A stretch of 64,000 bases of DNA from Hyphomicrobiales bacterium (GTDB lineage Bacteria; Pseudomonadota; Alphaproteobacteria; Rhizobiales; OSC116). Both the position numbers and the translations under genes were made by a program. This document shows positions 1-64,000 of the stretch, piece after piece. How positions within the stretch are numbered: position 1 is the first letter of the stretch; every line of letters begins with the position of its first letter. Location of the stretch: the NCBI GenBank assembly GCA_013214705.1, contig JABSRZ010000003.1, positions 651,443 to 715,442 on the forward strand, in the 5' to 3' direction. Under the pieces are notes generated by a model, which was not told where the DNA came from, did not search any database, and was given only the letters and a program-made list of their open reading frames with translations.

Positions 1-406
1 TAATTTCATTTTGCACCGGGCCGACAAAATAAAAGTTAGAAACGTCTTGCCTATTTTGCGCCATTTGGTTTTTAATATCGTCTGTCAGCAATGAAATTAG
101 TGACGAGTCGTGCAAAGATTGCGATTTAAACAGGCTTTTGGTTTGATTATTTTCGACAATTTGCCAATACCAACCCGAATATAAATTAGAAAATTGCGGC
201 CCCAATTGGCGCAGACTCAATTCGACTTGGTTGTTTGTTATCACCGTAGCGCCGACCAGTTCGGTCAGTGTGGTTTGCAAACGTTGGTCGAACTGTTTTT
301 CGGTTGATATGCTAAATATTACCGACAAAAACAAGCCCGTGGTGAGGGTGAGAATGACGCTGCCCACTAAGGTCGATAATAATAATCTGCGTCTAAGGGA
401 GGTCAC
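1..406 (-). CDS. sensor histidine kinase, N-terminal part (runs off left edge)
   Basis: The reverse strand stays open from a GTG at 406 to base 1, giving the first 135 residues of a protein. The GTG follows the TAA of the response regulator gene directly (TAAGTG), with GAGGAA upstream as a ribosome binding site. The product starts with a basic segment (residues 3-7), a membrane helix at about 8-30, then an extracytoplasmic stretch with FDQRL and a W-Y-W-Q-I motif, as in PhoQ-like sensors. The HAMP, DHp and ATPase domains lie outside the window, so kinase identity rests on gene order and this N-terminal layout. It would phosphorylate the adjacent regulator in response to a periplasmic signal. 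Confidence 0.85.
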   Translation of the reverse strand, partial: MTSLRRRLLLSTLVGSVILTLTTGLFLSVIFSISTEKQFDQRLQTTLTELVGATVITNNQVELSLRQLGPQFSNLYSGWYWQIVENNQTKSLFKSQSLHDSSLISLLTDDIKNQMAQNRQDVSNFYFVGPVQNEI

Positions 407-1072
407 TTACGCGCTTTCCTCAATTAATTGATAGCCCAAACCTCTAACGGTTTGCAGCATATTCACCCCGAGTTTTTTCCGAATGCGGCCGACAAAAACT
501 TCTATTGTATTTGAATCTCGGTCAAAATCTTGGTCGTATAAATGCTCTACCAATTCAGTGCGCGAGATAACCCGCCCCTGTTGGTGCAGCATATATGACA
601 AAAGTCTAAATTCTAATGAAGTTAATTTAACTTGCAATTCATTTACATAAATGCGCGACGTCTTGGTATCAAGCAATATCGGCCCGCAGGATATTTCACT
701 CGACGCATGGCCAGCCGCGCGCCTAATGAGCGCTCTTAGCCGCGCTAGCAGCTCTTCCATATGAAACGGTTTGGCCACATAATCATCAGCACCCGCGTCA
801 AACCCGGCTACTTTTTCATTCCATCTATCTCGAGCAGTTAAAATAAGCACAGGCATTTTTCTGTCTTCACGCCGCCAACTTTCTAATATCGATATGCCAT
901 CCATAAGCGGCAAGCCAAGGTCTAATATAACCGCGTCATAATTCTCTGAACTGCCTAAAAAATGGCCATCTTCGCCGTCAAAAGCTGCATCAACAACATA
1001 ACCACCATCTTCTAAAGCGGCTTTTATTTGCCGGTTTAAATCTTTGTCATCTTCAACCAGTAAAAGTCGCAT
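407..1072 (-). CDS. OmpR/PhoP-family response regulator
   Basis: A 221-residue two-domain regulator. The receiver domain (about 1-115) has the acidic pair D8/D9, phospho-acceptor D51 in ILDLGLP, the conserved Thr in LTARD and the Lys in VAKPF. The C-terminal winged-helix domain (about 125-218) contains SRTELVEHLY and ends in the usual VRGLGYQL. The gene sits between a PepSY protein gene upstream and its cognate kinase gene, with no gap to the kinase. PepSY plus PhoP/PhoQ-like genes is a recurrent proteobacterial arrangement linked to cation or envelope stress, but the signal cannot be read from sequence. Confidence 0.95.
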   Translation of the reverse strand: MRLLLVEDDKDLNRQIKAALEDGGYVVDAAFDGEDGHFLGSSENYDAVILDLGLPLMDGISILESWRREDRKMPVLILTARDRWNEKVAGFDAGADDYVAKPFHMEELLARLRALIRRAAGHASSEISCGPILLDTKTSRIYVNELQVKLTSLEFRLLSYMLHQQGRVISRTELVEHLYDQDFDRDSNTIEVFVGRIRKKLGVNMLQTVRGLGYQLIEESA

Positions 1073-1080
1073 AAAAGCTC

Positions 1081-1416
1081 CTAGTCCAATATTTCACCAG
1101 TGGTATTATCTATGTAAACATATCTAACTTTGCCAGTTTTTTGGTTAAAAATGCGCAACCTCAAAGCTTCAACATTGTTGTAAATCACAATTGTATGCTC
1201 ATGAATAATATCATTATTTTTCATAATATATGGCAAAATTTTCGACAAATCAACCGCGGCGATTTGCAAAAATTCAGAATTAACGATGCGTTTTATCTGG
1301 AGCGATGGTGAGTTTTTTGCAGTCGCGGCGTTGGTGGCCGTTGCCATAGTTGCGCTGGCCAAGATCAGAGCGAGGCTCAACTTACATAATTTTACTATTT
1401 GTATATATTTGTTCAC
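1081..1416 (-). CDS. PepSY-domain periplasmic protein
   Basis: Predicted 111-residue secreted protein with a signal peptide (basic start, hydrophobic LALILASA core, cleavage near ATNAA). The C-terminus carries the PepSY signature of a beta strand ending VYIDNTTGEIL. I chose the GTG at 1416 because GAAGAGAC lies just upstream and it gives a proper signal peptide. A longer ATG start at 1491 would put an unlikely polar segment in front. It is first in a minus-strand operon with the two-component genes, 8 bp from the regulator. Such PepSY proteins are thought to modulate the partner kinase or protease activity in the periplasm; that role is inferred from context. Confidence 0.8.
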   Translation of the reverse strand: MNKYIQIVKLCKLSLALILASATMATATNAATAKNSPSLQIKRIVNSEFLQIAAVDLSKILPYIMKNNDIIHEHTIVIYNNVEALRLRIFNQKTGKVRYVYIDNTTGEILD

Positions 1417-1569
1417 TATAGTCTCTTCTAATGATGTTTGACCAAATATAGGCCATCCAACATGAACATTGGCTGAATGAATAATTAACATTTGTAATAA
1501 TTATTCTCGTCACCATTATGTTGAATTTATTAATAAAAAAATTAATGTTCTTGAAATAGGCGTAACTTA

Positions 1570-2517
1570 ATGACAAAAATATTTCCAAATTGGCAACCCA
1601 AGAATTCAGAACTATTTAGCAAACATATTGTTAAAGAACAACATAGTCTGCACCAACATGAATTGTTTACAGATGATGCGTTGGCGAAGCTAATCGAAAA
1701 GACACCGCGGTCAAATTATCACGTCAATACGCATGATCTGGTCAACATCCATAAGTCTACTTGGCGCGATGGAGAATTTGGAGACCTGAGCGGCAAACAA
1801 GTGTTACAAGCGGTTCGGGATGGCCATATTTGGATCAACATTCAAAAGCCATGGGAGGCCGACCCGGCTTATGGTGAAGTATTAGATCAAATGTTCGAAG
1901 AATTCGAAGCCAATGTGAGTGATTTCAGTACATTTCACGATAAAAATAAAATGACGATATTGATTTCATCGCCAAAAATTAAAGTTTTTTACCATTGTGA
2001 CATTCCCGGTCAAGCGTTGTGGCAAATTCGCGGCCGAAAACGGGTCTATATTTACCCCAATACTGCGCCATTTTTAAAAAATGAGGAGATGGAACAAATT
2101 ATTCTCGGACGTATTGATGAACATGACATCACCTATCAAGACTGGTATGACGATTATGCCGAGATTATCGATTTGGAGCCCGGTGTTATGTCTCATTGGC
2201 CAATTAATGGCCCCCACCGGATCGAAAATTTAGGCGTTATGAATGTATCCATAACCACTGAACATTGGAATAAAGATTTACGCAATCACTATGCTGTACG
2301 CTATGCTAACGGTCTATTGCGCGATAGTTTTGGGTTTAAAGATTTACGCACACCAACTTCCGGCCTCGGCCTATATGCGCGTCTGGCACTTGCGGGTTTC
2401 CACAAGGTTAGCGGGCTTAGAAACCTTAAAAAAATGAAATATCATGTAGATTTTCAAGTCGACCCTTCGCAAGAATTGGGCTTTAAAGACATAGAATCCT
2501 ATGAATTATCAAAATAA
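1570..2517 (+). CDS. cupin-like / JmjC-like domain protein
   Basis: A 315-residue protein with a double-stranded beta-helix core. The metal-binding motif is visible as H142-x-D144 (in a YHCDIPGQ context) and a distal H216 (GPHRIEN), the pattern of Fe(II)/2-oxoglutarate cupin and JmjC-type oxygenases. IRGRKRVYIYP between them matches cupin_8-like proteins. No membrane segment or signal peptide is seen. It is the first gene of a pair with a GNAT acyltransferase 18 bp downstream, divergent from the PepSY gene. Substrate is unknown; hydroxylation of a protein or of a small amino-acid or sugar compound is possible. The ribosome binding site is weak. Confidence 0.8.
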   Translation: MTKIFPNWQPKNSELFSKHIVKEQHSLHQHELFTDDALAKLIEKTPRSNYHVNTHDLVNIHKSTWRDGEFGDLSGKQVLQAVRDGHIWINIQKPWEADPAYGEVLDQMFEEFEANVSDFSTFHDKNKMTILISSPKIKVFYHCDIPGQALWQIRGRKRVYIYPNTAPFLKNEEMEQIILGRIDEHDITYQDWYDDYAEIIDLEPGVMSHWPINGPHRIENLGVMNVSITTEHWNKDLRNHYAVRYANGLLRDSFGFKDLRTPTSGLGLYARLALAGFHKVSGLRNLKKMKYHVDFQVDPSQELGFKDIESYELSK

Positions 2518-2535
2518 ATCAACTAAGGCACTATA

Positions 2536-3561
2536 ATGAACAATCAAAATGTTTTTTCGCTCAACTGTTGGCATAAAAATATTTCTAATGTTGACCACAA
2601 CACGGCCATGCAAATGCATGTTTCCGTGCCCATCGATGCTCAAAACAGCCGATCTTTAACGGTTATTATAAAATCCACAAAATGGCTTAAACATGTTGAG
2701 CTGTTAGGTGAGCCGCTCATTCAATATAATGATTTTGAACCCAATATAGCGGCTAATGCCGGGTCTATAAACCATGATTTTGCCAACGAAATGGCTAAAA
2801 ACAAAGTCGATTACTGTTATTTTCGTAATGTAAGAGAAAATAGCCTGCTGCATAAATGGCTTGAAGACAAAGGAACCATAACCGCAACTAAATTGGCTCC
2901 ATTTGTAGATTTGACAGACATGAATTCGATGGCTGATTATTATGCTTTTTTGTCCGCCAAAACCCGCAAATCTCGCCGCCGGAGGGCCAAAAAGTTAGCC
3001 GCCAAATTTGTGGTGGAATTTTCAACATTTATGGACACAGACATTGAGCCTGACCTCGTCGATCAAGTGTTAAATCTAAAAAAATTGCAATTGGCTAGGT
3101 CTGGGCTTTCTAGCCGGCTTTTTTCGAGCGAGCAGAAATTAAACCGGCTTAAAAATCTAATTTTATCTGGCGATAAGTCGTTTAAAGCCGTTATATCCGT
3201 ACTCAAATGTGATGGCAGAATTGCCGCTGCCGAAATCGGATATTTATATGGAGACACCTATTATTCGTTTCTAGGCACAATGGATGAAGAATTCCATGCC
3301 TATAGCCCCGGCAGTTGCCAATTGCTCAAAACCATAGAATGGGCAATCGACAATCAGGTTAAAATATTCGATTTGCTAGCCCCAGAAGATGCTTATAAAT
3401 TCAGCTGGACACGCGAGAATAAGGTCAAAGTATATGATATTTTGTTGCCGTTCAGCCTAAAAGGCCGGCTATTTGGCAATGTTTATTACCGGGTCTTACG
3501 CCCGCGGTTAAAACAATTTTATTTCTGGTATAAAAAGTCTAACAAAAAAACCAAACGATAA
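2536..3561 (+). CDS. GNAT acyltransferase, CelD/BcsL-like (acetyltransf_6)
   Basis: A 341-residue protein with the CelD/FemAB-like double GNAT fold. The middle part has a very basic segment at about 140-155 (repeated R/K), and the C-terminal GNAT half contains YSFLGTMDEEF, the helix QLLKTIEWAIDN and then FDLLAPEDAYKFSW, which is typical of the family. A basic tail closes the protein. These enzymes transfer acyl or aminoacyl groups in polysaccharide, lipid or peptidoglycan modification. The close spacing to the cupin-like gene suggests a shared pathway. It ends one base from the convergent small membrane-protein gene at the 3' end of the GTA operon. Confidence 0.8.
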   Translation: MNNQNVFSLNCWHKNISNVDHNTAMQMHVSVPIDAQNSRSLTVIIKSTKWLKHVELLGEPLIQYNDFEPNIAANAGSINHDFANEMAKNKVDYCYFRNVRENSLLHKWLEDKGTITATKLAPFVDLTDMNSMADYYAFLSAKTRKSRRRRAKKLAAKFVVEFSTFMDTDIEPDLVDQVLNLKKLQLARSGLSSRLFSSEQKLNRLKNLILSGDKSFKAVISVLKCDGRIAAAEIGYLYGDTYYSFLGTMDEEFHAYSPGSCQLLKTIEWAIDNQVKIFDLLAPEDAYKFSWTRENKVKVYDILLPFSLKGRLFGNVYYRVLRPRLKQFYFWYKKSNKKTKR

Positions 3562-3562
3562 G

Positions 3563-3745
3563 CTATTTTTTGTTTTGTTTGCGCCAATCATTTATCGCAA
3601 TCATTATTCGCATCAGCGTTAGCATCACGGTGGCAAATAATAATAAGAGCCCCATCCAACTTTCAATATCGCCTTTAAGTGACGCATAACTCACCACGCT
3701 GCCACCGGCAATGGTGCTCAGGTCAAGTAGGGGCTTTTCACCCAT
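3563..3745 (-). CDS. small single-span membrane protein at the end of the GTA operon
   Basis: A 60-residue protein with one clear membrane helix (WMGLLLLFATVMLTLMRIMIAI) and a basic C-terminus (KQNKK). I chose the ATG at 3745 because GGAGG lies 8 nt upstream, inside the end of the DUF2793 gene; a longer reading would overlap that gene. Position as last gene of the GTA operon suggests a holin-like or tail-associated membrane role. RcGTA lysis genes are encoded elsewhere and holins share little sequence, so this is inference only. Confidence 0.65.
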   Translation of the reverse strand: MGEKPLLDLSTIAGGSVVSYASLKGDIESWMGLLLLFATVMLTLMRIMIAINDWRKQNKK

Positions 3746-3746
3746 T

Positions 3747-4565
3747 TCACAGCCTCCAAAGCTCAATTTTGCAGTTAACAGACGGTCCTTCGCCGCGTAT
3801 GCCGAACCGCCAGTTTTCTACATCACCCGTTTCGACATGGTGCATAAGCGCATAATCATGGCTGGCATCGGTCACTATAAGTTCACCTTCGCCAACGCTA
3901 CGGCTTAAGGCAGCGCTCGATGTCACGCCATATTCAGAATGTTCACAACTACCCAAAATTAAATGCTGGCTATTGTTTAAATTTTTTAAGTCAGCTTTAT
4001 GTTTGCCGACGCGCATAGCAGCGCTGCTAATTTTCACCCAATAATTACCGATAGGCAGATTAAATTGGGCGTTGGCTTGGTCAAGCACCACGCCGCTGCC
4101 AAGCAGGTTTATGTTGAGTAAATTTAAATATCTTTGGTTCCAACCCGTGGCCGGGGCGTTGGTCGAGTCTAACCCCAAGGCCATTTGCTCGCATATCATT
4201 ACGTCGGGGCTAAAGTGGCTTTTACGCGCCGCATATTCCTGCCAATCTGCATTGCTAAAACTATATAATTTGCTTTCATCTTCAACCCAGCATAACCAGC
4301 CAGTTTTGGCGGTTATTATTTGCCACGCGCCATCTTGGTAATGCGCAATATTGGCATCATATCCACTCCAGTCATTAATGGCAGATGCGGCGATAATATA
4401 GGCGTCTCCCTCGGTCGGGCTGGCTGGTTTGTCGGTCAAAATTTTCGACAATACCGACAGTTGCACCATGACATCCAAGCGGCTTAAACATTCATTCATG
4501 GTGATGTGTTTTTGGTTTTGCGCTGCCGCCAAAAAGGGCATTTCTAAAAAATAACTGTTAGACAT
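3747..4565 (-). CDS. DUF2793 protein of the GTA operon
   Basis: A 272-residue protein. The N-terminal 110 residues match DUF2793: AAAQNQKHITMNE, then LSRLDVMVQLSVLS, PASPTEGDAYIIA and WLCWVEDE. The rest is beta-rich and ends with KIELWRL. The start at 4565 overlaps the end of the megatron gene by 8 nt (ATGTCTAA). DUF2793 proteins follow the gp15 equivalent in several alphaproteobacterial GTA clusters and in phages, and they are likely tail-tip, fibre or receptor-binding proteins. The C-terminal beta domain would be the variable host-contacting part. The function is inferred from position and family. Confidence 0.85.
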   Translation of the reverse strand: MSNSYFLEMPFLAAAQNQKHITMNECLSRLDVMVQLSVLSKILTDKPASPTEGDAYIIAASAINDWSGYDANIAHYQDGAWQIITAKTGWLCWVEDESKLYSFSNADWQEYAARKSHFSPDVMICEQMALGLDSTNAPATGWNQRYLNLLNINLLGSGVVLDQANAQFNLPIGNYWVKISSAAMRVGKHKADLKNLNNSQHLILGSCEHSEYGVTSSAALSRSVGEGELIVTDASHDYALMHHVETGDVENWRFGIRGEGPSVNCKIELWRL

Positions 4566-7500
4566 AAATCTCAGCCTCTGTTGCAATGCCGCGCCCCACA
4601 AGAGCTGACATCTGATAAATCTTCAGTTTAAAATTTGTGGTTAAATTGCCAAAATCCGCTGTGCGAAACGCCGCACTATAAGTTATTGTTGGCACATTGG
4701 TGGTTAAAGTTCGTTTTAAACTTTGCAAATCGTCCGACCATATTTCAACCTCATAAGCTTCTTTTTGCTCGTTTAACGGCACTTGCGATATGGCCCAATT
4801 TTCACCACCAAATCTAGATTGCCTGATCCAATTCAGCTCAATGTCATCAGCAATATTTTTACTGCTAACATGTGCTGGTGCAAAGGGTTTTTGGCCTTGT
4901 GCTGTGTGGGTTAAACTGCCGCTCAAATAGCTAGCGTCTTCCAATATCTTATTGGCAGGGCCATATTTAATTGCCATTTCACTCAATATTTCATCCGGGT
5001 TTAGGCTCAGATGCAAAATTTTATCATCCAAAATAACAAATCTCGCCCCGGTTAAAACTGGGTTGCTCATGGCATAGAATGTGCCATAGCGGCCACGGAT
5101 AAAATGCGACAATATATATTCATTTTCGGCCACAAATGTTGCGGTTTTAAATTGAATAATTTCCCAATCGCCAGCAACGTTCTGGATGCATGCCAAATTT
5201 TTACCGGCCAATAATTCACTGTCAGAAATTGATGCCAAATTACCATCATATAGGCGCACTGAAATTTGGTTACCACGGTCAATTCGGTCAACTGGGCCGC
5301 TATAGAAATCCCATAATGTCTCGCCGATTATGGCCGGTTGAGCTACAGATAAACGCTGGTCAAACGCGCCATTCACATCTTCATATATTCTCAGCGCGGC
5401 TTGCCACGGCTTGGTAAATGCAGCCACAGAAATTGCCGCAATATCTGATAATTCTGCCATCAAAGGCAAATTCATTTCCACCAATAAACCCGGGCCTTGC
5501 GACGCGTTATTATCAAATTTCCCCTGTTTTATCGCGTCGTTTAACAAGCCAGTAGCATCAAAATTTTCCACTATAGATACCGCTTCAATCAGCAAGCCGT
5601 TAACCTCCATCGGGGTCTGGATTATGGCAACAATGCGCCACTTGCCAGCCAACTCCGGCCTGCCTAAAGTGGCATCCAAATCAAAGACATCACCACATTC
5701 TAATTCTGCAAATTCAGCCGCCAGCGATAAGCTTATTTTATCGCTCGATGCAGCTATTAAAGTCAAATGATTGGCAACCAGTTTTGCCGCCAGTTGTTTT
5801 GATAATATTGCTGGCAATTCAAAATGCGCATTGCGCCGCTCGGGGTTGGTTAACAAGTCGAAATTCTGAATTTCGCTGGTGACTTTTGGGGTGTAATTGC
5901 CGTCATCACTTATATATTTTAAATGCACATCAGTGGGCATTAATTGTTGGCTTTTTGTGGCCACATGGGTGTTTTTATCGGCACTTATGTTAAGCGCGTC
6001 GAGCTGCATATAGTCAATCGAGCTTTGGTGCTTAAATATCAAAACATCATCACGAATAAAGGCATATAAACCAAAATTTTCCATCAAATTTTGCAATGTG
6101 GCTAATGGGCTGTCGGCATGATCAATTATATAACCATCAACCTGCCCAACAATGGCCGATACATCGGTTTGCAAGCCTTGGGTCAATTCATTTATCGCCA
6201 AATCCAGCGGCACAGCACCTAAGCGGCCGTTCAGCCAATGGCCAAAGCTCCAATTTGTGCCGTCCGCCCATACATTTATCAATAGCGGAAACGCCGGAAA
6301 TGGCCTTGCGTCATACGCCCAAATATACATTTGGCTGACATCTAACATATTGCCGCCATATATGGCCGATATCGGGTTATGCGCGCCAGAAGCCTGATAA
6401 TGGGTTAAAAAACTCTCCAAATACCGGCGTTGGATGATGTCATCACGGTTCAGATTGGCAAAATAGGGTATTTGACCTTCAGATGATGCCGGGTCGTAAA
6501 ATACATTGGGTTGGTTGCTGCCTTTGTCGATGGCCGGGCAACCTATTTCAGTGAGCCAAAACGGTTTTGATTCGGCAATCCATGCGGTGGGGGTCGGCTG
6601 TTCAACCCCGTCAATTCTGTCAAAATGGCTGTTTAACCACCAAGATTTTAGGTCTTTATTCCTAAATACCCAATGTTTGTTATAGGCCGTATCAATTATC
6701 GCCGTGCGGGTCTGGTTGGTTCGGTCTGCGGCCGAATTATAATAATAATCATAGCCCTCACCAGCGCCAATGTTAGCGGCTAAATAATCGCGGTCATATA
6801 TAGCTAAATTTGCGGAGCTTTTGTCCAAATGCACATCATCATCTCGCCAGTCTGATAGTGGCCAATAAGCATCTATGCCAATAAAATCAACATTGGCATT
6901 TGCCCAAAATTCATCCAGATGAAATAATAAATCTCCGCTGCCATCTTTAGCGTGATAGCCAAAATATTCGCTCCAATCCGCGCCATAAGAAATCAGACTT
7001 GTTGGCATAACTTGCTTCACCAAACCCGCCAAATCAATCAATTCATCTATAGCCGGAAAATGGTTTTTACTGTCTCTCACGGTGGTTAAACCAACCAGTT
7101 CAGAACCCAATAAAAAAGCCTCAACCCCGCCAGCAACTGCGCAGAGTTTTGCATAATGCAATATCATGCGTCGATAGCCCCAGTCGGCCGCGCCAATATA
7201 GGACACAGTGTTTTGGTTCACTTGCAAGTCACCCAACTGGCAATTGCCAAAAAATTGTTGCACCTGCGTGGCCGCCGGTGCGGTTTGGTCCGGTGTGCTG
7301 GGCTGGCCAATTGCTGGCGTGCAGGTTATGCGCCCCCGCCATGGGTAGATCGGCTGGCCGGTGCCACCTTGGGGGTTTGTCAATATATTCCCAGCCGCCA
7401 CATCCATCAATATAAATGGGTAGAACATTATTTTTAAGTCACGGAGTTTAAACTCCGCTATTGCCGCCACTATAGAAGCGTCAGAGGGCGTGCCGCCAAA

Positions 7501-8310
7501 AGCTGCCTGCCCATCTATTTGCGAAACCAGTTTTGCTTGCCCGCGCGAAATGCCATTCACCACCCATTGTTCGGGCAATGTTGTTTTGGTTAAACTGTCG
7601 ACACAGGGTTTTATTTCAATGTCACTGGCGCGTAAATCATCACCAAACCACGGCACGATTAGCGACACGCTTTCCAATAGTGGGCAGAGGTTGCACAGCT
7701 CATCTATCGAGGTTAAAAAATCTGTTTGCCCGCTAAAACCATGTTGGTTTTCTGGCAAATATTCAAACCAATTGGCCCGCATGATGGAGACTGTGTGATA
7801 ACCAAATTCAGTCGCCCCAGGAATGATGGAAACGGCTTTAATTTGGCTTTCTAATTTGCCAATTGCGTTCACAACTTCAAACGAAAATTTTGGCACCATA
7901 TTGCCAAACGGCTGCAACAATAGGTCTTCAATTACCACATAGGCGACATCTTTAAATGCCGGCGCTTTACCGACGCCATAAATATTTTCTAATAGTGGGT
8001 CGGCGGTTTGGGTCCCGCTTCCGGGGTAATATCGCCAATTAATTTCGCCAATGTCTAACAATTCATCATTCACCCATATTTTGGCAATATGGTCAATTTC
8101 GCCTTCGCAAAGCGCAATGGCAAAGCTCAAACTAAACCCCGTACCAATCTGGTCATTTTTTTTCGAAGGGTCAGATATTTTAAATTCATCGGCCCATATC
8201 ACTTGCCCAGCCACCCGCACCCGACCCAATATTTTAGGCAGAAGCGCGGTTTGGTCACTGGTCTGAATAAGCGGTGGATTTTCCAAATTTACTAATTTTA
8301 TTTTAACCAT
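4558..8310 (-). CDS. GTA megatron / tail-tip host-specificity protein (gp15 equivalent)
   Basis: A 1250-residue protein. It has the GTA N-terminal domain (RVRVAGQVIWADEF, later INWRYYPGSGTQ and EDLLLQPFGNMVP), a central TIM-barrel-like domain with GGVEAFLLGSELVGL and FIGIDAYWPLSDW, and beta-rich C-terminal baseplate domains. In RcGTA this protein forms the tail tip and contacts the cell. RcGTA gp15 is about 1300 residues and, from memory, starts with a hydrophobic Gly/Ala-rich segment of about 50 residues; here only about 27 polar residues precede RVRVAGQ. No frame breaks are seen. It lies 6 bp after the peptidase gene. Confidence 0.95.
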   Translation of the reverse strand: MVKIKLVNLENPPLIQTSDQTALLPKILGRVRVAGQVIWADEFKISDPSKKNDQIGTGFSLSFAIALCEGEIDHIAKIWVNDELLDIGEINWRYYPGSGTQTADPLLENIYGVGKAPAFKDVAYVVIEDLLLQPFGNMVPKFSFEVVNAIGKLESQIKAVSIIPGATEFGYHTVSIMRANWFEYLPENQHGFSGQTDFLTSIDELCNLCPLLESVSLIVPWFGDDLRASDIEIKPCVDSLTKTTLPEQWVVNGISRGQAKLVSQIDGQAAFGGTPSDASIVAAIAEFKLRDLKIMFYPFILMDVAAGNILTNPQGGTGQPIYPWRGRITCTPAIGQPSTPDQTAPAATQVQQFFGNCQLGDLQVNQNTVSYIGAADWGYRRMILHYAKLCAVAGGVEAFLLGSELVGLTTVRDSKNHFPAIDELIDLAGLVKQVMPTSLISYGADWSEYFGYHAKDGSGDLLFHLDEFWANANVDFIGIDAYWPLSDWRDDDVHLDKSSANLAIYDRDYLAANIGAGEGYDYYYNSAADRTNQTRTAIIDTAYNKHWVFRNKDLKSWWLNSHFDRIDGVEQPTPTAWIAESKPFWLTEIGCPAIDKGSNQPNVFYDPASSEGQIPYFANLNRDDIIQRRYLESFLTHYQASGAHNPISAIYGGNMLDVSQMYIWAYDARPFPAFPLLINVWADGTNWSFGHWLNGRLGAVPLDLAINELTQGLQTDVSAIVGQVDGYIIDHADSPLATLQNLMENFGLYAFIRDDVLIFKHQSSIDYMQLDALNISADKNTHVATKSQQLMPTDVHLKYISDDGNYTPKVTSEIQNFDLLTNPERRNAHFELPAILSKQLAAKLVANHLTLIAASSDKISLSLAAEFAELECGDVFDLDATLGRPELAGKWRIVAIIQTPMEVNGLLIEAVSIVENFDATGLLNDAIKQGKFDNNASQGPGLLVEMNLPLMAELSDIAAISVAAFTKPWQAALRIYEDVNGAFDQRLSVAQPAIIGETLWDFYSGPVDRIDRGNQISVRLYDGNLASISDSELLAGKNLACIQNVAGDWEIIQFKTATFVAENEYILSHFIRGRYGTFYAMSNPVLTGARFVILDDKILHLSLNPDEILSEMAIKYGPANKILEDASYLSGSLTHTAQGQKPFAPAHVSSKNIADDIELNWIRQSRFGGENWAISQVPLNEQKEAYEVEIWSDDLQSLKRTLTTNVPTITYSAAFRTADFGNLTTNFKLKIYQMSALVGRGIATEAEIYV

Positions 8311-8316
8311 ATTTAC

Positions 8317-8766
8317 CTATTTCAAATTCTTGTTTTGCCACCTATATCGGTGCGATAAATGTCGCATCCACCAAGGTGAAAAACTATTCTCAACCACCCC
8401 TCGCCCAACATAGGCATGGATAAATTTTGCGTCTGATGTCACAATTGCCAAATGTCTTGTCGGCAGATCTAGCCGGTATTTGAACAATAAAATATCGCCC
8501 AAATTCAGCTCTATATCTGCAGCTATGGCGGTGAAATTTCGTTCGGCCATTGCCACTAACAAGTCGGTTTCAGAGCTCTCATTCCAGCGCGGGCCATATG
8601 CAGGCATAGCCTCGGGTTCGACGCCTAATAATTGCCGCCACACCCCGCGCAACAGCCCCAAACAATCACAACCAACCTGTTTTATGCTGGCTTGGTGCTG
8701 ATAGGGTGTGCCGAGCCATGTGCGCGCTTCATCGACAATGGCACACCGCCATTCTAACTCATTCAT
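8317..8766 (-). CDS. GTA NlpC/P60-family tail peptidase (gp14 equivalent)
   Basis: A 149-residue cell-wall peptidase of the TIGR02219 type. The catalytic Cys is in GCDCLGLL and the His in TRHLAIV, with FIHAYVGRGVVE near the end. In GTA particles it sits at the tail tip and cuts peptide cross-links during DNA delivery. The ATG at 8766 lies just after the hub gene's stop (8772); an alternative TTG at 8775 would overlap that stop. Length is normal for the family, and the catalytic residues are retained although the operon lacks tail-tube genes. Confidence 0.93.
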   Translation of the reverse strand: MNELEWRCAIVDEARTWLGTPYQHQASIKQVGCDCLGLLRGVWRQLLGVEPEAMPAYGPRWNESSETDLLVAMAERNFTAIAADIELNLGDILLFKYRLDLPTRHLAIVTSDAKFIHAYVGRGVVENSFSPWWMRHLSHRYRWQNKNLK

Positions 8767-8771
8767 ATTGG

Positions 8772-9419
8772 TCAATTTACCGATGTCAAACGCTGCGGAT
8801 AGGCAAATTTAAAGTCGCGGCCGGGCATCTGAGCAAAGCCCCTAAATTGCGCTGCATTGTCAAATTTATTTTGGCAAGTTTCAAAATATTTGTCACAACC
8901 TGTCGCCACGATGGCCGGGTCGAGACTAGGTAGATCTAAACCACACCGCCCGTCACCCAGTTGCGCGTCACATTTCTCTTGTAAAACCCGCCCCACTTGG
9001 CTTTCCAATTTTTTGGCCAAACCGTGCAAGTTAAGTTTTAAATGGCTATTGTCCAAACTAAAATTACCAATAATGCCCATTTTCACCCGGTTATATTCGG
9101 CGACATTATGCCAATTCACTTGATATAGCGTAAAGTCCGCACCCGCTAAAAAATCTGTATTTATATGCTGGTTAGTGATTGTTAGATCACCTAAATAAGT
9201 TGATATTTCAAACCCATCATCTTGCAAATTCATCCTGTGTTTGACAGACTTAATAGTGAGACCGAAATCGGCAATGTAGATTTCATTTAAAAAAGTCATA
9301 TCCCTGTCATGATCAGTTAAATAAATATTGTCATCTGCTTTGGATAGTTTCAGGCAATAACATATTTGCGTCACAGATAGGTTTATATGTTGTTTCCATT
9401 CATTATTTACAATTTGCAT
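8772..9419 (-). CDS. GTA hub protein, DUF2163/Phage_BR0599 (gp13 equivalent), internally shortened
   Basis: A 215-residue protein. The N-terminal DUF2163 part has LTDHDRDMTF, LYQVNWHNV and VGRVLQEKCDAQLGDGRCG. The C-terminal hallmark is GCDKYFETCQNKFDN and FRGFAQMPG. In the family (TIGR02218, about 280-295 residues) about 60-70 residues of the Phage_BR0599 domain separate these two cysteine motifs. Here only about 12 residues do (CGLDLPSLDPAIVATGCDK), so the first part of that domain is absent without a frame break. The paired cysteines remain. In RcGTA this protein belongs to the iron-sulfur hub between the distal tail protein and the megatron. Confidence 0.9.
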   Translation of the reverse strand: MQIVNNEWKQHINLSVTQICYCLKLSKADDNIYLTDHDRDMTFLNEIYIADFGLTIKSVKHRMNLQDDGFEISTYLGDLTITNQHINTDFLAGADFTLYQVNWHNVAEYNRVKMGIIGNFSLDNSHLKLNLHGLAKKLESQVGRVLQEKCDAQLGDGRCGLDLPSLDPAIVATGCDKYFETCQNKFDNAAQFRGFAQMPGRDFKFAYPQRLTSVN

Positions 9420-9425
9420 AGCATC

Positions 9426-10082
9426 TCAATTCAATATTTCAATCAAAGAAATTTTGGCAATTTCACTTTGGTTATGGGCGCTATGGTCAATGTCCAAACT
9501 TTGTTGTTCAAACCGCACGGCGACATCAAACTCAAAACCAGCGCTAATGACATCCCCTTGTGCCAAACCGGCCGCCGGCAAAATAGTCACCTTGCCGGTC
9601 AACAAATCCACAATATAATCGGCCGGGGTTAGCACGACTGCGTTCATAGCAATTAATGTGGTCGCCAATTTCGGCTTGGAAATGTTACGAATATAATTCT
9701 GGTCATCATCAACATTGTCACCATATTTTTTGGTCAGTTGAAAAACCGCATTCTGGCCATCATAGGTGCCAATATTTTGGTCAATTGCGTTGGGGTCTGC
9801 GTTTAGAATGCAAGATTTATGGTCCAATTTGTCGTGCCAGCGAAACCCAATTAACGGGCCTTTTCTGGCCTCATAGAAATCAGCTAACAATGCCAGTTCG
9901 GCGTCAGATTTTGCAGCAACGGCAATTTCAAACCGGCGTTTTGAGTGATATTTGCGGGCGTTTCTTTGTTCTTTGCCGGATATAAAATCTTGTATTTCAA
10001 CATTGCGGATAATAGATTTTTTTGCGCTATAGCCAATTTTGGCTGGAAATAATACATCCTGAAACGATTCAATCACGCTCAT
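9426..10082 (-). CDS. GTA distal tail protein, DUF2460 (gp12 equivalent)
   Basis: A 218-residue protein matching TIGR02217/DUF2460: F-x5-FPAKIGY near the start, then GKEQRNARKYHSKRRFEIA, FYEARKGPLIGFRWHDK and the C-terminal SAGFEFDVAVRF. The start is the ATG at 10082, which overlaps the preceding gene's TGA as ATGA, with GGAGAGG 7 nt upstream; an in-frame ATG at 10100 is less likely. Normal family length. In RcGTA it caps the tail tube. It is translationally coupled here to the tail terminator gene, although four genes usually lie between them. Confidence 0.94.
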   Translation of the reverse strand: MSVIESFQDVLFPAKIGYSAKKSIIRNVEIQDFISGKEQRNARKYHSKRRFEIAVAAKSDAELALLADFYEARKGPLIGFRWHDKLDHKSCILNADPNAIDQNIGTYDGQNAVFQLTKKYGDNVDDDQNYIRNISKPKLATTLIAMNAVVLTPADYIVDLLTGKVTILPAAGLAQGDVISAGFEFDVAVRFEQQSLDIDHSAHNQSEIAKISLIEILN

Positions 10083-10489
10083 AGCAACCTCTCCACGCAA
10101 ATATTATAGTCCATAGAGCCTTTAACGATGTCAAAATCAATCTGCTCTACACTGGTACCAATCATCTCCACGCTCAATAAATTATAGCCAGCCCCAATGT
10201 CGCCGGGTGCGAAATCGGCTTCAAATATGTCTTCTATCCGCGCCATAATATTGTGAGTTGTCAGACTGCTATCGGCCTTGGCTACCACCACCAGTTTCAG
10301 CGCGTGTTGGCGCACCTCTGTGTCCAACTCATGCACCAATTTGCTGGTGGTTTTTTGATATGATATATAGGGCAAGGTGACGTTTTCCTGCACGATGTCA
10401 TAAACGTGCAAACCGCCAGTTAAAATGGTCAAATTCGCATCTGTCGATAATTTCGAATATATCCAGCTCTTGACTTGTAAAACACTCAT
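10079..10489 (-). CDS. GTA tail terminator protein, DUF3168 (gp8 equivalent)
   Basis: A 136-residue protein of the DUF3168 family: LTGGLHVYDIVQENVTLPYISY near the start, then a beta-rich body with MDYNICVERLL at the end. In siphophages and RcGTA it closes the tail tube and joins it to the head connector. It is 10 bp after the head closure gene. Its stop codon is shared with the start of the distal tail protein gene, a junction normally occupied by the major tail protein, tail chaperone and tape-measure genes. Confidence 0.9.
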   Translation of the reverse strand: MSVLQVKSWIYSKLSTDANLTILTGGLHVYDIVQENVTLPYISYQKTTSKLVHELDTEVRQHALKLVVVAKADSSLTTHNIMARIEDIFEADFAPGDIGAGYNLLSVEMIGTSVEQIDFDIVKGSMDYNICVERLL

Positions 10490-10499
10490 AATTGCCTAC

Positions 10500-10844
10500 C
10501 TAACCCAGTTTAACGGCGCTAATTTTTAGCCACTCATTTTTTGCATCAATATCTAACACCGAAAGAATTTCATAGCTGTCGCCAGCATGTTCAATTTGCA
10601 TTTGCGGTTTAATTTCAACTTGGTAACGCAGATAAAATCGATATTTTTGCAGGTGTTTTGTGGCTTGATTGCTAAATCTGTCTTCACTTTGTTGGGGTTC
10701 CAAGCGCGCCCAACAGGTTTTCCATAGCGTTTTTGCACTCACCTCACCGCCAATCGCATCGCGGCTAACCACAATGTTATAGATATCTATTCGTTGGGTT
10801 AACTCGCCAAAATCAACCCCAAATTTGGTTTTTCTAAAGCTCAT
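10500..10844 (-). CDS. GTA head closure / head-tail adaptor (gp7 equivalent)
   Basis: A 114-residue SPP1-family head-tail adaptor. Visible marks are LTQRIDIYN, RDAIGGEV, W-x3-WARLEP and the C-terminal DSYEILSVLDIDAKNEWLKISA. Length is normal (about 110). It forms the ring that closes the portal vertex after DNA packaging. It lies 15 bp downstream of the connector gene and 10 bp upstream of the tail terminator gene, in the standard GTA order. Confidence 0.9.
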   Translation of the reverse strand: MSFRKTKFGVDFGELTQRIDIYNIVVSRDAIGGEVSAKTLWKTCWARLEPQQSEDRFSNQATKHLQKYRFYLRYQVEIKPQMQIEHAGDSYEILSVLDIDAKNEWLKISAVKLG

Positions 10845-10859
10845 AAAGCCTCTCTGTGA

Positions 10860-11429
10860 TTAGAGTCTAATTTTCTTAAACGGCGCAATCATTTCCAATA
10901 TCGACAGCGGAATTTGATGAATCTCACCCGAGGCTATCGGGCCTCTATTTTCATGCCAAAACGCCACCAAATGCAAAATGGCTTGGCCAATTGGCGCGGG
11001 TATATCTGTCGCCGCTACGCCATATCCAGCCCAAAACTGTACCCGCAAACCGGCATATTCACTGGCAATATCTGGCAAAGTTTTAATGGTTTTTAGCAAG
11101 CCATTATCTGGCTTTAAATTGGTTATATAAAAACTGTCATCAATAATGTTATAGACTTGTAGATCATCAATGATCGCCACATTTTCTATCGATATCACCG
11201 GGCTAAGCGGCAAATATATCACCCCATCTGGCGGCAAATAGTCCAGATATAACGACCATAATTGCCGCAAAAACGCGCGGTTTAATCTGGTTTCCAGTTG
11301 CACCCGTGCGGCGGTTATCATCGATGCCAGCAATGTGTCTTCGGCATTGTTATCAATTTTCAAATAGGTTTTTACATCTGCCAAAGTTACAGGTTCGGTC
11401 AGAGCTGCGGTTTCCAATATCAAAGCCAT
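10860..11429 (-). CDS. GTA head-tail connector (gp6 equivalent)
   Basis: A 189-residue protein of the phage gp6-like connector family: VTLADVKTYLKID at the N-terminus, an alpha-helical segment with AARVQLETRLNRAF, WSLYLDYLPPDG and a C-terminal IPAPIGQAILHLVAFWHENRG. In RcGTA it binds the portal and starts the connector. It begins 23 nt after a strong intrinsic terminator that separates it from the capsid gene, so its expression probably depends on read-through. Confidence 0.92.
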   Translation of the reverse strand: MALILETAALTEPVTLADVKTYLKIDNNAEDTLLASMITAARVQLETRLNRAFLRQLWSLYLDYLPPDGVIYLPLSPVISIENVAIIDDLQVYNIIDDSFYITNLKPDNGLLKTIKTLPDIASEYAGLRVQFWAGYGVAATDIPAPIGQAILHLVAFWHENRGPIASGEIHQIPLSILEMIAPFKKIRL

Positions 11430-11452
11430 AAATTTACTTTCATCAAAGCATC

Positions 11453-11480
11453 AAAAAAAGGCGCTCCTTCACAGAGCGCC
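11453..11480 (-). terminator. intrinsic terminator between capsid and connector genes
   Basis: On the minus strand a perfect 7-bp GGCGCTC/GAGCGCC stem with a 7-nt loop is followed by seven T residues. It begins 22 nt after the capsid stop codon and ends 23 nt before the connector start codon. This has every mark of a Rho-independent terminator. Inside the operon it would reduce transcription of the connector and tail genes relative to the capsid gene. Confidence 0.85.
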
Positions 11481-11502
11481 CAGTCTGGGGAGGAAATTAA
11501 GC

Positions 11503-12801
11503 CTAAGCCGCAAATTTCAGTAGCTTGATGGCATTAAAGTCATGCACGCCGCCACCCACGCGCTTGGTTGTGTAAAATAACAAATATGGTTTTGCCGAAT
11601 ATGGGTCCCGCAAAATGCTAATGCCACGGCGGTCAACAATCAGATAGCCACGGCCAAAATCACCAAAGGCAATCGGGGTATTGCCAATGGCAATGTCTGG
11701 CATTTGCTCAGCTTCGGCAATGTTATAATTTAATATAGATGCCTTGCCGCCCACATTTTCAGCCGGCCGCCACATATAATTGCCGTCTGCATCTTTTAGT
11801 TTTCTAATTTGAGCTTGGGTTTTTCGGTTCATCACCCAGTGGCTATTGGTACGGTAGCGGGCTTTTAAGCTGTAAATTAAATCCAGTAGACAATCTGATG
11901 CATCACTAGCGGCAAAGTCTCCATCTGCACCGGTGCTTACATAACCCAAACTGCCCCAGGCCCAAATTGCTTCGTCAATAGTTGGCACGTTCAAAAAGCC
12001 GGTGGGTTTGTTCACCCCATCACCATTTACAAAGGCTTCAGTTTCTTGGTCAACAAATGCCGCTTCAATTTCAGCTGCCATCCACTGTTCCAAATTCACC
12101 GCGCTGTCTTCTAATAATGAGGCAGAGGCCGCAGGCATGGCGTATAATTCCATGGTTGGGTATACCAACTCTTCTAAATCTGCGCCGTTGGTTTGGGGGC
12201 GTGCATCGGCATCGCCCACCCAACCAGAAGCAAAATCAGATATAGCAAATGGTTTCTTATAAACGCTAGATGTCACTTGTTGAATGCCAGCTATTTCACG
12301 AATCGGCGAGGCTAATTTCAAATTGGCCAGAATTTGGCTTTCGACTTGGTCAGGCACAAAATATCCGCCATCATTGCCCGTTGCCAACGAATATGCTTTG
12401 CCTTCGATAGATTCGATTTGGCTCATGCCAGTACGCATATAAGCATTAAAGGCGGCTTTTGCTTCATTATCTACGCCACCAAATTCAAGTTTATCGTTGC
12501 CCACACCCAAGGCCGGCCGTTTGGCTTTGTGGTTCAACCGGTCAATTTTAGTTTGTTGGCTGTCCAAATGAGCGTTAATTTTATTTAACTTTTGTTCCAC
12601 CAATGGGTCTGCCGCGCTGTGTTTCTCCAGCGCCGCCAAACGGTCATCATTACTATGTTTAAACTCTTCGAATGCGTGCATAAAATCATCGAATATGATG
12701 TTAATGTCACTGTCATTTTTGTTCGCCATAATTTTTGTTTCCAATTTTTGCTTTCCTATTTTGGTTTTAATATTTGCTTGTCCTGGGTGTTTATTTGCCA
12801 T
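11503..12801 (-). CDS. GTA major capsid protein, HK97 fold (gp5 equivalent)
   Basis: A 432-residue HK97-type capsid protein. An N-terminal scaffold-like helical region (about 30-95) precedes the capsid domain, which has YSLATGNDGGYFVPDQV, then LLEDSAVNLEQWMA, the AFVNGDGVNKPTGFL signature and SHWVMNRKTQAQIRKLKD. The ATG at 12801 is supported by AAGGAG 9 nt upstream; an ATG 24 codons later has no good site. The prohead protease gene upstream is expected to remove the N-terminal region. A terminator follows the gene. Confidence 0.96.
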   Translation of the reverse strand: MANKHPGQANIKTKIGKQKLETKIMANKNDSDINIIFDDFMHAFEEFKHSNDDRLAALEKHSAADPLVEQKLNKINAHLDSQQTKIDRLNHKAKRPALGVGNDKLEFGGVDNEAKAAFNAYMRTGMSQIESIEGKAYSLATGNDGGYFVPDQVESQILANLKLASPIREIAGIQQVTSSVYKKPFAISDFASGWVGDADARPQTNGADLEELVYPTMELYAMPAASASLLEDSAVNLEQWMAAEIEAAFVDQETEAFVNGDGVNKPTGFLNVPTIDEAIWAWGSLGYVSTGADGDFAASDASDCLLDLIYSLKARYRTNSHWVMNRKTQAQIRKLKDADGNYMWRPAENVGGKASILNYNIAEAEQMPDIAIGNTPIAFGDFGRGYLIVDRRGISILRDPYSAKPYLLFYTTKRVGGGVHDFNAIKLLKFAA

Positions 12802-12844
12802 TAAACACGGCTCCTTGTTGCTAAAATTAATAATTATGTGTGGC

Positions 12845-13327
12845 TTATGCGCGCATAATATTTGCCACCATACCTAGCTTATCTGCCAGTGCCGGGTTGG
12901 GTTTTGCCGGGTTTTGGGGTTTGGCAATGCGGGCTTTCACCTGCATCGGAAAAGTCACTATAGATATTTCCCACAAATCTAAATCGTGGATTAATCTGGT
13001 TTGGTCGCGTGATTTTTGGGTGGCATTTCGGGTGTTGAAACCAATCGACAAGCCGTCAATAACCTCATCTTCAATCATAATGGCTACATCATGCGCTTGC
13101 GCGGTTTTTACCGACAATCGCCCGACCACATATAAGCCCTTAGCATCCGCTTTCAATTCAAGCCATTTGCCAATCGGCTGGTTGGGGTCATGTTGCCACA
13201 GCAAACTAATGTCATTTGGTTGTTTTTGTGCCAAACATTTTTCAAATGCACTCGGTAATATGATGTCATTGCCCAAATCAACTTGGTTAAAAATGCAGGC
13301 ATATCCGGCAAATATGTCATTCATCAT
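12845..13327 (-). CDS. GTA prohead protease, HK97 family U35 (gp4 equivalent)
   Basis: A 160-residue serine protease of the U35 prohead type: YACIFNQVD and ILPSAFEKCL near the start, the catalytic His in LLWQHDPNQPIG, the Ser in DGLSIGF and the closing DLWEISIVTFPM motif. It matures the capsid by cleaving the scaffold region of the major capsid protein. The start overlaps the end of the portal gene by 11 nt; a second ATG directly follows the first. Confidence 0.94.
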   Translation of the reverse strand: MMNDIFAGYACIFNQVDLGNDIILPSAFEKCLAQKQPNDISLLWQHDPNQPIGKWLELKADAKGLYVVGRLSVKTAQAHDVAIMIEDEVIDGLSIGFNTRNATQKSRDQTRLIHDLDLWEISIVTFPMQVKARIAKPQNPAKPNPALADKLGMVANIMRA

Positions 13328-14555
13328 TTAACTCCAATTTGGGTTTTATGGTTTGCCCTGCTGGCAAGGGGCTATAGCCGACGGCTAGGCGTTTTTCTTC
13401 TAGGGTTAAAAATTCAGCCGCACTGATGCGGCGCCATAAGGCTTCGCGTTCGCCACTTAAAGCTTGTATTTTGTCCAAGTCTAATTTTAACTCTAAGCTT
13501 TGATGCCATGCCGGGCTTAACCAGCTGGCCAACCCACTGGTGAAACGGCTTACCAGTGGCAATATGGTTTGCCGCCAAAAGTTGCGGTTGGCTTCTTGAT
13601 AATTCGAAAATCTATTGTCGCCGGGAATGCCCAACAACATAGGTGGCACCCCCATTGCCAAGGCGATTTCGCGCGCCGCCACATGTTTGGCTTCAATAAA
13701 ATCCATGTCTTTGGGGCTAAAGCCCATCGCCGACCAATCTAAGCCGCCTTCTAAAATCATCGGCCGCCCGGCGTTAGCTTGGCCTTGATAAGTTTGTTCC
13801 AACTCTTGTTTCAAACGGTTAAATTGCTCATCCGTTAGGTTATTCTGGCCTTCTTGCCCGCGATATACCACCGCGCCAGACGGCCGCGCACTATTGTTTA
13901 ATAAAGATTTATTCCACTTACTGGCGGCATTGTGTATCTCTATGGCAATGCGGGCGGATTTAAACGGGCTTTGGCCATAATGGTCATCATTGGGGTTGTA
14001 AAAAGTCTGGTGCAAAATGGGCGTAATGCCATCTAATTGCTGGTTAAACAAATGTTTTTTATTGCCAATTTTATACTCATAATAGGCAGGCCAACCTTGG
14101 TCATCTAATATCACCCGCATGCGTTCGGGGCGCAGGCTATAGAGGGTTTCGGGCAGATTTTCTGCGTTGGTTAACTGTTGAATGTAACAATTACCATCAA
14201 GTAATAATTGGCTATAACAATGCTCTAGAAATTCCTGCCCAGCCATGTTGATGTTTGGCTGTCTGATTAAATCTAAAAACCGGTGGCTGGTTAATTCTTC
14301 ATCGGCCTGAAACAATTGCAAATGCACGCTGGCTGCCGCTTCCACTATCATCCGTACAGATCGATGCGCCACCGGGTTTTGGGCATAGGCGAGGCGTGCC
14401 ATCGCGGCTGTGGCTGCATCATCGGCCATATCTGTTTGGCCTAAATACCCATATTCTGCGCCATAGGAGTTCAATGGCATAAAATGTTTTCGTTCGGCGT
14501 TTGTCGGTTTTTCACCCGTTTTTTGGCCAAAACCCAGTCTTCGAAGAAATGACAT
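13317..14555 (-). CDS. GTA portal protein, HK97 family (gp3 equivalent)
   Basis: A 412-residue portal protein: AYAQNPVAHRSVRMIVEAAA, GNCYIQQL, the Y-N-P region before GQSPFKSARIAIEIHN, the central NRFSNYQEANRNFWRQTILP motif and EREALWRRISAAEFLTLEEKR near the end. It forms the dodecameric vertex through which DNA is packaged and released. It lies 37 bp after the terminase gene and overlaps the protease gene. Length is close to RcGTA's portal (about 396). Confidence 0.95.
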   Translation of the reverse strand: MSFLRRLGFGQKTGEKPTNAERKHFMPLNSYGAEYGYLGQTDMADDAATAAMARLAYAQNPVAHRSVRMIVEAAASVHLQLFQADEELTSHRFLDLIRQPNINMAGQEFLEHCYSQLLLDGNCYIQQLTNAENLPETLYSLRPERMRVILDDQGWPAYYEYKIGNKKHLFNQQLDGITPILHQTFYNPNDDHYGQSPFKSARIAIEIHNAASKWNKSLLNNSARPSGAVVYRGQEGQNNLTDEQFNRLKQELEQTYQGQANAGRPMILEGGLDWSAMGFSPKDMDFIEAKHVAAREIALAMGVPPMLLGIPGDNRFSNYQEANRNFWRQTILPLVSRFTSGLASWLSPAWHQSLELKLDLDKIQALSGEREALWRRISAAEFLTLEEKRLAVGYSPLPAGQTIKPKLELNDE

Positions 14556-14592
14556 ATTTCCCCTTCTCTTATTAAATTAATCTCATAAATGG

Positions 14593-15969
14593 TTACAGGT
14601 CTCTGATACGCGGCACATTGTCCGCGCCGTTTAATAGCAAGTGGCTAACCGCCCACACCAACGCATCGACCCGATCTGGGCTTTTTTGGCTGGCGGCAAT
14701 TTGTTGGTCAAAGTTGCACATCTCATCTTCTAGCAATTCAAACATGCCAATATGGTGTATGCGGCCTTGTTCATATAGGGCGGCAACCGGCTCGGCACGG
14801 CTTTTTTTATCTTTACGGGCAAATACGGCCGCATATGAAATATTGGCGTCAACGGTTCGCAATATGGTTTCCACCATTTCGCCGCCTTGGTTCACTTCAG
14901 CTACAATCCGGTCGACATTAAATTGATGATAAGTCTGAACCGCCTTTGTAGCCCATTTTATCGGGCTTGCTGCCTCCATGGTGATGTCCGCCAAAATATA
15001 GGCTTTTTTGTCATTGCCACGCGCCGCCACAATCATGCCGCAAGCGTTAGATTTTTTGTGGCTGGTTGCCGGCGGGTCTATGGCCAAAATAATGCGGTTA
15101 AAATCTGCATAATCATAATCTTTTTTGCGTCGACGTAGTTTTTCTATTAAGTCAGAATTCCATAACGCGCCTTGTCTATCTTCAATAATTTCGCCATAAA
15201 GCTCTTGCCTGCCTAAATTTGTACCGGCATAATTCTCATTTATATTATGCAAAAATATTGCCGCTAGGTTTTGCCTATTGTCAAAGGTCGAGGCTTTGCT
15301 GACAAAGCTTTTTTCCGAACTTAATAGATTTTTTAACTGCTTTTTATTGCGCGGTGTGGTGGTGATGACAATTTGCGGGTTATCACCCAACCGCATGCCA
15401 AATTGCAGCATGTCCCAAACCTGCTCATCATATTGCCATTTGGCAAATTCATCACACCATGCCACATGAAATTGTGGGCCACGTAAACTTTCTGGTTCCT
15501 CAGCGCTAAACAGGTTGGCAACCGCACCATTGGGCCATTCAAGCCGCTTGCGAGAGGCAATATAAGTTGGTTTTTGCTGCGGCGGGTGAATGTTTAATAA
15601 CCCACTTTCGCCTTCTAACATCACCTCTCTCACGTCATTAAAGGTTTCGCCAATCAGCGCAATGCGCCAAGCTGGCTTGGTGGCAAATGGCTTAATGCCC
15701 AACGCCATAGCCCTTATCCATTCTGCGCCAGCGCGGGTTTTGCCAGCGCCGCGGCCACCAAGTAATATCCAATTTTGCCAATTAGCTCTGGCATTTTTGG
15801 GCTGTAAATTTGGTGGCAATTGGTCATCCCTGGCCCATAAATACCAATCAAAATATAGTTGTTCTGCTTCTTTCTTAGCTAATTTAGATGCAAATTGTTC
15901 AATTTGCGGTTTGGTTAATTGCCGCAAGTTTTCGCGCAATATTGTCTCGGAGTTTTTGATCCGTTTCAT
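14593..15969 (-). CDS. GTA large terminase (gp2 equivalent)
   Basis: A 458-residue packaging motor. The ATPase domain has Walker A in LLGGRGAGKTRAGAEW, Walker B in VAWCDEF and the coupling motif VITTTPR. The C-terminal RNase H-like nuclease domain starts at IILAIDPPAT and includes VAEVNQGGEMVE. Length is normal. The ATG at 15969 makes the gene overlap the upstream small gene by 71 nt, and no ATG or GTG near the upstream stop would remove the overlap. In GTAs this enzyme packages host DNA by a headful mechanism with little specificity. Confidence 0.96.
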   Translation of the reverse strand: MKRIKNSETILRENLRQLTKPQIEQFASKLAKKEAEQLYFDWYLWARDDQLPPNLQPKNARANWQNWILLGGRGAGKTRAGAEWIRAMALGIKPFATKPAWRIALIGETFNDVREVMLEGESGLLNIHPPQQKPTYIASRKRLEWPNGAVANLFSAEEPESLRGPQFHVAWCDEFAKWQYDEQVWDMLQFGMRLGDNPQIVITTTPRNKKQLKNLLSSEKSFVSKASTFDNRQNLAAIFLHNINENYAGTNLGRQELYGEIIEDRQGALWNSDLIEKLRRRKKDYDYADFNRIILAIDPPATSHKKSNACGMIVAARGNDKKAYILADITMEAASPIKWATKAVQTYHQFNVDRIVAEVNQGGEMVETILRTVDANISYAAVFARKDKKSRAEPVAALYEQGRIHHIGMFELLEDEMCNFDQQIAASQKSPDRVDALVWAVSHLLLNGADNVPRIRDL

Positions 15970-16183
15970 AATTTACTTTTGACTCATCTGGTTTAGATAT
16001 CTCATCAGCCGCGGCCAGTTGCATAACGCGTATATTCTCAAGCGCTTTTATGATCACTGTTAAAGTCTTGGCTTGTTTTTCACAATGCGCCAAATCTGCT
16101 TGCAGTTCGGTTTTGGCCAAAAGCGACATAATTTTCATCAGTTGCTTCTCTAACTTTTTTAAAATTGATTCTTGCTTACTCAT
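15899..16183 (-). CDS. small helical protein in the position of the GTA small terminase (gp1 equivalent)
   Basis: A 94-residue, highly charged and probably all-helical protein with a coiled-coil-like first half (KKLEKQLMKIMSLLAKTELQ) and RDNIARKLAAIN near its end. The position, first in the operon and overlapping the large terminase gene, matches RcGTA gene 1, which encodes the small terminase. I see no distinct sequence motif, so assignment rests on size, composition and order. AAGGGGAA precedes the ATG at 16183. An intrinsic terminator ends 23 nt before its start. Confidence 0.75.
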   Translation of the reverse strand: MSKQESILKKLEKQLMKIMSLLAKTELQADLAHCEKQAKTLTVIIKALENIRVMQLAAADEISKPDESKVNYETDQKLRDNIARKLAAINQTAN

Positions 16184-16206
16184 TTCCCCTTGCCTTATTT
16201 AGGCAC

Positions 16207-16232
16207 AAAAAAACCCACCATGTCCGGCGGGT
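16207..16232 (-). terminator. intrinsic terminator in the leader of the GTA operon
   Basis: On the minus strand ACCCGCC pairs with GGTGGGT (one G-T pair) around a 6-nt loop and runs into a tract of T residues. It lies about 140 nt after the ycgN stop and 23 nt before the first GTA gene. It could end ycgN transcription, but a promoter-like sequence lies between them, so it may be an attenuator for the GTA operon. Confidence 0.8.
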
Positions 16233-16239
16233 GTGTCTG

Positions 16240-16260
16240 CTACATTTGTTTAACCTTTTT
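16240..16260 (-). promoter_or_regulatory. possible start-stop leader element before the terminator
   Basis: Minus-strand AAAAAGG (16254-16260) is followed after 8 nt by ATG directly joined to TAG (16240-16245). The TAG ends 7 nt before the terminator stem. A ribosome held on this two-codon element would cover the 5' arm of the hairpin. The arrangement is seen in sequence; any function is inference and may be chance. Confidence 0.3.
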
Positions 16261-16271
16261 TACTGTGTTCT

Positions 16272-16300
16272 AAAATAGCTAGGTATTGGCGTACGGTCAA
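16272..16300 (-). promoter_or_regulatory. candidate sigma70-type promoter of the GTA operon
   Basis: Minus-strand TTGACC (16295-16300), a 17-nt spacer and TATTTT (16272-16277). Transcription would begin near 16265, about 33 nt before the terminator hairpin. Five of six and four of six consensus matches with ideal spacing; found by eye and untested. Confidence 0.45.
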
Positions 16301-16371
16301 ATGTTCATTTTCCTAACCACACTTAATCCCCGCCATGTATATAAAAAGATTAGATGTTTAATATCAGTTGC

Positions 16372-16806
16372 TTATCTGTTTGGCCAACGCACAATATAAT
16401 TCACCGCCTGCTCATCATCAATGCCGACTTCGCTGACAATCCGCCCCATTGCCGAAGCTCCGGCTCGCACCACAGTTTTTGGGTCACCGGTAATTAGCGG
16501 GTGCCAATCAGGCAACGGCTTGCCCTCATCAATGAGTCTGTAGGCGCAAGTTTTTGGCAACCAACCATATTGGCCAATATTTTCGTGTGTCATTTTAATA
16601 CAATCTGGTACGAATTTGGCACGGTTGGTATAGTCACTACATTTGCAGGTTTTCACATCTAGCAATTTGCAAGCCATATTGGTAAACACCACCTCGCCGC
16701 TATCTTCATCCTCCAATTTTATCAAACAACATTTGCCACAACCATCACAAAGGCTCTCCCATTGTTCATCATTTAAATCTTTTAATGCGGTATTTTTCCA
16801 AAACAT
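16372..16806 (-). CDS. YcgN/UPF0260 cysteine-cluster protein
   Basis: A 144-residue protein of the UPF0260 (YcgN, YkgJ-related) family: WESLCDGCGKCCLIKLED, then CKLLDVKTCKCSDYTNR and PKTCAYRL with DWHPLITGDP. The cysteine groups probably bind an iron-sulfur cluster or zinc. Length is standard. The function is unknown in the family. It sits upstream of the GTA operon on the same strand but is separated from it by 189 bp with a terminator, and it is divergent from the penicillin-binding protein gene. Confidence 0.93.
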   Translation of the reverse strand: MFWKNTALKDLNDEQWESLCDGCGKCCLIKLEDEDSGEVVFTNMACKLLDVKTCKCSDYTNRAKFVPDCIKMTHENIGQYGWLPKTCAYRLIDEGKPLPDWHPLITGDPKTVVRAGASAMGRIVSEVGIDDEQAVNYIVRWPNR

Positions 16807-16857
16807 ATAAATAATTTCAATTAGTTAGAAGATATGGGGCATACAATAAATACCCGT

Positions 16858-16888
16858 TTGACATTCGATTATCAACCGCAATTATATT
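16858..16888 (+). promoter_or_regulatory. candidate promoter of the penicillin-binding protein gene
   Basis: TTGACA (16858-16863), a 19-nt spacer and TATATT (16883-16888). The -35 is perfect and the -10 matches five of six, but the spacer is long. It would give a 5' leader of roughly 145 nt in the divergent region with ycgN. Confidence 0.35.
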
Positions 16889-17041
16889 GGTTTTTGTTAT
16901 AAATTTAAAGCTCTTTTATGCAAAATTGCGTGCCGATAAACATTATTGTCAGTTACTACCGGTCAAAATCCAGCTTTCATATCGGCGCAAAGTGAGTTGG
17001 CACAATTCATGCAGTTTATTAGGCAGAACCATCATCAATAA

Positions 17042-19348
17042 ATGTCTCTAGTTTTGAGTGGAATATACCAAAAGCCTATGACGATAAAACAACAAACACT
17101 GAATTTTTTACTTAAAATCGATTCTGCGATGGATAATTTTGTCTATCGGGGCTTTGTTTGGTTAAAATTATGTTGGTCAAATTACGCACATTTTATGACC
17201 TTTGCCCGGGTGCGCGGTGTCAAACGCTTCACCATCGAATTAATATCCGATGGCTTGACATTGGCTTTCGTGATGCTGGTAAGTATGTTTCTACTTGGCC
17301 AATATGCGCTTGTGGATGTCAGCGAAGGGTGGAAATTATATCAAAAATATTCAGTAAGCTTTTACGATAAAAACGACAAGTTCTTAGGCCGCCGTGGCAT
17401 TCGGCATGATCTAAATGTACCGTTAGAAGAATTACCCAATCATATGGTGTTGGCGGTTTTGGCGACAGAGGACCGTAGTTTTTACGACCATATCGGGGTT
17501 GACCCGTTCGGCATTGTGCGGGCGCTAATTCGTAACATTAAAAAAACTAGCGGCACAAATCAAGGTGCCAGCACCATCACGCAACAATTGGCCAGAGATT
17601 TATTTTTCACTGCCGAACAAACCATCGAGCGTAAAATCAAAGAAGCCTATATGGCGGTGTGGTTAGAGTCTAACTTGACCAAAAACGAAATTTTAAGCCT
17701 CTATTTTGACCGTGCTTATATGGGCGCTGGCAATTTTGGCCTCGAAGCGGCTTCACAATATTATTTTGGTAAATCTGTACGTGAGGTCGATTTGCCACAA
17801 GCCGCTATGTTGGCTGGCATTTTAAAATCACCGACCAATTATTCACCACATTTAAACTTGGCTGCCTCGCGCGCCCGGGCAAATGTGGTGCTAACCAACA
17901 TGGTCAATGCAGGTTTTTTAAATCATGGCGATGTATTTGACGCACGCTCTGAACCTGCCTCCATTGTCAATCGGCATAGCCCAGATAATAAAGGCGAATA
18001 TTTCTTAGATTGGGTTTATGAGAATGCCAAAAAACTGGCCAAAGGCAAAAGCTACATGCTAAACGTCAAAACCACCATAGATTTAGATTTGCAAGACCGC
18101 GCGCGCCAAACCATAAAAGACAGCTTAAATGAAAACGGCAAAGCTTTTCAAGTCGATCAAGCTTCCCTAGTGAGTATGGAATATGATGGCGCTGTGCTGG
18201 CGCTCATTGGCGGCAAGGATTATAGCGAAAGCCAATTTAACCGTGCCACCAGTGCCAGTCGCCAACCGGGATCGGCGTTTAAACCCATCGTATTTTTAAC
18301 CGCGTTGGATAATGGCTACCGCCCAGACACGGAGGTAGAAGATAGCTCAGTGAGGATTAAAAATTGGTCACCAAAAAATTACAATCGCAAATATATTGGC
18401 AAAACCACCGTTAATGAGGCTTTGGTGAAATCCATCAACACGGTGTCGGTAAAATTAGCATTGGATGTGGGTTATGATACGGTTATTGCAACCGCCAAAA
18501 AACTTGGCATCGATGCCGAAATGAACCCCAATGCGTCTTTGCCTTTAGGCACATCAGCCATGTCGGTGCTCGATCTCACTGGCGCTTATGCCACCATCGC
18601 CAATGGCGGCACTTTGTCTCAACCTTATGGCATTACCGAAATTCGCAGCCGCGCTGGCGAACTTATTTATAGCCGCGCGCGTGATGAATATGCCCCCAAT
18701 GTCGTGTTCGACCCGCATAAAGTGGCCGACCTAAAATATATGCTGGGTAATGTTGTTGAGCATGGCACCGGCAAACGTGCCAATTTAGGTTTTACCAAAA
18801 CTTATGGCAAGACCGGCACCACCCAAAGCTATCGCGACGCTTGGTTTATGGGCTTTACCGACCACCTCGTCACCGGGGTTTGGTTTGGCAACGACAATTA
18901 TACCCCAACCATAGAACTCACCGGCGGCACTCTGCCAGCTATGGCGTTTAACAGTTTTATGACCAAAGCCTATGAAAGCAAATATGCCTATAATTCTGTA
19001 ACCCGCGATTACAAAGCCGCAGCAAATTTGACCACGCCGTATAATGCAAAAGTATCTAGTGTCAAAGTCGCGAGTTCATTTATCAATCAAAAAGCCAAAA
19101 AACCATCTGGCACCATTATGCGCAACAATAACATCATCACCATTTCTAGTAATAATGTCGATGCAGGCCTGCCAAAATCGGTGATTATCTTTAATGGCAA
19201 AACTTTGACGCCGAGCAAACCTATCAAGCGCCCCAAGCTACCAAATGCGACCGAATTAACCGCCAGCAGCATCCGCTTGCAAGCTATTGCGCGTGGTGCC
19301 ACCGCCTATATTGATGCGAGTGGCAAAATTGTTATTCTACACCAGTAG
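17042..19348 (+). CDS. class A penicillin-binding protein (PBP1-type)
   Basis: A 768-residue bifunctional peptidoglycan synthase. A cytoplasmic N-terminus is followed by a membrane helix (about 78-97). The GT51 transglycosylase domain has ATEDRSFYDHIGVD (Glu near 142), QGASTITQQLARDLFF and KIKEAYMAVWLE. The transpeptidase domain has S411-x-x-K414 (PGSAFKP), SINT as SxN and K590TGT. Length and order are normal. No clear ribosome binding site lies before the ATG at 17042, and an ATG at 17078 is possible. It polymerises and cross-links peptidoglycan at the inner membrane. Confidence 0.95.
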   Translation: MSLVLSGIYQKPMTIKQQTLNFLLKIDSAMDNFVYRGFVWLKLCWSNYAHFMTFARVRGVKRFTIELISDGLTLAFVMLVSMFLLGQYALVDVSEGWKLYQKYSVSFYDKNDKFLGRRGIRHDLNVPLEELPNHMVLAVLATEDRSFYDHIGVDPFGIVRALIRNIKKTSGTNQGASTITQQLARDLFFTAEQTIERKIKEAYMAVWLESNLTKNEILSLYFDRAYMGAGNFGLEAASQYYFGKSVREVDLPQAAMLAGILKSPTNYSPHLNLAASRARANVVLTNMVNAGFLNHGDVFDARSEPASIVNRHSPDNKGEYFLDWVYENAKKLAKGKSYMLNVKTTIDLDLQDRARQTIKDSLNENGKAFQVDQASLVSMEYDGAVLALIGGKDYSESQFNRATSASRQPGSAFKPIVFLTALDNGYRPDTEVEDSSVRIKNWSPKNYNRKYIGKTTVNEALVKSINTVSVKLALDVGYDTVIATAKKLGIDAEMNPNASLPLGTSAMSVLDLTGAYATIANGGTLSQPYGITEIRSRAGELIYSRARDEYAPNVVFDPHKVADLKYMLGNVVEHGTGKRANLGFTKTYGKTGTTQSYRDAWFMGFTDHLVTGVWFGNDNYTPTIELTGGTLPAMAFNSFMTKAYESKYAYNSVTRDYKAAANLTTPYNAKVSSVKVASSFINQKAKKPSGTIMRNNNIITISSNNVDAGLPKSVIIFNGKTLTPSKPIKRPKLPNATELTASSIRLQAIARGATAYIDASGKIVILHQ

Positions 19349-19459
19349 CAGAAAATAACTTTTCAGCATGGCTGTGGTTGACTTTGTTGCCGAATAATTG
19401 CATTTTGCAAAAATTCAAATGCGGTTCATAGCCGCGCTCACTCAAATCATAAGTAACCC

Positions 19460-21280
19460 ATGTCAAAAGCCCAAATCACCCTGCAAAATATCGTGCTCAA
19501 CGGCGGCGATGGTATCCTGTTTAATCAGCTTAATCTGTCTATCAGCCAAGGCATGAAAATGGCCATTGTTGGCCGTAATGGTTGCGGCAAATCCACCTTG
19601 CTTAAACTTATTAGCAAACAGATAGGCATCGATGATGGCCGGCTATTTTATCAGCCCGGCCTCACCTATAGCATGCTCGAACAAGTGCCCGATTTAAGCA
19701 AATACTCAACTATATTCGATTTCATCACCGACGGTATGGATCCGGATTTAGATTATAAAGCCTATGCATGGCTAGATGAGCTAAATCTCGATAGCACCAG
19801 AGACATTAATAGCCTGTCTGGCGGCGAGGCACGTAAAGCGGCGCTAATACGCAGCTTTTATACCGATCCTGATATCCTGATATTGGACGAGCCAACCAAC
19901 CATTTAGATATTGAATCAATCGCGTGGCTTGAACAAAAACTTAAAAAATTACGCTCAACCATAATTTTTGTTAGCCATGACAGGGCATTTTTGGCCAATG
20001 TCAGCAATCATGTATATTGGATAGACCGCACAAAAGGTCATTTGATGAAAAAAAGCTTCAGCGAATTTTCGCAATGGCAGACTAATGTGTTGTCCGATGA
20101 AGCCGAAATTCAACGTAAACTTGATAAAAATATCGAAGCCGAAACCATTTGGTCAAAAAAAGGCATCAAAGCCCGCCGCACCAGAGATGAAGGCCGCATG
20201 CGTGCGTTGCAAAAATTACGCGCCGAAAAGTCAAAATACATCAAACAAAAAGGCAGTGCCAATGCCAAATTGGCTTCTGGTAATGCCTCCGGGCTGATGG
20301 TCATCGAGGCTAACAATATCAGCAAGTCATTGGGCGAAGGCGATGCCAACAAATGCCTCATCGACAATTTTTCGATCCGCATTAACCGGCGCGACCGCAT
20401 TGCCATTGTTGGGCCAAACGGCGTTGGTAAATCCACTTTACTCAAAGTGTTGATTGGCGAGCTAGCGCCAGATGAGGGTCATATCGAACATGGTACCAAT
20501 CTAACCAAAACTTATATCAGCCAATCGCGTGATGATTTAAAACCAAAAATGCGGGTGAAAGATGTATTGTCACCCGAAGGCGGCGACCAGATAATGGTGC
20601 ATGGCAAGCCCAAAAATATTGTGGCTTATTTAAAAGATTTCCTATTCAGCGCCGAGCAAGTCCGCCAACCAGTTAGTTCGCTTTCAGGTGGTGAACAATG
20701 CCGGTTATTATTTGCCAAGGCTTTTGCCAACCCAACAAATTTACTCATTTTAGATGAGCCAACAAATGACCTAGATTTAGAAACTCTGGAGCTGTTAGAG
20801 AATTTACTGGCAAATTATGATGGCACTATAATACTCATTTCGCATGATAGAGCGTTTTTAGATGCAGTGGTCAGCTCGACAATCTTTATGCATGGCAATG
20901 GCAAAATCATAGAATATGCGGGCGGCTATACCGAGGCGCAAGAACAAATTAATTTCGAGATTAAAAAACAACAAACCACAACTCAAAAACCCGTTGAAAA
21001 AGCCAAATTGGCCGAGGTTTATCAAGCCCCGGTTAAAACCGCTAAAATGTCGTTTAAAGATGAGCATCGGCTTAAAGAGCTAAATGATTTGGTGCCGCAA
21101 ACCGAGCAATTGGTGGCGACAATCACCCAGCAGCTAGCAAAACCAAATTTCTACGAAAAACAACCGACTGAATTCTCAAAATTAGCCAAAAAACTCGATC
21201 ATAAAAAATCACAACTCGAAAAAATGGAAGACGAGTGGATCAATCTATTGGCCTTAAAAGAAGAAGTTGAACTTGGCTAG
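19460..21280 (+). CDS. uup: ABC-F ATPase, Uup type
   Basis: A 606-residue soluble protein with two ABC domains and no membrane segment. Domain one has Walker A GRNGCGKST (38-46), LSGGEARKAALIRS and ILDEPTNHLD; domain two has GPNGVGKST, LSGGEQCRLLFAKAF and ILDEPTNDLD. A charged linker lies between the two ABC domains. The C-terminal 70 residues form a coiled coil (about 540-600), which distinguishes Uup from EttA. ABC-F proteins act at the ribosome E site; Uup has also been linked to transposon excision and 50S assembly. It stands alone between the PBP gene and prfC on the same strand. Confidence 0.92.
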   Translation: MSKAQITLQNIVLNGGDGILFNQLNLSISQGMKMAIVGRNGCGKSTLLKLISKQIGIDDGRLFYQPGLTYSMLEQVPDLSKYSTIFDFITDGMDPDLDYKAYAWLDELNLDSTRDINSLSGGEARKAALIRSFYTDPDILILDEPTNHLDIESIAWLEQKLKKLRSTIIFVSHDRAFLANVSNHVYWIDRTKGHLMKKSFSEFSQWQTNVLSDEAEIQRKLDKNIEAETIWSKKGIKARRTRDEGRMRALQKLRAEKSKYIKQKGSANAKLASGNASGLMVIEANNISKSLGEGDANKCLIDNFSIRINRRDRIAIVGPNGVGKSTLLKVLIGELAPDEGHIEHGTNLTKTYISQSRDDLKPKMRVKDVLSPEGGDQIMVHGKPKNIVAYLKDFLFSAEQVRQPVSSLSGGEQCRLLFAKAFANPTNLLILDEPTNDLDLETLELLENLLANYDGTIILISHDRAFLDAVVSSTIFMHGNGKIIEYAGGYTEAQEQINFEIKKQQTTTQKPVEKAKLAEVYQAPVKTAKMSFKDEHRLKELNDLVPQTEQLVATITQQLAKPNFYEKQPTEFSKLAKKLDHKKSQLEKMEDEWINLLALKEEVELG

Positions 21281-21399
21281 AAACGCAATTTTATTTATTT
21301 TAGCCACCCATATTGTGGAAGCGAAACCCGATGTAATTTGTAACCAATATCAATCTTGAGAACCCATAAAATGCACTTAAATCAAAGAACACCAAGATA

Positions 21400-22962
21400 A
21401 TGACATTAGAACAACAAATTAAACGTCGCCGCACATTCGCCATCATTTCTCATCCGGATGCTGGTAAAACCACCTTAACTGAAAACCTATTGCATATGAG
21501 TGGTGCCATTCATCTGGCCGGGCAAGTTAAGGCCCGTGGCGAGCGCCGACGCGCCCGTTCAGATTGGATGAAGATAGAGCAAGAACGTGGCATTTCAGTC
21601 ACTTCAGCTGCCATGACTTTCACCTATAAAGACTGTATTTTAAATCTGCTCGATACCCCCGGCCATGAAGATTTCTCCGAAGATACCTATCGCACGTTAA
21701 CCGCTGCCGATGCGGCCATCATGGTTATCGATGTCGCCAAAGGCATCGAAGCCCAAACCCGTAAATTGCTCGAGGTTTGCCGGTTACGCGATATTCCAAT
21801 CATTACATTCATCAATAAAATTGACCGCGAGGGGCTAGACCCATTCGCGTTGATGGACGAGATTGCTGATAGTTTGGCACTAGATGTTGCGCCGATGACC
21901 TGGCCTATTGGCTTGGGCAACCGTCTGCAAGGCATTTACAATTTCGCCAAAGATGAAATGACCCCGATTGACCGCAATGACTTCACATATTCAGCCAATG
22001 TGCCATTTGCTGAAATGGAAAATTTGGTTGAACCTGAAACTATGGACCAAGCCGAATATGAAATTGAACTGGTTCGTGAAGCCTGTAAACCATTTGATAT
22101 GCAGGCCTTCCGCGAAGGGCATTTAACCCCAGTATTTTTTGGCTCTGCGCTCAAACAATTGGGCATTACAGATTTGCTGGATGCACTCGAGCAAATCGCC
22201 CCGTCGCCACAATCGCGCCCGTCCGACAAACGCGAAGTCCTTGCCACAGAAAACAAAGTCAGCGGCTTTGTGTTTAAAGTTCAAGCCAATATGGATGCCA
22301 ACCACCGCGATAGAGTTGCATTTGTGCGGCTGGTTTCGGGCAGGTTTAAGCGCGGTATGAAGCTAAAGCTTTCCACCGGCAAGGTCATCAGCGTGCAAAA
22401 CCCGATATTATTCTTCGCCCAAGATAGGGAGCTGGTCGACGAAGCCTTTGGCGGCGACATTATCGGCATTCCAAACCATGGTACCATTCGCGTGGGTGAC
22501 ACTTTAAATGAAGGCGAGAACCTTAAATTTATTGGTTTACCAAATTTCGCACCCGAAATTTTGGAACGCATCCGCCCAACCGACCCGATGAAAGCCAAGC
22601 ATCTGAAAAAAGCTCTAGAAAGCCTATCGGAAGAAGGGGTTATTCAACTTTTTGCACCGCATATTGGCGCTCATTTAACCGTTGGTGTGGTCGGACGTCT
22701 GCAAATTGAGGTGCTGGCACAGCGCATAAAAGACGAATATAAGATCGATGCCAAGTTCGAGGCGTCGCCTTTCACCGCCGCGAAATGGATCGAATGTGAC
22801 GATGAAAAAATGCTGGATAAATTTATGAGTGACAATCGGTTGAATATGGCTAATGATCGAGACGGTTCACATGTTTTTCTGGGCAAAAGCGCTTGGGAAA
22901 TGGGCTATACAGAAGATAAATGGCCAGACATTAAATTCAAGGCCATAAAAGAGCGGCATTAA
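21400..22962 (+). CDS. prfC: peptide chain release factor 3
   Basis: A 520-residue translational GTPase. G1 is SHPDAGKTT (17-25), G2 region is RGISVTSAAM, G3 is DTPGHEDF and G4 is NKID. RF3-specific marks are QVKARGERRRARSDWM, the GNRLQGIYNF segment and the C-terminal PFTAAKWIECDDEKMLDKF. RF3 removes RF1 or RF2 from the ribosome after peptide release. Length is typical (about 525). RF3 is patchily distributed in alphaproteobacteria, so its presence is mildly notable. Confidence 0.96.
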   Translation: MTLEQQIKRRRTFAIISHPDAGKTTLTENLLHMSGAIHLAGQVKARGERRRARSDWMKIEQERGISVTSAAMTFTYKDCILNLLDTPGHEDFSEDTYRTLTAADAAIMVIDVAKGIEAQTRKLLEVCRLRDIPIITFINKIDREGLDPFALMDEIADSLALDVAPMTWPIGLGNRLQGIYNFAKDEMTPIDRNDFTYSANVPFAEMENLVEPETMDQAEYEIELVREACKPFDMQAFREGHLTPVFFGSALKQLGITDLLDALEQIAPSPQSRPSDKREVLATENKVSGFVFKVQANMDANHRDRVAFVRLVSGRFKRGMKLKLSTGKVISVQNPILFFAQDRELVDEAFGGDIIGIPNHGTIRVGDTLNEGENLKFIGLPNFAPEILERIRPTDPMKAKHLKKALESLSEEGVIQLFAPHIGAHLTVGVVGRLQIEVLAQRIKDEYKIDAKFEASPFTAAKWIECDDEKMLDKFMSDNRLNMANDRDGSHVFLGKSAWEMGYTEDKWPDIKFKAIKERH

Positions 22963-22982
22963 TTAAAAAACTGGGGATGGCG

Positions 22983-24143
22983 ATGGAAACATTATTAGAA
23001 TATTTTGCCGATTTTTGGCAACAAGTGGCATTGGTGTGGGATTATGGGGTGTTTGGCACCAGCCTATCCACCATCGGCATCACGCTGTTGATTTTCTTTT
23101 TTGCCTATTTGGCGCGCGACCTGTTTGCTCGTTTCATCATTTCGCGGCTTAAAAAATTCACCAAAAAAACCAAAAACAAAGTTGATGATGCGGTTATCGA
23201 AGCTTTAGATGGTCCGTTGCACTTTATCCCACTTATTTTCGGTATTTTTGCAGCGGTGAAATATTTAGGTCTCACTGGCGATGCTGGTTTAATGTTCGAT
23301 AATATTGTCCGTAGTCTGATTATTATAGATATTTTTTGGGCACTCAATTTAATCTTAGTGCCGATCGCCTTGATGTTAAATAAAGTGCAAGTTTTGTTTA
23401 CCAAAGAATTATTTGTTTGGTTGTTTAAAGCGCTGCGGGTGTTTGTGATCGCCATGGGCGCGGCGACAATATTGGAATTATGGGGCATAAAAGTTGCGCC
23501 TATATTGGCTAGTTTTGGCTTACTGGGTGTGGCTGTGGCGCTGGGCGCGCAAGATTTGTTTAAAAACCTGATTGCCAGCCTGACCATAATGTCCGAAAAA
23601 CGCCTCGCCATTGGCGATTGGGTGAAAATAGATGGGGTGGTCGAAGGCACTGTCGAAAATATTGGGTTTCGCTCAACCAAAGTCAGACGCTTCGACAAAG
23701 CCCCGGTTTTTGTGCCCAATAGTTCGCTTGCCGACCAAGCCCTAACCAATTTCAGCCAAATGACCAACCGCCGCATTTACTGGAAAATAGGACTCGTTTA
23801 CAATAGCAGCACCACACAATTGGCCGAAGTTAGACAAAAAATCGAAGATTATCTGCTGGCCAATGAAGATTATGTCAACCCGCCACATTGCTCGCTATTT
23901 GTGCGGGTCGATAGTTTTAATGACAGCAGTATAGATTTAATGATCTATTGTTTCACCCACACCACAGACTGGGGTAAGTGGCTCGAGATTAAAGAAAAAT
24001 TCGCTTATGAAATTAAAAATATCGTCGCCGCTGCCGGTACAGATTTTGCTTTCCCAAGCCAAACCGTCTATCTCGAAGCTGCCGAAACTTCGACCCCGGC
24101 ACAATTTATACAAGGCCACAAACCCGACAATCCCGACCAATAA
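22983..24143 (+). CDS. MscS-family mechanosensitive channel
   Basis: A 386-residue protein with four or five N-terminal membrane helices (within about 20-205), then the MscS pore helix region FGLLGVAVALGAQDLFKNLI, the beta domain (IGDWVKIDGVVEGTVENIGFRST, VFVPNSSLADQALTN) and a C-terminal alpha/beta domain. I chose the ATG at 22983 because GGGGA is 8 nt upstream; the ATG two codons earlier is too close. It protects against hypo-osmotic shock. It is 20 bp after prfC on the same strand, so co-transcription is likely. Confidence 0.93.
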   Translation: METLLEYFADFWQQVALVWDYGVFGTSLSTIGITLLIFFFAYLARDLFARFIISRLKKFTKKTKNKVDDAVIEALDGPLHFIPLIFGIFAAVKYLGLTGDAGLMFDNIVRSLIIIDIFWALNLILVPIALMLNKVQVLFTKELFVWLFKALRVFVIAMGAATILELWGIKVAPILASFGLLGVAVALGAQDLFKNLIASLTIMSEKRLAIGDWVKIDGVVEGTVENIGFRSTKVRRFDKAPVFVPNSSLADQALTNFSQMTNRRIYWKIGLVYNSSTTQLAEVRQKIEDYLLANEDYVNPPHCSLFVRVDSFNDSSIDLMIYCFTHTTDWGKWLEIKEKFAYEIKNIVAAAGTDFAFPSQTVYLEAAETSTPAQFIQGHKPDNPDQ

Positions 24144-24227
24144 ACATTATAGTTAATACATATTTAACCATCTGGGTCTTAGATGTAGAAAGACAGAAAC
24201 CAAAACATATCCAGAAGGGAAAGTAAA

Positions 24228-24431
24228 ATGGCGGATATTATCGACTTCAGAGCTAAAACCAAACCACATCTCAAACCATCTAAAGTGAAAAAAAATGATG
24301 AAAATTATGGTGAAATCATCCTGTTTTCAGGCGTACGCTTTTCGCATGATGACGTAGAAGATAGCGAATTTGTGGCCATTGACACCCAGCTAAAACAATC
24401 AGCACAATATCTCGAGACCAAGTCTCGTTAG
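24228..24431 (+). CDS. small hypothetical protein
   Basis: A 67-residue acidic, soluble protein starting MADIIDFRAKTK, with ENYGEIILFSGVRF in the middle. No signal peptide or membrane helix. AAGGGA lies 8 nt before the ATG, and codon use resembles the neighbours, so it is probably real. Short proteins beginning with an IIDFR-like segment occur in Hyphomicrobiales, but I do not recognise a named family. The next gene, a lipoprotein, follows after 27 bp and may share its transcript. Confidence 0.65.
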   Translation: MADIIDFRAKTKPHLKPSKVKKNDENYGEIILFSGVRFSHDDVEDSEFVAIDTQLKQSAQYLETKSR

Positions 24432-24458
24432 TCACAGGCATACATGCGGAATGGCATC

Positions 24459-25115
24459 ATGAAAAACAGAGCATTTTTGCTGCTTCCGGGTTTATTTGTT
24501 AGCCTATTGTTATCCAGCTGTGCGTCACCAATTGGTGATTTTGGGCGTATTGACGTCGCTCAAACCAAACATCTCACTCAATCCCGCGCCATAATTGTCG
24601 ACCACGCGGCGCGTGTTATTTTTTTTGACCCCTTAAATTATTCAAAAGCCGAACAAAAATTGCGTCTAACTGACAGGTTATTGCGCAACAGCCGCTATAA
24701 CGCGCTATTGGGTGTGGTTATCGGAAAAAAATACATGGTTAGCTATTTTGACGATAACGGCATTTACTCCGTCAGGGATCGCTATCGTAGTTTAGAGCTA
24801 GAACTAGATCGCTTTAACCGCACATTGCCTGAATATCAAATTTTGGTTCAAAAGATTTTGCAACAACATATCAAACGCAACAATATTTTTAATGATGCGG
24901 TGGATGCAAAACTTATCAAAGCCATCAGCTTTCGTCATCAAGAAAATTTGGATATAATTCACAGTTTAGCCAGCTATATTCAAAATTTCTACAGCGCCTA
25001 TAAATATGTCATTAATCACAGCAAAATTGTCGAACCAGATATCAGTGCGCTGGATGTAGAATTTAAAATGGCGCAATTATCTTTGCACTTACAACAATTA
25101 CAATCAGCAAATTAA
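24459..25115 (+). CDS. putative lipoprotein of unknown function
   Basis: A 218-residue protein with a lipoprotein signal: MKNRAFLLLPGLFVSLLLSSC with the lipobox ending at the Cys near residue 21. The mature part is mostly helical and rich in Leu, Asn and His, without a domain I recognise. The ATG at 24459 gives a standard signal peptide; an ATG five codons earlier would add a few polar residues. Its TAA interlocks with the stop codon of the convergent DUF1254 gene (TTAA). The destination (inner or outer membrane) is not clear; the residue after Cys is Ala, which would favour the outer membrane. Confidence 0.75.
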   Translation: MKNRAFLLLPGLFVSLLLSSCASPIGDFGRIDVAQTKHLTQSRAIIVDHAARVIFFDPLNYSKAEQKLRLTDRLLRNSRYNALLGVVIGKKYMVSYFDDNGIYSVRDRYRSLELELDRFNRTLPEYQILVQKILQQHIKRNNIFNDAVDAKLIKAISFRHQENLDIIHSLASYIQNFYSAYKYVINHSKIVEPDISALDVEFKMAQLSLHLQQLQSAN

Positions 25116-25633
25116 AATTTAACCGGTTCACAAGTCGCGCCCATTAGCTGGTTCTCGACCTTTTCTGTATAGGCTTTTTCACTCAGCGCCAACCGTATAA
25201 TAATCATGCCTTTGTTGCTGGCCACACGATGAAATACCATACCATCTGGCAAATTATTCACGGCATCTACCGGCAGTAAGGCCACGTTAATTTCGCTCAG
25301 CAAGGTTTGACGCGAGTTAATCGAAAATAATATTTCGCCAAATTCCGAATATACGGCCAATATCCCAAACCCATCATTTATATCGGCTTTCACCACCAAA
25401 GCTTCGTCATTTAACTCATAATGACAGATGCCATAAAGCAAGTCATGGCTGTCAAATTGCAATATATCATCGCCAAAACCATCTTTTAAAATATAGAATT
25501 TATTGGGCTCAAAGCTAGCTGTCACCCGCATATAAGTGCTGTCGCTAACCGGTGATGGCCAGTAAACCACCACCGCTAAATGGGTTATGATGGCGCTGAT
25601 TAGCAGTAAAATTATGGCGCGAATATATTTCAT
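25112..25633 (-). CDS. DUF1254-family membrane-anchored protein
   Basis: A 173-residue protein with one N-terminal membrane helix (IIRAI-like, about 5-24) and a periplasmic domain. DSHDLLYGICHYEL and the later GDxxA-type strand pattern fit the short DUF1254 proteins that Hyphomicrobiales encode next to DUF1214 proteins. The ATG at 25633 overlaps the partner's stop as TGATG, so the two are translationally coupled. The function is unknown; the pair probably forms a membrane-anchored complex. Confidence 0.75.
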   Translation of the reverse strand: MKYIRAIILLLISAIITHLAVVVYWPSPVSDSTYMRVTASFEPNKFYILKDGFGDDILQFDSHDLLYGICHYELNDEALVVKADINDGFGILAVYSEFGEILFSINSRQTLLSEINVALLPVDAVNNLPDGMVFHRVASNKGMIIIRLALSEKAYTEKVENQLMGATCEPVKF

Positions 25634-26223
25634 CAACTGCAGCCCAATCTTTTAACGCTCGGCAGGCTTAATTGTTCGGCTTCGCCAATCATTATTCTCT
25701 CCACCCCATATAACCGTAGCGAAAGCATAAAAGCAGCGCCATCTTGTGCAGCTTGGTCATTTACCGGCAGCCAATTTCCAGTTTTTGCCTTGGCCGAAAT
25801 GGATATTTTATAGCGCCCATCATTTTGCCTGACCAAATTCGCCATGTTAAATGAATAGCGCCGTGATGGGTTTTCAAATTTTATAAAATCACTGTCATGT
25901 AAAGATATGCTCCACCAATAGACCTGAAAGTCATCGCCATTGATTTCATAGTCACAATTGGCGGTTAAGTCATTGCCGTCGGAATCTTTATAAGAAAAAA
26001 AGTAAATGGCTTGATCTTGTGGCAAGGGCAGGTGCCCACTGCGCTCTAAATAGGCACGGGCGTAAATAGACAATTCGGCACTGGCATAGTTTTGGTGCAT
26101 GCGCCAAGCGTTGTTTTTGCGCACCTCAACGCTCCACCCGGTCGAAATGGCTTGAAAAGCGCTTAGCGCCCCAATAATTATGCCTAAAATTATGATGGCT
26201 ATATTTTTGATTAAAGTCTTCAC
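25633..26223 (-). CDS. DUF1214-family membrane-anchored protein
   Basis: A 196-residue protein with an N-terminal membrane helix (about 7-28: IAIIILGIIIGALSA) and a DUF1214 domain: YARAYLERSGHLPL, then FFSYKDSDGNDLTANCDYEI and the C-terminal NWLPV segment. The GTG at 26223 gives a clean anchor; a TTG at 26244 would add seven residues. It is the upstream member of a coupled pair with the DUF1254 gene. No function is established for these short alphaproteobacterial proteins. Confidence 0.8.
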   Translation of the reverse strand: MKTLIKNIAIIILGIIIGALSAFQAISTGWSVEVRKNNAWRMHQNYASAELSIYARAYLERSGHLPLPQDQAIYFFSYKDSDGNDLTANCDYEINGDDFQVYWWSISLHDSDFIKFENPSRRYSFNMANLVRQNDGRYKISISAKAKTGNWLPVNDQAAQDGAAFMLSLRLYGVERIMIGEAEQLSLPSVKRLGCS

Positions 26224-26281
26224 AAAAATTTTCGTTTGCCCCAAAATGCTGGTTTTAGTATATGGTCATTTAAATCAAAAT

Positions 26282-26683
26282 TCATTTTTTAAACCATTGT
26301 TCAGCCTGTTGCTTGGCCGTTTGTTGTGCGTCTTGTTCATTTAAACTAAATTTCCCAGATGGTCTATATGTAAGCGTTTTATCTTCAATTTCTAAAATAT
26401 ATATATCGGGGTCAAACTGCCTTGTCTTGCGTAGATATTGGTTAATGTCAGTTTCGGCTATTGGCTTGCCAGATATCGGATATTGCCATAATTTTTCTCC
26501 ACTCTCGTCAAATGATGTCCCAAATGGCGGGCCAATTAAAATATTTTCTAAACTATTTTTCACAATCACCACATAAATTTGCCCGGCACTTTCATCACCT
26601 TTATTTATGATTGTGGCAAAAAGTCCTTGGCTGTGGGCGCGTTTAAGCTCTGCATCAATAATAATTTTGGCCTTCAAACGCAT
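26282..26683 (-). CDS. DUF1491 protein
   Basis: A 133-residue soluble protein that matches DUF1491: RLKAKIIIDAELKRAHSQG, GQIYVVIVKN, the invariant RQFDPDIYILEIED and a lysine/glutamine-rich C-terminal helix. Length is normal. DUF1491 is largely confined to alphaproteobacteria and has no known function. It is divergent from the DUF5330 gene and upstream of the DUF1214 gene on the same strand (about 60 bp apart). Confidence 0.9.
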   Translation of the reverse strand: MRLKAKIIIDAELKRAHSQGLFATIINKGDESAGQIYVVIVKNSLENILIGPPFGTSFDESGEKLWQYPISGKPIAETDINQYLRKTRQFDPDIYILEIEDKTLTYRPSGKFSLNEQDAQQTAKQQAEQWFKK

Positions 26684-26829
26684 TTTGGCTTGTTTTCCTT
26701 AAAATTTTAACTAAATTTGACTCAATTTACACCAACAAAATCAACAAATTCTAAAATTTTTTAACCTATCTTGCAATTGGATTAGAGCACACGGTTTGGA
26801 GAAACTGCGCGCTGGGGTAAGGAATGGGT

Positions 26830-27240
26830 ATGATACGGCTTATTAAAGTTTGTTTTTGGATAGCTATCGTGGTATTTTTTCTGCCCGAAGATGATGTCAA
26901 AGCCACAAATGGCAACAATATCAATGCATCAAGTGCCATTAAATTGGCCAATACCGGCATCGAAGATGTCAGTGGGTTTTGCACACGCAACCCAGAAGCC
27001 TGTTTGCAAGGTAAGGAAGCGCTGGCGAGCTTAAGCCAAAAAACCATCCGCACCGCCCGCTCTATTTATGAATATATTCAAGACACATCTGCACAAGATG
27101 CTAAATATGGGCTGGAACCAATTTTCAACAATGCCGATATGCTTAGCATTGAGCAACAAATCAGCGCCGCACAATCACGCGGACAAACGCTGTCAGTCGC
27201 CGATTTGAATATTGATTTTAATTCACAAAATACCCAATAA
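26830..27240 (+). CDS. DUF5330 protein
   Basis: A 136-residue protein with an N-terminal hydrophobic segment (MIRLIKVCFWIAIVVFFLP) typical of DUF5330, followed by ASSAIKLANTGIEDVSGFCTRNPEACLQG, where the two Cys are the family mark. AAGGA lies 7 nt before the ATG at 26830; the ATG two codons earlier is too close to it. The family is found in Hyphomicrobiales, and its presence supports the taxonomic placement. The protein is probably periplasmic or anchored; the function is unknown. Confidence 0.85.
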   Translation: MIRLIKVCFWIAIVVFFLPEDDVKATNGNNINASSAIKLANTGIEDVSGFCTRNPEACLQGKEALASLSQKTIRTARSIYEYIQDTSAQDAKYGLEPIFNNADMLSIEQQISAAQSRGQTLSVADLNIDFNSQNTQ

Positions 27241-27323
27241 TTACCAGTTGAATAAATTAGATTGTAGTTTTTCAATTTCGTGCTAATTTGGCCGAAATTA
27301 CCCAACAAACTGCCGAGCTTCCC

Positions 27324-27731
27324 ATGTCAATTGCCGAAAATTTCAACAATATCGCCGATGATTTCTCATTTTTGGACGGGTGGGAAGAAAAATACAGATA
27401 TGTGATAGAATTGGGCCAACAATTGCCCGTGCTAGACGATGTGTATAAAGTCGAGGCCTATAAAGTTAAAGGCTGCGCCAGCCAAGTTTGGCTTAAAATT
27501 GACATTGCTGACAACGGGATCATGTCAATCAGTGGCGATAGCGACGCCCACATCGTCAAAGGCCTCGTGGCCATCCTCATAAGCTTATATTCTGGCAACC
27601 AAAGCGCCGATATAGCTACATTCGATGCCAAAGATTTGTTTAAACAAATTGGTTTGGCCGATCAGCTGACGCCGCAGCGTGCCGGCGGGCTAGGCGCCAT
27701 GATAAACCGCATAATGCGGATGGCAGCATAG
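27324..27731 (+). CDS. sufE: SufE-family sulfur acceptor
   Basis: A 135-residue protein with the SufE/CsdE fold: FLDGWEEKYRYVIELGQQLP, the active-site Cys in KVKGCASQVWL, and LTPQRAGGLGAMINRI at the end. It accepts persulfide from a cysteine desulfurase and passes it to the Fe-S assembly scaffold. The ATG at 27324 fits homologues; a TTG at 27288 would extend it by 12 residues. The other suf genes are not in this window; the cysteine-desulfurase-like gene at 46807 belongs to a different subfamily. Confidence 0.93.
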   Translation: MSIAENFNNIADDFSFLDGWEEKYRYVIELGQQLPVLDDVYKVEAYKVKGCASQVWLKIDIADNGIMSISGDSDAHIVKGLVAILISLYSGNQSADIATFDAKDLFKQIGLADQLTPQRAGGLGAMINRIMRMAA

Positions 27732-27751
27732 CCCACCAGCACGCCGCAGCG

Positions 27752-28606
27752 CTAAATTTCGGCCTTAAAATCACTCATCGCCCAGCTTAAATACTTGTTT
27801 CGGTTCGCTGGTTTTTTATCCATGCCATAATAACTCACCAATTTGTCCAATGCCATTGTCAGCATTAATTTTCCAGACCTTGCTGGCCAGTTGAACGATT
27901 TTTCTGTCGCCTCTAAGCCGTTGCCGAATAAACATATTTCGACCAATATCGCAGCATATTCTTCGCCAACATGCGCCAAGCCTTCATATAATTGCTTGCG
28001 CGCCATATATGTGGCTTCAGCAAACCCAGTTTGGGTTTGTTGCCCGGTGTAATGCGGTTGCGGCGCCGACGCGATGCGTTCCCAATTCATGGTTACATTT
28101 GGCTGTAATTTGGATTTGGCAAAAAAACCAAATAATTTTTGCCCGGCCTGTAAATGTTCTTGGCTTAAATATTTATGCTCGATATTGCGCTGGCGGTTAA
28201 ACAGTTTTAACAGCGGGCCAAACTCAGAATCACTTATATGTTTAACCTGCTGAGCGCGGCTTGCTATGCTATGTGTGGGTTTAAACTTCGTTAAATCTGC
28301 GCGCGAACTAGGGCTTGGTTCTTCAATGGGCTGATCTTCAAGGTTTAGAAAATAGATAAATTGCGCCACCCATTCCCGGCCTTTTTGGGTAAAATAATAT
28401 TGGTCTTCTAGCAGCGCCAACCAGCCATTGTCGCTCATATAATGCACTATCTTCAAAGCTAGTTTTTTTACAAATACATTTACGTTAAGGTCTTCTTTAT
28501 AAAGCGCCACTTCGTTCAATGGCAATTTTTGTATGTGGTGAGGGTGTTTCAACATTATTTGTAACAATATGCGGCTCTCACGCTCCAATTCATGTCTACA
28601 TTGCAT
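27752..28606 (-). CDS. DUF6456 protein (putative DNA-binding regulator)
   Basis: A 284-residue protein. The N-terminal 90 residues look like a winged-helix domain (LLQIMLKHPHH, YFTQKGREWVAQF), and the C-terminal DUF6456 domain has ARKQLYEGLAHVGEEYAAILVEIC and FNWPARSGKLMLTMAL. The family is alphaproteobacterial. Its start codon lies inside the last codons of the DnaA-HTH gene (11-nt overlap), so the two are translationally coupled. The conserved group with mucR suggests a regulatory role; no target is known. Confidence 0.85.
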   Translation of the reverse strand: MQCRHELERESRILLQIMLKHPHHIQKLPLNEVALYKEDLNVNVFVKKLALKIVHYMSDNGWLALLEDQYYFTQKGREWVAQFIYFLNLEDQPIEEPSPSSRADLTKFKPTHSIASRAQQVKHISDSEFGPLLKLFNRQRNIEHKYLSQEHLQAGQKLFGFFAKSKLQPNVTMNWERIASAPQPHYTGQQTQTGFAEATYMARKQLYEGLAHVGEEYAAILVEICLFGNGLEATEKSFNWPARSGKLMLTMALDKLVSYYGMDKKPANRNKYLSWAMSDFKAEI

Positions 28607-29003
28607 ATAGGTTTTCTCCTTTTTTTACAAAGGCAAATTCACAAATTGTTTTCTCCAAAATTTCCAAAGTTAAATCAAAATCTATCTCGTCTCGTTTGTC
28701 TTCTACCAAATTACAAGCATATGCCACTGTGGTTCTATCGCGGTTAAACATCTTGCCCGTTTGTGTCAGGTTTAAGCCACAGCAAATATGAGTTAAATAC
28801 ATTGCCACTTGCCGGGCAAACGCCACATGCGCCTGAGAGCGAGATTTAGCCAATATTTCCTTGGTCGAAACCCTAAAAACTTTCGAAACCATTTCCAATA
28901 TCACGGGTTGTATGCGGATAATTTCAAAATAATTATCCACGTCTAACGGGTGTGGTCGATAATCAATATTATGAAGACATTCTTCCCCTATCAAATTAGT
29001 CAT
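28596..29003 (-). CDS. DnaA domain IV-like helix-turn-helix protein
   Basis: A 135-residue protein. Residues about 40-120 resemble the C-terminal DNA-binding domain of DnaA: FRVSTKEILAKSRSQAHVAFARQVAMYL, then TGKMFNRDRTTVAYAC, which corresponds to the GRDHTTVxHA signature. It has no ATPase domain. Such stand-alone proteins are common in Hyphomicrobiales next to mucR and DUF6456. It could bind DnaA-box-like sites and act as a regulator or compete with DnaA; this is inference. Confidence 0.88.
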   Translation of the reverse strand: MTNLIGEECLHNIDYRPHPLDVDNYFEIIRIQPVILEMVSKVFRVSTKEILAKSRSQAHVAFARQVAMYLTHICCGLNLTQTGKMFNRDRTTVAYACNLVEDKRDEIDFDLTLEILEKTICEFAFVKKGENLYAM

Positions 29004-29208
29004 GAGTTCCCTTATCTACACTTATAGGTTGCAAAAATACTATCTCTAATCAACAATATATTTACATCAAAATTGACAGGGGGGATAAATTATAAATAAA
29101 AACATCTGTTTAATTGTATATATTGAGTTGCACGATAAAAAACCAATATTTTTAATTCGAGTGAAATTACAACCTATAGTAAATACGATCCTAATTTTCG
29201 TTGTCTAA

Positions 29209-29238
29209 TAAAAAAAAAGTCCCGACAAATCGGGACTT
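29209..29238 (-). terminator. intrinsic terminator of mucR
   Basis: AAGTCCCGA and TCGGGACTT form a perfect 9-bp stem around CAAA, followed on the minus strand by a run of T residues. It lies 25 nt after the mucR stop and separates mucR from the DnaA-HTH gene on the same strand. Confidence 0.92.
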
Positions 29239-29262
29239 CACTTATTTAATAGGCAGTTTTTG

Positions 29263-29700
29263 TTAGCTTTGTACAGCTTTGCGGCGGCCTTTATGCCCCA
29301 AACCCATATTTTTAGCCAGTCTAGATCTTGCCGCGGCGTAATTTGGCGCCACCATTGGGTAGTCCATCGGCAAGCCCCATTTTTCCCTATATTCTTCGGG
29401 CGATAGATTATAGTGAGTGCGCAAATGACGCTTTAAAGATTTAAACTTTTTACCGTCTTCAAGACAAATAATATAGTCCTGAGAAATAGATTTCGCCACC
29501 GCGACTGCCGGAGCCTGCTTGTTTGCACCAGCGCCAGATATAGCTGAAAGACTATTTAGCCCCACATAAATACTTGTGATGAGGTTTTCCATATCACCAA
29601 CAGCAACATTGTTATTACCAACATATGCAGAGGCAATATTCGCTGTTAAATTTACTAGTTTATCAAACTCGTCATTTTTAACTTTTTCGTTTTCTTCCAT
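29263..29700 (-). CDS. mucR: Ros/MucR-family transcriptional regulator
   Basis: A 145-residue protein with the Ros-type zinc finger: IICLEDGKKFKSLKRHLRTH, where Cys and Asp (C-x2-D) and two His would bind zinc, then SPEEYREKWGLP and the C-terminal basic tail GLGHKGRRKAVQS. The N-terminal half is the oligomerisation region. MucR binds AT-rich DNA as a large oligomer and silences many genes (exopolysaccharide, motility, cell-cycle and virulence genes). AAAGGAGAG precedes the ATG. The upstream AT-rich 370 bp probably contain autoregulatory sites. Confidence 0.95.
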   Translation of the reverse strand: MEENEKVKNDEFDKLVNLTANIASAYVGNNNVAVGDMENLITSIYVGLNSLSAISGAGANKQAPAVAVAKSISQDYIICLEDGKKFKSLKRHLRTHYNLSPEEYREKWGLPMDYPMVAPNYAAARSRLAKNMGLGHKGRRKAVQS

Positions 29701-30069
29701 TTGAACTCTCCTTTACAACAAATTTCTTGCTAAGCTTATTAATTAAGTATACCGAGTTAGAAATTATCAAATTGCTAAAGTCTAAATTTGTACGTTAATA
29801 TAATTAATCACATTGTTTTAAGTATAGCAAATCACAAAAATGAAATAAATTATACTAATGTCTAGATTAGGCTTACTAATGATATTGCATTGTAAAGGTC
29901 AAAAATACAAGTAATTATCCGATTTTGCCGGTTAATAATCAAATATATATGGAAATCTGTCCTGAAATTGAACAGAATCAGTTCAATAGTGTATAATTTT
30001 TGCACACAAACCGGTTCTGTCTAAATTTGCCGGCATCAAAATAAATGCCGTATGCGTACTTAATAAATT
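29701..30069. other. AT-rich intergenic region between mnhG and mucR
   Basis: This 369-bp stretch has no convincing coding region. It is very AT-rich, as expected for the control region of mucR. One inverted repeat, ATTGAAC-N7-GTTCAAT, lies at 29967-29987. It is near the end of the mnh operon but lacks a T tract, so it is not a classical terminator. No other structure was seen. Confidence 0.6.
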
Positions 30070-30435
30070 TTATGCTTGATCTTGACTATACAATATTTTG
30101 CCATCTTCAGTATATTTACCATCTATTTTATTAATAATGGTCTGTTTACAGGTTTTGACTCCTGCAATTACTGACGCTCGCGCCAATAAATGTGTAGATA
30201 CGGGGGTGGTTAAGACTAAAAATATAACCCCAGCAATCGATCTGGTTATTAAACCCAATTCTGCGGCAGCCACCGCCACCGCGATTAGCAACAGGCCCGC
30301 GCCCAGCGTGCCGGCTTTGCTGGCGGCGTGCATCCGCACATAAACATCTTGAAACCGCAATACACCCAATGCGCCTATGAAGCAAAATAAAGTGCCAACT
30401 ACAATTAGTATTGATATTATAATTTCAAAAATCAT
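30070..30435 (-). CDS. mnhG: Na+/H+ antiporter subunit G
   Basis: A 121-residue protein with three membrane helices, carrying the MnhG/PhaG marks GALGVLRFQDVYVRMHAASKAGTLG and LTTPVSTHLLARA. It is the last gene of the seven-gene operon, 28 bp after mnhF. MrpG is a small membrane subunit needed for assembly of the complex. Confidence 0.95.
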   Translation of the reverse strand: MIFEIIISILIVVGTLFCFIGALGVLRFQDVYVRMHAASKAGTLGAGLLLIAVAVAAAELGLITRSIAGVIFLVLTTPVSTHLLARASVIAGVKTCKQTIINKIDGKYTEDGKILYSQDQA

Positions 30436-30463
30436 TTTCTTTCACTTTCCTAAAACACAGACA

Positions 30464-30796
30464 TCAGGTCTTATCATCGCGCGAGTTTGCTCTGTGTGCC
30501 TCATCTAATTTTAATTGATTTTGGCCTTGCCACAAAACATAGCGCGCAAACGCCACGGTGGCCAAAAAGCCAATTAATCCCAGCGCTATGGCCACATCTA
30601 TATAGGCATACTGCTTGGTTTTGATGGCAAAAACCGCAATAAAACCAATGCCCAAGGTCACCAACAAATCCAAACATAATATGCGGTCAGATAGTGTCGG
30701 TCCTATAATCAAGCGAATGCTGACCAATATGAATGACAATATTAATAATATCTGCGCTATAAGTATCGAATAATCTAGTATTGAATAATCCATCAA
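30464..30796 (-). CDS. mnhF: Na+/H+ antiporter subunit F
   Basis: A 110-residue protein with three membrane helices and the MnhF signature [23 protein letters not shown]. Start overlaps the mnhE stop by 4 nt (ATGA); a second ATG follows directly. The short hydrophilic tail is charged. Part of the Mrp complex at the inner membrane. Confidence 0.95.
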
Positions 30797-31266
30797 TCAA
30801 ACACCTCCATCACTTTTTTTTCAAAACCATTGGCTATGTCGGCAATCATCGCCTCTGGGTCAGTGGCGTCAATGGCGTGCACATAAAGGGTCTTTTTGTC
30901 ATCCGATACGTCCACGCTCAAAGTGCCGGGCGTTAAGGTGATTAAATTGGCCAATAGAGTGATTTCAATGTCCGACTTCGCCGTAAGCGGAAACGCAATA
31001 ATGCCGGGCGCAAAGTCCAATTTCGGCTTAATCACCAATATTGCCACTTTAATAGTCGATAATACCAATTCATAAATGAACAATAATGTCAGTGCAATTA
31101 TTTTGCGCGATTTTCTAAAATATAGCGGCGCACCTAGCTGTTCCCTGACCAACCAAATGGCCAAAAAGCCAAACACAAAACCAACGGCCAAATTGAGTAG
31201 CGAAAAATTACCGGCAATGGCCGCCCAAGCCAAAGACAATACGATATGAAGTGTAAAAATTCTCAT
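30793..31266 (-). CDS. mnhE: Na+/H+ antiporter subunit E
   Basis: A 157-residue protein. Two N-terminal membrane helices, [20 protein letters not shown], then [29 protein letters not shown], the hallmark of MnhE. It starts 3 nt after the mnhD stop. MrpE lies at the periphery of the complex, and its C-terminal domain is cytoplasmic. Confidence 0.95.
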
Positions 31267-31269
31267 CTT

Positions 31270-32835
31270 CTAACCTCCCAATGTTGATTTAACATATGGC
31301 GCTATATTCAGTATATCATAGGCAGCCAAATTGGCTTGCCTAATCAGGCTTTCGGGCATTATGCCAAGCGCAAAAGATAGCATAAATATAATCGCTATCG
31401 GCAGCATCATCACCCGCAGCTGCTTGGCACCCAAACGCTGGCCTCTGGCTTCATATTGGCCATCAGGCGTGTCGACATCACCGCCGCGCCAAATCATTTG
31501 TATGCTGGCGCGCCCGACCGCAGCAATGGTTAAAAAACTACCGATTAAAATCGCCGCGATTAGCCAATAATTGTCATTCATAAACGCCGCTTGCACCATC
31601 ATATATTTTGGCCAAAGGCCCGAGAATGGTGGCAAACCTGAAACCGCCAAGGCAAGGCCAAAAAACGCGATGGCCACATAATGGTTCTGCATAACAATGC
31701 CGCCAATTTTGGCAATTTCAAAACTACCAGCCATGCGGCCAATCACCCCTGATAGCAAATATAACCCAGTCATCACCAACATCGAATGCACAGCATATTG
31801 CACCGTTGCAGCCAATGCCAAATCGGTATGAATAGAGATGCCAATCATCAGTATTCCGACTCCCGACATCAATAAATATGCCAACATACGGCGCAACTCG
31901 GTCTGGGCAATGGCGCCAATGCCGCCAACAATAACCGTCAAACCGCCTAATATGCCAAATATTTCAAACGCAGCGCCATTGCCTTCAGGAAATACCACGG
32001 TAAAAATCCGTATAAGGGCATAGACACCCACTTTGGTCAATAGGCCGGCAAATATAGCCGAAACCGCCACGCGCGGCGTGTGGTAGGCAGCGGGTAACCA
32101 AAAATACATTGGAAACGCAGCGGCTTTAATGGCAAATGCAAATAGAAACATCAGTGACAATATGGCCAAGGTGCCTTCGGCCTCGCTATTGGCCACCTGG
32201 GTGAATAGATGAGCAAAATTTAAAGTGCCGGTTATGCCGTATAACAGGCCGGTCGCGATTAAGAAAAAAGTCGTGCCAAGTAAGTTTAAAAATGCATATT
32301 TTACCGCACCATCCAGCTGAATTTTTTCGCCACCCAATATCAACAACCCAAATGATGAGATCAACATCACCTCAAACCAAACGTATAAGTTAAAAATATC
32401 ACCGGTTAAAAACGACCCGTTCACCCCAACTAACAACATTAATACCAGTGTATAATAGCCCGATTTTATGGCCGCTTTGTCGACATCAGCAGGGCTATAC
32501 ATCAATATCAGCAAAGTCACTAATGATGCCACCAGCACAAATAAAGCGCTCAACGCATCGGCGGTAAAGGATATACCATAAGGCGCTAGCCAGCCGCTTA
32601 GGGTCAGGCTTTGAGGGCCCAAATATAATATATCCAAAAACAAATTTGCCGCGCCAAACAGGCTTAACAGTACCGCAACAATCGCCATCGGCATTTGCCA
32701 TTTATCTTTGCCGCGCAACATCAAAGACCCAGCGGCAAATACCAATGGTATCAACATTGGCATAATAATGTTCCAATCCGCCAACAATGTGGGCGTGGTC
32801 TTCATCGCTTGGCTTAAAATTGTGGGGTCTACCAT
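31270..32835 (-). CDS. mnhD: Na+/H+ antiporter subunit D
   Basis: A 521-residue protein with about 14 membrane helices and the proton-antiporter domain shared with NuoM/NuoN. Visible marks are NLYVWFEVMLISSFGLL (Glu for ion translocation), KAAAFPMYFWLPAAYHTPRVAVSA and TKVGVYALIRIF. Normal length. It is one of the two large antiporter-like subunits and works with MnhA. The mnhC gene ends 23 bp upstream. Confidence 0.95.
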   Translation of the reverse strand: MVDPTILSQAMKTTPTLLADWNIIMPMLIPLVFAAGSLMLRGKDKWQMPMAIVAVLLSLFGAANLFLDILYLGPQSLTLSGWLAPYGISFTADALSALFVLVASLVTLLILMYSPADVDKAAIKSGYYTLVLMLLVGVNGSFLTGDIFNLYVWFEVMLISSFGLLILGGEKIQLDGAVKYAFLNLLGTTFFLIATGLLYGITGTLNFAHLFTQVANSEAEGTLAILSLMFLFAFAIKAAAFPMYFWLPAAYHTPRVAVSAIFAGLLTKVGVYALIRIFTVVFPEGNGAAFEIFGILGGLTVIVGGIGAIAQTELRRMLAYLLMSGVGILMIGISIHTDLALAATVQYAVHSMLVMTGLYLLSGVIGRMAGSFEIAKIGGIVMQNHYVAIAFFGLALAVSGLPPFSGLWPKYMMVQAAFMNDNYWLIAAILIGSFLTIAAVGRASIQMIWRGGDVDTPDGQYEARGQRLGAKQLRVMMLPIAIIFMLSFALGIMPESLIRQANLAAYDILNIAPYVKSTLGG

Positions 32836-32858
32836 AATTTGTTAATTCCGTAAAAATA

Positions 32859-33239
32859 TCAATAAGTAAGCTTAGTCAGCTCAGTTTTCTTGGGCTCTGC
32901 CACCCGCATTTCGTCGCTATTGTCCGTGCCCAGGCTTTCATAAGCTCTGTAAGCCAACACCAATATAAACGAAAATATGGCAAACCCGATCACAATGGCT
33001 GTCAGTATAAGGGCTTGCGGCAAAGGGTTGGCTATTCCGGTTAATTCACCTTGCAAATCTAATGGTATAATGGGCGGAATGTGACGTGTCACCCGGCCAA
33101 CGGTAAATATCAATAAATTAACCGCATTGCCCAATAATGCTACGCCCAATACCAGCCTAATCACGCTCCGGCTCAACAACATATAGGTGCTGGCTGCAAA
33201 AATAAGCCCCACTAAAATAGCCAAATAAAATTCCATCAA
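32859..33239 (-). CDS. mnhC: Na+/H+ antiporter subunit C
   Basis: A 126-residue, NuoK-like protein with three membrane helices; marks are [18 protein letters not shown] and the [18 protein letters not shown]-type segment (here [18 protein letters not shown]). It overlaps mnhB by 4 nt (ATGA). Related to complex I subunit K. Confidence 0.95.
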
Positions 33240-33652
33240 TCAGCTTCCTCTAAGGTCAACATAATGGCAGTGATAGCCCCGACAACCACAAACCACACGC
33301 CGATGTCAAATATCATCGGCGTCGACAAATCAAAATACTGGCCATTGCCTAACGGCAGTTTCCACCAAATGCCAGATAAAAACGGCACCTGATTTATGTA
33401 AGACGGTATGCCACTCGCCGCCGCCAACAAAACCCCAAAACCAGCCATGGTGATCGGGTGAAAATACAACGCCCGGCGCACCGCTTGCACGCCAGATGAT
33501 ATGCCATAAAGCGCCATCGCCGAGGCAGCAATAAGCCCACCAATAAACCCACCACCCGGCTCGTTATGGCCACGCAACAATACAAATAATGAAAATAAAA
33601 CCATTAAAGCCGTCAAAGCCGGGGCAATGGTGCGAAATATCACTGTGTTCAT
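33236..33652 (-). CDS. mnhB: Na+/H+ antiporter subunit B
   Basis: A 138-residue protein with four membrane helices and the MnhB signature [23 protein letters not shown], then a C-terminal [18 protein letters not shown]. It overlaps mnhA by 4 nt (ATGA). In some alphaproteobacteria A and B are fused (PhaAB); here they are separate genes. Confidence 0.95.
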
Positions 33653-36033
33653 TGGCCGCTCTCCTCTAAGGTTTTAGGGGCATTTTTAGGTGCATTTTCA
33701 GATGCATTTTCAGGTTTATTTTTAGCCTTGTTTTGGCCTTTAGGGCGCAAGTTGATAAGCGCCAATATCACAACGCCAGTGGTCATCACCACCGATATTT
33801 CTCCCAACGTGTCCAAAGCTCTAAAATCGACCAATATTACATTCACAATGTTATGCCCATGGGCAAGAGTGGCACTAAATTTTATAAAGAAATCAGATAA
33901 TTTCATATCCAATTGGGTTTCCATCACCTTTAATAATAACAATGTCAGGCCAGAGCCAACAGCCACTGCTACCACAGTGGCCACCACCGCTTCTAGGCCG
34001 GTTTTTTGGTCAGCTTTGTCTAAGTGCAAACGGGTCATGACCAAGGCCAATATAACCACCGACAAGGTCTCAACCATAAATTGGGTGTAAGATAAATCCG
34101 GCGCGCCAAATAACATAAATAACATCGCCACCGCAAAGCCTACCACCCCCAGCGATACGATGGAGGTCAAGCGAGATCTGGCTACCAAAATGGCATAAAG
34201 GCCAATAACCGCGACGGTTAATATGCCGGCTTCACTAAATGTCGGTATTGTCAAAGCGCCAAAATCAATGGTCGGAAACGCGTCATAAGCAATCATTGGC
34301 AGCCAAATAACCAATGCCAATAATATAAATGTCGAGCGTAAATAGCTGCGCAATTGGCCGGTTTGTAAGCGGTTGGTCACGATTTGAGAAAGATATAATA
34401 ATCCGGCCATAAATTGGTCAAAGCCTTTATCTGGGCCCCAGCCAATCCAATTTAACACCGCGTCAGCAAAATTGCGCATTCTGTCAAATAACATATATAT
34501 AATCGCGCCTAGCGCCATGGTTAGCAAGCTCAGCATTAGCGGCGTGTTAAAACCGGCCCACAGGTGCAAATTGGTTCCGGCATTGGCATTGCCGATCGAT
34601 GAAATGGCGTTGTGAATAATCGATTGGCCTAAATAGGTTATGCCAAATCCAGCGGCTAGGCCGCATAAGCCTAATGTCAGAGGGCCCAGCCAAAGCATAA
34701 TAGAGCCTTCTTGGGCGGCTTTAGGCGTGTCGCCAATTTTGCCTAACATCGGTTTTAGCGCCACAGCAAAGCCGATGGCAAACATAAATGCATTGCCAAT
34801 AATCGCCACGACTAACAATATCAACGCCAGCGGGTCGCCAGATATCAAAGCGTGGTACAGGCTTTCTTTGGCCACAAACCCGACCAGCGGCAGAATGCCG
34901 CCCATCGATAATGCGGCCAACATGGCGGCCACAAATGTGATCGGCATTTTAGCCCACAAACCGCCTAATTTGGTAATGTCTAAAGTCCCGGCTTCGTGGT
35001 AAATTGTGCCAGCAACCATAAACAAGCCACCTTTAAACAACGAATGGGCGAGCAAATAAAGCACAGCGCCTTCTATCGCGCCCTCGCCGCCCGCGCCCAA
35101 TAGCATGGTCAACAAGCCGAGCGATGCCATAGTGGTATAGGCCAACATTAATTTTAAATCGGTTTGTCTGATGGCGATAAACACCCCCGCCAGCAAGGTA
35201 AACCCGCCAAATGCTCCTAAAATTATCGACCATTCTACCGTGTCACCCAAAATCGGGTACATGCGCATCATTAAATATATACCGGCTTTAACCATGGTGG
35301 CCGAATGCAAATAAGCCGAAACCGGTGTCGGCGCTTCCATGGCGTTTGGCAGCCAAAAATGAAACGGAAACTGAGCCGATTTGGTAAAAGCGCCCAATAA
35401 TATCAGTATCAAGACCACAAAATAAAGGTCCATATCTTTAATTGCATTGCCATATTGCAGCAAATCAACCATTTCAAACGTGCCGGTCGATGCGCTTAAT
35501 ATCACAAAACCCGCTAGCATGGCCAAGCCGCCGAAACCAGTTACAATTAAAGCCTGCAAGGCCGCACGGCGGGCGGCTTTACGCAAATGGTCAAACCCGA
35601 TGAGCAAAAATGAGGTGACCGAGGTTAATTCCCAAAATACAAATAATGCCATTAAGTTGGATGATAAAACCACGCCCAACATAGAGGCCATAAACATCAG
35701 CATAAACGCGTAAAACCGGCCCAAATGCACATGGCCTTTTAAATAACCACCGGCATAAATCATAATAAATGTGCCAATGCCCGATATCAGCAAAGCGAAT
35801 AATAGGCTGATGCCATCTAAGTAGAATGTCAGGTTAATGCCAATAGAAGGTATCCACGGGTGATATTCAAATATAGCTTTGTTGGCCATCACTTGGTCAT
35901 ATTGGCTTAAAAAATAAACAAATATTGCGGCTGGCAATATTGCCAATAGCCAACCGGCTCTATAGCCAAAAAAGTGTTTTAAACTTGGAGCAAACATAGC
36001 CAAGATAAAACCCGATAATACCGCTAGCAGCAT
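33649..36033 (-). CDS. mnhA: Na+/H+ antiporter subunit A
   Basis: A 794-residue protein with about 20 membrane helices. The NuoL-like antiporter domain has [46 protein letters not shown] and [11 protein letters not shown]. The C-terminal MbhD/E-like part has [18 protein letters not shown] and [17 protein letters not shown] chose the ATG at 36033 because GGGG is 6 nt upstream and the first helix then starts at once; a start at 36162 adds 43 polar residues. The C-terminal tail is hydrophilic with repeated P/S-E/K-N-A units ([13 protein letters not shown]). It is first in the operon and, with MnhD, exchanges Na+ for H+. Confidence 0.95.
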
Positions 36034-36210
36034 ATTTGCCCCAAATAATAATGTTGTGGCGGTGAGTCGCGCCGTCAAATGGAAATTCGAATAGAATTTA
36101 GAGTCGACTTTTATAGTTAATGATTGGTTAAAACAAGCCTTTATACACCCGATGAAAGGCAAAAAACCTGCATATAAGCTTTGAACTCCAAATTCATCAA
36201 TTTATTGGGC

Positions 36211-36239
36211 TTGAATATTTAAAATTTCCTGCCTATCTT
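36211..36239 (+). promoter_or_regulatory. candidate msrB promoter
   Basis: TTGAAT (36211-36216), a 17-nt spacer and TATCTT (36234-36239), each with four consensus matches. Transcription would begin near 36246, giving a leader of about 22 nt with CGGAGA as the ribosome binding site. Confidence 0.4.
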
Positions 36240-36267
36240 TCACATAATATATACGGAGATTTCACTC

Positions 36268-36663
36268 ATGGCCAAACTTAAAACCCAAGCAGAATTACGC
36301 AAAATTCTCACCGATGAGCAATTTAATGTCACCCAAAATGCCGGCACAGAAAGCCCGCATAGCCACAAATATAATCAACAATTTTCGCTCGGCACCTATC
36401 ATTGCATTTGTTGCGACACGGCATTGTTTTTGTCCGATACCAAATTCGATGCCAGTTGCGGCTGGCCGAGTTTTTTCGCCACTGTTGGCGATAATGTGGT
36501 TAAAGAAATAGAAGATTTATCCTATCTCAACCGCCCGCGGACAGAAATCAGATGCGCAAATTGCGATGCGCATTTGGGCCATGTTTTCCCCGATGGGCCA
36601 CCGCCAACTGGTCTGCGATATTGCCTCAATGGCAGCGCCCTTAATTTCACACCCAATAGCTAA
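36268..36663 (+). CDS. msrB: peptide-methionine (R)-S-oxide reductase
   Basis: A 131-residue MsrB. The zinc site is formed by HCICCDTA and [10 protein letters not shown]; the catalytic Cys is in [11 protein letters not shown]; substrate-binding motifs are CGWPSFF and [18 protein letters not shown] lies 9 nt before the ATG. It repairs the R form of oxidised methionine in the cytoplasm. It is followed after 9 bp by the oligopeptidase gene and is divergent from the antiporter operon. Confidence 0.96.
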
Positions 36664-36672
36664 AGAACAACT

Positions 36673-38754
36673 ATGTCCACAGCCCCCATTTGCCCAAAAA
36701 TCCCAAAAACTGACACCCATCATGGCATCACCCGCACCGATAATTATGCGTGGTTGCGCGATGATAATTGGCAAGATGTATTGCGCGATCCGTCGGTTCT
36801 AAACCAAGATATACGCAGCCATCTTGAAGCTGAAAACCAATATACGCTTGGTAAATTGGCCGATACAAAAACCCTACAAGCCATCCTTTATAAAGAAATG
36901 CGTGGTCGTATTAAAGAAGATGACAATAGCGTACCGGTTAAAGACGGCATTTATGAATATGGCTCAAAATTCGAAACCGGAATGGAATATGCCATCCACT
37001 ACCGCACTCATCTAGCCGACCAAAAACAACAGGTTTTGGTCGATGGCAACCTATTGGCCAAGGGCGAAAAATATTTTCGCATCATTGATTTGGCCCATAG
37101 TCCCGATCATCGGTATATTGCCTATGGTGTGGATGTGAAGGGCAGCGAAAAATATACAATTAAAGTGTTAGATACCCAAACCAATAGCCTATTGGCCGAT
37201 GAAATTTTGGACACCACCGGCAGCATAGTTTGGGCGGCGGATAGCCAAAACTTCTTCTATGTGAAAGTCGATGATAACCACCGCCCGTCAGATGTATATT
37301 GCCATCTATTAGGCGATAAGGGCGATAAAACCGACAAACATACATTTCACGAAAGCGATGCCGGCTTATTTGTAAATGTCGGCAAAACCCAAGATGGCGC
37401 CTACATCATCATCAATGCGGCCGATCACGAAAGCTCTGAATTGCACTATATAGATGCCGCTCGCCCCATGGATAAACCGAAGGTCTTTCTAAAACGTAGT
37501 GCGTTGCACGAATATAGCGTCGAGCATCATAACGGCTATTTCTACATCCTGTCCAATTATAACAATCGCGAAGATTTCGCAATTTTCAAAACTAAATTTG
37601 GTGAGTCTGAAGCTATAAATTGGCAAGAAGTTGTGCCACATGCAGCTGGCACGCTGATCATTAGTTGTGGTATGCTTAAAAACTGGCTCATCTGGTTGCA
37701 ACGCAAAAATGGCCTGCCGTCAATTTTGGCGCTAAATTTGCAAACTTTGGAGCAACATGAAGTGGGGTTTGATGAACAAGCCTATGCCCTTGGTTTGAGC
37801 CTAGGCTTAGAGTTTGACACCGACAATATACGCTTCACCTATTCCAGCCCGACCACTCCGGCGCAAACCTTCGATTATAATCTAGCCACAAAAGCCCGCA
37901 ACTTAATCAAACAACAAGAAATTCCGTCTGGCCATAACATTGCCGATTATGTCACCAAACGCCTGTTTGCCAGCAGCCATGATGGCCAAGAAATCCCCAT
38001 CACCATATTGTATAAATCTGGTTTAAAATTAGATGGCAATGCGCCGATGTTGCTTTATGGCTATGGTTCATATGGGTTTAGCATGCCGGCTAGTTTCAAC
38101 TCAAAAATGTTAAGCCTGGTCGACCGCGGGTTTATTTATGCCATAGCCCATGTGCGCGGCGGCATGGAAAAAGGTTATCATTGGTATAAATCGGCCAAAC
38201 GCGAGACCAAAGCCAATAGTTTCAAAGATTTTGTCTCTTGTGCGCATTATTTAATCGAAAATAAATATACCAAGGCCGGCCATATAATTGCCGAAGGTCG
38301 AAGTGCTGGCGGTTTGCTGATGGGCGCCATCAACAATATGGCGCCAGAGCTTTGGGGCGCGGTTATATCCGAAGTTCCATTTGTCGATACGCTGACCACA
38401 ATGTTGGATGATACTTTGCCACTCACCCCACCTGAATGGCCAGAATGGGGCAACCCGATTGCCGATGAAGCGGCCTATAAAAACATTCAATCTTATTCAC
38501 CTTATGATCAGATTAGCGCGGCAAATTACCCAGCTATTTTGGCAGTTGGCGGGCTTACAGACCCGCGCGTTACCTATTGGGAACCGGCAAAATGGGTGGC
38601 AAAACTGCGCGAATATAGCACATCAAGCAATGACATTTTACTTTATACCGAAATGGAAGCCGGCCATGGCGGTGCGTCTGGCCGGTTCGAAAGTTTAAAA
38701 GAAGATGCCCGGCTTTATGCTTTTGCCATCAAAGCACTGGGTTTAAATAAATGA
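36673..38754 (+). CDS. ptrB: oligopeptidase B (S9A serine peptidase)
   Basis: A 693-residue cytoplasmic peptidase with an N-terminal beta-propeller (about 75-410) and an alpha/beta hydrolase domain. The catalytic triad is visible as S544 (EGRSAGGLLMG), D630 (TDPRVTYWEP) and H665 (AGHGGASGR). PFVDTLTTMLDDTLPLTPPEWPEWGNP is characteristic of oligopeptidase B, which cuts short peptides after basic residues. No signal peptide. It is in one transcript unit with msrB and the DUF2164 gene, the latter overlapping by 4 nt. Confidence 0.95.
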   Translation: MSTAPICPKIPKTDTHHGITRTDNYAWLRDDNWQDVLRDPSVLNQDIRSHLEAENQYTLGKLADTKTLQAILYKEMRGRIKEDDNSVPVKDGIYEYGSKFETGMEYAIHYRTHLADQKQQVLVDGNLLAKGEKYFRIIDLAHSPDHRYIAYGVDVKGSEKYTIKVLDTQTNSLLADEILDTTGSIVWAADSQNFFYVKVDDNHRPSDVYCHLLGDKGDKTDKHTFHESDAGLFVNVGKTQDGAYIIINAADHESSELHYIDAARPMDKPKVFLKRSALHEYSVEHHNGYFYILSNYNNREDFAIFKTKFGESEAINWQEVVPHAAGTLIISCGMLKNWLIWLQRKNGLPSILALNLQTLEQHEVGFDEQAYALGLSLGLEFDTDNIRFTYSSPTTPAQTFDYNLATKARNLIKQQEIPSGHNIADYVTKRLFASSHDGQEIPITILYKSGLKLDGNAPMLLYGYGSYGFSMPASFNSKMLSLVDRGFIYAIAHVRGGMEKGYHWYKSAKRETKANSFKDFVSCAHYLIENKYTKAGHIIAEGRSAGGLLMGAINNMAPELWGAVISEVPFVDTLTTMLDDTLPLTPPEWPEWGNPIADEAAYKNIQSYSPYDQISAANYPAILAVGGLTDPRVTYWEPAKWVAKLREYSTSSNDILLYTEMEAGHGGASGRFESLKEDARLYAFAIKALGLNK

Positions 38755-38981
38755 TAGACTTGTCGACGGATAGAAAAGCCGAATTGATACATAAAATTAA
38801 GCTCTATTTCGAAGCAGAATTAGATCAAGATATCGGCCAATTTGATGCCGAATTTTTACTCGAATTTTTTGCCAAAGAACTAGGTTCAAATATCTATAAT
38901 CAAGCTTTGTGGGATATGCAGGCGCAGTTAAAAGAGCGTTTCGAGCTGATGAATGACATTATTTATCAGTTGGAGAAATGA
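38751..38981 (+). CDS. DUF2164 protein
   Basis: A 76-residue acidic helical protein that matches DUF2164: LYFEAELDQDIGQFDAEFLLEFFAKELG, then YNQALWDMQAQL. Its ATG overlaps the ptrB stop (ATGA), so translation is coupled. Length is typical for the family. The function is unknown. It ends 3 bp from the convergent ASCH-domain gene. Confidence 0.9.
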   Translation: MIDLSTDRKAELIHKIKLYFEAELDQDIGQFDAEFLLEFFAKELGSNIYNQALWDMQAQLKERFELMNDIIYQLEK

Positions 38982-38984
38982 GTT

Positions 38985-39461
38985 TTAAACGGCTTGATCT
39001 TGCGGCGAAAGCAATAGCTCAAACCAATAAACCAAAAGTTCGGTATGTTTGCTAAATACAATGCCAGCATCGTTACAACTTTCGATTAGTGAGCCGGTGC
39101 GCTTTGCCCGCCATTGAGCTAAGCTGCCATCGCCTATGGCTATATCATTGGCTATATTTTCGGTCATGTCTTGATAAGCGACCATTTTTATATGTGTCAC
39201 TTTGCCAACCGCTTTTGGCATGCCATGATAATCAGCGAATACCAAAGTTAACCCCACTTTTGGCAGCTTAAGGTTTTGAATTTCAAACCATTCTTTGGCC
39301 ACAAAGCCTGCCGATTTTTTACGCGCCCGCAATTGGTTTAAATCGGCTTCAGACTGCTCATTATTGTAACCAAAATGGATGTATCTTATATCATCCATAT
39401 CGTGGCTCAAGCTGTGGGCTTGCATGTAATCAGTTATAAATTCTAATATCTTGTCACTCAT
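38985..39461 (-). CDS. ASCH-domain protein
   Basis: A 158-residue protein with a PUA-like ASCH domain: a central LTLVFADYHGMPKAVGKVTHIKM strand region, then IGDGSLAQWRAKR and ELLVYWFELL at the end. The ATG at 39461 is preferred; a GTG three codons earlier is possible. ASCH proteins bind nucleic acids or nucleosides, and some are N4-acetylcytidine amidohydrolases, but no specific substrate can be named here. The 167-bp region upstream carries two inverted repeats (39481-39496 and 39563-39576). Confidence 0.75.
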   Translation of the reverse strand: MSDKILEFITDYMQAHSLSHDMDDIRYIHFGYNNEQSEADLNQLRARKKSAGFVAKEWFEIQNLKLPKVGLTLVFADYHGMPKAVGKVTHIKMVAYQDMTENIANDIAIGDGSLAQWRAKRTGSLIESCNDAGIVFSKHTELLVYWFELLLSPQDQAV

Positions 39462-39628
39462 ATTTTCCACTCAGATCTATAACATATTTCTATGTTGCGC
39501 TGCGTTTCTCAATATTGGTCTTACTAAAGGAACAAATATCGTTAGCTTTCTAACCACACTCTTAGACTAAAGTCTATGTCTGTATTTTGTCAAGATATTA
39601 TTAAGTATTGTCCATATATTAATATTTA

Positions 39629-40777
39629 TTACATTTCCAATTCGAATATGCGATCACTATAACTAGCGCCATTTATCAAAATCTCTAGTCTATGCTGACC
39701 CGGATAGTATTTCCTGGTCGAAATTGGTTTGAATATTTGTTTCTTGTTAATGATTATCTTTTCACCTTGGGTCATGTTTAAATTTTTGAGTTTAAACACT
39801 TTTCGCGCCTGCTTGCCATTCGCCTTCATGAAATGGATGGCAAAATCTAACACAAAATACTGCTCAATATTGGAGTTGAGTTCAAAATTAAACTCCAAAT
39901 AATCGCCCATTTTAATCACCGCATTTTTAAAACTCAGCTGGCCAATTTGCACATCTACATGTTGGCTAAACCCCAACACCGCAAATACGCCGGGGTGGCC
40001 TTGCTTCACTAGGCCGCGGGTGGCGCGCTTGGCTATCCACAATTGGTTTTTCTTAAGGCTTTCATGGCTATGTTTTAACCATTTTTTACAAGTTTCAATC
40101 ACCAAGTCTGGGTGGTCTTTTGATATGTCGTTTAGATTATTGGCAACCGATCTGCGTACATATTCGGCTTCATCATCTTTCAATCGCTGTAATAATTTAA
40201 TCACCGGTTGTGGGTCTTTAACAAATTGTTTTAGCTGCAATCCCCATGGCAATCTGGGGCGCATACCCTCGCTCGCCAAACGCCTCACATAGGCATTGTC
40301 ATCTTCGCACCAGCTCAAAAGTCGCTTATAGGTCAGTTCAAAATGCTGGTTTATAAACGGCCGAATGGCAAATTCTGCCGAAAATAATGGCGTTAGTGCT
40401 GCCAGCACGTCTAGGCTTTTTTCTGGGTGGTTAAGCCCATATTCACCCACATAATCAATCAGCGGCCAAATGGCAAATATGCTAAAACTATCATCGCCCT
40501 CATTGGTTGGCCAAATGTCAGGCAGCTGCATCAATATTTCACATGTATGTTCGTAATCTTGTGGCAAATATAGGTGCAGGCTGGCAATTAAATGGTTCAC
40601 CCGGGCTTTTAATTCCAAATTTTCAAGCCCGTCTAAACCAGCGTCTATAAATTTTTGCTGTTCAAATTCTGGCCACACTTGGTGTATTTTTTCGGCTATT
40701 TTTGTCACCGCAACTTTGCCCAAACTATGCTTCATTAATTTCGCGTCATCAGCTGCCATTTTCGCCCCATTCATCAC
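39629..40777 (-). CDS. AlkD-like DNA alkylation repair protein (HEAT repeats)
   Basis: A 382-residue protein of the COG4335 group. Repeated helical HEAT-like units run through about 100-270; YVRRLASEGMRPRLPWG and EYVRRSVANNLNDISKDHPDLV are hallmark segments. The C-terminal 120 residues are beta-rich, as in the long version of the family. AlkD proteins excise N3- and N7-alkylpurines without base flipping; glycosylase activity of this longer group is less certain. It is divergent from sodB. Confidence 0.88.
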   Translation of the reverse strand: MMNGAKMAADDAKLMKHSLGKVAVTKIAEKIHQVWPEFEQQKFIDAGLDGLENLELKARVNHLIASLHLYLPQDYEHTCEILMQLPDIWPTNEGDDSFSIFAIWPLIDYVGEYGLNHPEKSLDVLAALTPLFSAEFAIRPFINQHFELTYKRLLSWCEDDNAYVRRLASEGMRPRLPWGLQLKQFVKDPQPVIKLLQRLKDDEAEYVRRSVANNLNDISKDHPDLVIETCKKWLKHSHESLKKNQLWIAKRATRGLVKQGHPGVFAVLGFSQHVDVQIGQLSFKNAVIKMGDYLEFNFELNSNIEQYFVLDFAIHFMKANGKQARKVFKLKNLNMTQGEKIIINKKQIFKPISTRKYYPGQHRLEILINGASYSDRIFELEM

Positions 40778-40808
40778 TCATTTTGCCACACCTATCTAAT
40801 TAGCTGGC

Positions 40809-40835
40809 TTGTATTGTTTTAGATAAGACTATAAG
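40809..40835 (+). promoter_or_regulatory. sodB: candidate sodB promoter
   Basis: TTGTAT (40809-40814), a short 15-nt spacer and TATAAG (40830-40835). Predicted transcription start near 40842, at the left edge of an FNR/FixK-like box. The short spacer makes this tentative. Confidence 0.35.
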
Positions 40836-40841
40836 ATGCCT

Positions 40842-40855
40842 TTGATATAAATCAA
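40842..40855. promoter_or_regulatory. FNR/FixK-type box upstream of sodB
   Basis: The sequence TTGAT-ATAA-ATCAA is a perfect match to the FNR/FixK consensus TTGAT-N4-ATCAA. It ends 18 bp before the sodB start codon and lies downstream of the candidate -10, a position where binding would block transcription. This fits repression of superoxide dismutase when oxygen is absent. No FNR-family gene is in the window. Confidence 0.55.
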
Positions 40856-40873
40856 TAATAATTGGAGGCTTAA

Positions 40874-41479
40874 ATGGCATTTGAATTACCAGTTCTACCT
40901 TATGCGTATGACGCATTGGACCCTTATATGTCGGCAGAAACTTTAGAGTTTCATCACGACAAACATCATAATGCTTATGTCACAAATGGCAATAATTTGC
41001 TAGCTGGTTCAGGCCTCGAAGACATGTCGCTAGAAGACATCATCAAAACCACTTATGGCGACGCTTCAAAAGCTGGTTTGTTTAACAATGCAGCCCAGCA
41101 TTATAACCATATGCACTTCTGGAATTGGATGAAAAAAGACGGCGGCGGCGCTATCCCTGGCGAATTGGAAGCCAAAATTATAGCCGATCTTGGTTCGGTT
41201 GCGGCTTTGCGCGACGCTTTCTTAACCGCTGGTGCTACCCAATTTGGTTCTGGATGGTGCTGGTTGGTGCAAAATGCCGAAGGCAAATTGGAGGTGACTA
41301 AAACTGCCAATGGCGTGAACCCATTATGCTTTAATCAAACCCCATTATTGGGTTGTGATGTGTGGGAACATAGCTATTACATAGATTACCGCAATGCCCG
41401 GCCTAAATATCTAGAAGCTTATTTCGACAATATGATTAATTGGGAATATGTGGCAGAATTATTTGGCAACGCCGCTTAA
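40874..41479 (+). CDS. sodB: superoxide dismutase [Fe]
   Basis: A 201-residue Fe/Mn-type superoxide dismutase. Metal ligands are H27 (LEFHHDKHH), the His in QHYNHMHFWNW, and the Asp and His in CDVWEHSYYIDY. GSGWCWLV and AAQ-H before the second ligand favour the iron form. No signal peptide, so cytoplasmic. GGAGG lies 6 nt before the ATG. A strong terminator follows. The promoter region carries a perfect FNR-type box. Confidence 0.96.
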   Translation: MAFELPVLPYAYDALDPYMSAETLEFHHDKHHNAYVTNGNNLLAGSGLEDMSLEDIIKTTYGDASKAGLFNNAAQHYNHMHFWNWMKKDGGGAIPGELEAKIIADLGSVAALRDAFLTAGATQFGSGWCWLVQNAEGKLEVTKTANGVNPLCFNQTPLLGCDVWEHSYYIDYRNARPKYLEAYFDNMINWEYVAELFGNAA

Positions 41480-41501
41480 TTTAATGTTTGCTTACAAATT
41501 T

Positions 41502-41527
41502 AAAGCCCCGCTTCTGTGGGGCTTTTT
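41502..41527 (+). terminator. bidirectional intrinsic terminator, sodB / azlD
   Basis: AAAGCCCC and GGGGCTTT form an 8-bp stem with an 8-nt loop, followed by T residues on the plus strand and, less strongly, on the minus strand. It lies between convergent sodB and azlD and can serve both. Confidence 0.9.
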
Positions 41528-41537
41528 ATTTATACGG

Positions 41538-41831
41538 CTAGGTTAAAAATTGCAAGGCCAACAGGCCACCCAAGCCAACAATCATCGATATCATAGAATT
41601 GTTGGTAAGCCAAAAAACCACCAAAAATACCACCAACACGGCCTGCTCACTCGGGCTACCTTCCAACGCACGTGGTATAAAAAACGATGCCATGGCGCAA
41701 ATAGGTAAGATTATGAGCGTCGAACGATATGGCGAGTCTTCGGCCACAAAATTAGACATTAATATGCCAAAAACCCGGGTGAAATATACCACTATTGGCA
41801 ATGATATCAAAATCACCCAAGGTTCAACCAT
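41538..41831 (-). CDS. azlD: AzlD-family branched-chain amino acid exporter subunit
   Basis: A 97-residue protein with four membrane helices. TRVFGILMSN near the start and ILPICAMASFFIPRAL fit AzlD. It overlaps azlC by 8 nt. Together with AzlC it forms an export system for branched-chain or related amino acids at the inner membrane. Confidence 0.9.
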   Translation of the reverse strand: MVEPWVILISLPIVVYFTRVFGILMSNFVAEDSPYRSTLIILPICAMASFFIPRALEGSPSEQAVLVVFLVVFWLTNNSMISMIVGLGGLLALQFLT

Positions 41832-42519
41832 TTTGGCGCTCCTTGCGTTGGTTAAATTCCAGCCACAGGTTACTTGTCGCCCCCACGGTCACGCCGCCAA
41901 TCATAATCGTAAATTGGTCAGCATGTGCCAAATATAAAACCAATATCACCATTGCCGCTAATATAATCGGCAATTTAAACCCATCATCGGCGCGTATAAG
42001 CAAAGTGGTCAATAAACCCAAATACATAATGCCTGCATATGCCAGACCATCCAAAATCGACTGTTGCAGACTTTCTGCAATCAAAATGCCGACAAATGTG
42101 CCGATAACCCAAAAACAATATACCGTAAGGCTAATCCCACTAATGTAGGCATATTTATGTTTTATCTGGTTATTTTTTATTCCCAGCACGTAGCTAATGT
42201 CATTAAAAATAATAATACTCGTATATTTGCGCCAAACTGGTTGTCCCCGAAAGGCATGGCCTAATGCCAAGCCCATAAAAATATTTCGGGATGTGATTAA
42301 AAAACACGACACCACTATGGTGGCAAATGGCAAGGTATCGCCCCACATGGTTAGCGTGGTGAACTGCGCGCTGCCAGCAAATACAAATGCGCTTAACGAC
42401 ATGGCCTCTACAAAGCTTAGCCCTTTGGCTACGGCTGCCGCACCAAAAATGGTGGCAAATACCGCCGCTGTTGCCGACAAACCAAGGCTATCAATTGCCC
42501 CGCGTCTAAAATCATTCAT
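41824..42519 (-). CDS. azlC: AzlC-family branched-chain amino acid exporter subunit
   Basis: A 231-residue protein with about seven membrane helices: EAMSLSAFVFAGSAQFTTLTMW is the family signature, followed by SRNIFMGLALG. The ATG at 42519 has AGGA 6 nt upstream; one two codons earlier has no spacing. It works with AzlD as a small-amino-acid exporter. Confidence 0.92.
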   Translation of the reverse strand: MNDFRRGAIDSLGLSATAAVFATIFGAAAVAKGLSFVEAMSLSAFVFAGSAQFTTLTMWGDTLPFATIVVSCFLITSRNIFMGLALGHAFRGQPVWRKYTSIIIFNDISYVLGIKNNQIKHKYAYISGISLTVYCFWVIGTFVGILIAESLQQSILDGLAYAGIMYLGLLTTLLIRADDGFKLPIILAAMVILVLYLAHADQFTIMIGGVTVGATSNLWLEFNQRKERQNG

Positions 42520-42596
42520 ATTCATTCCTGCTTAATATTTGCAGTTTAGTTAGGCATAAAAACTGTTTCTGTCCAATAAATTTAATTGATACATGC

Positions 42597-42608
42597 AAGT
42601 TGCAACTT
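42597..42608. promoter_or_regulatory. 12-bp palindrome between azlC and the DUF2267/2780-like gene
   Basis: AAGTTGCAACTT is a perfect palindrome in the 171-bp divergent intergenic region. It could be an operator for azlCD or for the gene at 42691. Length alone does not exclude chance. Confidence 0.3.
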
Positions 42609-42690
42609 AATAATCAAATTCTGCTTGCAAAACCCAATCGGGAACATCATGTTAAGGGCACAATAATATAAAGGATTATAAAAGCATCAT

Positions 42691-43089
42691 ATGGACCATA
42701 TCATCACAAAAATTACCGAAAAAGTCGGCATCGATAAAGCTCTTGCCACCAAAGCTGTCGGTATAATTTTAAATTTAGTCGACTCTTCTATTTCAGATGA
42801 AACCAAGGAAACCCTATATACAGCTGTACCAGCGGCCAAAGATCTTGCAAGCCAAGGCTCTGACGTTAGCGGCGGCGGGCTTATGGGCATGGCGGGTGGT
42901 CTGTTTGGCGGCGGCGGCGGCGCGATGGGCGCAATGGCGGCGATGGGCAAGTTAAATGATGCTGGCTTAGATACCGATCAAATCGGCAAAATTGGCAAGA
43001 TATTGCTCAACCATTTGGGCGATGAAGGCGGCGAAGAATTGGTCGGTGAGATTGTCAATGCCATCCCGGGTTTAGACAGATTTATCTAA
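42691..43089 (+). CDS. DUF2267/DUF2780-like small protein
   Basis: A 132-residue acidic protein. The N-terminal 55 residues form helices similar to DUF2267/DUF2780 proteins (ALATKAVGIILNLVDSSISDETKETL). A Gly/Ala/Met-rich linker follows (about 70-92), then a C-terminal LNDAGLDTDQIGKIGKILLNHL. No signal peptide. It is a monocistronic gene with its own terminator. The function is unknown. Confidence 0.7.
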   Translation: MDHIITKITEKVGIDKALATKAVGIILNLVDSSISDETKETLYTAVPAAKDLASQGSDVSGGGLMGMAGGLFGGGGGAMGAMAAMGKLNDAGLDTDQIGKIGKILLNHLGDEGGEELVGEIVNAIPGLDRFI

Positions 43090-43109
43090 GCCGAACTGAT
43101 GAAGAAAAT

Positions 43110-43132
43110 AGGAGCTAACGCTCCTTTTTTTT
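43110..43132 (+). terminator. intrinsic terminator
   Basis: AGGAGC, loop TAAC, GCTCCT, then a run of T residues. It lies 20 nt after the stop of the DUF2267/2780-like gene and isolates it from the mutase operon. Confidence 0.92.
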
Positions 43133-43146
43133 CGGCTTGCATTTTC

Positions 43147-43162
43147 CATACGCTAGCGTATG
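43147..43162. promoter_or_regulatory. 16-bp palindrome upstream of the mutase operon
   Basis: CATACGCTAGCGTATG is a perfect 16-bp palindrome centred about 66 bp upstream of the predicted transcription start. A perfect TATAAT -10 lies at 43209-43214, with only a weak -35. This position suits an activator. The binding protein is unknown. Confidence 0.5.
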
Positions 43163-43242
43163 TTAAAGACGGGTCATTTACTTGCTTTAATTCGAACTTG
43201 TCTGTGGCTATAATGGTTTTAGCGGTTTAATCTGGGTTCACT

Positions 43243-44661
43243 ATGTCAAATAATGGGTTTGAAAATATTAAATATGATGATTGGTTAAGCTTTGCAAAGC
43301 AAAGTCTTAAGACCGAATCATTGGATCATTTGGCCAAAACCACCCTTGATGGCATTGTTATACAGCCGCTCTATATAGACCGAGTTGGGCATCAGCAACC
43401 TGCCCTGCCCCATGGCGGTTGGCAGGTTAATCAAGCCATCAATCACCCGGATGTAAAACAAGCACATCGCCAAATTTTACAGGATTTAGAACAAGGTGTT
43501 AATGGCCTCAGCCTATATTCGAACCAATGTTTAAATGCCCGTGGTTATGGAGTTAACTTAAATCAAGTTAATTTTGATAGTCTATTTGAAAACATATATT
43601 TAGAGATGATTTCATTGCGTTTAGAATCTGGTTTAGATGAGTTTGAATGCGCCCGGCTGGCAGAGGCATATTATACCAAACAAGGTTATTTCGCCAAAGG
43701 CACTGCTTTGTCTCTGGGGATAGATCCGATTGGTAAATTGGCTTTATATGGCGGCTGGGATGATGAGAATGAGGCCAAACAACAGGTTCAAACCGCGTTA
43801 AATACTCACCAAGCGCTGCATATTTTACGTGCCGATGGCCGCATCGCACATAATGCCGGGGCGAGTGAAGCCCAAGAGTTGGCATTTGCCTTATCTTCCG
43901 CCCTCACCTATCTAAAATGGGCAGATGAGGCTGGCATCGACCTGTCATTTGCCGCGCAAAAAATCGAAATTTGTTTGGCGGCCAGCCAATCGCAATTTCT
44001 AACCATGGCCAAATTCCGCGCCATGCGGCATTTATGGGCAGAATTGCTCGATGGCCTAAACATCCAACCATCAGATGCCTATATTTTTGCCGAAACCTCC
44101 TACCGCATGAGCACCAAATCTGACCCGTGGGTTAACCTGTTGCGCACCACCATTGGTTGTTTTGCAGCTGGTGTCGGCGGCGCAAACCAAATATCCATAT
44201 TGCCGCTGTCTGCCGCCATTGGCCTCGCCCCGGCATTCGATAGGCGCATGGCGCGCCATATACAAACTATTTTGATGCAAGAAAGCCACATAGCCGATGT
44301 TAACGACCCTAGCCACGGCAGCTTTTATATAGAGACATTGACCCATGACCTAACCGCCAAGGCATGGGCATTATTTCAAAATATGCAAAAATCTGGCGGC
44401 GTCATTTCCGGCCTTATAGATGGCAGTTTGCAATTGTCAATTGCCCAAGTCGCCAAAAAAACCCAGCAAAACCTGGCCGATAAAACCCAGATTCTGGTCG
44501 GGACATCCGAATTTATAAATGCAGATGAAAAACCATATGAAGTTTTAGATGTCGACCGATTCAGCTTAAAAACACCAAATTTTACCACCAAAATTAAGCC
44601 TTTGACGCCGTTAAGAGATAGCGAAATGTTTGAAACCGCTAGCGAGGCCGCACATGTCTAA
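43243..44661 (+). CDS. mutA: methylmalonyl-CoA mutase small (beta) subunit
   Basis: A 472-residue TIM-barrel protein of the mutase beta family: [30 protein letters not shown] and [29 protein letters not shown]. It has no cobalamin-binding domain; the usual small subunit is about 600-640 residues, so the degenerate C-terminal B12 domain has been lost. It pairs with the catalytic subunit to interconvert methylmalonyl-CoA and succinyl-CoA. It overlaps mutB by 8 nt. Confidence 0.93.
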
Positions 44662-46810
44662 ATTCGATGACATCGCCACTCGGCCCTTATCTTTCAAATC
44701 AACAACCACCTCGGTTACTGGCGACCCTATTTCCACACCAGAAAGCGTCGACTTAAAACCACATTACACTCAACAAGATATTGCTGACCTGCCAAATTTA
44801 AATACCTATCCCGGCCTGCCGCCATTTATACGCGGTCCATACCCAACCATGTATTGCGCCCGGCCGTGGACAATCCGCCAATATGCTGGTTTTTCCACCG
44901 CCGAGGATAGCAATGCGTTTTACCGCCGCAATTTGGCGGCTGGGCAAAAAGGTCTGTCTGTGGCGTTCGATTTGGCAACCCATCGCGGTTATGATAGCGA
45001 TCATCAACGGGTAAAAGGCGATGTCGGCATGGCCGGGGTGGCGATAGACAGCATCTATGACATGCGCACTTTGTTCGATCAAATCCCGCTGGATAAAATG
45101 AGCGTTTCGATGACCATGAATGGCGCGGTGCTGCCCATCTTGGCACTCTATATCGTGGCTGCCGAAGAGCAAGGCGTTTCACCTGAGCAGCTTTCAGGCA
45201 CTATACAAAATGATGTGCTTAAAGAGTTTATGGTGCGCAATACCTATATTTACCCACCGCAACACAGCATGCGCATTATTTCCGATATTTTCGAATATAC
45301 ATCGCAAAATATGCCCAAATATAACAGCATATCCATCAGCGGCTATCATATGCAAGAGGCTGGCGCCACGGCCGATTTGGAGTTGGCATATACGCTCGCC
45401 AATGGGCTTGAATATGTCAAAGCCGGCATCGCAGCCGGCATAAAAATAGACCATTTTGCCCCACGGCTTAGCTTTTTCTGGGCAACCGGGATGAATTTTT
45501 TTATGGAAATCGCAAAAATGCGCGCCGCCCGGCTTATTTGGGCCGAAGAAATGCAAAAGTTTGCGCCCAAAAACCCCAAAAGTCTTTCGCTACGCACCCA
45601 TTGCCAAACCTCGGGGTGGAGCTTAACCGCGCAAGATGTTTACAATAATGTCGCCCGCACCTGCATCGAAGCTATGGCCGCCACACAGGGCCATACCCAA
45701 AGCTTACATACCAACGCGTTAGATGAAGCCTTGGCCTTACCGACCGATTTTTCGGCACGCATTGCCCGCAACACCCAGTTGTTTTTGCAGCATGAAAGTG
45801 GCACATGCGATGTTATAGACCCATGGGGCGGCAGTTATTTTGTCGAAAAACTAACCTTTGATCTGGCCGCCAAAGCCCGCGCTCACATGGCCGAAATTAA
45901 CCAATTGGGCGGCATGGCCGGCGCTATCGATGCTGGCATTCCCAAACTGCGCATAGAAGAAGCTGCGGCCAATACCCAAGCCCGTATAGATAGCGGCCGC
46001 CAAACCGTGGTGGGGGTTAATCAATATCAATTAAACGAACCAGAAAATATCGATGTATTGAAAGTCGATAATGCCAAAGTTATGCAATTGCAGTTAGATA
46101 AATTACGCCGCCTCAAAGCCGAACGTAATCAGGCTGAGGTCGATAAATGCCTAGATGCCCTCACCGATAGTGCCGTGGCAGGCAATTCAAAAACTGGTGG
46201 CAACTTACTGGCCTTGGCCATCAATGCCGCCCGTGCCAAAGCCACAGTCGGCGAGATTTCCTATGCATTAGAAAAACATTTTGGCCGCCACAAGGCCGAC
46301 ATAAAAGCCATTTCAGGGGTGTATGTGCGCGAATTGGGCGAAACCGATCCGACGCTGATTAAAGTGGCCGAGGCCATTGCCTTGTTCGAGAAAAAAGACG
46401 GCCGCAAGCCACGCATTCTGGTGGCAAAAATAGGCCAAGATGGCCATGATAGAGGCCAGAAGGTCATCGCCACCGCCTTTGCCGACATGGGTTTTAATGT
46501 CGACATTGGCGAGCTGTTTCAAACGCCCGAAGAAGCGGCCGAATTGGCGGTTAAAAACAATGTCCACATCATTGGCGCCAGCAGTTTGGCCGCTGGCCAC
46601 CTGAGCTTTTTGCCCGCGCTTAAAGCCGCGCTTAAAGAGCATAATAGGTCAGAGATTATGATTGTCGCTGGCGGCGTCATCCCGCCGCAAGATTACGAGG
46701 AATTATACCAAGCGGGCGCGGCGGCTATCTTCCCGCCGGGCACGGTTATCAGCGAGGCAGCGCTCGACCTTATCGAGCGGCTCAACCGTCATTTAGGTTA
46801 TTCTAACTAG
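44654..46810 (+). CDS. mutB: methylmalonyl-CoA mutase large (alpha) subunit
   Basis: A 718-residue catalytic subunit. The N-terminal barrel has [47 protein letters not shown] and [10 protein letters not shown]. The C-terminal B12 domain has DGHDRG (about 596-601, His is the cobalt ligand), then GASSLAAGH and [10 protein letters not shown]. The ATG at 44654 overlaps the end of mutA and has GAGG upstream. Propionyl-CoA from odd-chain fatty acids, branched-chain amino acids or propionate is funnelled to succinyl-CoA. Its TAG interlocks with the stop of the convergent gene in a CTAG. Confidence 0.96.
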
Positions 46811-48045
46811 AGAATTTCATCTAGTGCGGCTATCAATCTGTCATTGTCATGAGGGGTTAGATAATGCGCGTAACTTAGCCGCACCACCCCATCTTCTAAG
46901 TCCAAACCCAAGGCTTCAATCAGCCGATATGCATAAAAATGGCCGTATTTTACGCCGATATTTTTAGCGCCCAGCGCCTCATAAATAGATTTAGAACTTT
47001 TGCCATCAACCGTGAAGGATATATTGGCCTCGCGACCCATGGTGGTTTTTTTGCCATAAATGGTCACATTTGGTTTAGTCGCCAAAAATTCCAACAATTT
47101 GTATAATAATTTGGTTTCAGCTTCGGCCATAATTTTACAAGCAAAAATACGGGCTTCATTTAAGTTGGCCGCGTCATTCAAGCCATGATGTTGGGCAAAG
47201 GCTTTGTAATAAGCCGATATGCCAGCCAATGAGGCAATGGCCGCATGGTCAGGGCCAGCGGCATCAAATAATGAATAATTTTTTACCCCGACATTAAAAA
47301 AGTGGCATTGCGGCCGCGCAATTTTGGCCAACCGGTTAGAAGTATACATAATGCCCAAATGGGTGCCAAAAGTTTTATAGCTGCTAAAGCAATAAGCATC
47401 GATATTTAAGTCGGTTATGTTGGGCAAATTATGCGGGGCATAAGACACGCCATCGACAATTATCAAAGGCTTTTGTGGGCATTTATCTGCCACCAGTTTT
47501 GCGATGGCATTGACATCATTCACACTGCCAATGATATTTGAGCTATGGGTAAAGCTAAGCATTTTGGTCTTGGGGCTGAGAATTTTCTTCAGCTCATCTA
47601 AATGTAATTCGCCTCCAGCATCCACTTGCCAAAACACCAATTTGGCCTGTTTCAAACTGGCCAACCGCTCCCAGCAACCAATGTTGGCCTCATGGTCTTG
47701 GATGGTCACAATAATTTCATCACCCGCCACTATATAGTCGGTCAAGGCGTTGGCCAAATTGGTCAAATTTTGGGTGGTGCTAGGGCCATAGGTCAAATCG
47801 GCTATCTGCACACCCAGTGTTTCGGCCATGTCAGCCTTGCCAGCATCCATAAGCCGCCCGGCTTCGGCTTGGGTTTCGGTAATGCCAAAAGGTTGTAATT
47901 TATATTGATTATAAAATTTTTCGCTAATCTGGTTCGATTGCACACAAGGGAATGTCCCACCGGCATTGTCAAGAAATGTGAAGTCATCTTTTAAGTTAGC
48001 TAGCATCGGAAACTGTGCCCGCACCCATTCATAGTCTATCGCCAT
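46807..48045 (-). CDS. cysteine desulfurase-like aminotransferase class V, VC1184 subfamily
   Basis: A 412-residue PLP-dependent protein. [19 protein letters not shown] near the start, [17 protein letters not shown], the [13 protein letters not shown] motif and the PLP Lys in [16 protein letters not shown] place it in the TIGR01976 (VC1184) subfamily related to SufS and CsdA. The catalytic loop Cys of true desulfurases is not evident, so activity may differ. It is alone on the minus strand. Confidence 0.85.
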
Positions 48046-48090
48046 TATATACCCTCATTAAGCTAAATATCAGGCATTCTTGCGCTTAAA

Positions 48091-49098
48091 TCAAGCTGAG
48101 GCAATGTTTAATTTGGCCTTATGGGTAGCTTTTTTCCAGTTCAAAAACTTACCAACAAGCTTATTAGTGGCTTCAGTCAGCACATGCGCCACTATCATCA
48201 TAGTCACAATCGCTAAACCTATCGCCATGTTGGGGCCAACATAGTCTATCAAATTGTTTATAATCACATAACCTATATTTTGATGAATCAGATAAAGCGC
48301 ATAAGATAAATTGCCCAAATAGACTAATGGTCTTATCGCCAGCCAACGTAAGTTATCAGTGGTAAAAAGCCAAAACAGAGCAAATAGTGCCAAGTCTAAA
48401 AGTAAGACTGTATCAAACGCGTTTAAATGGTTGGCCATCAACACCACAAATGCTGCTAATATATAATGGCTCGAGAGTTTGGTTTTATATAGATAAAAAC
48501 TCACACCACAGGCAAAATAAGCCATAGCGTTATAAACCAATGCCAGTTTAAGCGGCAAAATAATTGGGTTTTCAAGCATTAAGTTACTGGCCGCCAAGGC
48601 AATATTGGTCACAATCATAAACCCAACAAATAAATGAATTTTCGAAAAACTCTTAACCAAAAGCAAGCCAATAATTGTAGAATAAAACACCCATTCGATG
48701 GCCAATGTCCAATAGGCACCATCAACATTTGCAAAGCCGGCAAATTTCTGCAACATGCTAAAATTCATTATAAATGTGGCAAAATTAACCGTTAACTCGG
48801 GATGTGGAAATATAGTCATAGTCGCAAATGTAATGATTAATGCCGCCCAATAAAGCGGGTAAAGGCGCAATATCCGGCCTTTTAAAAATGCAAAAGCGTT
48901 ATTTTTACTGGCCGCGCTAAACGAGATAACAAAGCCGCTGATCACAAAAAACAAATTCACGCCATAGCCTAAATCATTAACTTGAAGCGTCGGCACGGGG
49001 CTGTTGGGGAAAAAATCATAATATCTCGTGGTATAATGAAACAAAACCACGGCCAAAGCCGCCATTCCGCGCAATGCGTCTAGCTCTAGATATCTCAT
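48091..49098 (-). CDS. acyltransferase 3 family (OafA/YrhL-like)
   Basis: A 335-residue integral membrane protein with about ten helices. ELDALRGMAALAVVLFHYT is the typical N-terminal motif with R-x10-H. Later marks are VNLFFVISGFVIS, LRLYPLYWAAL and LGNLSYALYLIHQNIGY. Such enzymes O-acylate surface polysaccharide or other envelope sugars. No SGNH domain follows. GGCGG lies just before the ATG. The substrate cannot be told. Confidence 0.9.
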   Translation of the reverse strand: MRYLELDALRGMAALAVVLFHYTTRYYDFFPNSPVPTLQVNDLGYGVNLFFVISGFVISFSAASKNNAFAFLKGRILRLYPLYWAALIITFATMTIFPHPELTVNFATFIMNFSMLQKFAGFANVDGAYWTLAIEWVFYSTIIGLLLVKSFSKIHLFVGFMIVTNIALAASNLMLENPIILPLKLALVYNAMAYFACGVSFYLYKTKLSSHYILAAFVVLMANHLNAFDTVLLLDLALFALFWLFTTDNLRWLAIRPLVYLGNLSYALYLIHQNIGYVIINNLIDYVGPNMAIGLAIVTMMIVAHVLTEATNKLVGKFLNWKKATHKAKLNIASA

Positions 49099-49261
49099 AT
49101 TTTCCGCCGGTTAAAAAAGTTCTAATAAATTAGGTAAATTTTTAACTTGTTTTGGGCTAAGAATATATCTTTAAACCCATTTATGTTTAAGGCAAACGGC
49201 TAATATTCTAGGTTAACGCAAATATTTAAAACGGCCGAACCGGTTAAAATGAGGATTATAA

Positions 49262-50644
49262 ATGTTGGATAGACGCAAATTTTTAACCCTATCAGGCGCG
49301 GCATCGCTTGGCTTTGGCGTAAGTTTAGCGCCGCACATTACCCAAGCCGCTGCCCTGCCCAGTCCCAGTCAAAGTCACAGTCTTAATGCCGCCGATTTTG
49401 GCCTTAAACCCAATAGCTCAGCCAATCAATCTGCGGCTTTGCAAACCGCAATCAATGCCGCGGCAACGCAAAATCTACCTCTTTTCATTGCCGCAGGTTC
49501 ATATATTGTTGCCGACATTATGTTGCCAAATGACATCCATGTTTTTGGGGTTTATGGTAAATCTATATTGCGCCAACGCGGCGACATTCCGATATTATTG
49601 AATAGAGAAAGCCGCACCATAACGCTTGAAAACCTAATGTTTGATGGCAATCAGTCAGCGCCGCAAATTGGTGCTATCATTAGCTTTAGCTATACAAATA
49701 ATATTCACATTGCGCGTTGTCATTTTTACAATGGCAAAGGCTCTGGGTTAGATCTTTTTAAATGTAGCGGCGAGGTCAGCTCCAACAAGTTTTACGATTT
49801 AGGCCAGACGGCTCTATTTTCTAACGATGGTAAAAACCTCAAAATCAGCCAAAATGACATTCAGGATATTGGCAATAATGGCATTTTGGTTTGGCAATCA
49901 GACAAAGACGATGATGGCAGCATTATCAGTAATAATCACATTTCAAAGATCAAAACCAATAATGGTGGCAACGGCCAAAATGGCAATGGTGTCAATGTTT
50001 TCAGAGCCAATAATGTCATTGTGTCAAACAATCGGTTTGACGATTGCGCCTATAGTGCCGTGCGCATAAACGCCGGCGACAATTGCCAAATCATCAATAA
50101 TAATTGCACCAATATTGGCGAGGTGGCGCTTTATGCCGAATTTGGGTTTAATGGGGTTATCATCAACAATAACCTTGTCGATCTGGCTGGTGCAGGCATT
50201 TCTATCACCAATTTAGACCAAGGCGGCCATTTGGCGGTTTGCAAAGGTAATTTGTTGCGCAACCTCACCTTGCACGCAACGGCCACTCAATATGATGACG
50301 CCCGCGCCTTTGGCATTGGTGCAGAAGCCGATGCGCTTATCGAAGGCAATATAGTCGAAAATGCAACTCATTATGGCATTATAGGTGGTTTTGGCGAATT
50401 TCAACGCAATGTTAACGTGCTCAATAATATGATAAAAGATTGCGGCTATGGCATCACACCGTCCGTTGCCCCAAATGCAGGCAAAATGTTCATTAGCCAC
50501 AATCACATTAGCAATGCCAAATTAGGCGCCGTGGTCGGGTTTGAATGGGATCAACCAAAATCATCCGAATTGGCAGGTAAACAACAAGATTTCGGCCAAG
50601 GCCAATACCCAAATTTAAGCCTACACAACAATGTAGTTAGTTAA
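49262..50644 (+). CDS. TIGR03808-family Tat-exported parallel beta-helix protein
   Basis: A 460-residue protein with a Tat signal (MLDRRKFLTLSGAASLGFG, twin Arg at 4-5, cleavage near TQAAAL) and a right-handed parallel beta-helix: from about 100 onward many Asn-rich turns of about 22 residues (NNHI, NNRF, NNNC). It matches the TIGR03808 proteins of Hyphomicrobiales, which are uncharacterised and may act on or bind polysaccharide. The adjacent divergent acyltransferase gene is compatible with an envelope-sugar role. GAGG precedes the ATG. Its last 8 nt overlap the asparaginase gene. Confidence 0.9.
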   Translation: MLDRRKFLTLSGAASLGFGVSLAPHITQAAALPSPSQSHSLNAADFGLKPNSSANQSAALQTAINAAATQNLPLFIAAGSYIVADIMLPNDIHVFGVYGKSILRQRGDIPILLNRESRTITLENLMFDGNQSAPQIGAIISFSYTNNIHIARCHFYNGKGSGLDLFKCSGEVSSNKFYDLGQTALFSNDGKNLKISQNDIQDIGNNGILVWQSDKDDDGSIISNNHISKIKTNNGGNGQNGNGVNVFRANNVIVSNNRFDDCAYSAVRINAGDNCQIINNNCTNIGEVALYAEFGFNGVIINNNLVDLAGAGISITNLDQGGHLAVCKGNLLRNLTLHATATQYDDARAFGIGAEADALIEGNIVENATHYGIIGGFGEFQRNVNVLNNMIKDCGYGITPSVAPNAGKMFISHNHISNAKLGAVVGFEWDQPKSSELAGKQQDFGQGQYPNLSLHNNVVS

Positions 50645-51644
50645 AATTCCAAAATTCAGCCGGTATTATTTCGGCCACTTCAAAACCATTGGCATTGGTT
50701 AAAGTTATTTGCGCCAATTTGGCTAATATTTCTGCGTCTTTGGCCGGCAATATGCCAAGCTGTTGCAACGTCGCGGTTAGCATCATTTGCGACCCTCTTG
50801 TCGCCCCATCATCGCATTTAAGCGCTATGCCAATGCCATGTTCTGGCAGCGCCGCACAAAAAACGCCCTCTGCGCCGGTTTTTACAAATATCGGGGTTTG
50901 CATTTCACTCATTATGTGGGTGCAATATCGCCCGCTACCAGCCACATAAAACGGTTCAGCCATCACCGCGTTGCGCAGTTTGGCAAACGCTTGGCTGCGC
51001 CTTGCGCCCAAACCCTTGCCGCGCGATATTTTGGCAAATGCCAATGCCCATGCGGTTAATGGTGCGGCCCAAGTGGGCAACGAGCATCCGTCTTTACCGC
51101 ATGGCGCGGTCGATAGGTCAAATTCAGTCAACTCGCTCATAGCGCTGGCCACGGCTTGTTGCACCGGGTGGTCAAGCTGGCTATAGCCATTGGTGTCAAA
51201 CCCAGCATGCTGCGCAAAAGCCAACATGCCCGAATGCTTGCCAGAGCAATTGTTATGCAAAGCAGATGGCAACTCGCTATGTTTCACCAATTCATCAGCC
51301 GCTGGCCTAAATGATGGCGCATGCGCCCCACATTCCAAATCGGCAAGGCTTAACCCCACCCGCTGCAATATAGATTGCGCCATTTCGGTGTGCAAAACCT
51401 CGCCACCATGCGATGAGCAGATTAGAGATAATTGTTTATTGTTAAGCTGTAATTTATCAGCCGCGCCGGCTTCTACCAGCGGCAAAGCCTGCATAATTTT
51501 TATCGCCGAACGCGGGTAAACTAATTTGCTCACATCACCAATAGACAAAAGTGTTTGCCCAGTATCATCAACCACATGCACAGCGCCTCTATGCACACAT
51601 TCAACATGCCCAGCCCGCGTCACTTCAACTAAAATCGGATTCAT
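50637..51644 (-). CDS. Rhizobium-type L-asparaginase (Asparaginase_II family)
   Basis: A 335-residue enzyme. YPRSAIK near residue 45 has the S-x-x-K pair; the metal and catalytic Cys/Lys motifs are NNCSGKHSGM and KDGCSLPTWA; SSHGGE and KTGAEGVFCAALPE are further family marks. It belongs to PF06089, like Rhizobium etli AnsA and ReAV, which resemble serine beta-lactamase-fold enzymes and hydrolyse asparagine. No signal peptide, so cytoplasmic. It is convergent with the Tat protein gene. Confidence 0.93.
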   Translation of the reverse strand: MNPILVEVTRAGHVECVHRGAVHVVDDTGQTLLSIGDVSKLVYPRSAIKIMQALPLVEAGAADKLQLNNKQLSLICSSHGGEVLHTEMAQSILQRVGLSLADLECGAHAPSFRPAADELVKHSELPSALHNNCSGKHSGMLAFAQHAGFDTNGYSQLDHPVQQAVASAMSELTEFDLSTAPCGKDGCSLPTWAAPLTAWALAFAKISRGKGLGARRSQAFAKLRNAVMAEPFYVAGSGRYCTHIMSEMQTPIFVKTGAEGVFCAALPEHGIGIALKCDDGATRGSQMMLTATLQQLGILPAKDAEILAKLAQITLTNANGFEVAEIIPAEFWNFN

Positions 51645-51739
51645 AATCAGCCCTTTATAATAAATTTGATATAAACAAATGTTTTAAAACAAAACAAGTG
51701 AATATTATTTATAGAAATTTATCGGATTTTTGAGAAAAA

Positions 51740-51813
51740 TGGTTGGGGTACCAGGGATCGAACCTGGGATGACCGGATCAAAACCGGTTGCCTTACCGCT
51801 TGGCTATACCCCA
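51740..51813 (-). tRNA. tRNA-Gln (UUG)
   Basis: The minus strand folds as a full cloverleaf: acceptor TGGGGTA/TACCCCA (51813-51807 with 51750-51744), D arm GCC/GGC, anticodon stem ACCGG/CCGGT around loop TTTTGAT, so the anticodon is TTG, T arm CCAGG/CCTGG with TTCGATC, discriminator A and an encoded CCA (51742-51740). Sequence fits alphaproteobacterial tRNA-Gln. Confidence 0.96.
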
Positions 51814-51918
51814 ACAAATGCAGTAACGGTTAAATAAACTGATTTTTTTAAATACGCAACCACTCTTTTAAAGCTATCCCAAAAAACATTCGGATAATTG
51901 AAATTTATATTTTAAGAT

Positions 51919-52821
51919 ATGTTTATGATAAAAATAAAACAAATCAGCGCCAATATACGGCGTGTCACCTGCCCCAACCCAAGTAAATTTACCTTTAAAG
52001 GCACGAATTGTTTTATCATTGGGCAAGGTGATTTAACAATTATCGACCCGGGGCCGATTATAACCGGCTTTATCCCGGCTTTGGTGGCGGCATTAGCTGG
52101 CGAAACCATCAACCATATTCTCATCACTCATACCCACCGTGATCATTCGCCGGCGGCAAAAGAGCTGCAACAACTTTCCGGTGCAACAACTTATGGCGCA
52201 GGCAAACATCAAATTTACCGGCATGACATCGAAAACAGATTCGAAAAAAGTGGTGATTGGCAGTTCACACCCGATATAAAATTAATCGATGAACAGGTTT
52301 TTACCTGCGATGGCCTGGGCTTTAAAGCCATCCAGACTGATGGCCATTGTTTTAACCATATCAGCTTCGCGTTGACCCATATCAATAATAGCGCCACTAT
52401 AGATGCCGAGAACGCCTTGTTTGTTGGCGATCATATTATGGGCTGGGCCAGCACCATTGTCGCGCCACCAGATGGCAATATGGCACGCTATATGCTCAAT
52501 TTACACAAGTTGCAAAACACCAATTATAATGTGTTTTATGCGGCTCATGGCGCGGCCATTACCCAGCCTGACGACCGGGTAGCCGCGCTTATTAAACACC
52601 GTATGACGCGCGAGGCCGAAATTTTGAAATGCCTGCAAAATGGCATTGGCGACATTGTCGAAATGGTCAAAATTAATTACCCAAATTTAGATGATGCGCT
52701 TATCGGACCAGCCGCCATGTCGACTTTGTCGCAACTCGAATGGCTTATAGATAAAAATATGGTGGTAACTGATAAAGGTTTAAGCTTTGAAGCACAGTAT
52801 CAACTTGCAAATGGCACATAA
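51919..52821 (+). CDS. MBL-fold metallo-hydrolase, LACTB2-like
   Basis: A 300-residue protein with a metallo-beta-lactamase domain: GTNCFIIGQGDLTIIDPGP, the metal motif THTHRDHSP near residue 70, TDGHCFNHISF, the Asp of LFVGDHIMGW and the distal His of AAHGAAI. The C-terminal 70 residues look like the winged-helix domain of LACTB2-type proteins (RMTREAEILKCLQ). Mammalian LACTB2 is an endoribonuclease; the bacterial substrate is unknown. An in-frame ATG follows two codons after the first. Confidence 0.9.
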   Translation: MFMIKIKQISANIRRVTCPNPSKFTFKGTNCFIIGQGDLTIIDPGPIITGFIPALVAALAGETINHILITHTHRDHSPAAKELQQLSGATTYGAGKHQIYRHDIENRFEKSGDWQFTPDIKLIDEQVFTCDGLGFKAIQTDGHCFNHISFALTHINNSATIDAENALFVGDHIMGWASTIVAPPDGNMARYMLNLHKLQNTNYNVFYAAHGAAITQPDDRVAALIKHRMTREAEILKCLQNGIGDIVEMVKINYPNLDDALIGPAAMSTLSQLEWLIDKNMVVTDKGLSFEAQYQLANGT

Positions 52822-52866
52822 TTAGCCATATATATGATGTAATCTATTCACATAAGGATATTTTTG

Positions 52867-53769
52867 ATGGCGAGCACAAAGCTATATCAAATTTTAAATG
52901 TAAGCCAATCTGTCGATGACAAACAGTTGAAATCTTCCTACCGCAAACTTGCCAAAAAATATCATCCCGATTCCAATAAAGACAACCCAAAAGCCGCCAC
53001 CCAATTTGCCGAAGTTAGCAATGCCTACGACATTTTAAAAGACAAAGATAAACGCCAGCAATATGATTCTGGCATTATCGATGAGAAGGGCAACCAAACT
53101 GGTTTTGGTGGCGGGTTTGGTGGCAACCCATTTGGCCAAGGCAGGCCGCGCCACGGCGGCAACCCATTTGGCGGTGGCAGTGGGGGGTTTGAAGATGTTT
53201 TTTCCGACCTTTTCGGTGGTGGCATGGGCGGGCAACCGCGGCCACAAAAAGGCCAAGATGCCCAAATCAGAGTGACATTGTCATTCGAAGATGCGGCTTT
53301 AGGCACCAATAAACGAATTCGCAATGGCGCAGGCAAATTAATAAATGCCAAAATACCCGCTGGGGTCGATGACGCCCAAACCATACGCCTTAAAGGCCAG
53401 GGCGGGGCATCGCCCAATGGCGGCCCCAACGGCGATTTATTGCTTAAAATGGGCATTTTACCACACGATTTTTACAAGCGCGATGGCAAGAATATACATG
53501 TCGAACAAGCTGTAGATTTGAATGACGCGGTGCTTGGTGAAAAAATAAATGTCGATACCATTCATGGTAAAATTGCTTTGCGCCTGCCACGCGGGGTTAG
53601 CTCTGGCAAAACCTTCCGCCTCAAAGGCAAAGGCATTATAGATGCCAAAGGCGCGGGCGATCAATTTGTAAAAATTATGATCACCCTGCCGGAAGATGAA
53701 GATAAAGACTTGCTTTCATTGATGAAAAAATGGGCGACCAACAAATTATCACTTAAATCTGACGCCTAA
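52867..53769 (+). CDS. DnaJ/CbpA-type co-chaperone
   Basis: A 300-residue Hsp40. The J domain (about 4-70) has KLAKKYHPDSNKDNPKAA with HPD, followed by a Gly/Phe-rich region (about 75-120) and C-terminal peptide-binding domains with a DGKNIHVEQAVDLNDAVLGEK segment. The zinc-finger domain of DnaJ is absent, so it is a type II, CbpA-like protein. AAGGA lies before the ATG at 52867; a TTG codon just before it is not needed. It stimulates DnaK. Confidence 0.93.
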   Translation: MASTKLYQILNVSQSVDDKQLKSSYRKLAKKYHPDSNKDNPKAATQFAEVSNAYDILKDKDKRQQYDSGIIDEKGNQTGFGGGFGGNPFGQGRPRHGGNPFGGGSGGFEDVFSDLFGGGMGGQPRPQKGQDAQIRVTLSFEDAALGTNKRIRNGAGKLINAKIPAGVDDAQTIRLKGQGGASPNGGPNGDLLLKMGILPHDFYKRDGKNIHVEQAVDLNDAVLGEKINVDTIHGKIALRLPRGVSSGKTFRLKGKGIIDAKGAGDQFVKIMITLPEDEDKDLLSLMKKWATNKLSLKSDA

Positions 53770-53796
53770 GCCAAGGCGTAATTTACTATTATCGGC

Positions 53797-53825
53797 TTGC
53801 CTAAAGAGCCGCTATTTTATATAAA
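53797..53825 (+). promoter_or_regulatory. candidate fabI promoter
   Basis: TTGCCT (53797-53802), a 17-nt spacer and TATAAA (53820-53825). Four and five of six consensus matches with ideal spacing; predicted start near 53832. A perfect palindrome lies just downstream. Confidence 0.5.
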
Positions 53826-53840
53826 CAATTAGGCAAAAAA

Positions 53841-53856
53841 TTACAGTTAACTGTAA
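53841..53856. promoter_or_regulatory. 16-bp palindromic operator candidate upstream of fabI
   Basis: TTACAGTTAACTGTAA is a perfect 16-bp palindrome about 9-24 nt after the predicted transcription start and 22 bp before the fabI ATG. This is a typical repressor position. I do not recognise the binding protein. Confidence 0.55.
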
Positions 53857-53878
53857 ACATTCAGATGAAGGAATATCA

Positions 53879-54706
53879 ATGACAGCTTCAGGCAACTTAA
53901 TGCAAGGCAAACGTGGGCTCATTATGGGCGTCGCCAATAATCGTTCTATCGCTTATGGCATTGCCAAAGCTTTCACCGCGCAAGGGGCTGAAATTGCACT
54001 TTCTTATCAAGATGAAAAAATATTAAAGCGGGTGAAAAAAGTGGCCGATGAATTAGGCTGCGATACTCTATACGAATGTAATGTGGCCAATGATGCCAGC
54101 ATCGATGCGATGTTTGATGCGCTGAAAGAAAAATGGGGCACAATAGATTTTGTGGTGCATGCTTTGGCTTTTTCAGACAAAGATGAGCTAGTTGGCCGCT
54201 ATGTCAACACCACGTCAGCCAACTTCAATATGACCATGAATATCTCATGTTATTCGTTCACCGCCGTCGCTCAACGCGCCGAAAAACTCATGCCAAATGG
54301 CGGTGCTTTGCTCACCCTCACCTATTATGGTGCCGAGCGGGTGATGCCACACTATAACGTTATGGGCGTCGCCAAAGCGGCACTAGAAGCCTCCGTTCGC
54401 TATCTTGCGGTCGATTTAGGCAAAGGCCAAATTCGGGTTAACGCCATTTCAGCCGGGCCTATTCGCACATTAGCTTCAGCCGGCATTGGCGATTTTAAAT
54501 ATATCCTTAAATGGAACCAGTATAATTCACCATTGCAACGCAGTGTGACCATTGACGAGGTTGGCAACAGCGCACTCTACCTATGTTCAGACCTTGGCAC
54601 GGCGGTCACTGGCGAAGTGCATCATGTCGATAGTGGTTATCATGTTGTCGGCATGAAGCAAGTCGATGCGCCGGACATTTCTACCGTCGATGTGAAATTA
54701 GATTAG
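53879..54706 (+). CDS. fabI: enoyl-ACP reductase [NADH]
   Basis: A 275-residue SDR-superfamily enzyme with FabI marks: GKRGLIMGVANNRSIAYGIAKAF (nucleotide site), the active-site region TYYGAERVMPHYNVMGVAKAALEASVRY with the Y-x6-K pair, and SAGPIRTLASAGI. It completes each elongation cycle of fatty acid synthesis and is the target of triclosan-type inhibitors. AAGGA precedes the ATG. It is followed after 19 bp by aroC, so both may be co-transcribed from the operator-bearing promoter. Confidence 0.96.
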   Translation: MTASGNLMQGKRGLIMGVANNRSIAYGIAKAFTAQGAEIALSYQDEKILKRVKKVADELGCDTLYECNVANDASIDAMFDALKEKWGTIDFVVHALAFSDKDELVGRYVNTTSANFNMTMNISCYSFTAVAQRAEKLMPNGGALLTLTYYGAERVMPHYNVMGVAKAALEASVRYLAVDLGKGQIRVNAISAGPIRTLASAGIGDFKYILKWNQYNSPLQRSVTIDEVGNSALYLCSDLGTAVTGEVHHVDSGYHVVGMKQVDAPDISTVDVKLD

Positions 54707-54725
54707 TCTTAAATTGAGATAAAAT

Positions 54726-55817
54726 ATGTCGCATAATATCTTTGGTCATTTGTTTAAATTTATGACATGGGGCGAAAGCCATGGCCCAGCCATTGGCTGC
54801 GTGGTCGATGGTTGCCCGCCAAACATCGCTATTAGCGCGGCCGACATCCAAACCTTTCTCGATAAGCGCAAACCCGGCACATCGCGCCATACCACCCAAC
54901 GGCGCGAGGCCGATCTGGTTAAAATCATGTCGGGCGTGTTTAAAAATGAGCATGGTGTGCAAGTTTCGACCGGCACACCGATAAGCTTGATCATCGAAAA
55001 TACCGACCAACGCTCAAAAGATTATGGCGAAATACAAAATCAATATCGCCCGGGCCATGCCGACTTTACCTATCAAAACAAATATGGCATTCGTGACCAT
55101 CGTGGTGGGGGGCGCTCGTCTGCACGCGAAACCGCGATGCGGGTGGCAGCTGGCGGTATTGCCCGCCAAATTGTGCCCAACATAAAAATCACCGGTGGTT
55201 TGGTGCAAATGGGCGATTTAAAAATAAATTATGAAAATTGGGATGATGCCCAAATAGGCCAGAACCCATTTTTCTGCCCGGACGCGGCAATGGTGCCAAA
55301 ATTTGAAGCTTATTTAGATAAAATCCGCAAGGCTGGCTCGTCGGTTGGCGCGGTTATCGAGTTGCGTGCCAGCAACGTCCCGGTAGGCCTTGGCGCACCG
55401 ATATATGCAAAATTAGATCAAGATTTAGCCTCGGCAATGATGAGCATTAACGCGGTAAAATCGGTCGAAATTGGCGCAGGCGCTGATGCCGCGGCATTAA
55501 CTGGTGAGCAAAATGCCGATCAAATCCGCATCGATAACCATGGCGAACCGTTTTTTCTGAGCAACAATGCTGGCGGCATTTTGGGCGGCATAAGCTCTGG
55601 GCAAGATGTGGTTGTGCGCTTTGCGGTTAAACCGACATCAAGCATTCTGACCAAGCGTCAATCGATTGATAAATTTGGCAAACAGGTCGATATAATGACC
55701 AAAGGCCGACATGACCCCTGTGTGGGCATTCGCGCCGTACCAGTTGGCGAAGCGATGATGGCCATCGTATTGGCCGACCATTACCTACTAAATCGCGCCC
55801 AATGTGGCGATGTGTAG
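54726..55817 (+). CDS. aroC: chorismate synthase
   Basis: A 363-residue enzyme with the three chorismate synthase signatures: [18 protein letters not shown] at the start, [27 protein letters not shown] in the middle and [19 protein letters not shown] near the end. It makes chorismate from EPSP with reduced FMN. Length is normal. The link with fabI by a short gap is common in alphaproteobacteria. Confidence 0.97.
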
Positions 55818-55863
55818 CCAGGGCAAGGTTTAAACATGCTTACAAGTTTTAAGAGCAACAATT

Positions 55864-55895
55864 GAGGTGTGGCGAAAACACTTTCGCACCGCCTC
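55864..55895. other. imperfect stem-loop after aroC
   Basis: GAGG...CGAAA pairs with TTTCG...CCTC through a 14-bp arm that contains two mismatches and one G-T pair, around a short ACAC loop. It lies between the aroC stop and the end of a minus-strand small ORF. It lacks a T tract, so a Rho-independent terminator is doubtful; it may protect a 3' end. Confidence 0.35.
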
Positions 55896-55909
55896 GGCCG
55901 AAATGATCT

Positions 55910-56014
55910 TTAGCGCATATATAACATAAATGTTGGTGAAGCTTCACCCTTGCGGTCATTGTTCAATATTGCGGTGGTAAATTTTTGGATATATTTAATC
56001 AAACTAATCATCAT
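55910..56014 (-). CDS. possible 34-residue small protein
   Basis: A short open frame on the minus strand with a strong ribosome binding site (AAGGGG, 4-5 nt before the first of two adjacent ATGs). The product begins MMISLIKYIQKFTTAIL, an amphipathic or membrane-seeking helix, and ends with a short tail. It lies in an otherwise empty 302-bp gap, downstream of no other minus-strand gene except the methyltransferase at 56120. No homologue family is recognised, and chance cannot be excluded. Confidence 0.4.
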   Translation of the reverse strand: MMISLIKYIQKFTTAILNNDRKGEASPTFMLYMR

Positions 56015-56119
56015 TATTCCCCTTTTGAATGAGCCACTATGCTGGGGCTTAGAGGTTAACAAAAACTTTATCTGGGTTTTTGACTGATATTGCAGTTAAG
56101 CTAGGGTTAAACTATCCGG

Positions 56120-57370
56120 TCAAATTCTAACTAAATGCGCCACAAGTTCTAGGTGAGCTGAATATTTAAATTGGTCAATTGCCGCCAAATATTCAATCCT
56201 AAAACCACTATTTGTCAAGGTTTTTGCATCTCTGGCAAATGAGCTGGGGTTGCAGCTTATATAGACAATATCGGTTATTTTGCTATCACATATCTGCTTT
56301 ATTTGTGCCTCAGCACCAGCGCGCGGCGGGTCAATAATGGCAGCGCTATATTTGTTTAATTCATCTTTAAATAACGGCCTGCGGTATAAATCTCTGGCGG
56401 TCGCGGTCACGGTTTTAAGTTTTAAACTCTGGTCGCTGCCAGCTTTGTTAAACCCGGTTTGCAAGGCCTCAATGGCAAATTTGTCATAATCAAAAGCGTC
56501 TATTTTGTGGCTTTTTGCCAAGGCAAAAGTAAAAGTGCCAATGCCGGCAAATAAGTCAACAACATCACCTTTTTTGTCGCCCAAAAAGCGCTTTACAAGC
56601 CCACTCATGGAAAGCTCGGCAGCCTTTACGGCTTGCATAAACCCGGCCGCCACTGGTGTCACTTGTACGTCATTAAAGCTCTCGAATATATCACCACGTT
56701 GCAATATCAATTCATCATTAATCACCAGCCGGGCAATACCCAATTTTTCAGATTGCGCATTGGCATAATTTATTTCGTCATAACTATGCTCATATTTGAC
56801 ATTGTCGAGGGCTATTTCAATCACCCCGCTATAGTCGGTGATGTTGATATAACTAACGCCTTTACGGCTCATCAAAGGCTGGATAAAATCAGCCAATTTG
56901 GGTATGACATCCATTATATTTTGGGTGATAATCGGGCATTCTTCAAGCGGTATAATGGCATGGCTTTGGGCTTTATGATAGCCAATCATCACCGATTTTT
57001 TGGTGCGTTTTGCGGCCAATTTCACCCGACGTCGTTTGCCTATATCGCCTTTTAGCGCCTCAAAACTTATATATTCGTCTAGATTTTTGTCTATATTTTG
57101 CTGCTCTAACGCATAAGTTAATAAAGATTTTTTCCAATTTTTATAAAAATCGGCACTCATATGTTGCGCCACGCAGGAGCCACATTTGGTAAAATGCTTG
57201 CAAACAGGTTTTACCCGTTGGTCTGATGGTTCAATGATTTTGCTTAATTTTTGCTCATCATTCAATAGAATGATTTCGTTCGGCAAGGCAAATGGCACAA
57301 ACACTTGTTTGCCGTCTAGTTGGCCAATGCCATGGCCTTTATGGCCAATATCGTCGATTTTTAACTGCAT
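56120..57370 (-). CDS. class I SAM-dependent RNA methyltransferase (TrmA/RlmD-type)
   Basis: A 416-residue enzyme. The N-terminal TRAM-like segment (IDDIGHKGHGIGQLDGKQVFVPFALP) is followed by a 4Fe-4S motif (CKHFTKCGSCVAQH with a later LEECP). The methyltransferase domain has VVDLFAGIGTF, IDPPRAGA and the catalytic Cys in ISCNPSSF. It makes 5-methyluridine in rRNA or tRNA; the presence of the cluster favours an RlmD- or RlmC-like 23S enzyme. It lies 20 bp after dxs in the xseB-dxs operon. Confidence 0.9.
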   Translation of the reverse strand: MQLKIDDIGHKGHGIGQLDGKQVFVPFALPNEIILLNDEQKLSKIIEPSDQRVKPVCKHFTKCGSCVAQHMSADFYKNWKKSLLTYALEQQNIDKNLDEYISFEALKGDIGKRRRVKLAAKRTKKSVMIGYHKAQSHAIIPLEECPIITQNIMDVIPKLADFIQPLMSRKGVSYINITDYSGVIEIALDNVKYEHSYDEINYANAQSEKLGIARLVINDELILQRGDIFESFNDVQVTPVAAGFMQAVKAAELSMSGLVKRFLGDKKGDVVDLFAGIGTFTFALAKSHKIDAFDYDKFAIEALQTGFNKAGSDQSLKLKTVTATARDLYRRPLFKDELNKYSAAIIDPPRAGAEAQIKQICDSKITDIVYISCNPSSFARDAKTLTNSGFRIEYLAAIDQFKYSAHLELVAHLVRI

Positions 57371-57390
57371 GGGGACTGCCTAGTATAAGG

Positions 57391-59301
57391 TTATAGAGCT
57401 TTTTTCACACTATCTATAATACCCTTGGCGTCAAGTCCAGCAAGTTCGTACATTTTTTGTGGTGCATCATGGTCCAAATAGCTGTCCGGCAAATATAAAG
57501 GCCTAAATTTTAAACCCTTGCTGAATAGGTCATGGTTGGCCAAATGGTCCAACACCATGCTGCCAAAACCGCCGATTGCGCCTTCTTCCACTGTCAGCAA
57601 TAACCGGTGGTTGGCGGCCAATTGAGTTATTAAATCAACGTCTAATGGCTTGGCAAAGCGGGCATCAGCCACGCTCACGCTTATACCTTCGGCCTCAAGC
57701 GCTTCAGCCGCTTTTAAGCTTTCTTCTAACCGCGTGCCAAACACCAAAATGGCAACGTCAGCCTTTTTGTCAGTTGTTTTCGCCGCCCGCACCATTTTGC
57801 CTTTGCCAATTTCTAACGGCACGCCTATTTCAGGCATATCAACGCCAACGCCTTCTCCACGCGGGTATCTAAAGGCACAAGGGCCGTCATCATAGGCCGC
57901 AGCGGTTGCCACCATATGCACCAATTCGGCTTCATCGCTGGCCGCCATCACCATCATATTTGGCAACGCGCATAAGAAGCCGATGTCAAAACTACCGGCA
58001 TGGGTTGGGCCGTCTGCGCCAACGAGGCCAGCACGGTCGATGGCAAACCTTACCGGTAAGTTTTGTATCGCCACATCATGCACAATCTGGTCATAACCAC
58101 GTTGCAGGAATGTCGAATATATAGCGGCAAATGGTTTCATGCCTTCACAGGCCATACCAGCTGCAGATGTCACCACAGTTTGTTCGGCAATGCCCATGTC
58201 AAAACAACGTAATGGAAATTCTTGTTGAAACTTCACCAAGCCTGAGCCAGATAACATGGCCGGCGTTAGCGCCACAATGGCCTCATCTTTTCGGGCTTCT
58301 TTAATTAAGGCATCGCCAAACACATCTTGGTATTTTGGCGCGTTGGGTATGCTTTTGACCATTTCGCCAGTTTTAGGGTTAAATTTGCCAACACCATGAT
58401 ATTTATCATGGCTATTTTCAGCCGGCCCGTAGCCATGGCCTTTATTGGTCTTAATGTGCAACAATATTGGCTTGTCTTGTTCATCTTTTATATTGCGCAA
58501 TACCGGCAATAAATGCTCTATATTATGGCCATCCACAACGCCGACATAATAAAACCCTAGGGCTTCAAAAAATGCCCCCCCGCCAGACAATAATGTGCGG
58601 GTATATTCTTCGGTTTGGGCCAAGGCATAACCCACCGGTTTGGGCAGTCTGCGGGCTACTTTTTTGCCAAAATCACGTATCGCCATATAGGTATCGCCGC
58701 TTAAATGCCGCGCAAAATAAGCTGACATCGCGCCCACAGGCCTGTCGATAGACATGTCATTATCGTTTAAAATCACAATCATCCGCCCATTGGTCAGATG
58801 GGCATTATTCATACCCTCATAAGCCAGGCCAGCGGTGATAGAGCCATCACCAATCACTGCGATTACATTGTTGGTGCCGCCTTTTATATCACGCGCCAAT
58901 GCCATACCTACCCCAGCAGATATAGAGGTCGAGCTATGACCTGCGCCAAAGGCATCATATTTGCTTTCGCTGCGTTTGGTAAAGCCGGACAACCCACCGC
59001 CTTTGCGGATGCTGCCCATGCGGTCACGGCGGCCGGTTATTATCTTATGTGGGTAAACTTGATGTCCAACATCCCAGATAATCTTGTCATCAGGGGTGTC
59101 AAAAACCTTGTGTAACGCCACGGTCAATTCCACAACGCCAAGGCCAGCCCCCAAATGCCCACCGGTTTCAGAGACCGAATCAATCATATCTTGGCGAATT
59201 TCATCTGCCAGCTGCTGCAAATCGCAATCAGCAATTTTTCGCATATCTGCCGGGCAGTTTATGGTATCAAGTAAGGGCGTCGGGGCTTTTGGGTCTGTCA
59301 C
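57391..59301 (-). CDS. dxs: 1-deoxy-D-xylulose-5-phosphate synthase
   Basis: A 636-residue transketolase-like enzyme: [29 protein letters not shown], the ThDP motif [17 protein letters not shown] with NDNDMSI, and [20 protein letters not shown]. It condenses pyruvate and glyceraldehyde-3-phosphate at the entry to the MEP isoprenoid pathway. The start is GTG at 59301; no closer ATG gives a full N-terminus. It lies 42 bp after xseB, a common alphaproteobacterial order. Confidence 0.97.
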
Positions 59302-59343
59302 TTAAATTCACTCTACAATTATGTATTGGCTAAAATACATTGG

Positions 59344-59577
59344 CTAAATATTGGCTGGTTCAAGCCCTTGTGGCTCACCGTTCGATAGGTTGATTTTTTC
59401 AACCCGTTTTTCAGCCTCTTGTAGTTTTTCACTGCAATATTTTTTAAGTTTTTCGCCGCGCTCATATTGTGCAATAGATTTGTCTAAATCTATATTGCCA
59501 CTTTCCAGTGTTTTTACAATTTGTTCAAGCTCCAACAGAGCCTGCTCAAATGTCAGTTTATCAATGTCACCACTCAT
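59344..59577 (-). CDS. xseB: exodeoxyribonuclease VII small subunit
   Basis: A 77-residue helical protein: LTFEQALLELEQIVKTLESGNIDLDKSIAQYERGEKL is the XseB signature, followed by a coiled coil. It binds XseA, which is not in this window. It is the first gene of the operon with dxs and the RNA methyltransferase gene. Confidence 0.95.
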   Translation of the reverse strand: MSGDIDKLTFEQALLELEQIVKTLESGNIDLDKSIAQYERGEKLKKYCSEKLQEAEKRVEKINLSNGEPQGLEPANI

Positions 59578-59750
59578 AATATTCTCACTAACATCGCATC
59601 ATATTTAATTAGCATTTAAAAATTTAAAAAAAGTTATTAGTAAAACAATTGTAATTTTAGTAAGTTACTTTGCCCAATTTGTCCAATTATTTGATGGCTT
59701 TGTACAAAACTAAGCAAATCTTGCTTAACGCATCAGATAATTGTAGGTAA

Positions 59751-60629
59751 CTATTTTAACGCTTTTAAGCTTACTGGCCCGATCGAATCATCTGGCACAA
59801 AAAAGTCAGGCATTAAAGCTTGGCTTGGGTTTACCCGATATTTGTCAAAGTCTCTTTCACCTAATTCATATAATAAACTATCGTCAATTACAAATTGTCC
59901 GGTAAATTGTTTGGCCGGTTTGGCAAATATGGCCATGGCGGCATCGGCTATTATTGCTGGTGTGCGCGAGGCTTGCATTAATTTCTCGCCGCCTAGAATA
60001 TTCTTTATAGCGGCGGTGGCTATGGTGGTACGTGGCCATAAGGCGTTAACCGCGATGCCGGCGCTGCGTAATTCACCGGCCAACCCCAGCACAACCAAGC
60101 TCATGCCAAATTTTGCCATGCTATAGGCTAAGTGGCCGGAAAACCATTTTTCTTGCATGTCCAAGGGCGGTGATAAGCTCAATATATGCGGGTTTTCGGC
60201 TTTGGCCAAATGCGGTATGGCATATTTCGCCACCATAAATGATCCACGCGCATTCACTTGGTTCATTAAGTCAAATCTCTTCATATCGGTATCAAGTATC
60301 GATGTTAGTGATATAGCCGAGGCGTTGTTAACAACAATGTCGATGCCACCAAATGTCTCAACGGTTTTATCAATCGCTTCCTTCACATGGTCTTCTTCTC
60401 TAATGTTCACCCGCAAAGGCAAGGCTTTGCCACCTGCCGCTTCAATCTGTTCAGCTGCGGTGTAAATTGTGCCTTCCAACTTGGGGTGAGGTTTGGTGCT
60501 CTTGGCGGCAATGGCCACATTTGCACCTTGTTTGGCGGCGGCTAGGGCAATGGCCAAGCCAATGCCACGGCTAGCGCCGGTTATAAATAAAGTTTTGCCT
60601 TTTAAGGGTGCATTTTTAGCGTCAGTCAT
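59751..60629 (-). CDS. SDR-family oxidoreductase, HSDL2-like
   Basis: A 292-residue short-chain dehydrogenase. The Rossmann motif is TGASRGIG near residue 17; NNAS follows; the catalytic Tyr and Lys are in YSMAKFG; NALWPRTTIATAA is typical of the HSDL2-like group. HSDL2-like enzymes are linked to fatty acid metabolism. It lies 28 bp after the acyl-CoA dehydrogenase gene on the same strand, so both probably act in one lipid or acyl-CoA pathway. Confidence 0.9.
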   Translation of the reverse strand: MTDAKNAPLKGKTLFITGASRGIGLAIALAAAKQGANVAIAAKSTKPHPKLEGTIYTAAEQIEAAGGKALPLRVNIREEDHVKEAIDKTVETFGGIDIVVNNASAISLTSILDTDMKRFDLMNQVNARGSFMVAKYAIPHLAKAENPHILSLSPPLDMQEKWFSGHLAYSMAKFGMSLVVLGLAGELRSAGIAVNALWPRTTIATAAIKNILGGEKLMQASRTPAIIADAAMAIFAKPAKQFTGQFVIDDSLLYELGERDFDKYRVNPSQALMPDFFVPDDSIGPVSLKALK

Positions 60630-60657
60630 TTTAAATCATTCCTAAAGTTTACAATTA

Positions 60658-62427
60658 CTAAATATCAAACATAGTTGGCGGCGCTTGCAATAAAGTTTCA
60701 CTGCCATCAATCACTATTTTTTTCAGCGCCAACACTTCGGGCAATAGGCATTCGGCAAAAAACTGCGCCAAATATAAATATTCCGAATCATTGGCTATTT
60801 TGCCGGCCGCTTTAAATGCGCCTTTGGCAATATAATGAGCGCCCAATACCAGCCCCATTAAACGCAAATAATTGGTCGCGGCGGCCAATGGCAAGTCGCT
60901 ATCTTCGGCGGCCAATAGCCATAATGTGGCTTCTTTTGCGGCTTTTGCTGCGTCTTTTAAGCGGTAAGCGGTTTTGCCAAAGGGCAAATCGGCCTGCATT
61001 ATGTCCTCTGCGGTGGTTAACACTGCATCTAAATGCCTAATGGCGGTTGCGCCATTGTCCATTTTTAATTTGCGGCCAACCAAATCCATGGCTTGGATGC
61101 CGTTGGTTCCTTCATAAATAGAGGCTATGCGCGCATCGCGGTAATGCTGCGCCGCGCCGGCTTCTTCAATAAAACCCATGCCGCCATGAATTTGCACCCC
61201 AAGTGATGCCACTTCCACTCCCATATCGGTGGCAAAGCCTTTGGCAATGGGGGTTAAAAAATCGGCATTTAGCTGGGCTTCATCACCGCGTTGCTGGGTC
61301 AGGTCTAAATTTAAAGCGGTGGCGTAACATAGCGCGCGCGAAGCGAGAGTATAACTTCTTTGTTTTAGCAACATATGTTGCACATCAGGGTGGTTTTTAA
61401 TCAAGGTCATTTTGCCTTTGGGCGTGTCAGCCCGCCTGCCCTGTGTGCGGGTATTGGCATAATTTAGGGCATGTTGGTAGGCTCTATCGCTAATGGCAAC
61501 ACCCTGCGTGCCAACCATCAGGCGGGCATTATTCATCAACATGAACATGGCGTTTATGCCTTTATTTTCCTCGCCAATCAAGTAGGCTGTAGCGCCTGTA
61601 TTGCCGCCAAATTCCATGGTGCAAGTGGGGCTGGCATGAATGCCCATTTTGTGTTCAAGCCCAACGGCTTCGAGGTCATTTCTTTGTCCAAGGCTGCCAT
61701 CTTTATTGACCAAAAATTTAGGCACAATAAACAAAGACAGGCCTTTCACCCCTTTGGGGGCATTTTCTATGCGTGCCAATACCAGATGAATTATATTTTC
61801 AGCCACGTCATGTTCGCCATAGGTGATGAATATTTTAGTGCCAAATAGCTTAAACTCACCCTCATTATCACGCACGGCTTTGCAAGCCAAATTGCCAAGG
61901 TCAGAGCCCACATCTGGCTCGGTTAAATTCATAGTTGCGGTCCAATTGCCGGCAACGATTTGCTCCAAATATGTAGCTTTCTGTGCCTCTGTGCCCAAAT
62001 TTTCTATGGTGTCTGCCGCGCCTTGGGTTAACACCGGGCCAATGCCAAAAGCCATAGACGCTGCATTCCACATTTCGGTGGTGGCCACAGCCAATATGCC
62101 GGGTAGGCCTTGGCCGCCATATTCTGGGTTATGCGGCAGGCTGGCCCAGCCAGCGTCACACCAATTTTTATAGGTTTTGCCCCAGCCAGTGGCGGTTTTC
62201 ACCTCGTTATAATCATTGTTATGGCTTATCAGCTTTGCGCCTTCTACATCGCCAACGCGGTTTAGCGGGGCAATTTCATTTTCGGCAAATTTGGCGGCTT
62301 CATTGAGCACAGCGTCAATCAAATCATCCGATAAATCGGCAAATTTACCAGCTTTTACCAATTCGGTAAATTCGGTCATATAATCGAAGGTAAATTTAAT
62401 GTCATTTATCGGGGCTTTATAAGTCAT
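60658..62427 (-). CDS. acyl-CoA dehydrogenase, DmdC-like
   Basis: A 589-residue flavoprotein. It has an acyl-CoA dehydrogenase core with NLTEPDVGSDLGNL, FGTKIFITYGEHD, GMGFIEEAGAAQHYRDARI and the catalytic Glu region IYEGTNGIQAMDL, plus the extra C-terminal domain of the DmdC group. Members include 3-methylmercaptopropionyl-CoA dehydrogenase of the DMSP demethylation pathway, but the family is broad and other acyl-CoA substrates are as likely. The other dmd genes are not in this window. An inverted repeat lies within its predicted promoter. Confidence 0.9.
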   Translation of the reverse strand: MTYKAPINDIKFTFDYMTEFTELVKAGKFADLSDDLIDAVLNEAAKFAENEIAPLNRVGDVEGAKLISHNNDYNEVKTATGWGKTYKNWCDAGWASLPHNPEYGGQGLPGILAVATTEMWNAASMAFGIGPVLTQGAADTIENLGTEAQKATYLEQIVAGNWTATMNLTEPDVGSDLGNLACKAVRDNEGEFKLFGTKIFITYGEHDVAENIIHLVLARIENAPKGVKGLSLFIVPKFLVNKDGSLGQRNDLEAVGLEHKMGIHASPTCTMEFGGNTGATAYLIGEENKGINAMFMLMNNARLMVGTQGVAISDRAYQHALNYANTRTQGRRADTPKGKMTLIKNHPDVQHMLLKQRSYTLASRALCYATALNLDLTQQRGDEAQLNADFLTPIAKGFATDMGVEVASLGVQIHGGMGFIEEAGAAQHYRDARIASIYEGTNGIQAMDLVGRKLKMDNGATAIRHLDAVLTTAEDIMQADLPFGKTAYRLKDAAKAAKEATLWLLAAEDSDLPLAAATNYLRLMGLVLGAHYIAKGAFKAAGKIANDSEYLYLAQFFAECLLPEVLALKKIVIDGSETLLQAPPTMFDI

Positions 62428-62454
62428 TCAACTGCCTTTTTGGTCTATTTAATA

Positions 62455-62484
62455 AGTTTAGAGTTGCTAACTCTATTTGGGCAA
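62455..62484 (-). promoter_or_regulatory. candidate promoter with operator, acyl-CoA dehydrogenase gene
   Basis: Minus-strand TTGCCC (62479-62484), an 18-nt spacer and TAAACT (62455-62460). The inverted repeat TAGAGTT-N3-AACTCTA (62459-62475) fills the spacer and touches the -10, a classical repressor site. A second, shorter repeat TTGCC-N5-GGCAA lies at 62504-62518. Confidence 0.5.
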
Positions 62485-62570
62485 GCTAATTTCTTATTTT
62501 CCATTGCCTATTTGGCAAATAATTGCATTGACGCTGCGGCAATGGGTATAAGTAAGGGCATTTGAGCGAT

Positions 62571-63542
62571 ATGGTCGATATATTACGCGCCAACCAGCAA
62601 AATTTAAAAGAGGCAGGCAAGGCAATCCGCCGTGGTGAATTGGTGGCGTTTCCGACCGAAACGGTTTATGGATTGGGCGCGGATGCAACCAATGATGCGG
62701 CGGTCAGTGCCATTTATAAAGCCAAAGGCCGGCCCAGCAATAACCCGCTTATTGTGCATATAACCACGTTAGATCAAGCCTATTCATATGGCGAATTTGA
62801 TGACAGAGCCAAAAAATTGGCGGTTAAATATTGGCCGGGGCCGATGTCGCTTATTGTCAAGCGCAGTGCCAACTGCCCACTTTCTCATTTGGTTAGCGCC
62901 GGTGGTGACACGGTGGCTTTGCGCATGCCCGCTCACCCGATATCGCGCCAATTGCTAGAGGCGGCAAATGTGCCGGTGGCCGCGCCTAGCGCCAACATTT
63001 CTGGTGGCATCAGCCCGACATTGCCTGCGCATGTCAAACAAAGCCTTGGCGACAATATATTTATGCTCATTGATGGCGGTGCATGTTTGCTCGGGGTCGA
63101 ATCATCTGTTATTTCGGCGTTGCCCAACCAGAATGTACAAATATTACGCCCCGGCAGCGTTGACGCTGCCGAATTGTCAGAATTTTTAGCCCAACCAGTA
63201 GATCAAATTCAAAACCACAAAACCAGTGATGAGAATATGATTTCGCCCGGCCTATTGAGCCGCCATTATGCACCCAAATCAGGTTTAAGAATGAACGTGG
63301 CTGAACCGCATAAAAATGAGGCCTATTTGGCCTTTGGCGCGCATCCAACTAGCCAATATTCACTCAATTTAAGCCCAACAAAAGACTTGGTCGAGGCGGC
63401 AAAAAATCTGTTTGCCATGCTACATAAATTAGACGATTATTGCCAACAGCATAATTGCACCATGGCCGCCGCGCCGATACCCAATACAGGGCTTGGCATC
63501 GCCATTAATGACCGTTTAAGGCGTGCCTCAGCAGCGAAATAA
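62571..63542 (+). CDS. Sua5-type L-threonylcarbamoyladenylate synthase
   Basis: A 323-residue enzyme with a YrdC domain (GELVAFPTETVYGLGADAT, KAKGRPSNNPLIVHI, VALRMPAHP, APSANISGGISPT) and the C-terminal Sua5 domain (about 205-320, with SPGLLSRHYAPKS joining them). It makes threonylcarbamoyl-AMP for the t6A37 modification of tRNAs reading ANN codons. The ATG at 62571 is preferred; a TTG at 62562 would add three residues. The next gene starts 3 bp downstream. Confidence 0.94.
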   Translation: MVDILRANQQNLKEAGKAIRRGELVAFPTETVYGLGADATNDAAVSAIYKAKGRPSNNPLIVHITTLDQAYSYGEFDDRAKKLAVKYWPGPMSLIVKRSANCPLSHLVSAGGDTVALRMPAHPISRQLLEAANVPVAAPSANISGGISPTLPAHVKQSLGDNIFMLIDGGACLLGVESSVISALPNQNVQILRPGSVDAAELSEFLAQPVDQIQNHKTSDENMISPGLLSRHYAPKSGLRMNVAEPHKNEAYLAFGAHPTSQYSLNLSPTKDLVEAAKNLFAMLHKLDDYCQQHNCTMAAAPIPNTGLGIAINDRLRRASAAK

Positions 63543-63545
63543 ATT

Positions 63546-64000
63546 ATGACATTTAACCAAATGAACCAAGCAGATATCGAATTTTTCACTCACATTTTGG
63601 GTCAAAAATATGTACTAAACGACGCTAGCGACATTGCCCAATATATCCAAGAGCCACGCAAATTATACACTCAATTCAGCCCGTGCGTATTGAAGCCAGC
63701 CACTGTTAGCCAAGTTTCAGAAATTATGAAATATGCCCATGGCCGCTGCCTTGCGGTCATTCCACAGGGTGGCAATACCGGTTTGGTCGGCGCACAAGTG
63801 CCAAAAATAGGCGGCGAAATTATACTCTCTTTGTCGCGTTTATCTGGCGATATAGAGGTGTCAAAACCAACCCAAAGCCTAAACTGTGGGGTTGGCAACA
63901 CTTTGGCACAGGTGCAACAAGCCGCCTTAGATGCCGGCCTGTTTTTTCCCTTAAGTCTGGCCTCAGAAGGCTCATGCCAAATTGGCGGCAATATAGCCTC
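63546..64000 (+). CDS. FAD-linked oxidase, D-2-hydroxyacid dehydrogenase type (runs off right edge)
   Basis: The first 151 codons of a flavoprotein. A typical FAD-binding PCMH-type region is visible: VLKPATVSQVSEIMKYAH, then IPQGGNTGLVGAQVPK, IILSLSRL and LASEGSCQIGGNIAS. This is the layout of D-lactate/2-hydroxyglutarate dehydrogenase and GlcD-like enzymes. The FAD-oxidase C-terminal domain lies beyond the window, so the substrate is open. The start is 3 bp after the Sua5 gene, so the two are co-transcribed. Confidence 0.88.
   Translation, partial: MTFNQMNQADIEFFTHILGQKYVLNDASDIAQYIQEPRKLYTQFSPCVLKPATVSQVSEIMKYAHGRCLAVIPQGGNTGLVGAQVPKIGGEIILSLSRLSGDIEVSKPTQSLNCGVGNTLAQVQQAALDAGLFFPLSLASEGSCQIGGNIA

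Follow-up and report, generated by a model that had tools for sequence, protein, structure and literature searches.

A gene transfer agent cluster in a genus of marine Hyphomicrobiales lacks tape-measure and, in most members, tail-tube genes

Results

Gene content and layout of the cluster

The genome under study (G000; 3.5 Mb, 98.9% complete) carries an RcGTA-type gene transfer agent (GTA) cluster on contig C23, within the 64-kb stretch of DNA that was analyzed and is referred to here as the window. The cluster lies on the minus strand and runs from terL (starting at 15969) to gp15 (ending at 4558), followed by the gene for a DUF2793 protein. Its features, in window coordinates, are as follows.

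15899..16183, minus: candidate terS (gp1), a small ORF overlapping the terL start, proposed from position only
14593..15969, minus: large terminase gp2 (terL), Terminase_6N/6C
13317..14555, minus: portal gp3, Phage_portal 9e-84
12845..13327, minus: prohead protease gp4, Peptidase_S78 4e-31
11503..12801, minus: major capsid protein gp5, Phage_capsid 6.5e-82
10860..11429, minus: head-tail adaptor gp6, Phage_connect_1 and phrog_442
10500..10844, minus: stopper or head closure protein gp7, Phage_HCP and phrog_25
10079..10489, minus: tail terminator gp8, PF11367 (Tail_completion_gp17), phrog_176 and an AF2 model
10079..10082, minus: ATGA shared by the stop codon of gp8 and the start codon of gp12; gp9, gp10, gp10.1, and gp11 are missing here
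9426..10082, minus: distal tail protein gp12, DUF2460 1.7e-57, TIGR02217 and a full-length match to 6tba_6B
8772..9419, minus: baseplate hub gp13, two-piece match to 6tba_7A
8317..8775, minus: tail NlpC/P60 peptidase gp14, TIGR02219 2.5e-45
4558..8310, minus: megatron gp15, match to 6tba_8A
3747..4565, minus: DUF2793 fibre-like protein overlapping the gp15 end, PF10983 2e-29, with an inferred start codon

The order of the head and tail genes (terminase, portal, protease, capsid, neck, gp12-gp15) is that of RcGTA, and the stretch from terL to gp15 is so densely packed that it offers no space for an additional tail gene. All structural genes match siphophage or GTA families in Pfam and PHROG, the megatron carries the GTA-specific TIM barrel PF13547 (GTA_TIM, 4e-135), and no podoviral portal, adaptor, or nozzle gene was found among the structural genes of the window. 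Likewise, no integrase or replication genes adjoining the cluster were seen in the window. The large terminase carries a Walker A motif (GGRGAGKT) and nuclease acidic motifs, and is 78% identical in two other members of the genus, G001 and G005, in which the DUF2793 protein is 70% identical. The terS candidate gave no Pfam, PHROG, or NCBIfam match; it is kept in the same two genomes at ~70% identity.

The gp8/gp12 junction

Neither a tube gene (gp9), nor the chaperones (gp10 and gp10.1), nor a tape measure (gp11) lies between gp8 and gp12 in the G000 cluster. An earlier reading of this DNA, made without database searches (the sequence-only reading), had described an ATGA junction at this site with a good ribosome binding site, and the coordinates agree: the two genes overlap by 4 bases and GGAGAGG lies 5 nt upstream of the gp12 ATG. 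For gp12, its statement that the flanking proteins are full length was also borne out. Residues 6-216 of gp12 align to residues 2-208 of RcGTA Rcc01695, and the AlphaFold model of gp8 (pLDDT 90, pTM 0.84) finds its best PDB match in the RcGTA terminator 6tba_4A (TM 0.73), indicating, as modelled, that gp8 is a real tail terminator with its fold kept.

Domain losses in the megatron and hub

The megatron, previously described as intact, proved to be shortened in every genus cluster. All five clusters lack the iris/penetration domain of gp15 (RcGTA residues 1-46); in G000, the alignment with 6tba_8A starts only at residue 22, the counterpart of RcGTA residue 70. By comparison, gp15 begins with a Gly/Ala-rich iris domain in all 19 relatives scored and in further comparison clusters. 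A mis-called start was considered and rejected, as only 2 codons of open frame precede the ATG in all five genus members. The G000 hub has in addition lost the oligosaccharide-binding (sugar-binding) domain (RcGTA residues 168-249) that its siblings keep; it matches 6tba_7A in two pieces (7-167 and 240-285) and retains four FeS-type cysteines. Judged by this inventory, components involved in conducting DNA and in crossing the membrane were lost together.

Distribution within the genus

The genus is represented by six genomes (G000-G005), marine MAGs of the OCS116 cluster or Hyphomicrobiales, several of them fragmented. Comparison of the junction among sister genomes, as the sequence-only reading had proposed, showed gp8 directly before gp12, with all four intervening genes absent, in G001, G002, and G005 (contig C85) as in G000. 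The recurrence of this adjacency in separate assemblies, at 55-60% gp12 identity, disposes of an assembly collapse at 10080, which had been kept as an option. The exact ATGA is particular to G000, with a 3-bp gap in its place in G001, and what is conserved is, from these alignments, the architecture rather than the ATGA.

The junction is also not a single unique event. In G003, a tube gene shares an ATGA with gp8 and ends 7 bases before gp12, and gp10, gp10.1, and gp11 are missing; the full length of this tube can be aligned to GTA tubes (26-36% identity). No gp12 match was obtained in G004 (75% complete). A second G005 contig, C9, holds an in-frame chimera of protease and gp8 without capsid, gp6, or gp7, which may reflect real decay by deletion or a misassembly, the MAG being 5% contaminated. 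In sum, the tape measure, both chaperones, and the iris are gone in all members with a cluster, and the tube is gone in all but G003.

A concatenated tree placed G000 outside (G003,(G002,(G001,G005))) with a support of 92. The genus sits on a long stem branch, with 0.98 substitutions/site, which is compatible with selection that was relaxed or altered. Since G003 retains the tube without a tape measure, loss of the tape measure appears to have preceded that of the tube. Mapped on the tree, the losses suggest that the tape measure, chaperones, and iris disappeared once, and that the tube followed, probably twice; a regain of the tube in G003 is the less likely alternative.

Order and class relatives

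Outside the genus, all 20 order relatives whose loci were read directly have a tube gene and further tail genes at this site, and automatic recovery of a gp11 ORF (~170-210 aa) succeeded in 17 relatives. The distance from tube to gp12 is ~0.9-2.5 kb in >30 such relatives with both genes on one contig. The occurrence of gp11 was then compared with that of GTA_TIM in a class sample (212 genomes) and an order sample (298 genomes). The gp11 profile found matches in 182 of the 203 GTA_TIM-positive order genomes, and can thus be regarded as sensitive. The 21 genomes without a match, all of which were inspected except G299, G382, G385, and G472, include four of the genus under study, four with weak or partial matches, three with contig edges or broken assemblies (G006, G013, and G408), two with GTA remnants (G432 and G451), and four of another genus with a different element.

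Several of these loci are worth describing in their own right. The remnants in G432 (L111) and G451 (L113) keep gp12-gp15 and have lost most or all head genes, and their gp15 is full length with the iris domain. In one genus of family f31 (G035, G287, G341, and G386; loci L107-L110), a conserved ~10-kb element combines a GTA-related terL with a P22-type portal (phrog_156), a capsid (phrog_283), an Ad3 adaptor, and an Hc3 closure protein. The element also encodes 714 aa of protein similar to the TIM-barrel portion of the GTA megatron, and has the look of a podovirus/GTA hybrid. Among the class genomes, the gene at the gp11 position is short or divergent in G106 and G195, and the locus of G141 is interrupted. 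The G195 gene (L102, 9745-10110) is a 121-aa ORF at the expected gp11 place, possibly a very short tape measure and hence a sign of a shorter GTA tail. In G220, a 1.3-Mb class genome, gp7 is followed directly by gp12 (L103, G220:C7:15000-31500) and a gp11-like gene lies on another contig, so that its GTA is, from the gene positions, dispersed. A scan of IMG/VR for gp12 relatives gave nothing.

Search for the missing genes elsewhere

Profiles of gp10 and gp11 were built from relatives and run on the six genus genomes. The gp11 profile gave no credible match in any of them (best E 0.09, over 55 residues), and the gp10 profile gave one, on a 6.7-kb contig of G005, beside a tube homologue. No GTA-type gp10 or gp11 was found elsewhere in G000 by this search. 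The only tube homologue of G000 lies on contig C44, inside a separate and complete siphoprophage (L052, G000:C44:102000-121000) with terL, portal, ClpP-like protease, capsid, terminator, tube, and tail tip genes, and a 974-aa tape measure of the TMP_3 type. This prophage is only remotely related to the GTA cluster (portal 23%, capsid 31%), and its tube was rejected as a displaced GTA tail gene. The split locus that the sequence-only reading had allowed for therefore finds no counterpart in G000. Tube homologues outside the cluster are also carried by G001 and G005, and G003 has no tube match besides that of its own cluster.

Regulators and competence

Two further genes of the window resemble a GTA activator.

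28596..29003, minus: GafY-like regulator with a DnaA-type HTH, Bac_DnaA_C 2.3e-18, assigned by domain and position
27752..28606, minus: GafZ-like GTA activator, DUF6456 5.2e-29

In known systems, gafA is annotated as a DUF6456 protein (PMC9765227), and an activator split into GafY and GafZ is known in Caulobacter (PMC9632790, PMC11150451). The pair at 27752-29003 fits GafY and GafZ, the halves of GafA, with orthology suggested by domains and order, and would supply the cluster with a dedicated activator. DUF6456 is single-copy in 6/6 genus genomes and in the control Caulobacter, and in G000, G001, and G005 it is encoded no more than ~20 kb from the cluster. A ROS/MucR-type regulator is encoded directly upstream of the pair (29263-29700), and it is possible that it regulates the pair. 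ComEC is present in 5/6 genus genomes.

Selection on the remaining genes

The dN/dS ratio across the remaining genes, which the sequence-only reading had also suggested estimating, is ~0.03-0.23 for all cluster genes in the pairs G001/G005 and G001/G002, indicating strong purifying selection; Nei-Gojobori dS was saturated for more distant pairs. The lowest values belong to capsid, portal, and terminase, and the highest to gp8, gp14, and gp7. Because both comparisons postdate the loss, it is the reduced cluster itself that is constrained. The cluster is thus maintained vertically by purifying selection, and no phage genes for replication or integration were seen beside it.

Discussion

In the current study, we characterized a GTA cluster from which the middle of the tail is missing. 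On balance, we favor the view that it encodes a maintained RcGTA-type GTA whose tail was cut back in the ancestor of the genus, giving a particle with a tubeless, very short tail and altered DNA delivery; judged from the genes, we regard this as moderately probable. In RcGTA, the terminator is separated from the distal tail by five tube rings, and this space is occupied by the tape measure. The fold is common to the stopper, terminator, tube, and distal-tail proteins (PMC7296036), which makes direct stacking of the remaining rings plausible. In such a particle, the retained terminase would fill the head with host DNA, the terminator ring would dock directly on the distal-tail ring, and the hub, peptidase, and megatron would close the structure. 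The resulting stub would be ~19 nm shorter than the RcGTA tail, given five tube rings of ~3.8 nm each.

DNA retention and delivery must then differ from those of RcGTA, since the cluster encodes no tape-measure trimer, no iris, and no presumed membrane-piercing helix. In RcGTA, the channel is blocked by the iris (residues 1-46 of the megatron), which is believed to form an outer-membrane pore and, together with the tape measure, to hold the DNA (PMC7296036). Most likely, the baseplate of the short particle would dock and open, the peptidase would still act, and DNA would enter via the recipient's competence system; retention of the peptidase and ComEC favors continued delivery into or at the periplasm. 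More tentatively, we propose a conduit-free GTA, a head on a baseplate with no tape measure or piercing helix that would hand over DNA at the surface to the competence machinery, and that would have arisen once in this genus, the tape measure, chaperones, and iris being lost in a coordinated way and the tube repeatedly thereafter. This fuller scheme is possible, but we hold it with some doubt.

Several points speak against a functional short-tailed particle. We know of no siphophage-type tail that assembles without a tube and a tape measure, and the G005:C9 chimera, the long stem branch, and the extra domain loss in the G000 hub also count against it. Tail assembly is, moreover, easily broken, as knockout of the gp14 peptidase alone in RcGTA gives tail-less empty heads (PMC7296036).

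One rival explanation is slow decay, in which tail function was lost, the cluster is eroding, and conservation reflects recent erosion or side roles. Four genes and domains of two others are gone, the chimera and the stem branch can be read in the same way, and true GTA remnants do exist in the order (G432 and G451, with only gp12-gp15 or similar kept). However, the loss is older than the divergence of species that now share 44-80% protein identity, and their genes are still open at dN/dS 0.03-0.23, all six genomes retain the GafZ-type activator, and the real remnants of the order have lost head genes and not the mid-tail only. We consider decay unlikely, in keeping with the sequence-only reading, which had taken the gap to be clean rather than simple decay; the gap is shared across the genus, and purifying selection and the retained activators support that judgment. 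Another explanation is a repurposed particle that delivers no DNA and serves, for example, as an anti-competitor agent, a decoy, or a DNA-holding device. It would account for the pattern of loss, in which every part concerned with conducting DNA or crossing the membrane (tube, tape measure, and iris) is gone and the capsid, packaging, baseplate, TIM-barrel megatron, and DUF2793 protein remain, but the packaging genes and peptidoglycan peptidase are under selection and ComEC is present, as expected for DNA delivery, and we find this rather improbable. Finally, tail parts supplied in trans, from unrecognised genes or from the C44 siphoprophage with its complete tail module, are hinted at by the tube homologues outside the cluster in G001 and G005 and by the separate gp11-like gene of G220, but the lack of gp11 in six genomes, the confinement of gp10 to one G005 contig beside a tube gene, the absence of a second tube match in G003, the remoteness of the C44 proteins, and an iris loss left unexplained make a split system very improbable.

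Descriptions of GTAs present them as tailed particles from which DNA is ejected via a tube and a membrane-active tip. If packaging, neck, baseplate, and regulators were kept under selection and exactly the conduit and penetration parts dropped, as a maintained short-tailed GTA would imply, the lineage would be a natural test of the parts that DNA transfer needs, and would show how a tail of the siphophage type can evolve into a stub. The complete relatives, G003 (tube, no tape measure), and the remaining members (neither) form a stepwise series for studying the interdependence of tail parts. No report of tailless or short-tailed GTAs, of OCS116 GTAs, or of incomplete GTA tails was found in the open-access literature searched.

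Among known systems, the closest is the GTA of Rhodobacter capsulatus (RcGTA, 6TBA; PMC7296036), which agrees in gene order and has homologues of the terminase, capsid, neck, distal tail, hub, peptidase, and megatron. The five tube rings, tape-measure trimer, and iris/penetration domain of RcGTA have no counterpart in the G000 cluster, and the G000 hub is without the sugar-binding domain found in that of RcGTA. Caulobacter crescentus (CcGTA; PMC9632790, PMC11150451) likewise has a split pair of DnaA-type HTH and DUF6456 proteins, encoded here ~12 kb from the cluster; unlike CcGTA, a demonstrated DNA-transferring particle, the GTA of G000 is a predicted one. Podovirus-type phages would share the short stub without a tape-measured tube, but the likeness lies in the inferred shape only, as podoviruses have a nozzle and the G000 parts (HK97 capsid, terminator, distal tail, and hub) are those of siphophages and GTAs. 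Alphaproteobacterial GTA remnants and scattered genes (G432, G451, and G220) are likewise without gp11 adjoining gp12. In those genomes, however, head genes are lost or dispersed and the iris is kept, whereas the genus studied here keeps head, neck, and baseplate together.
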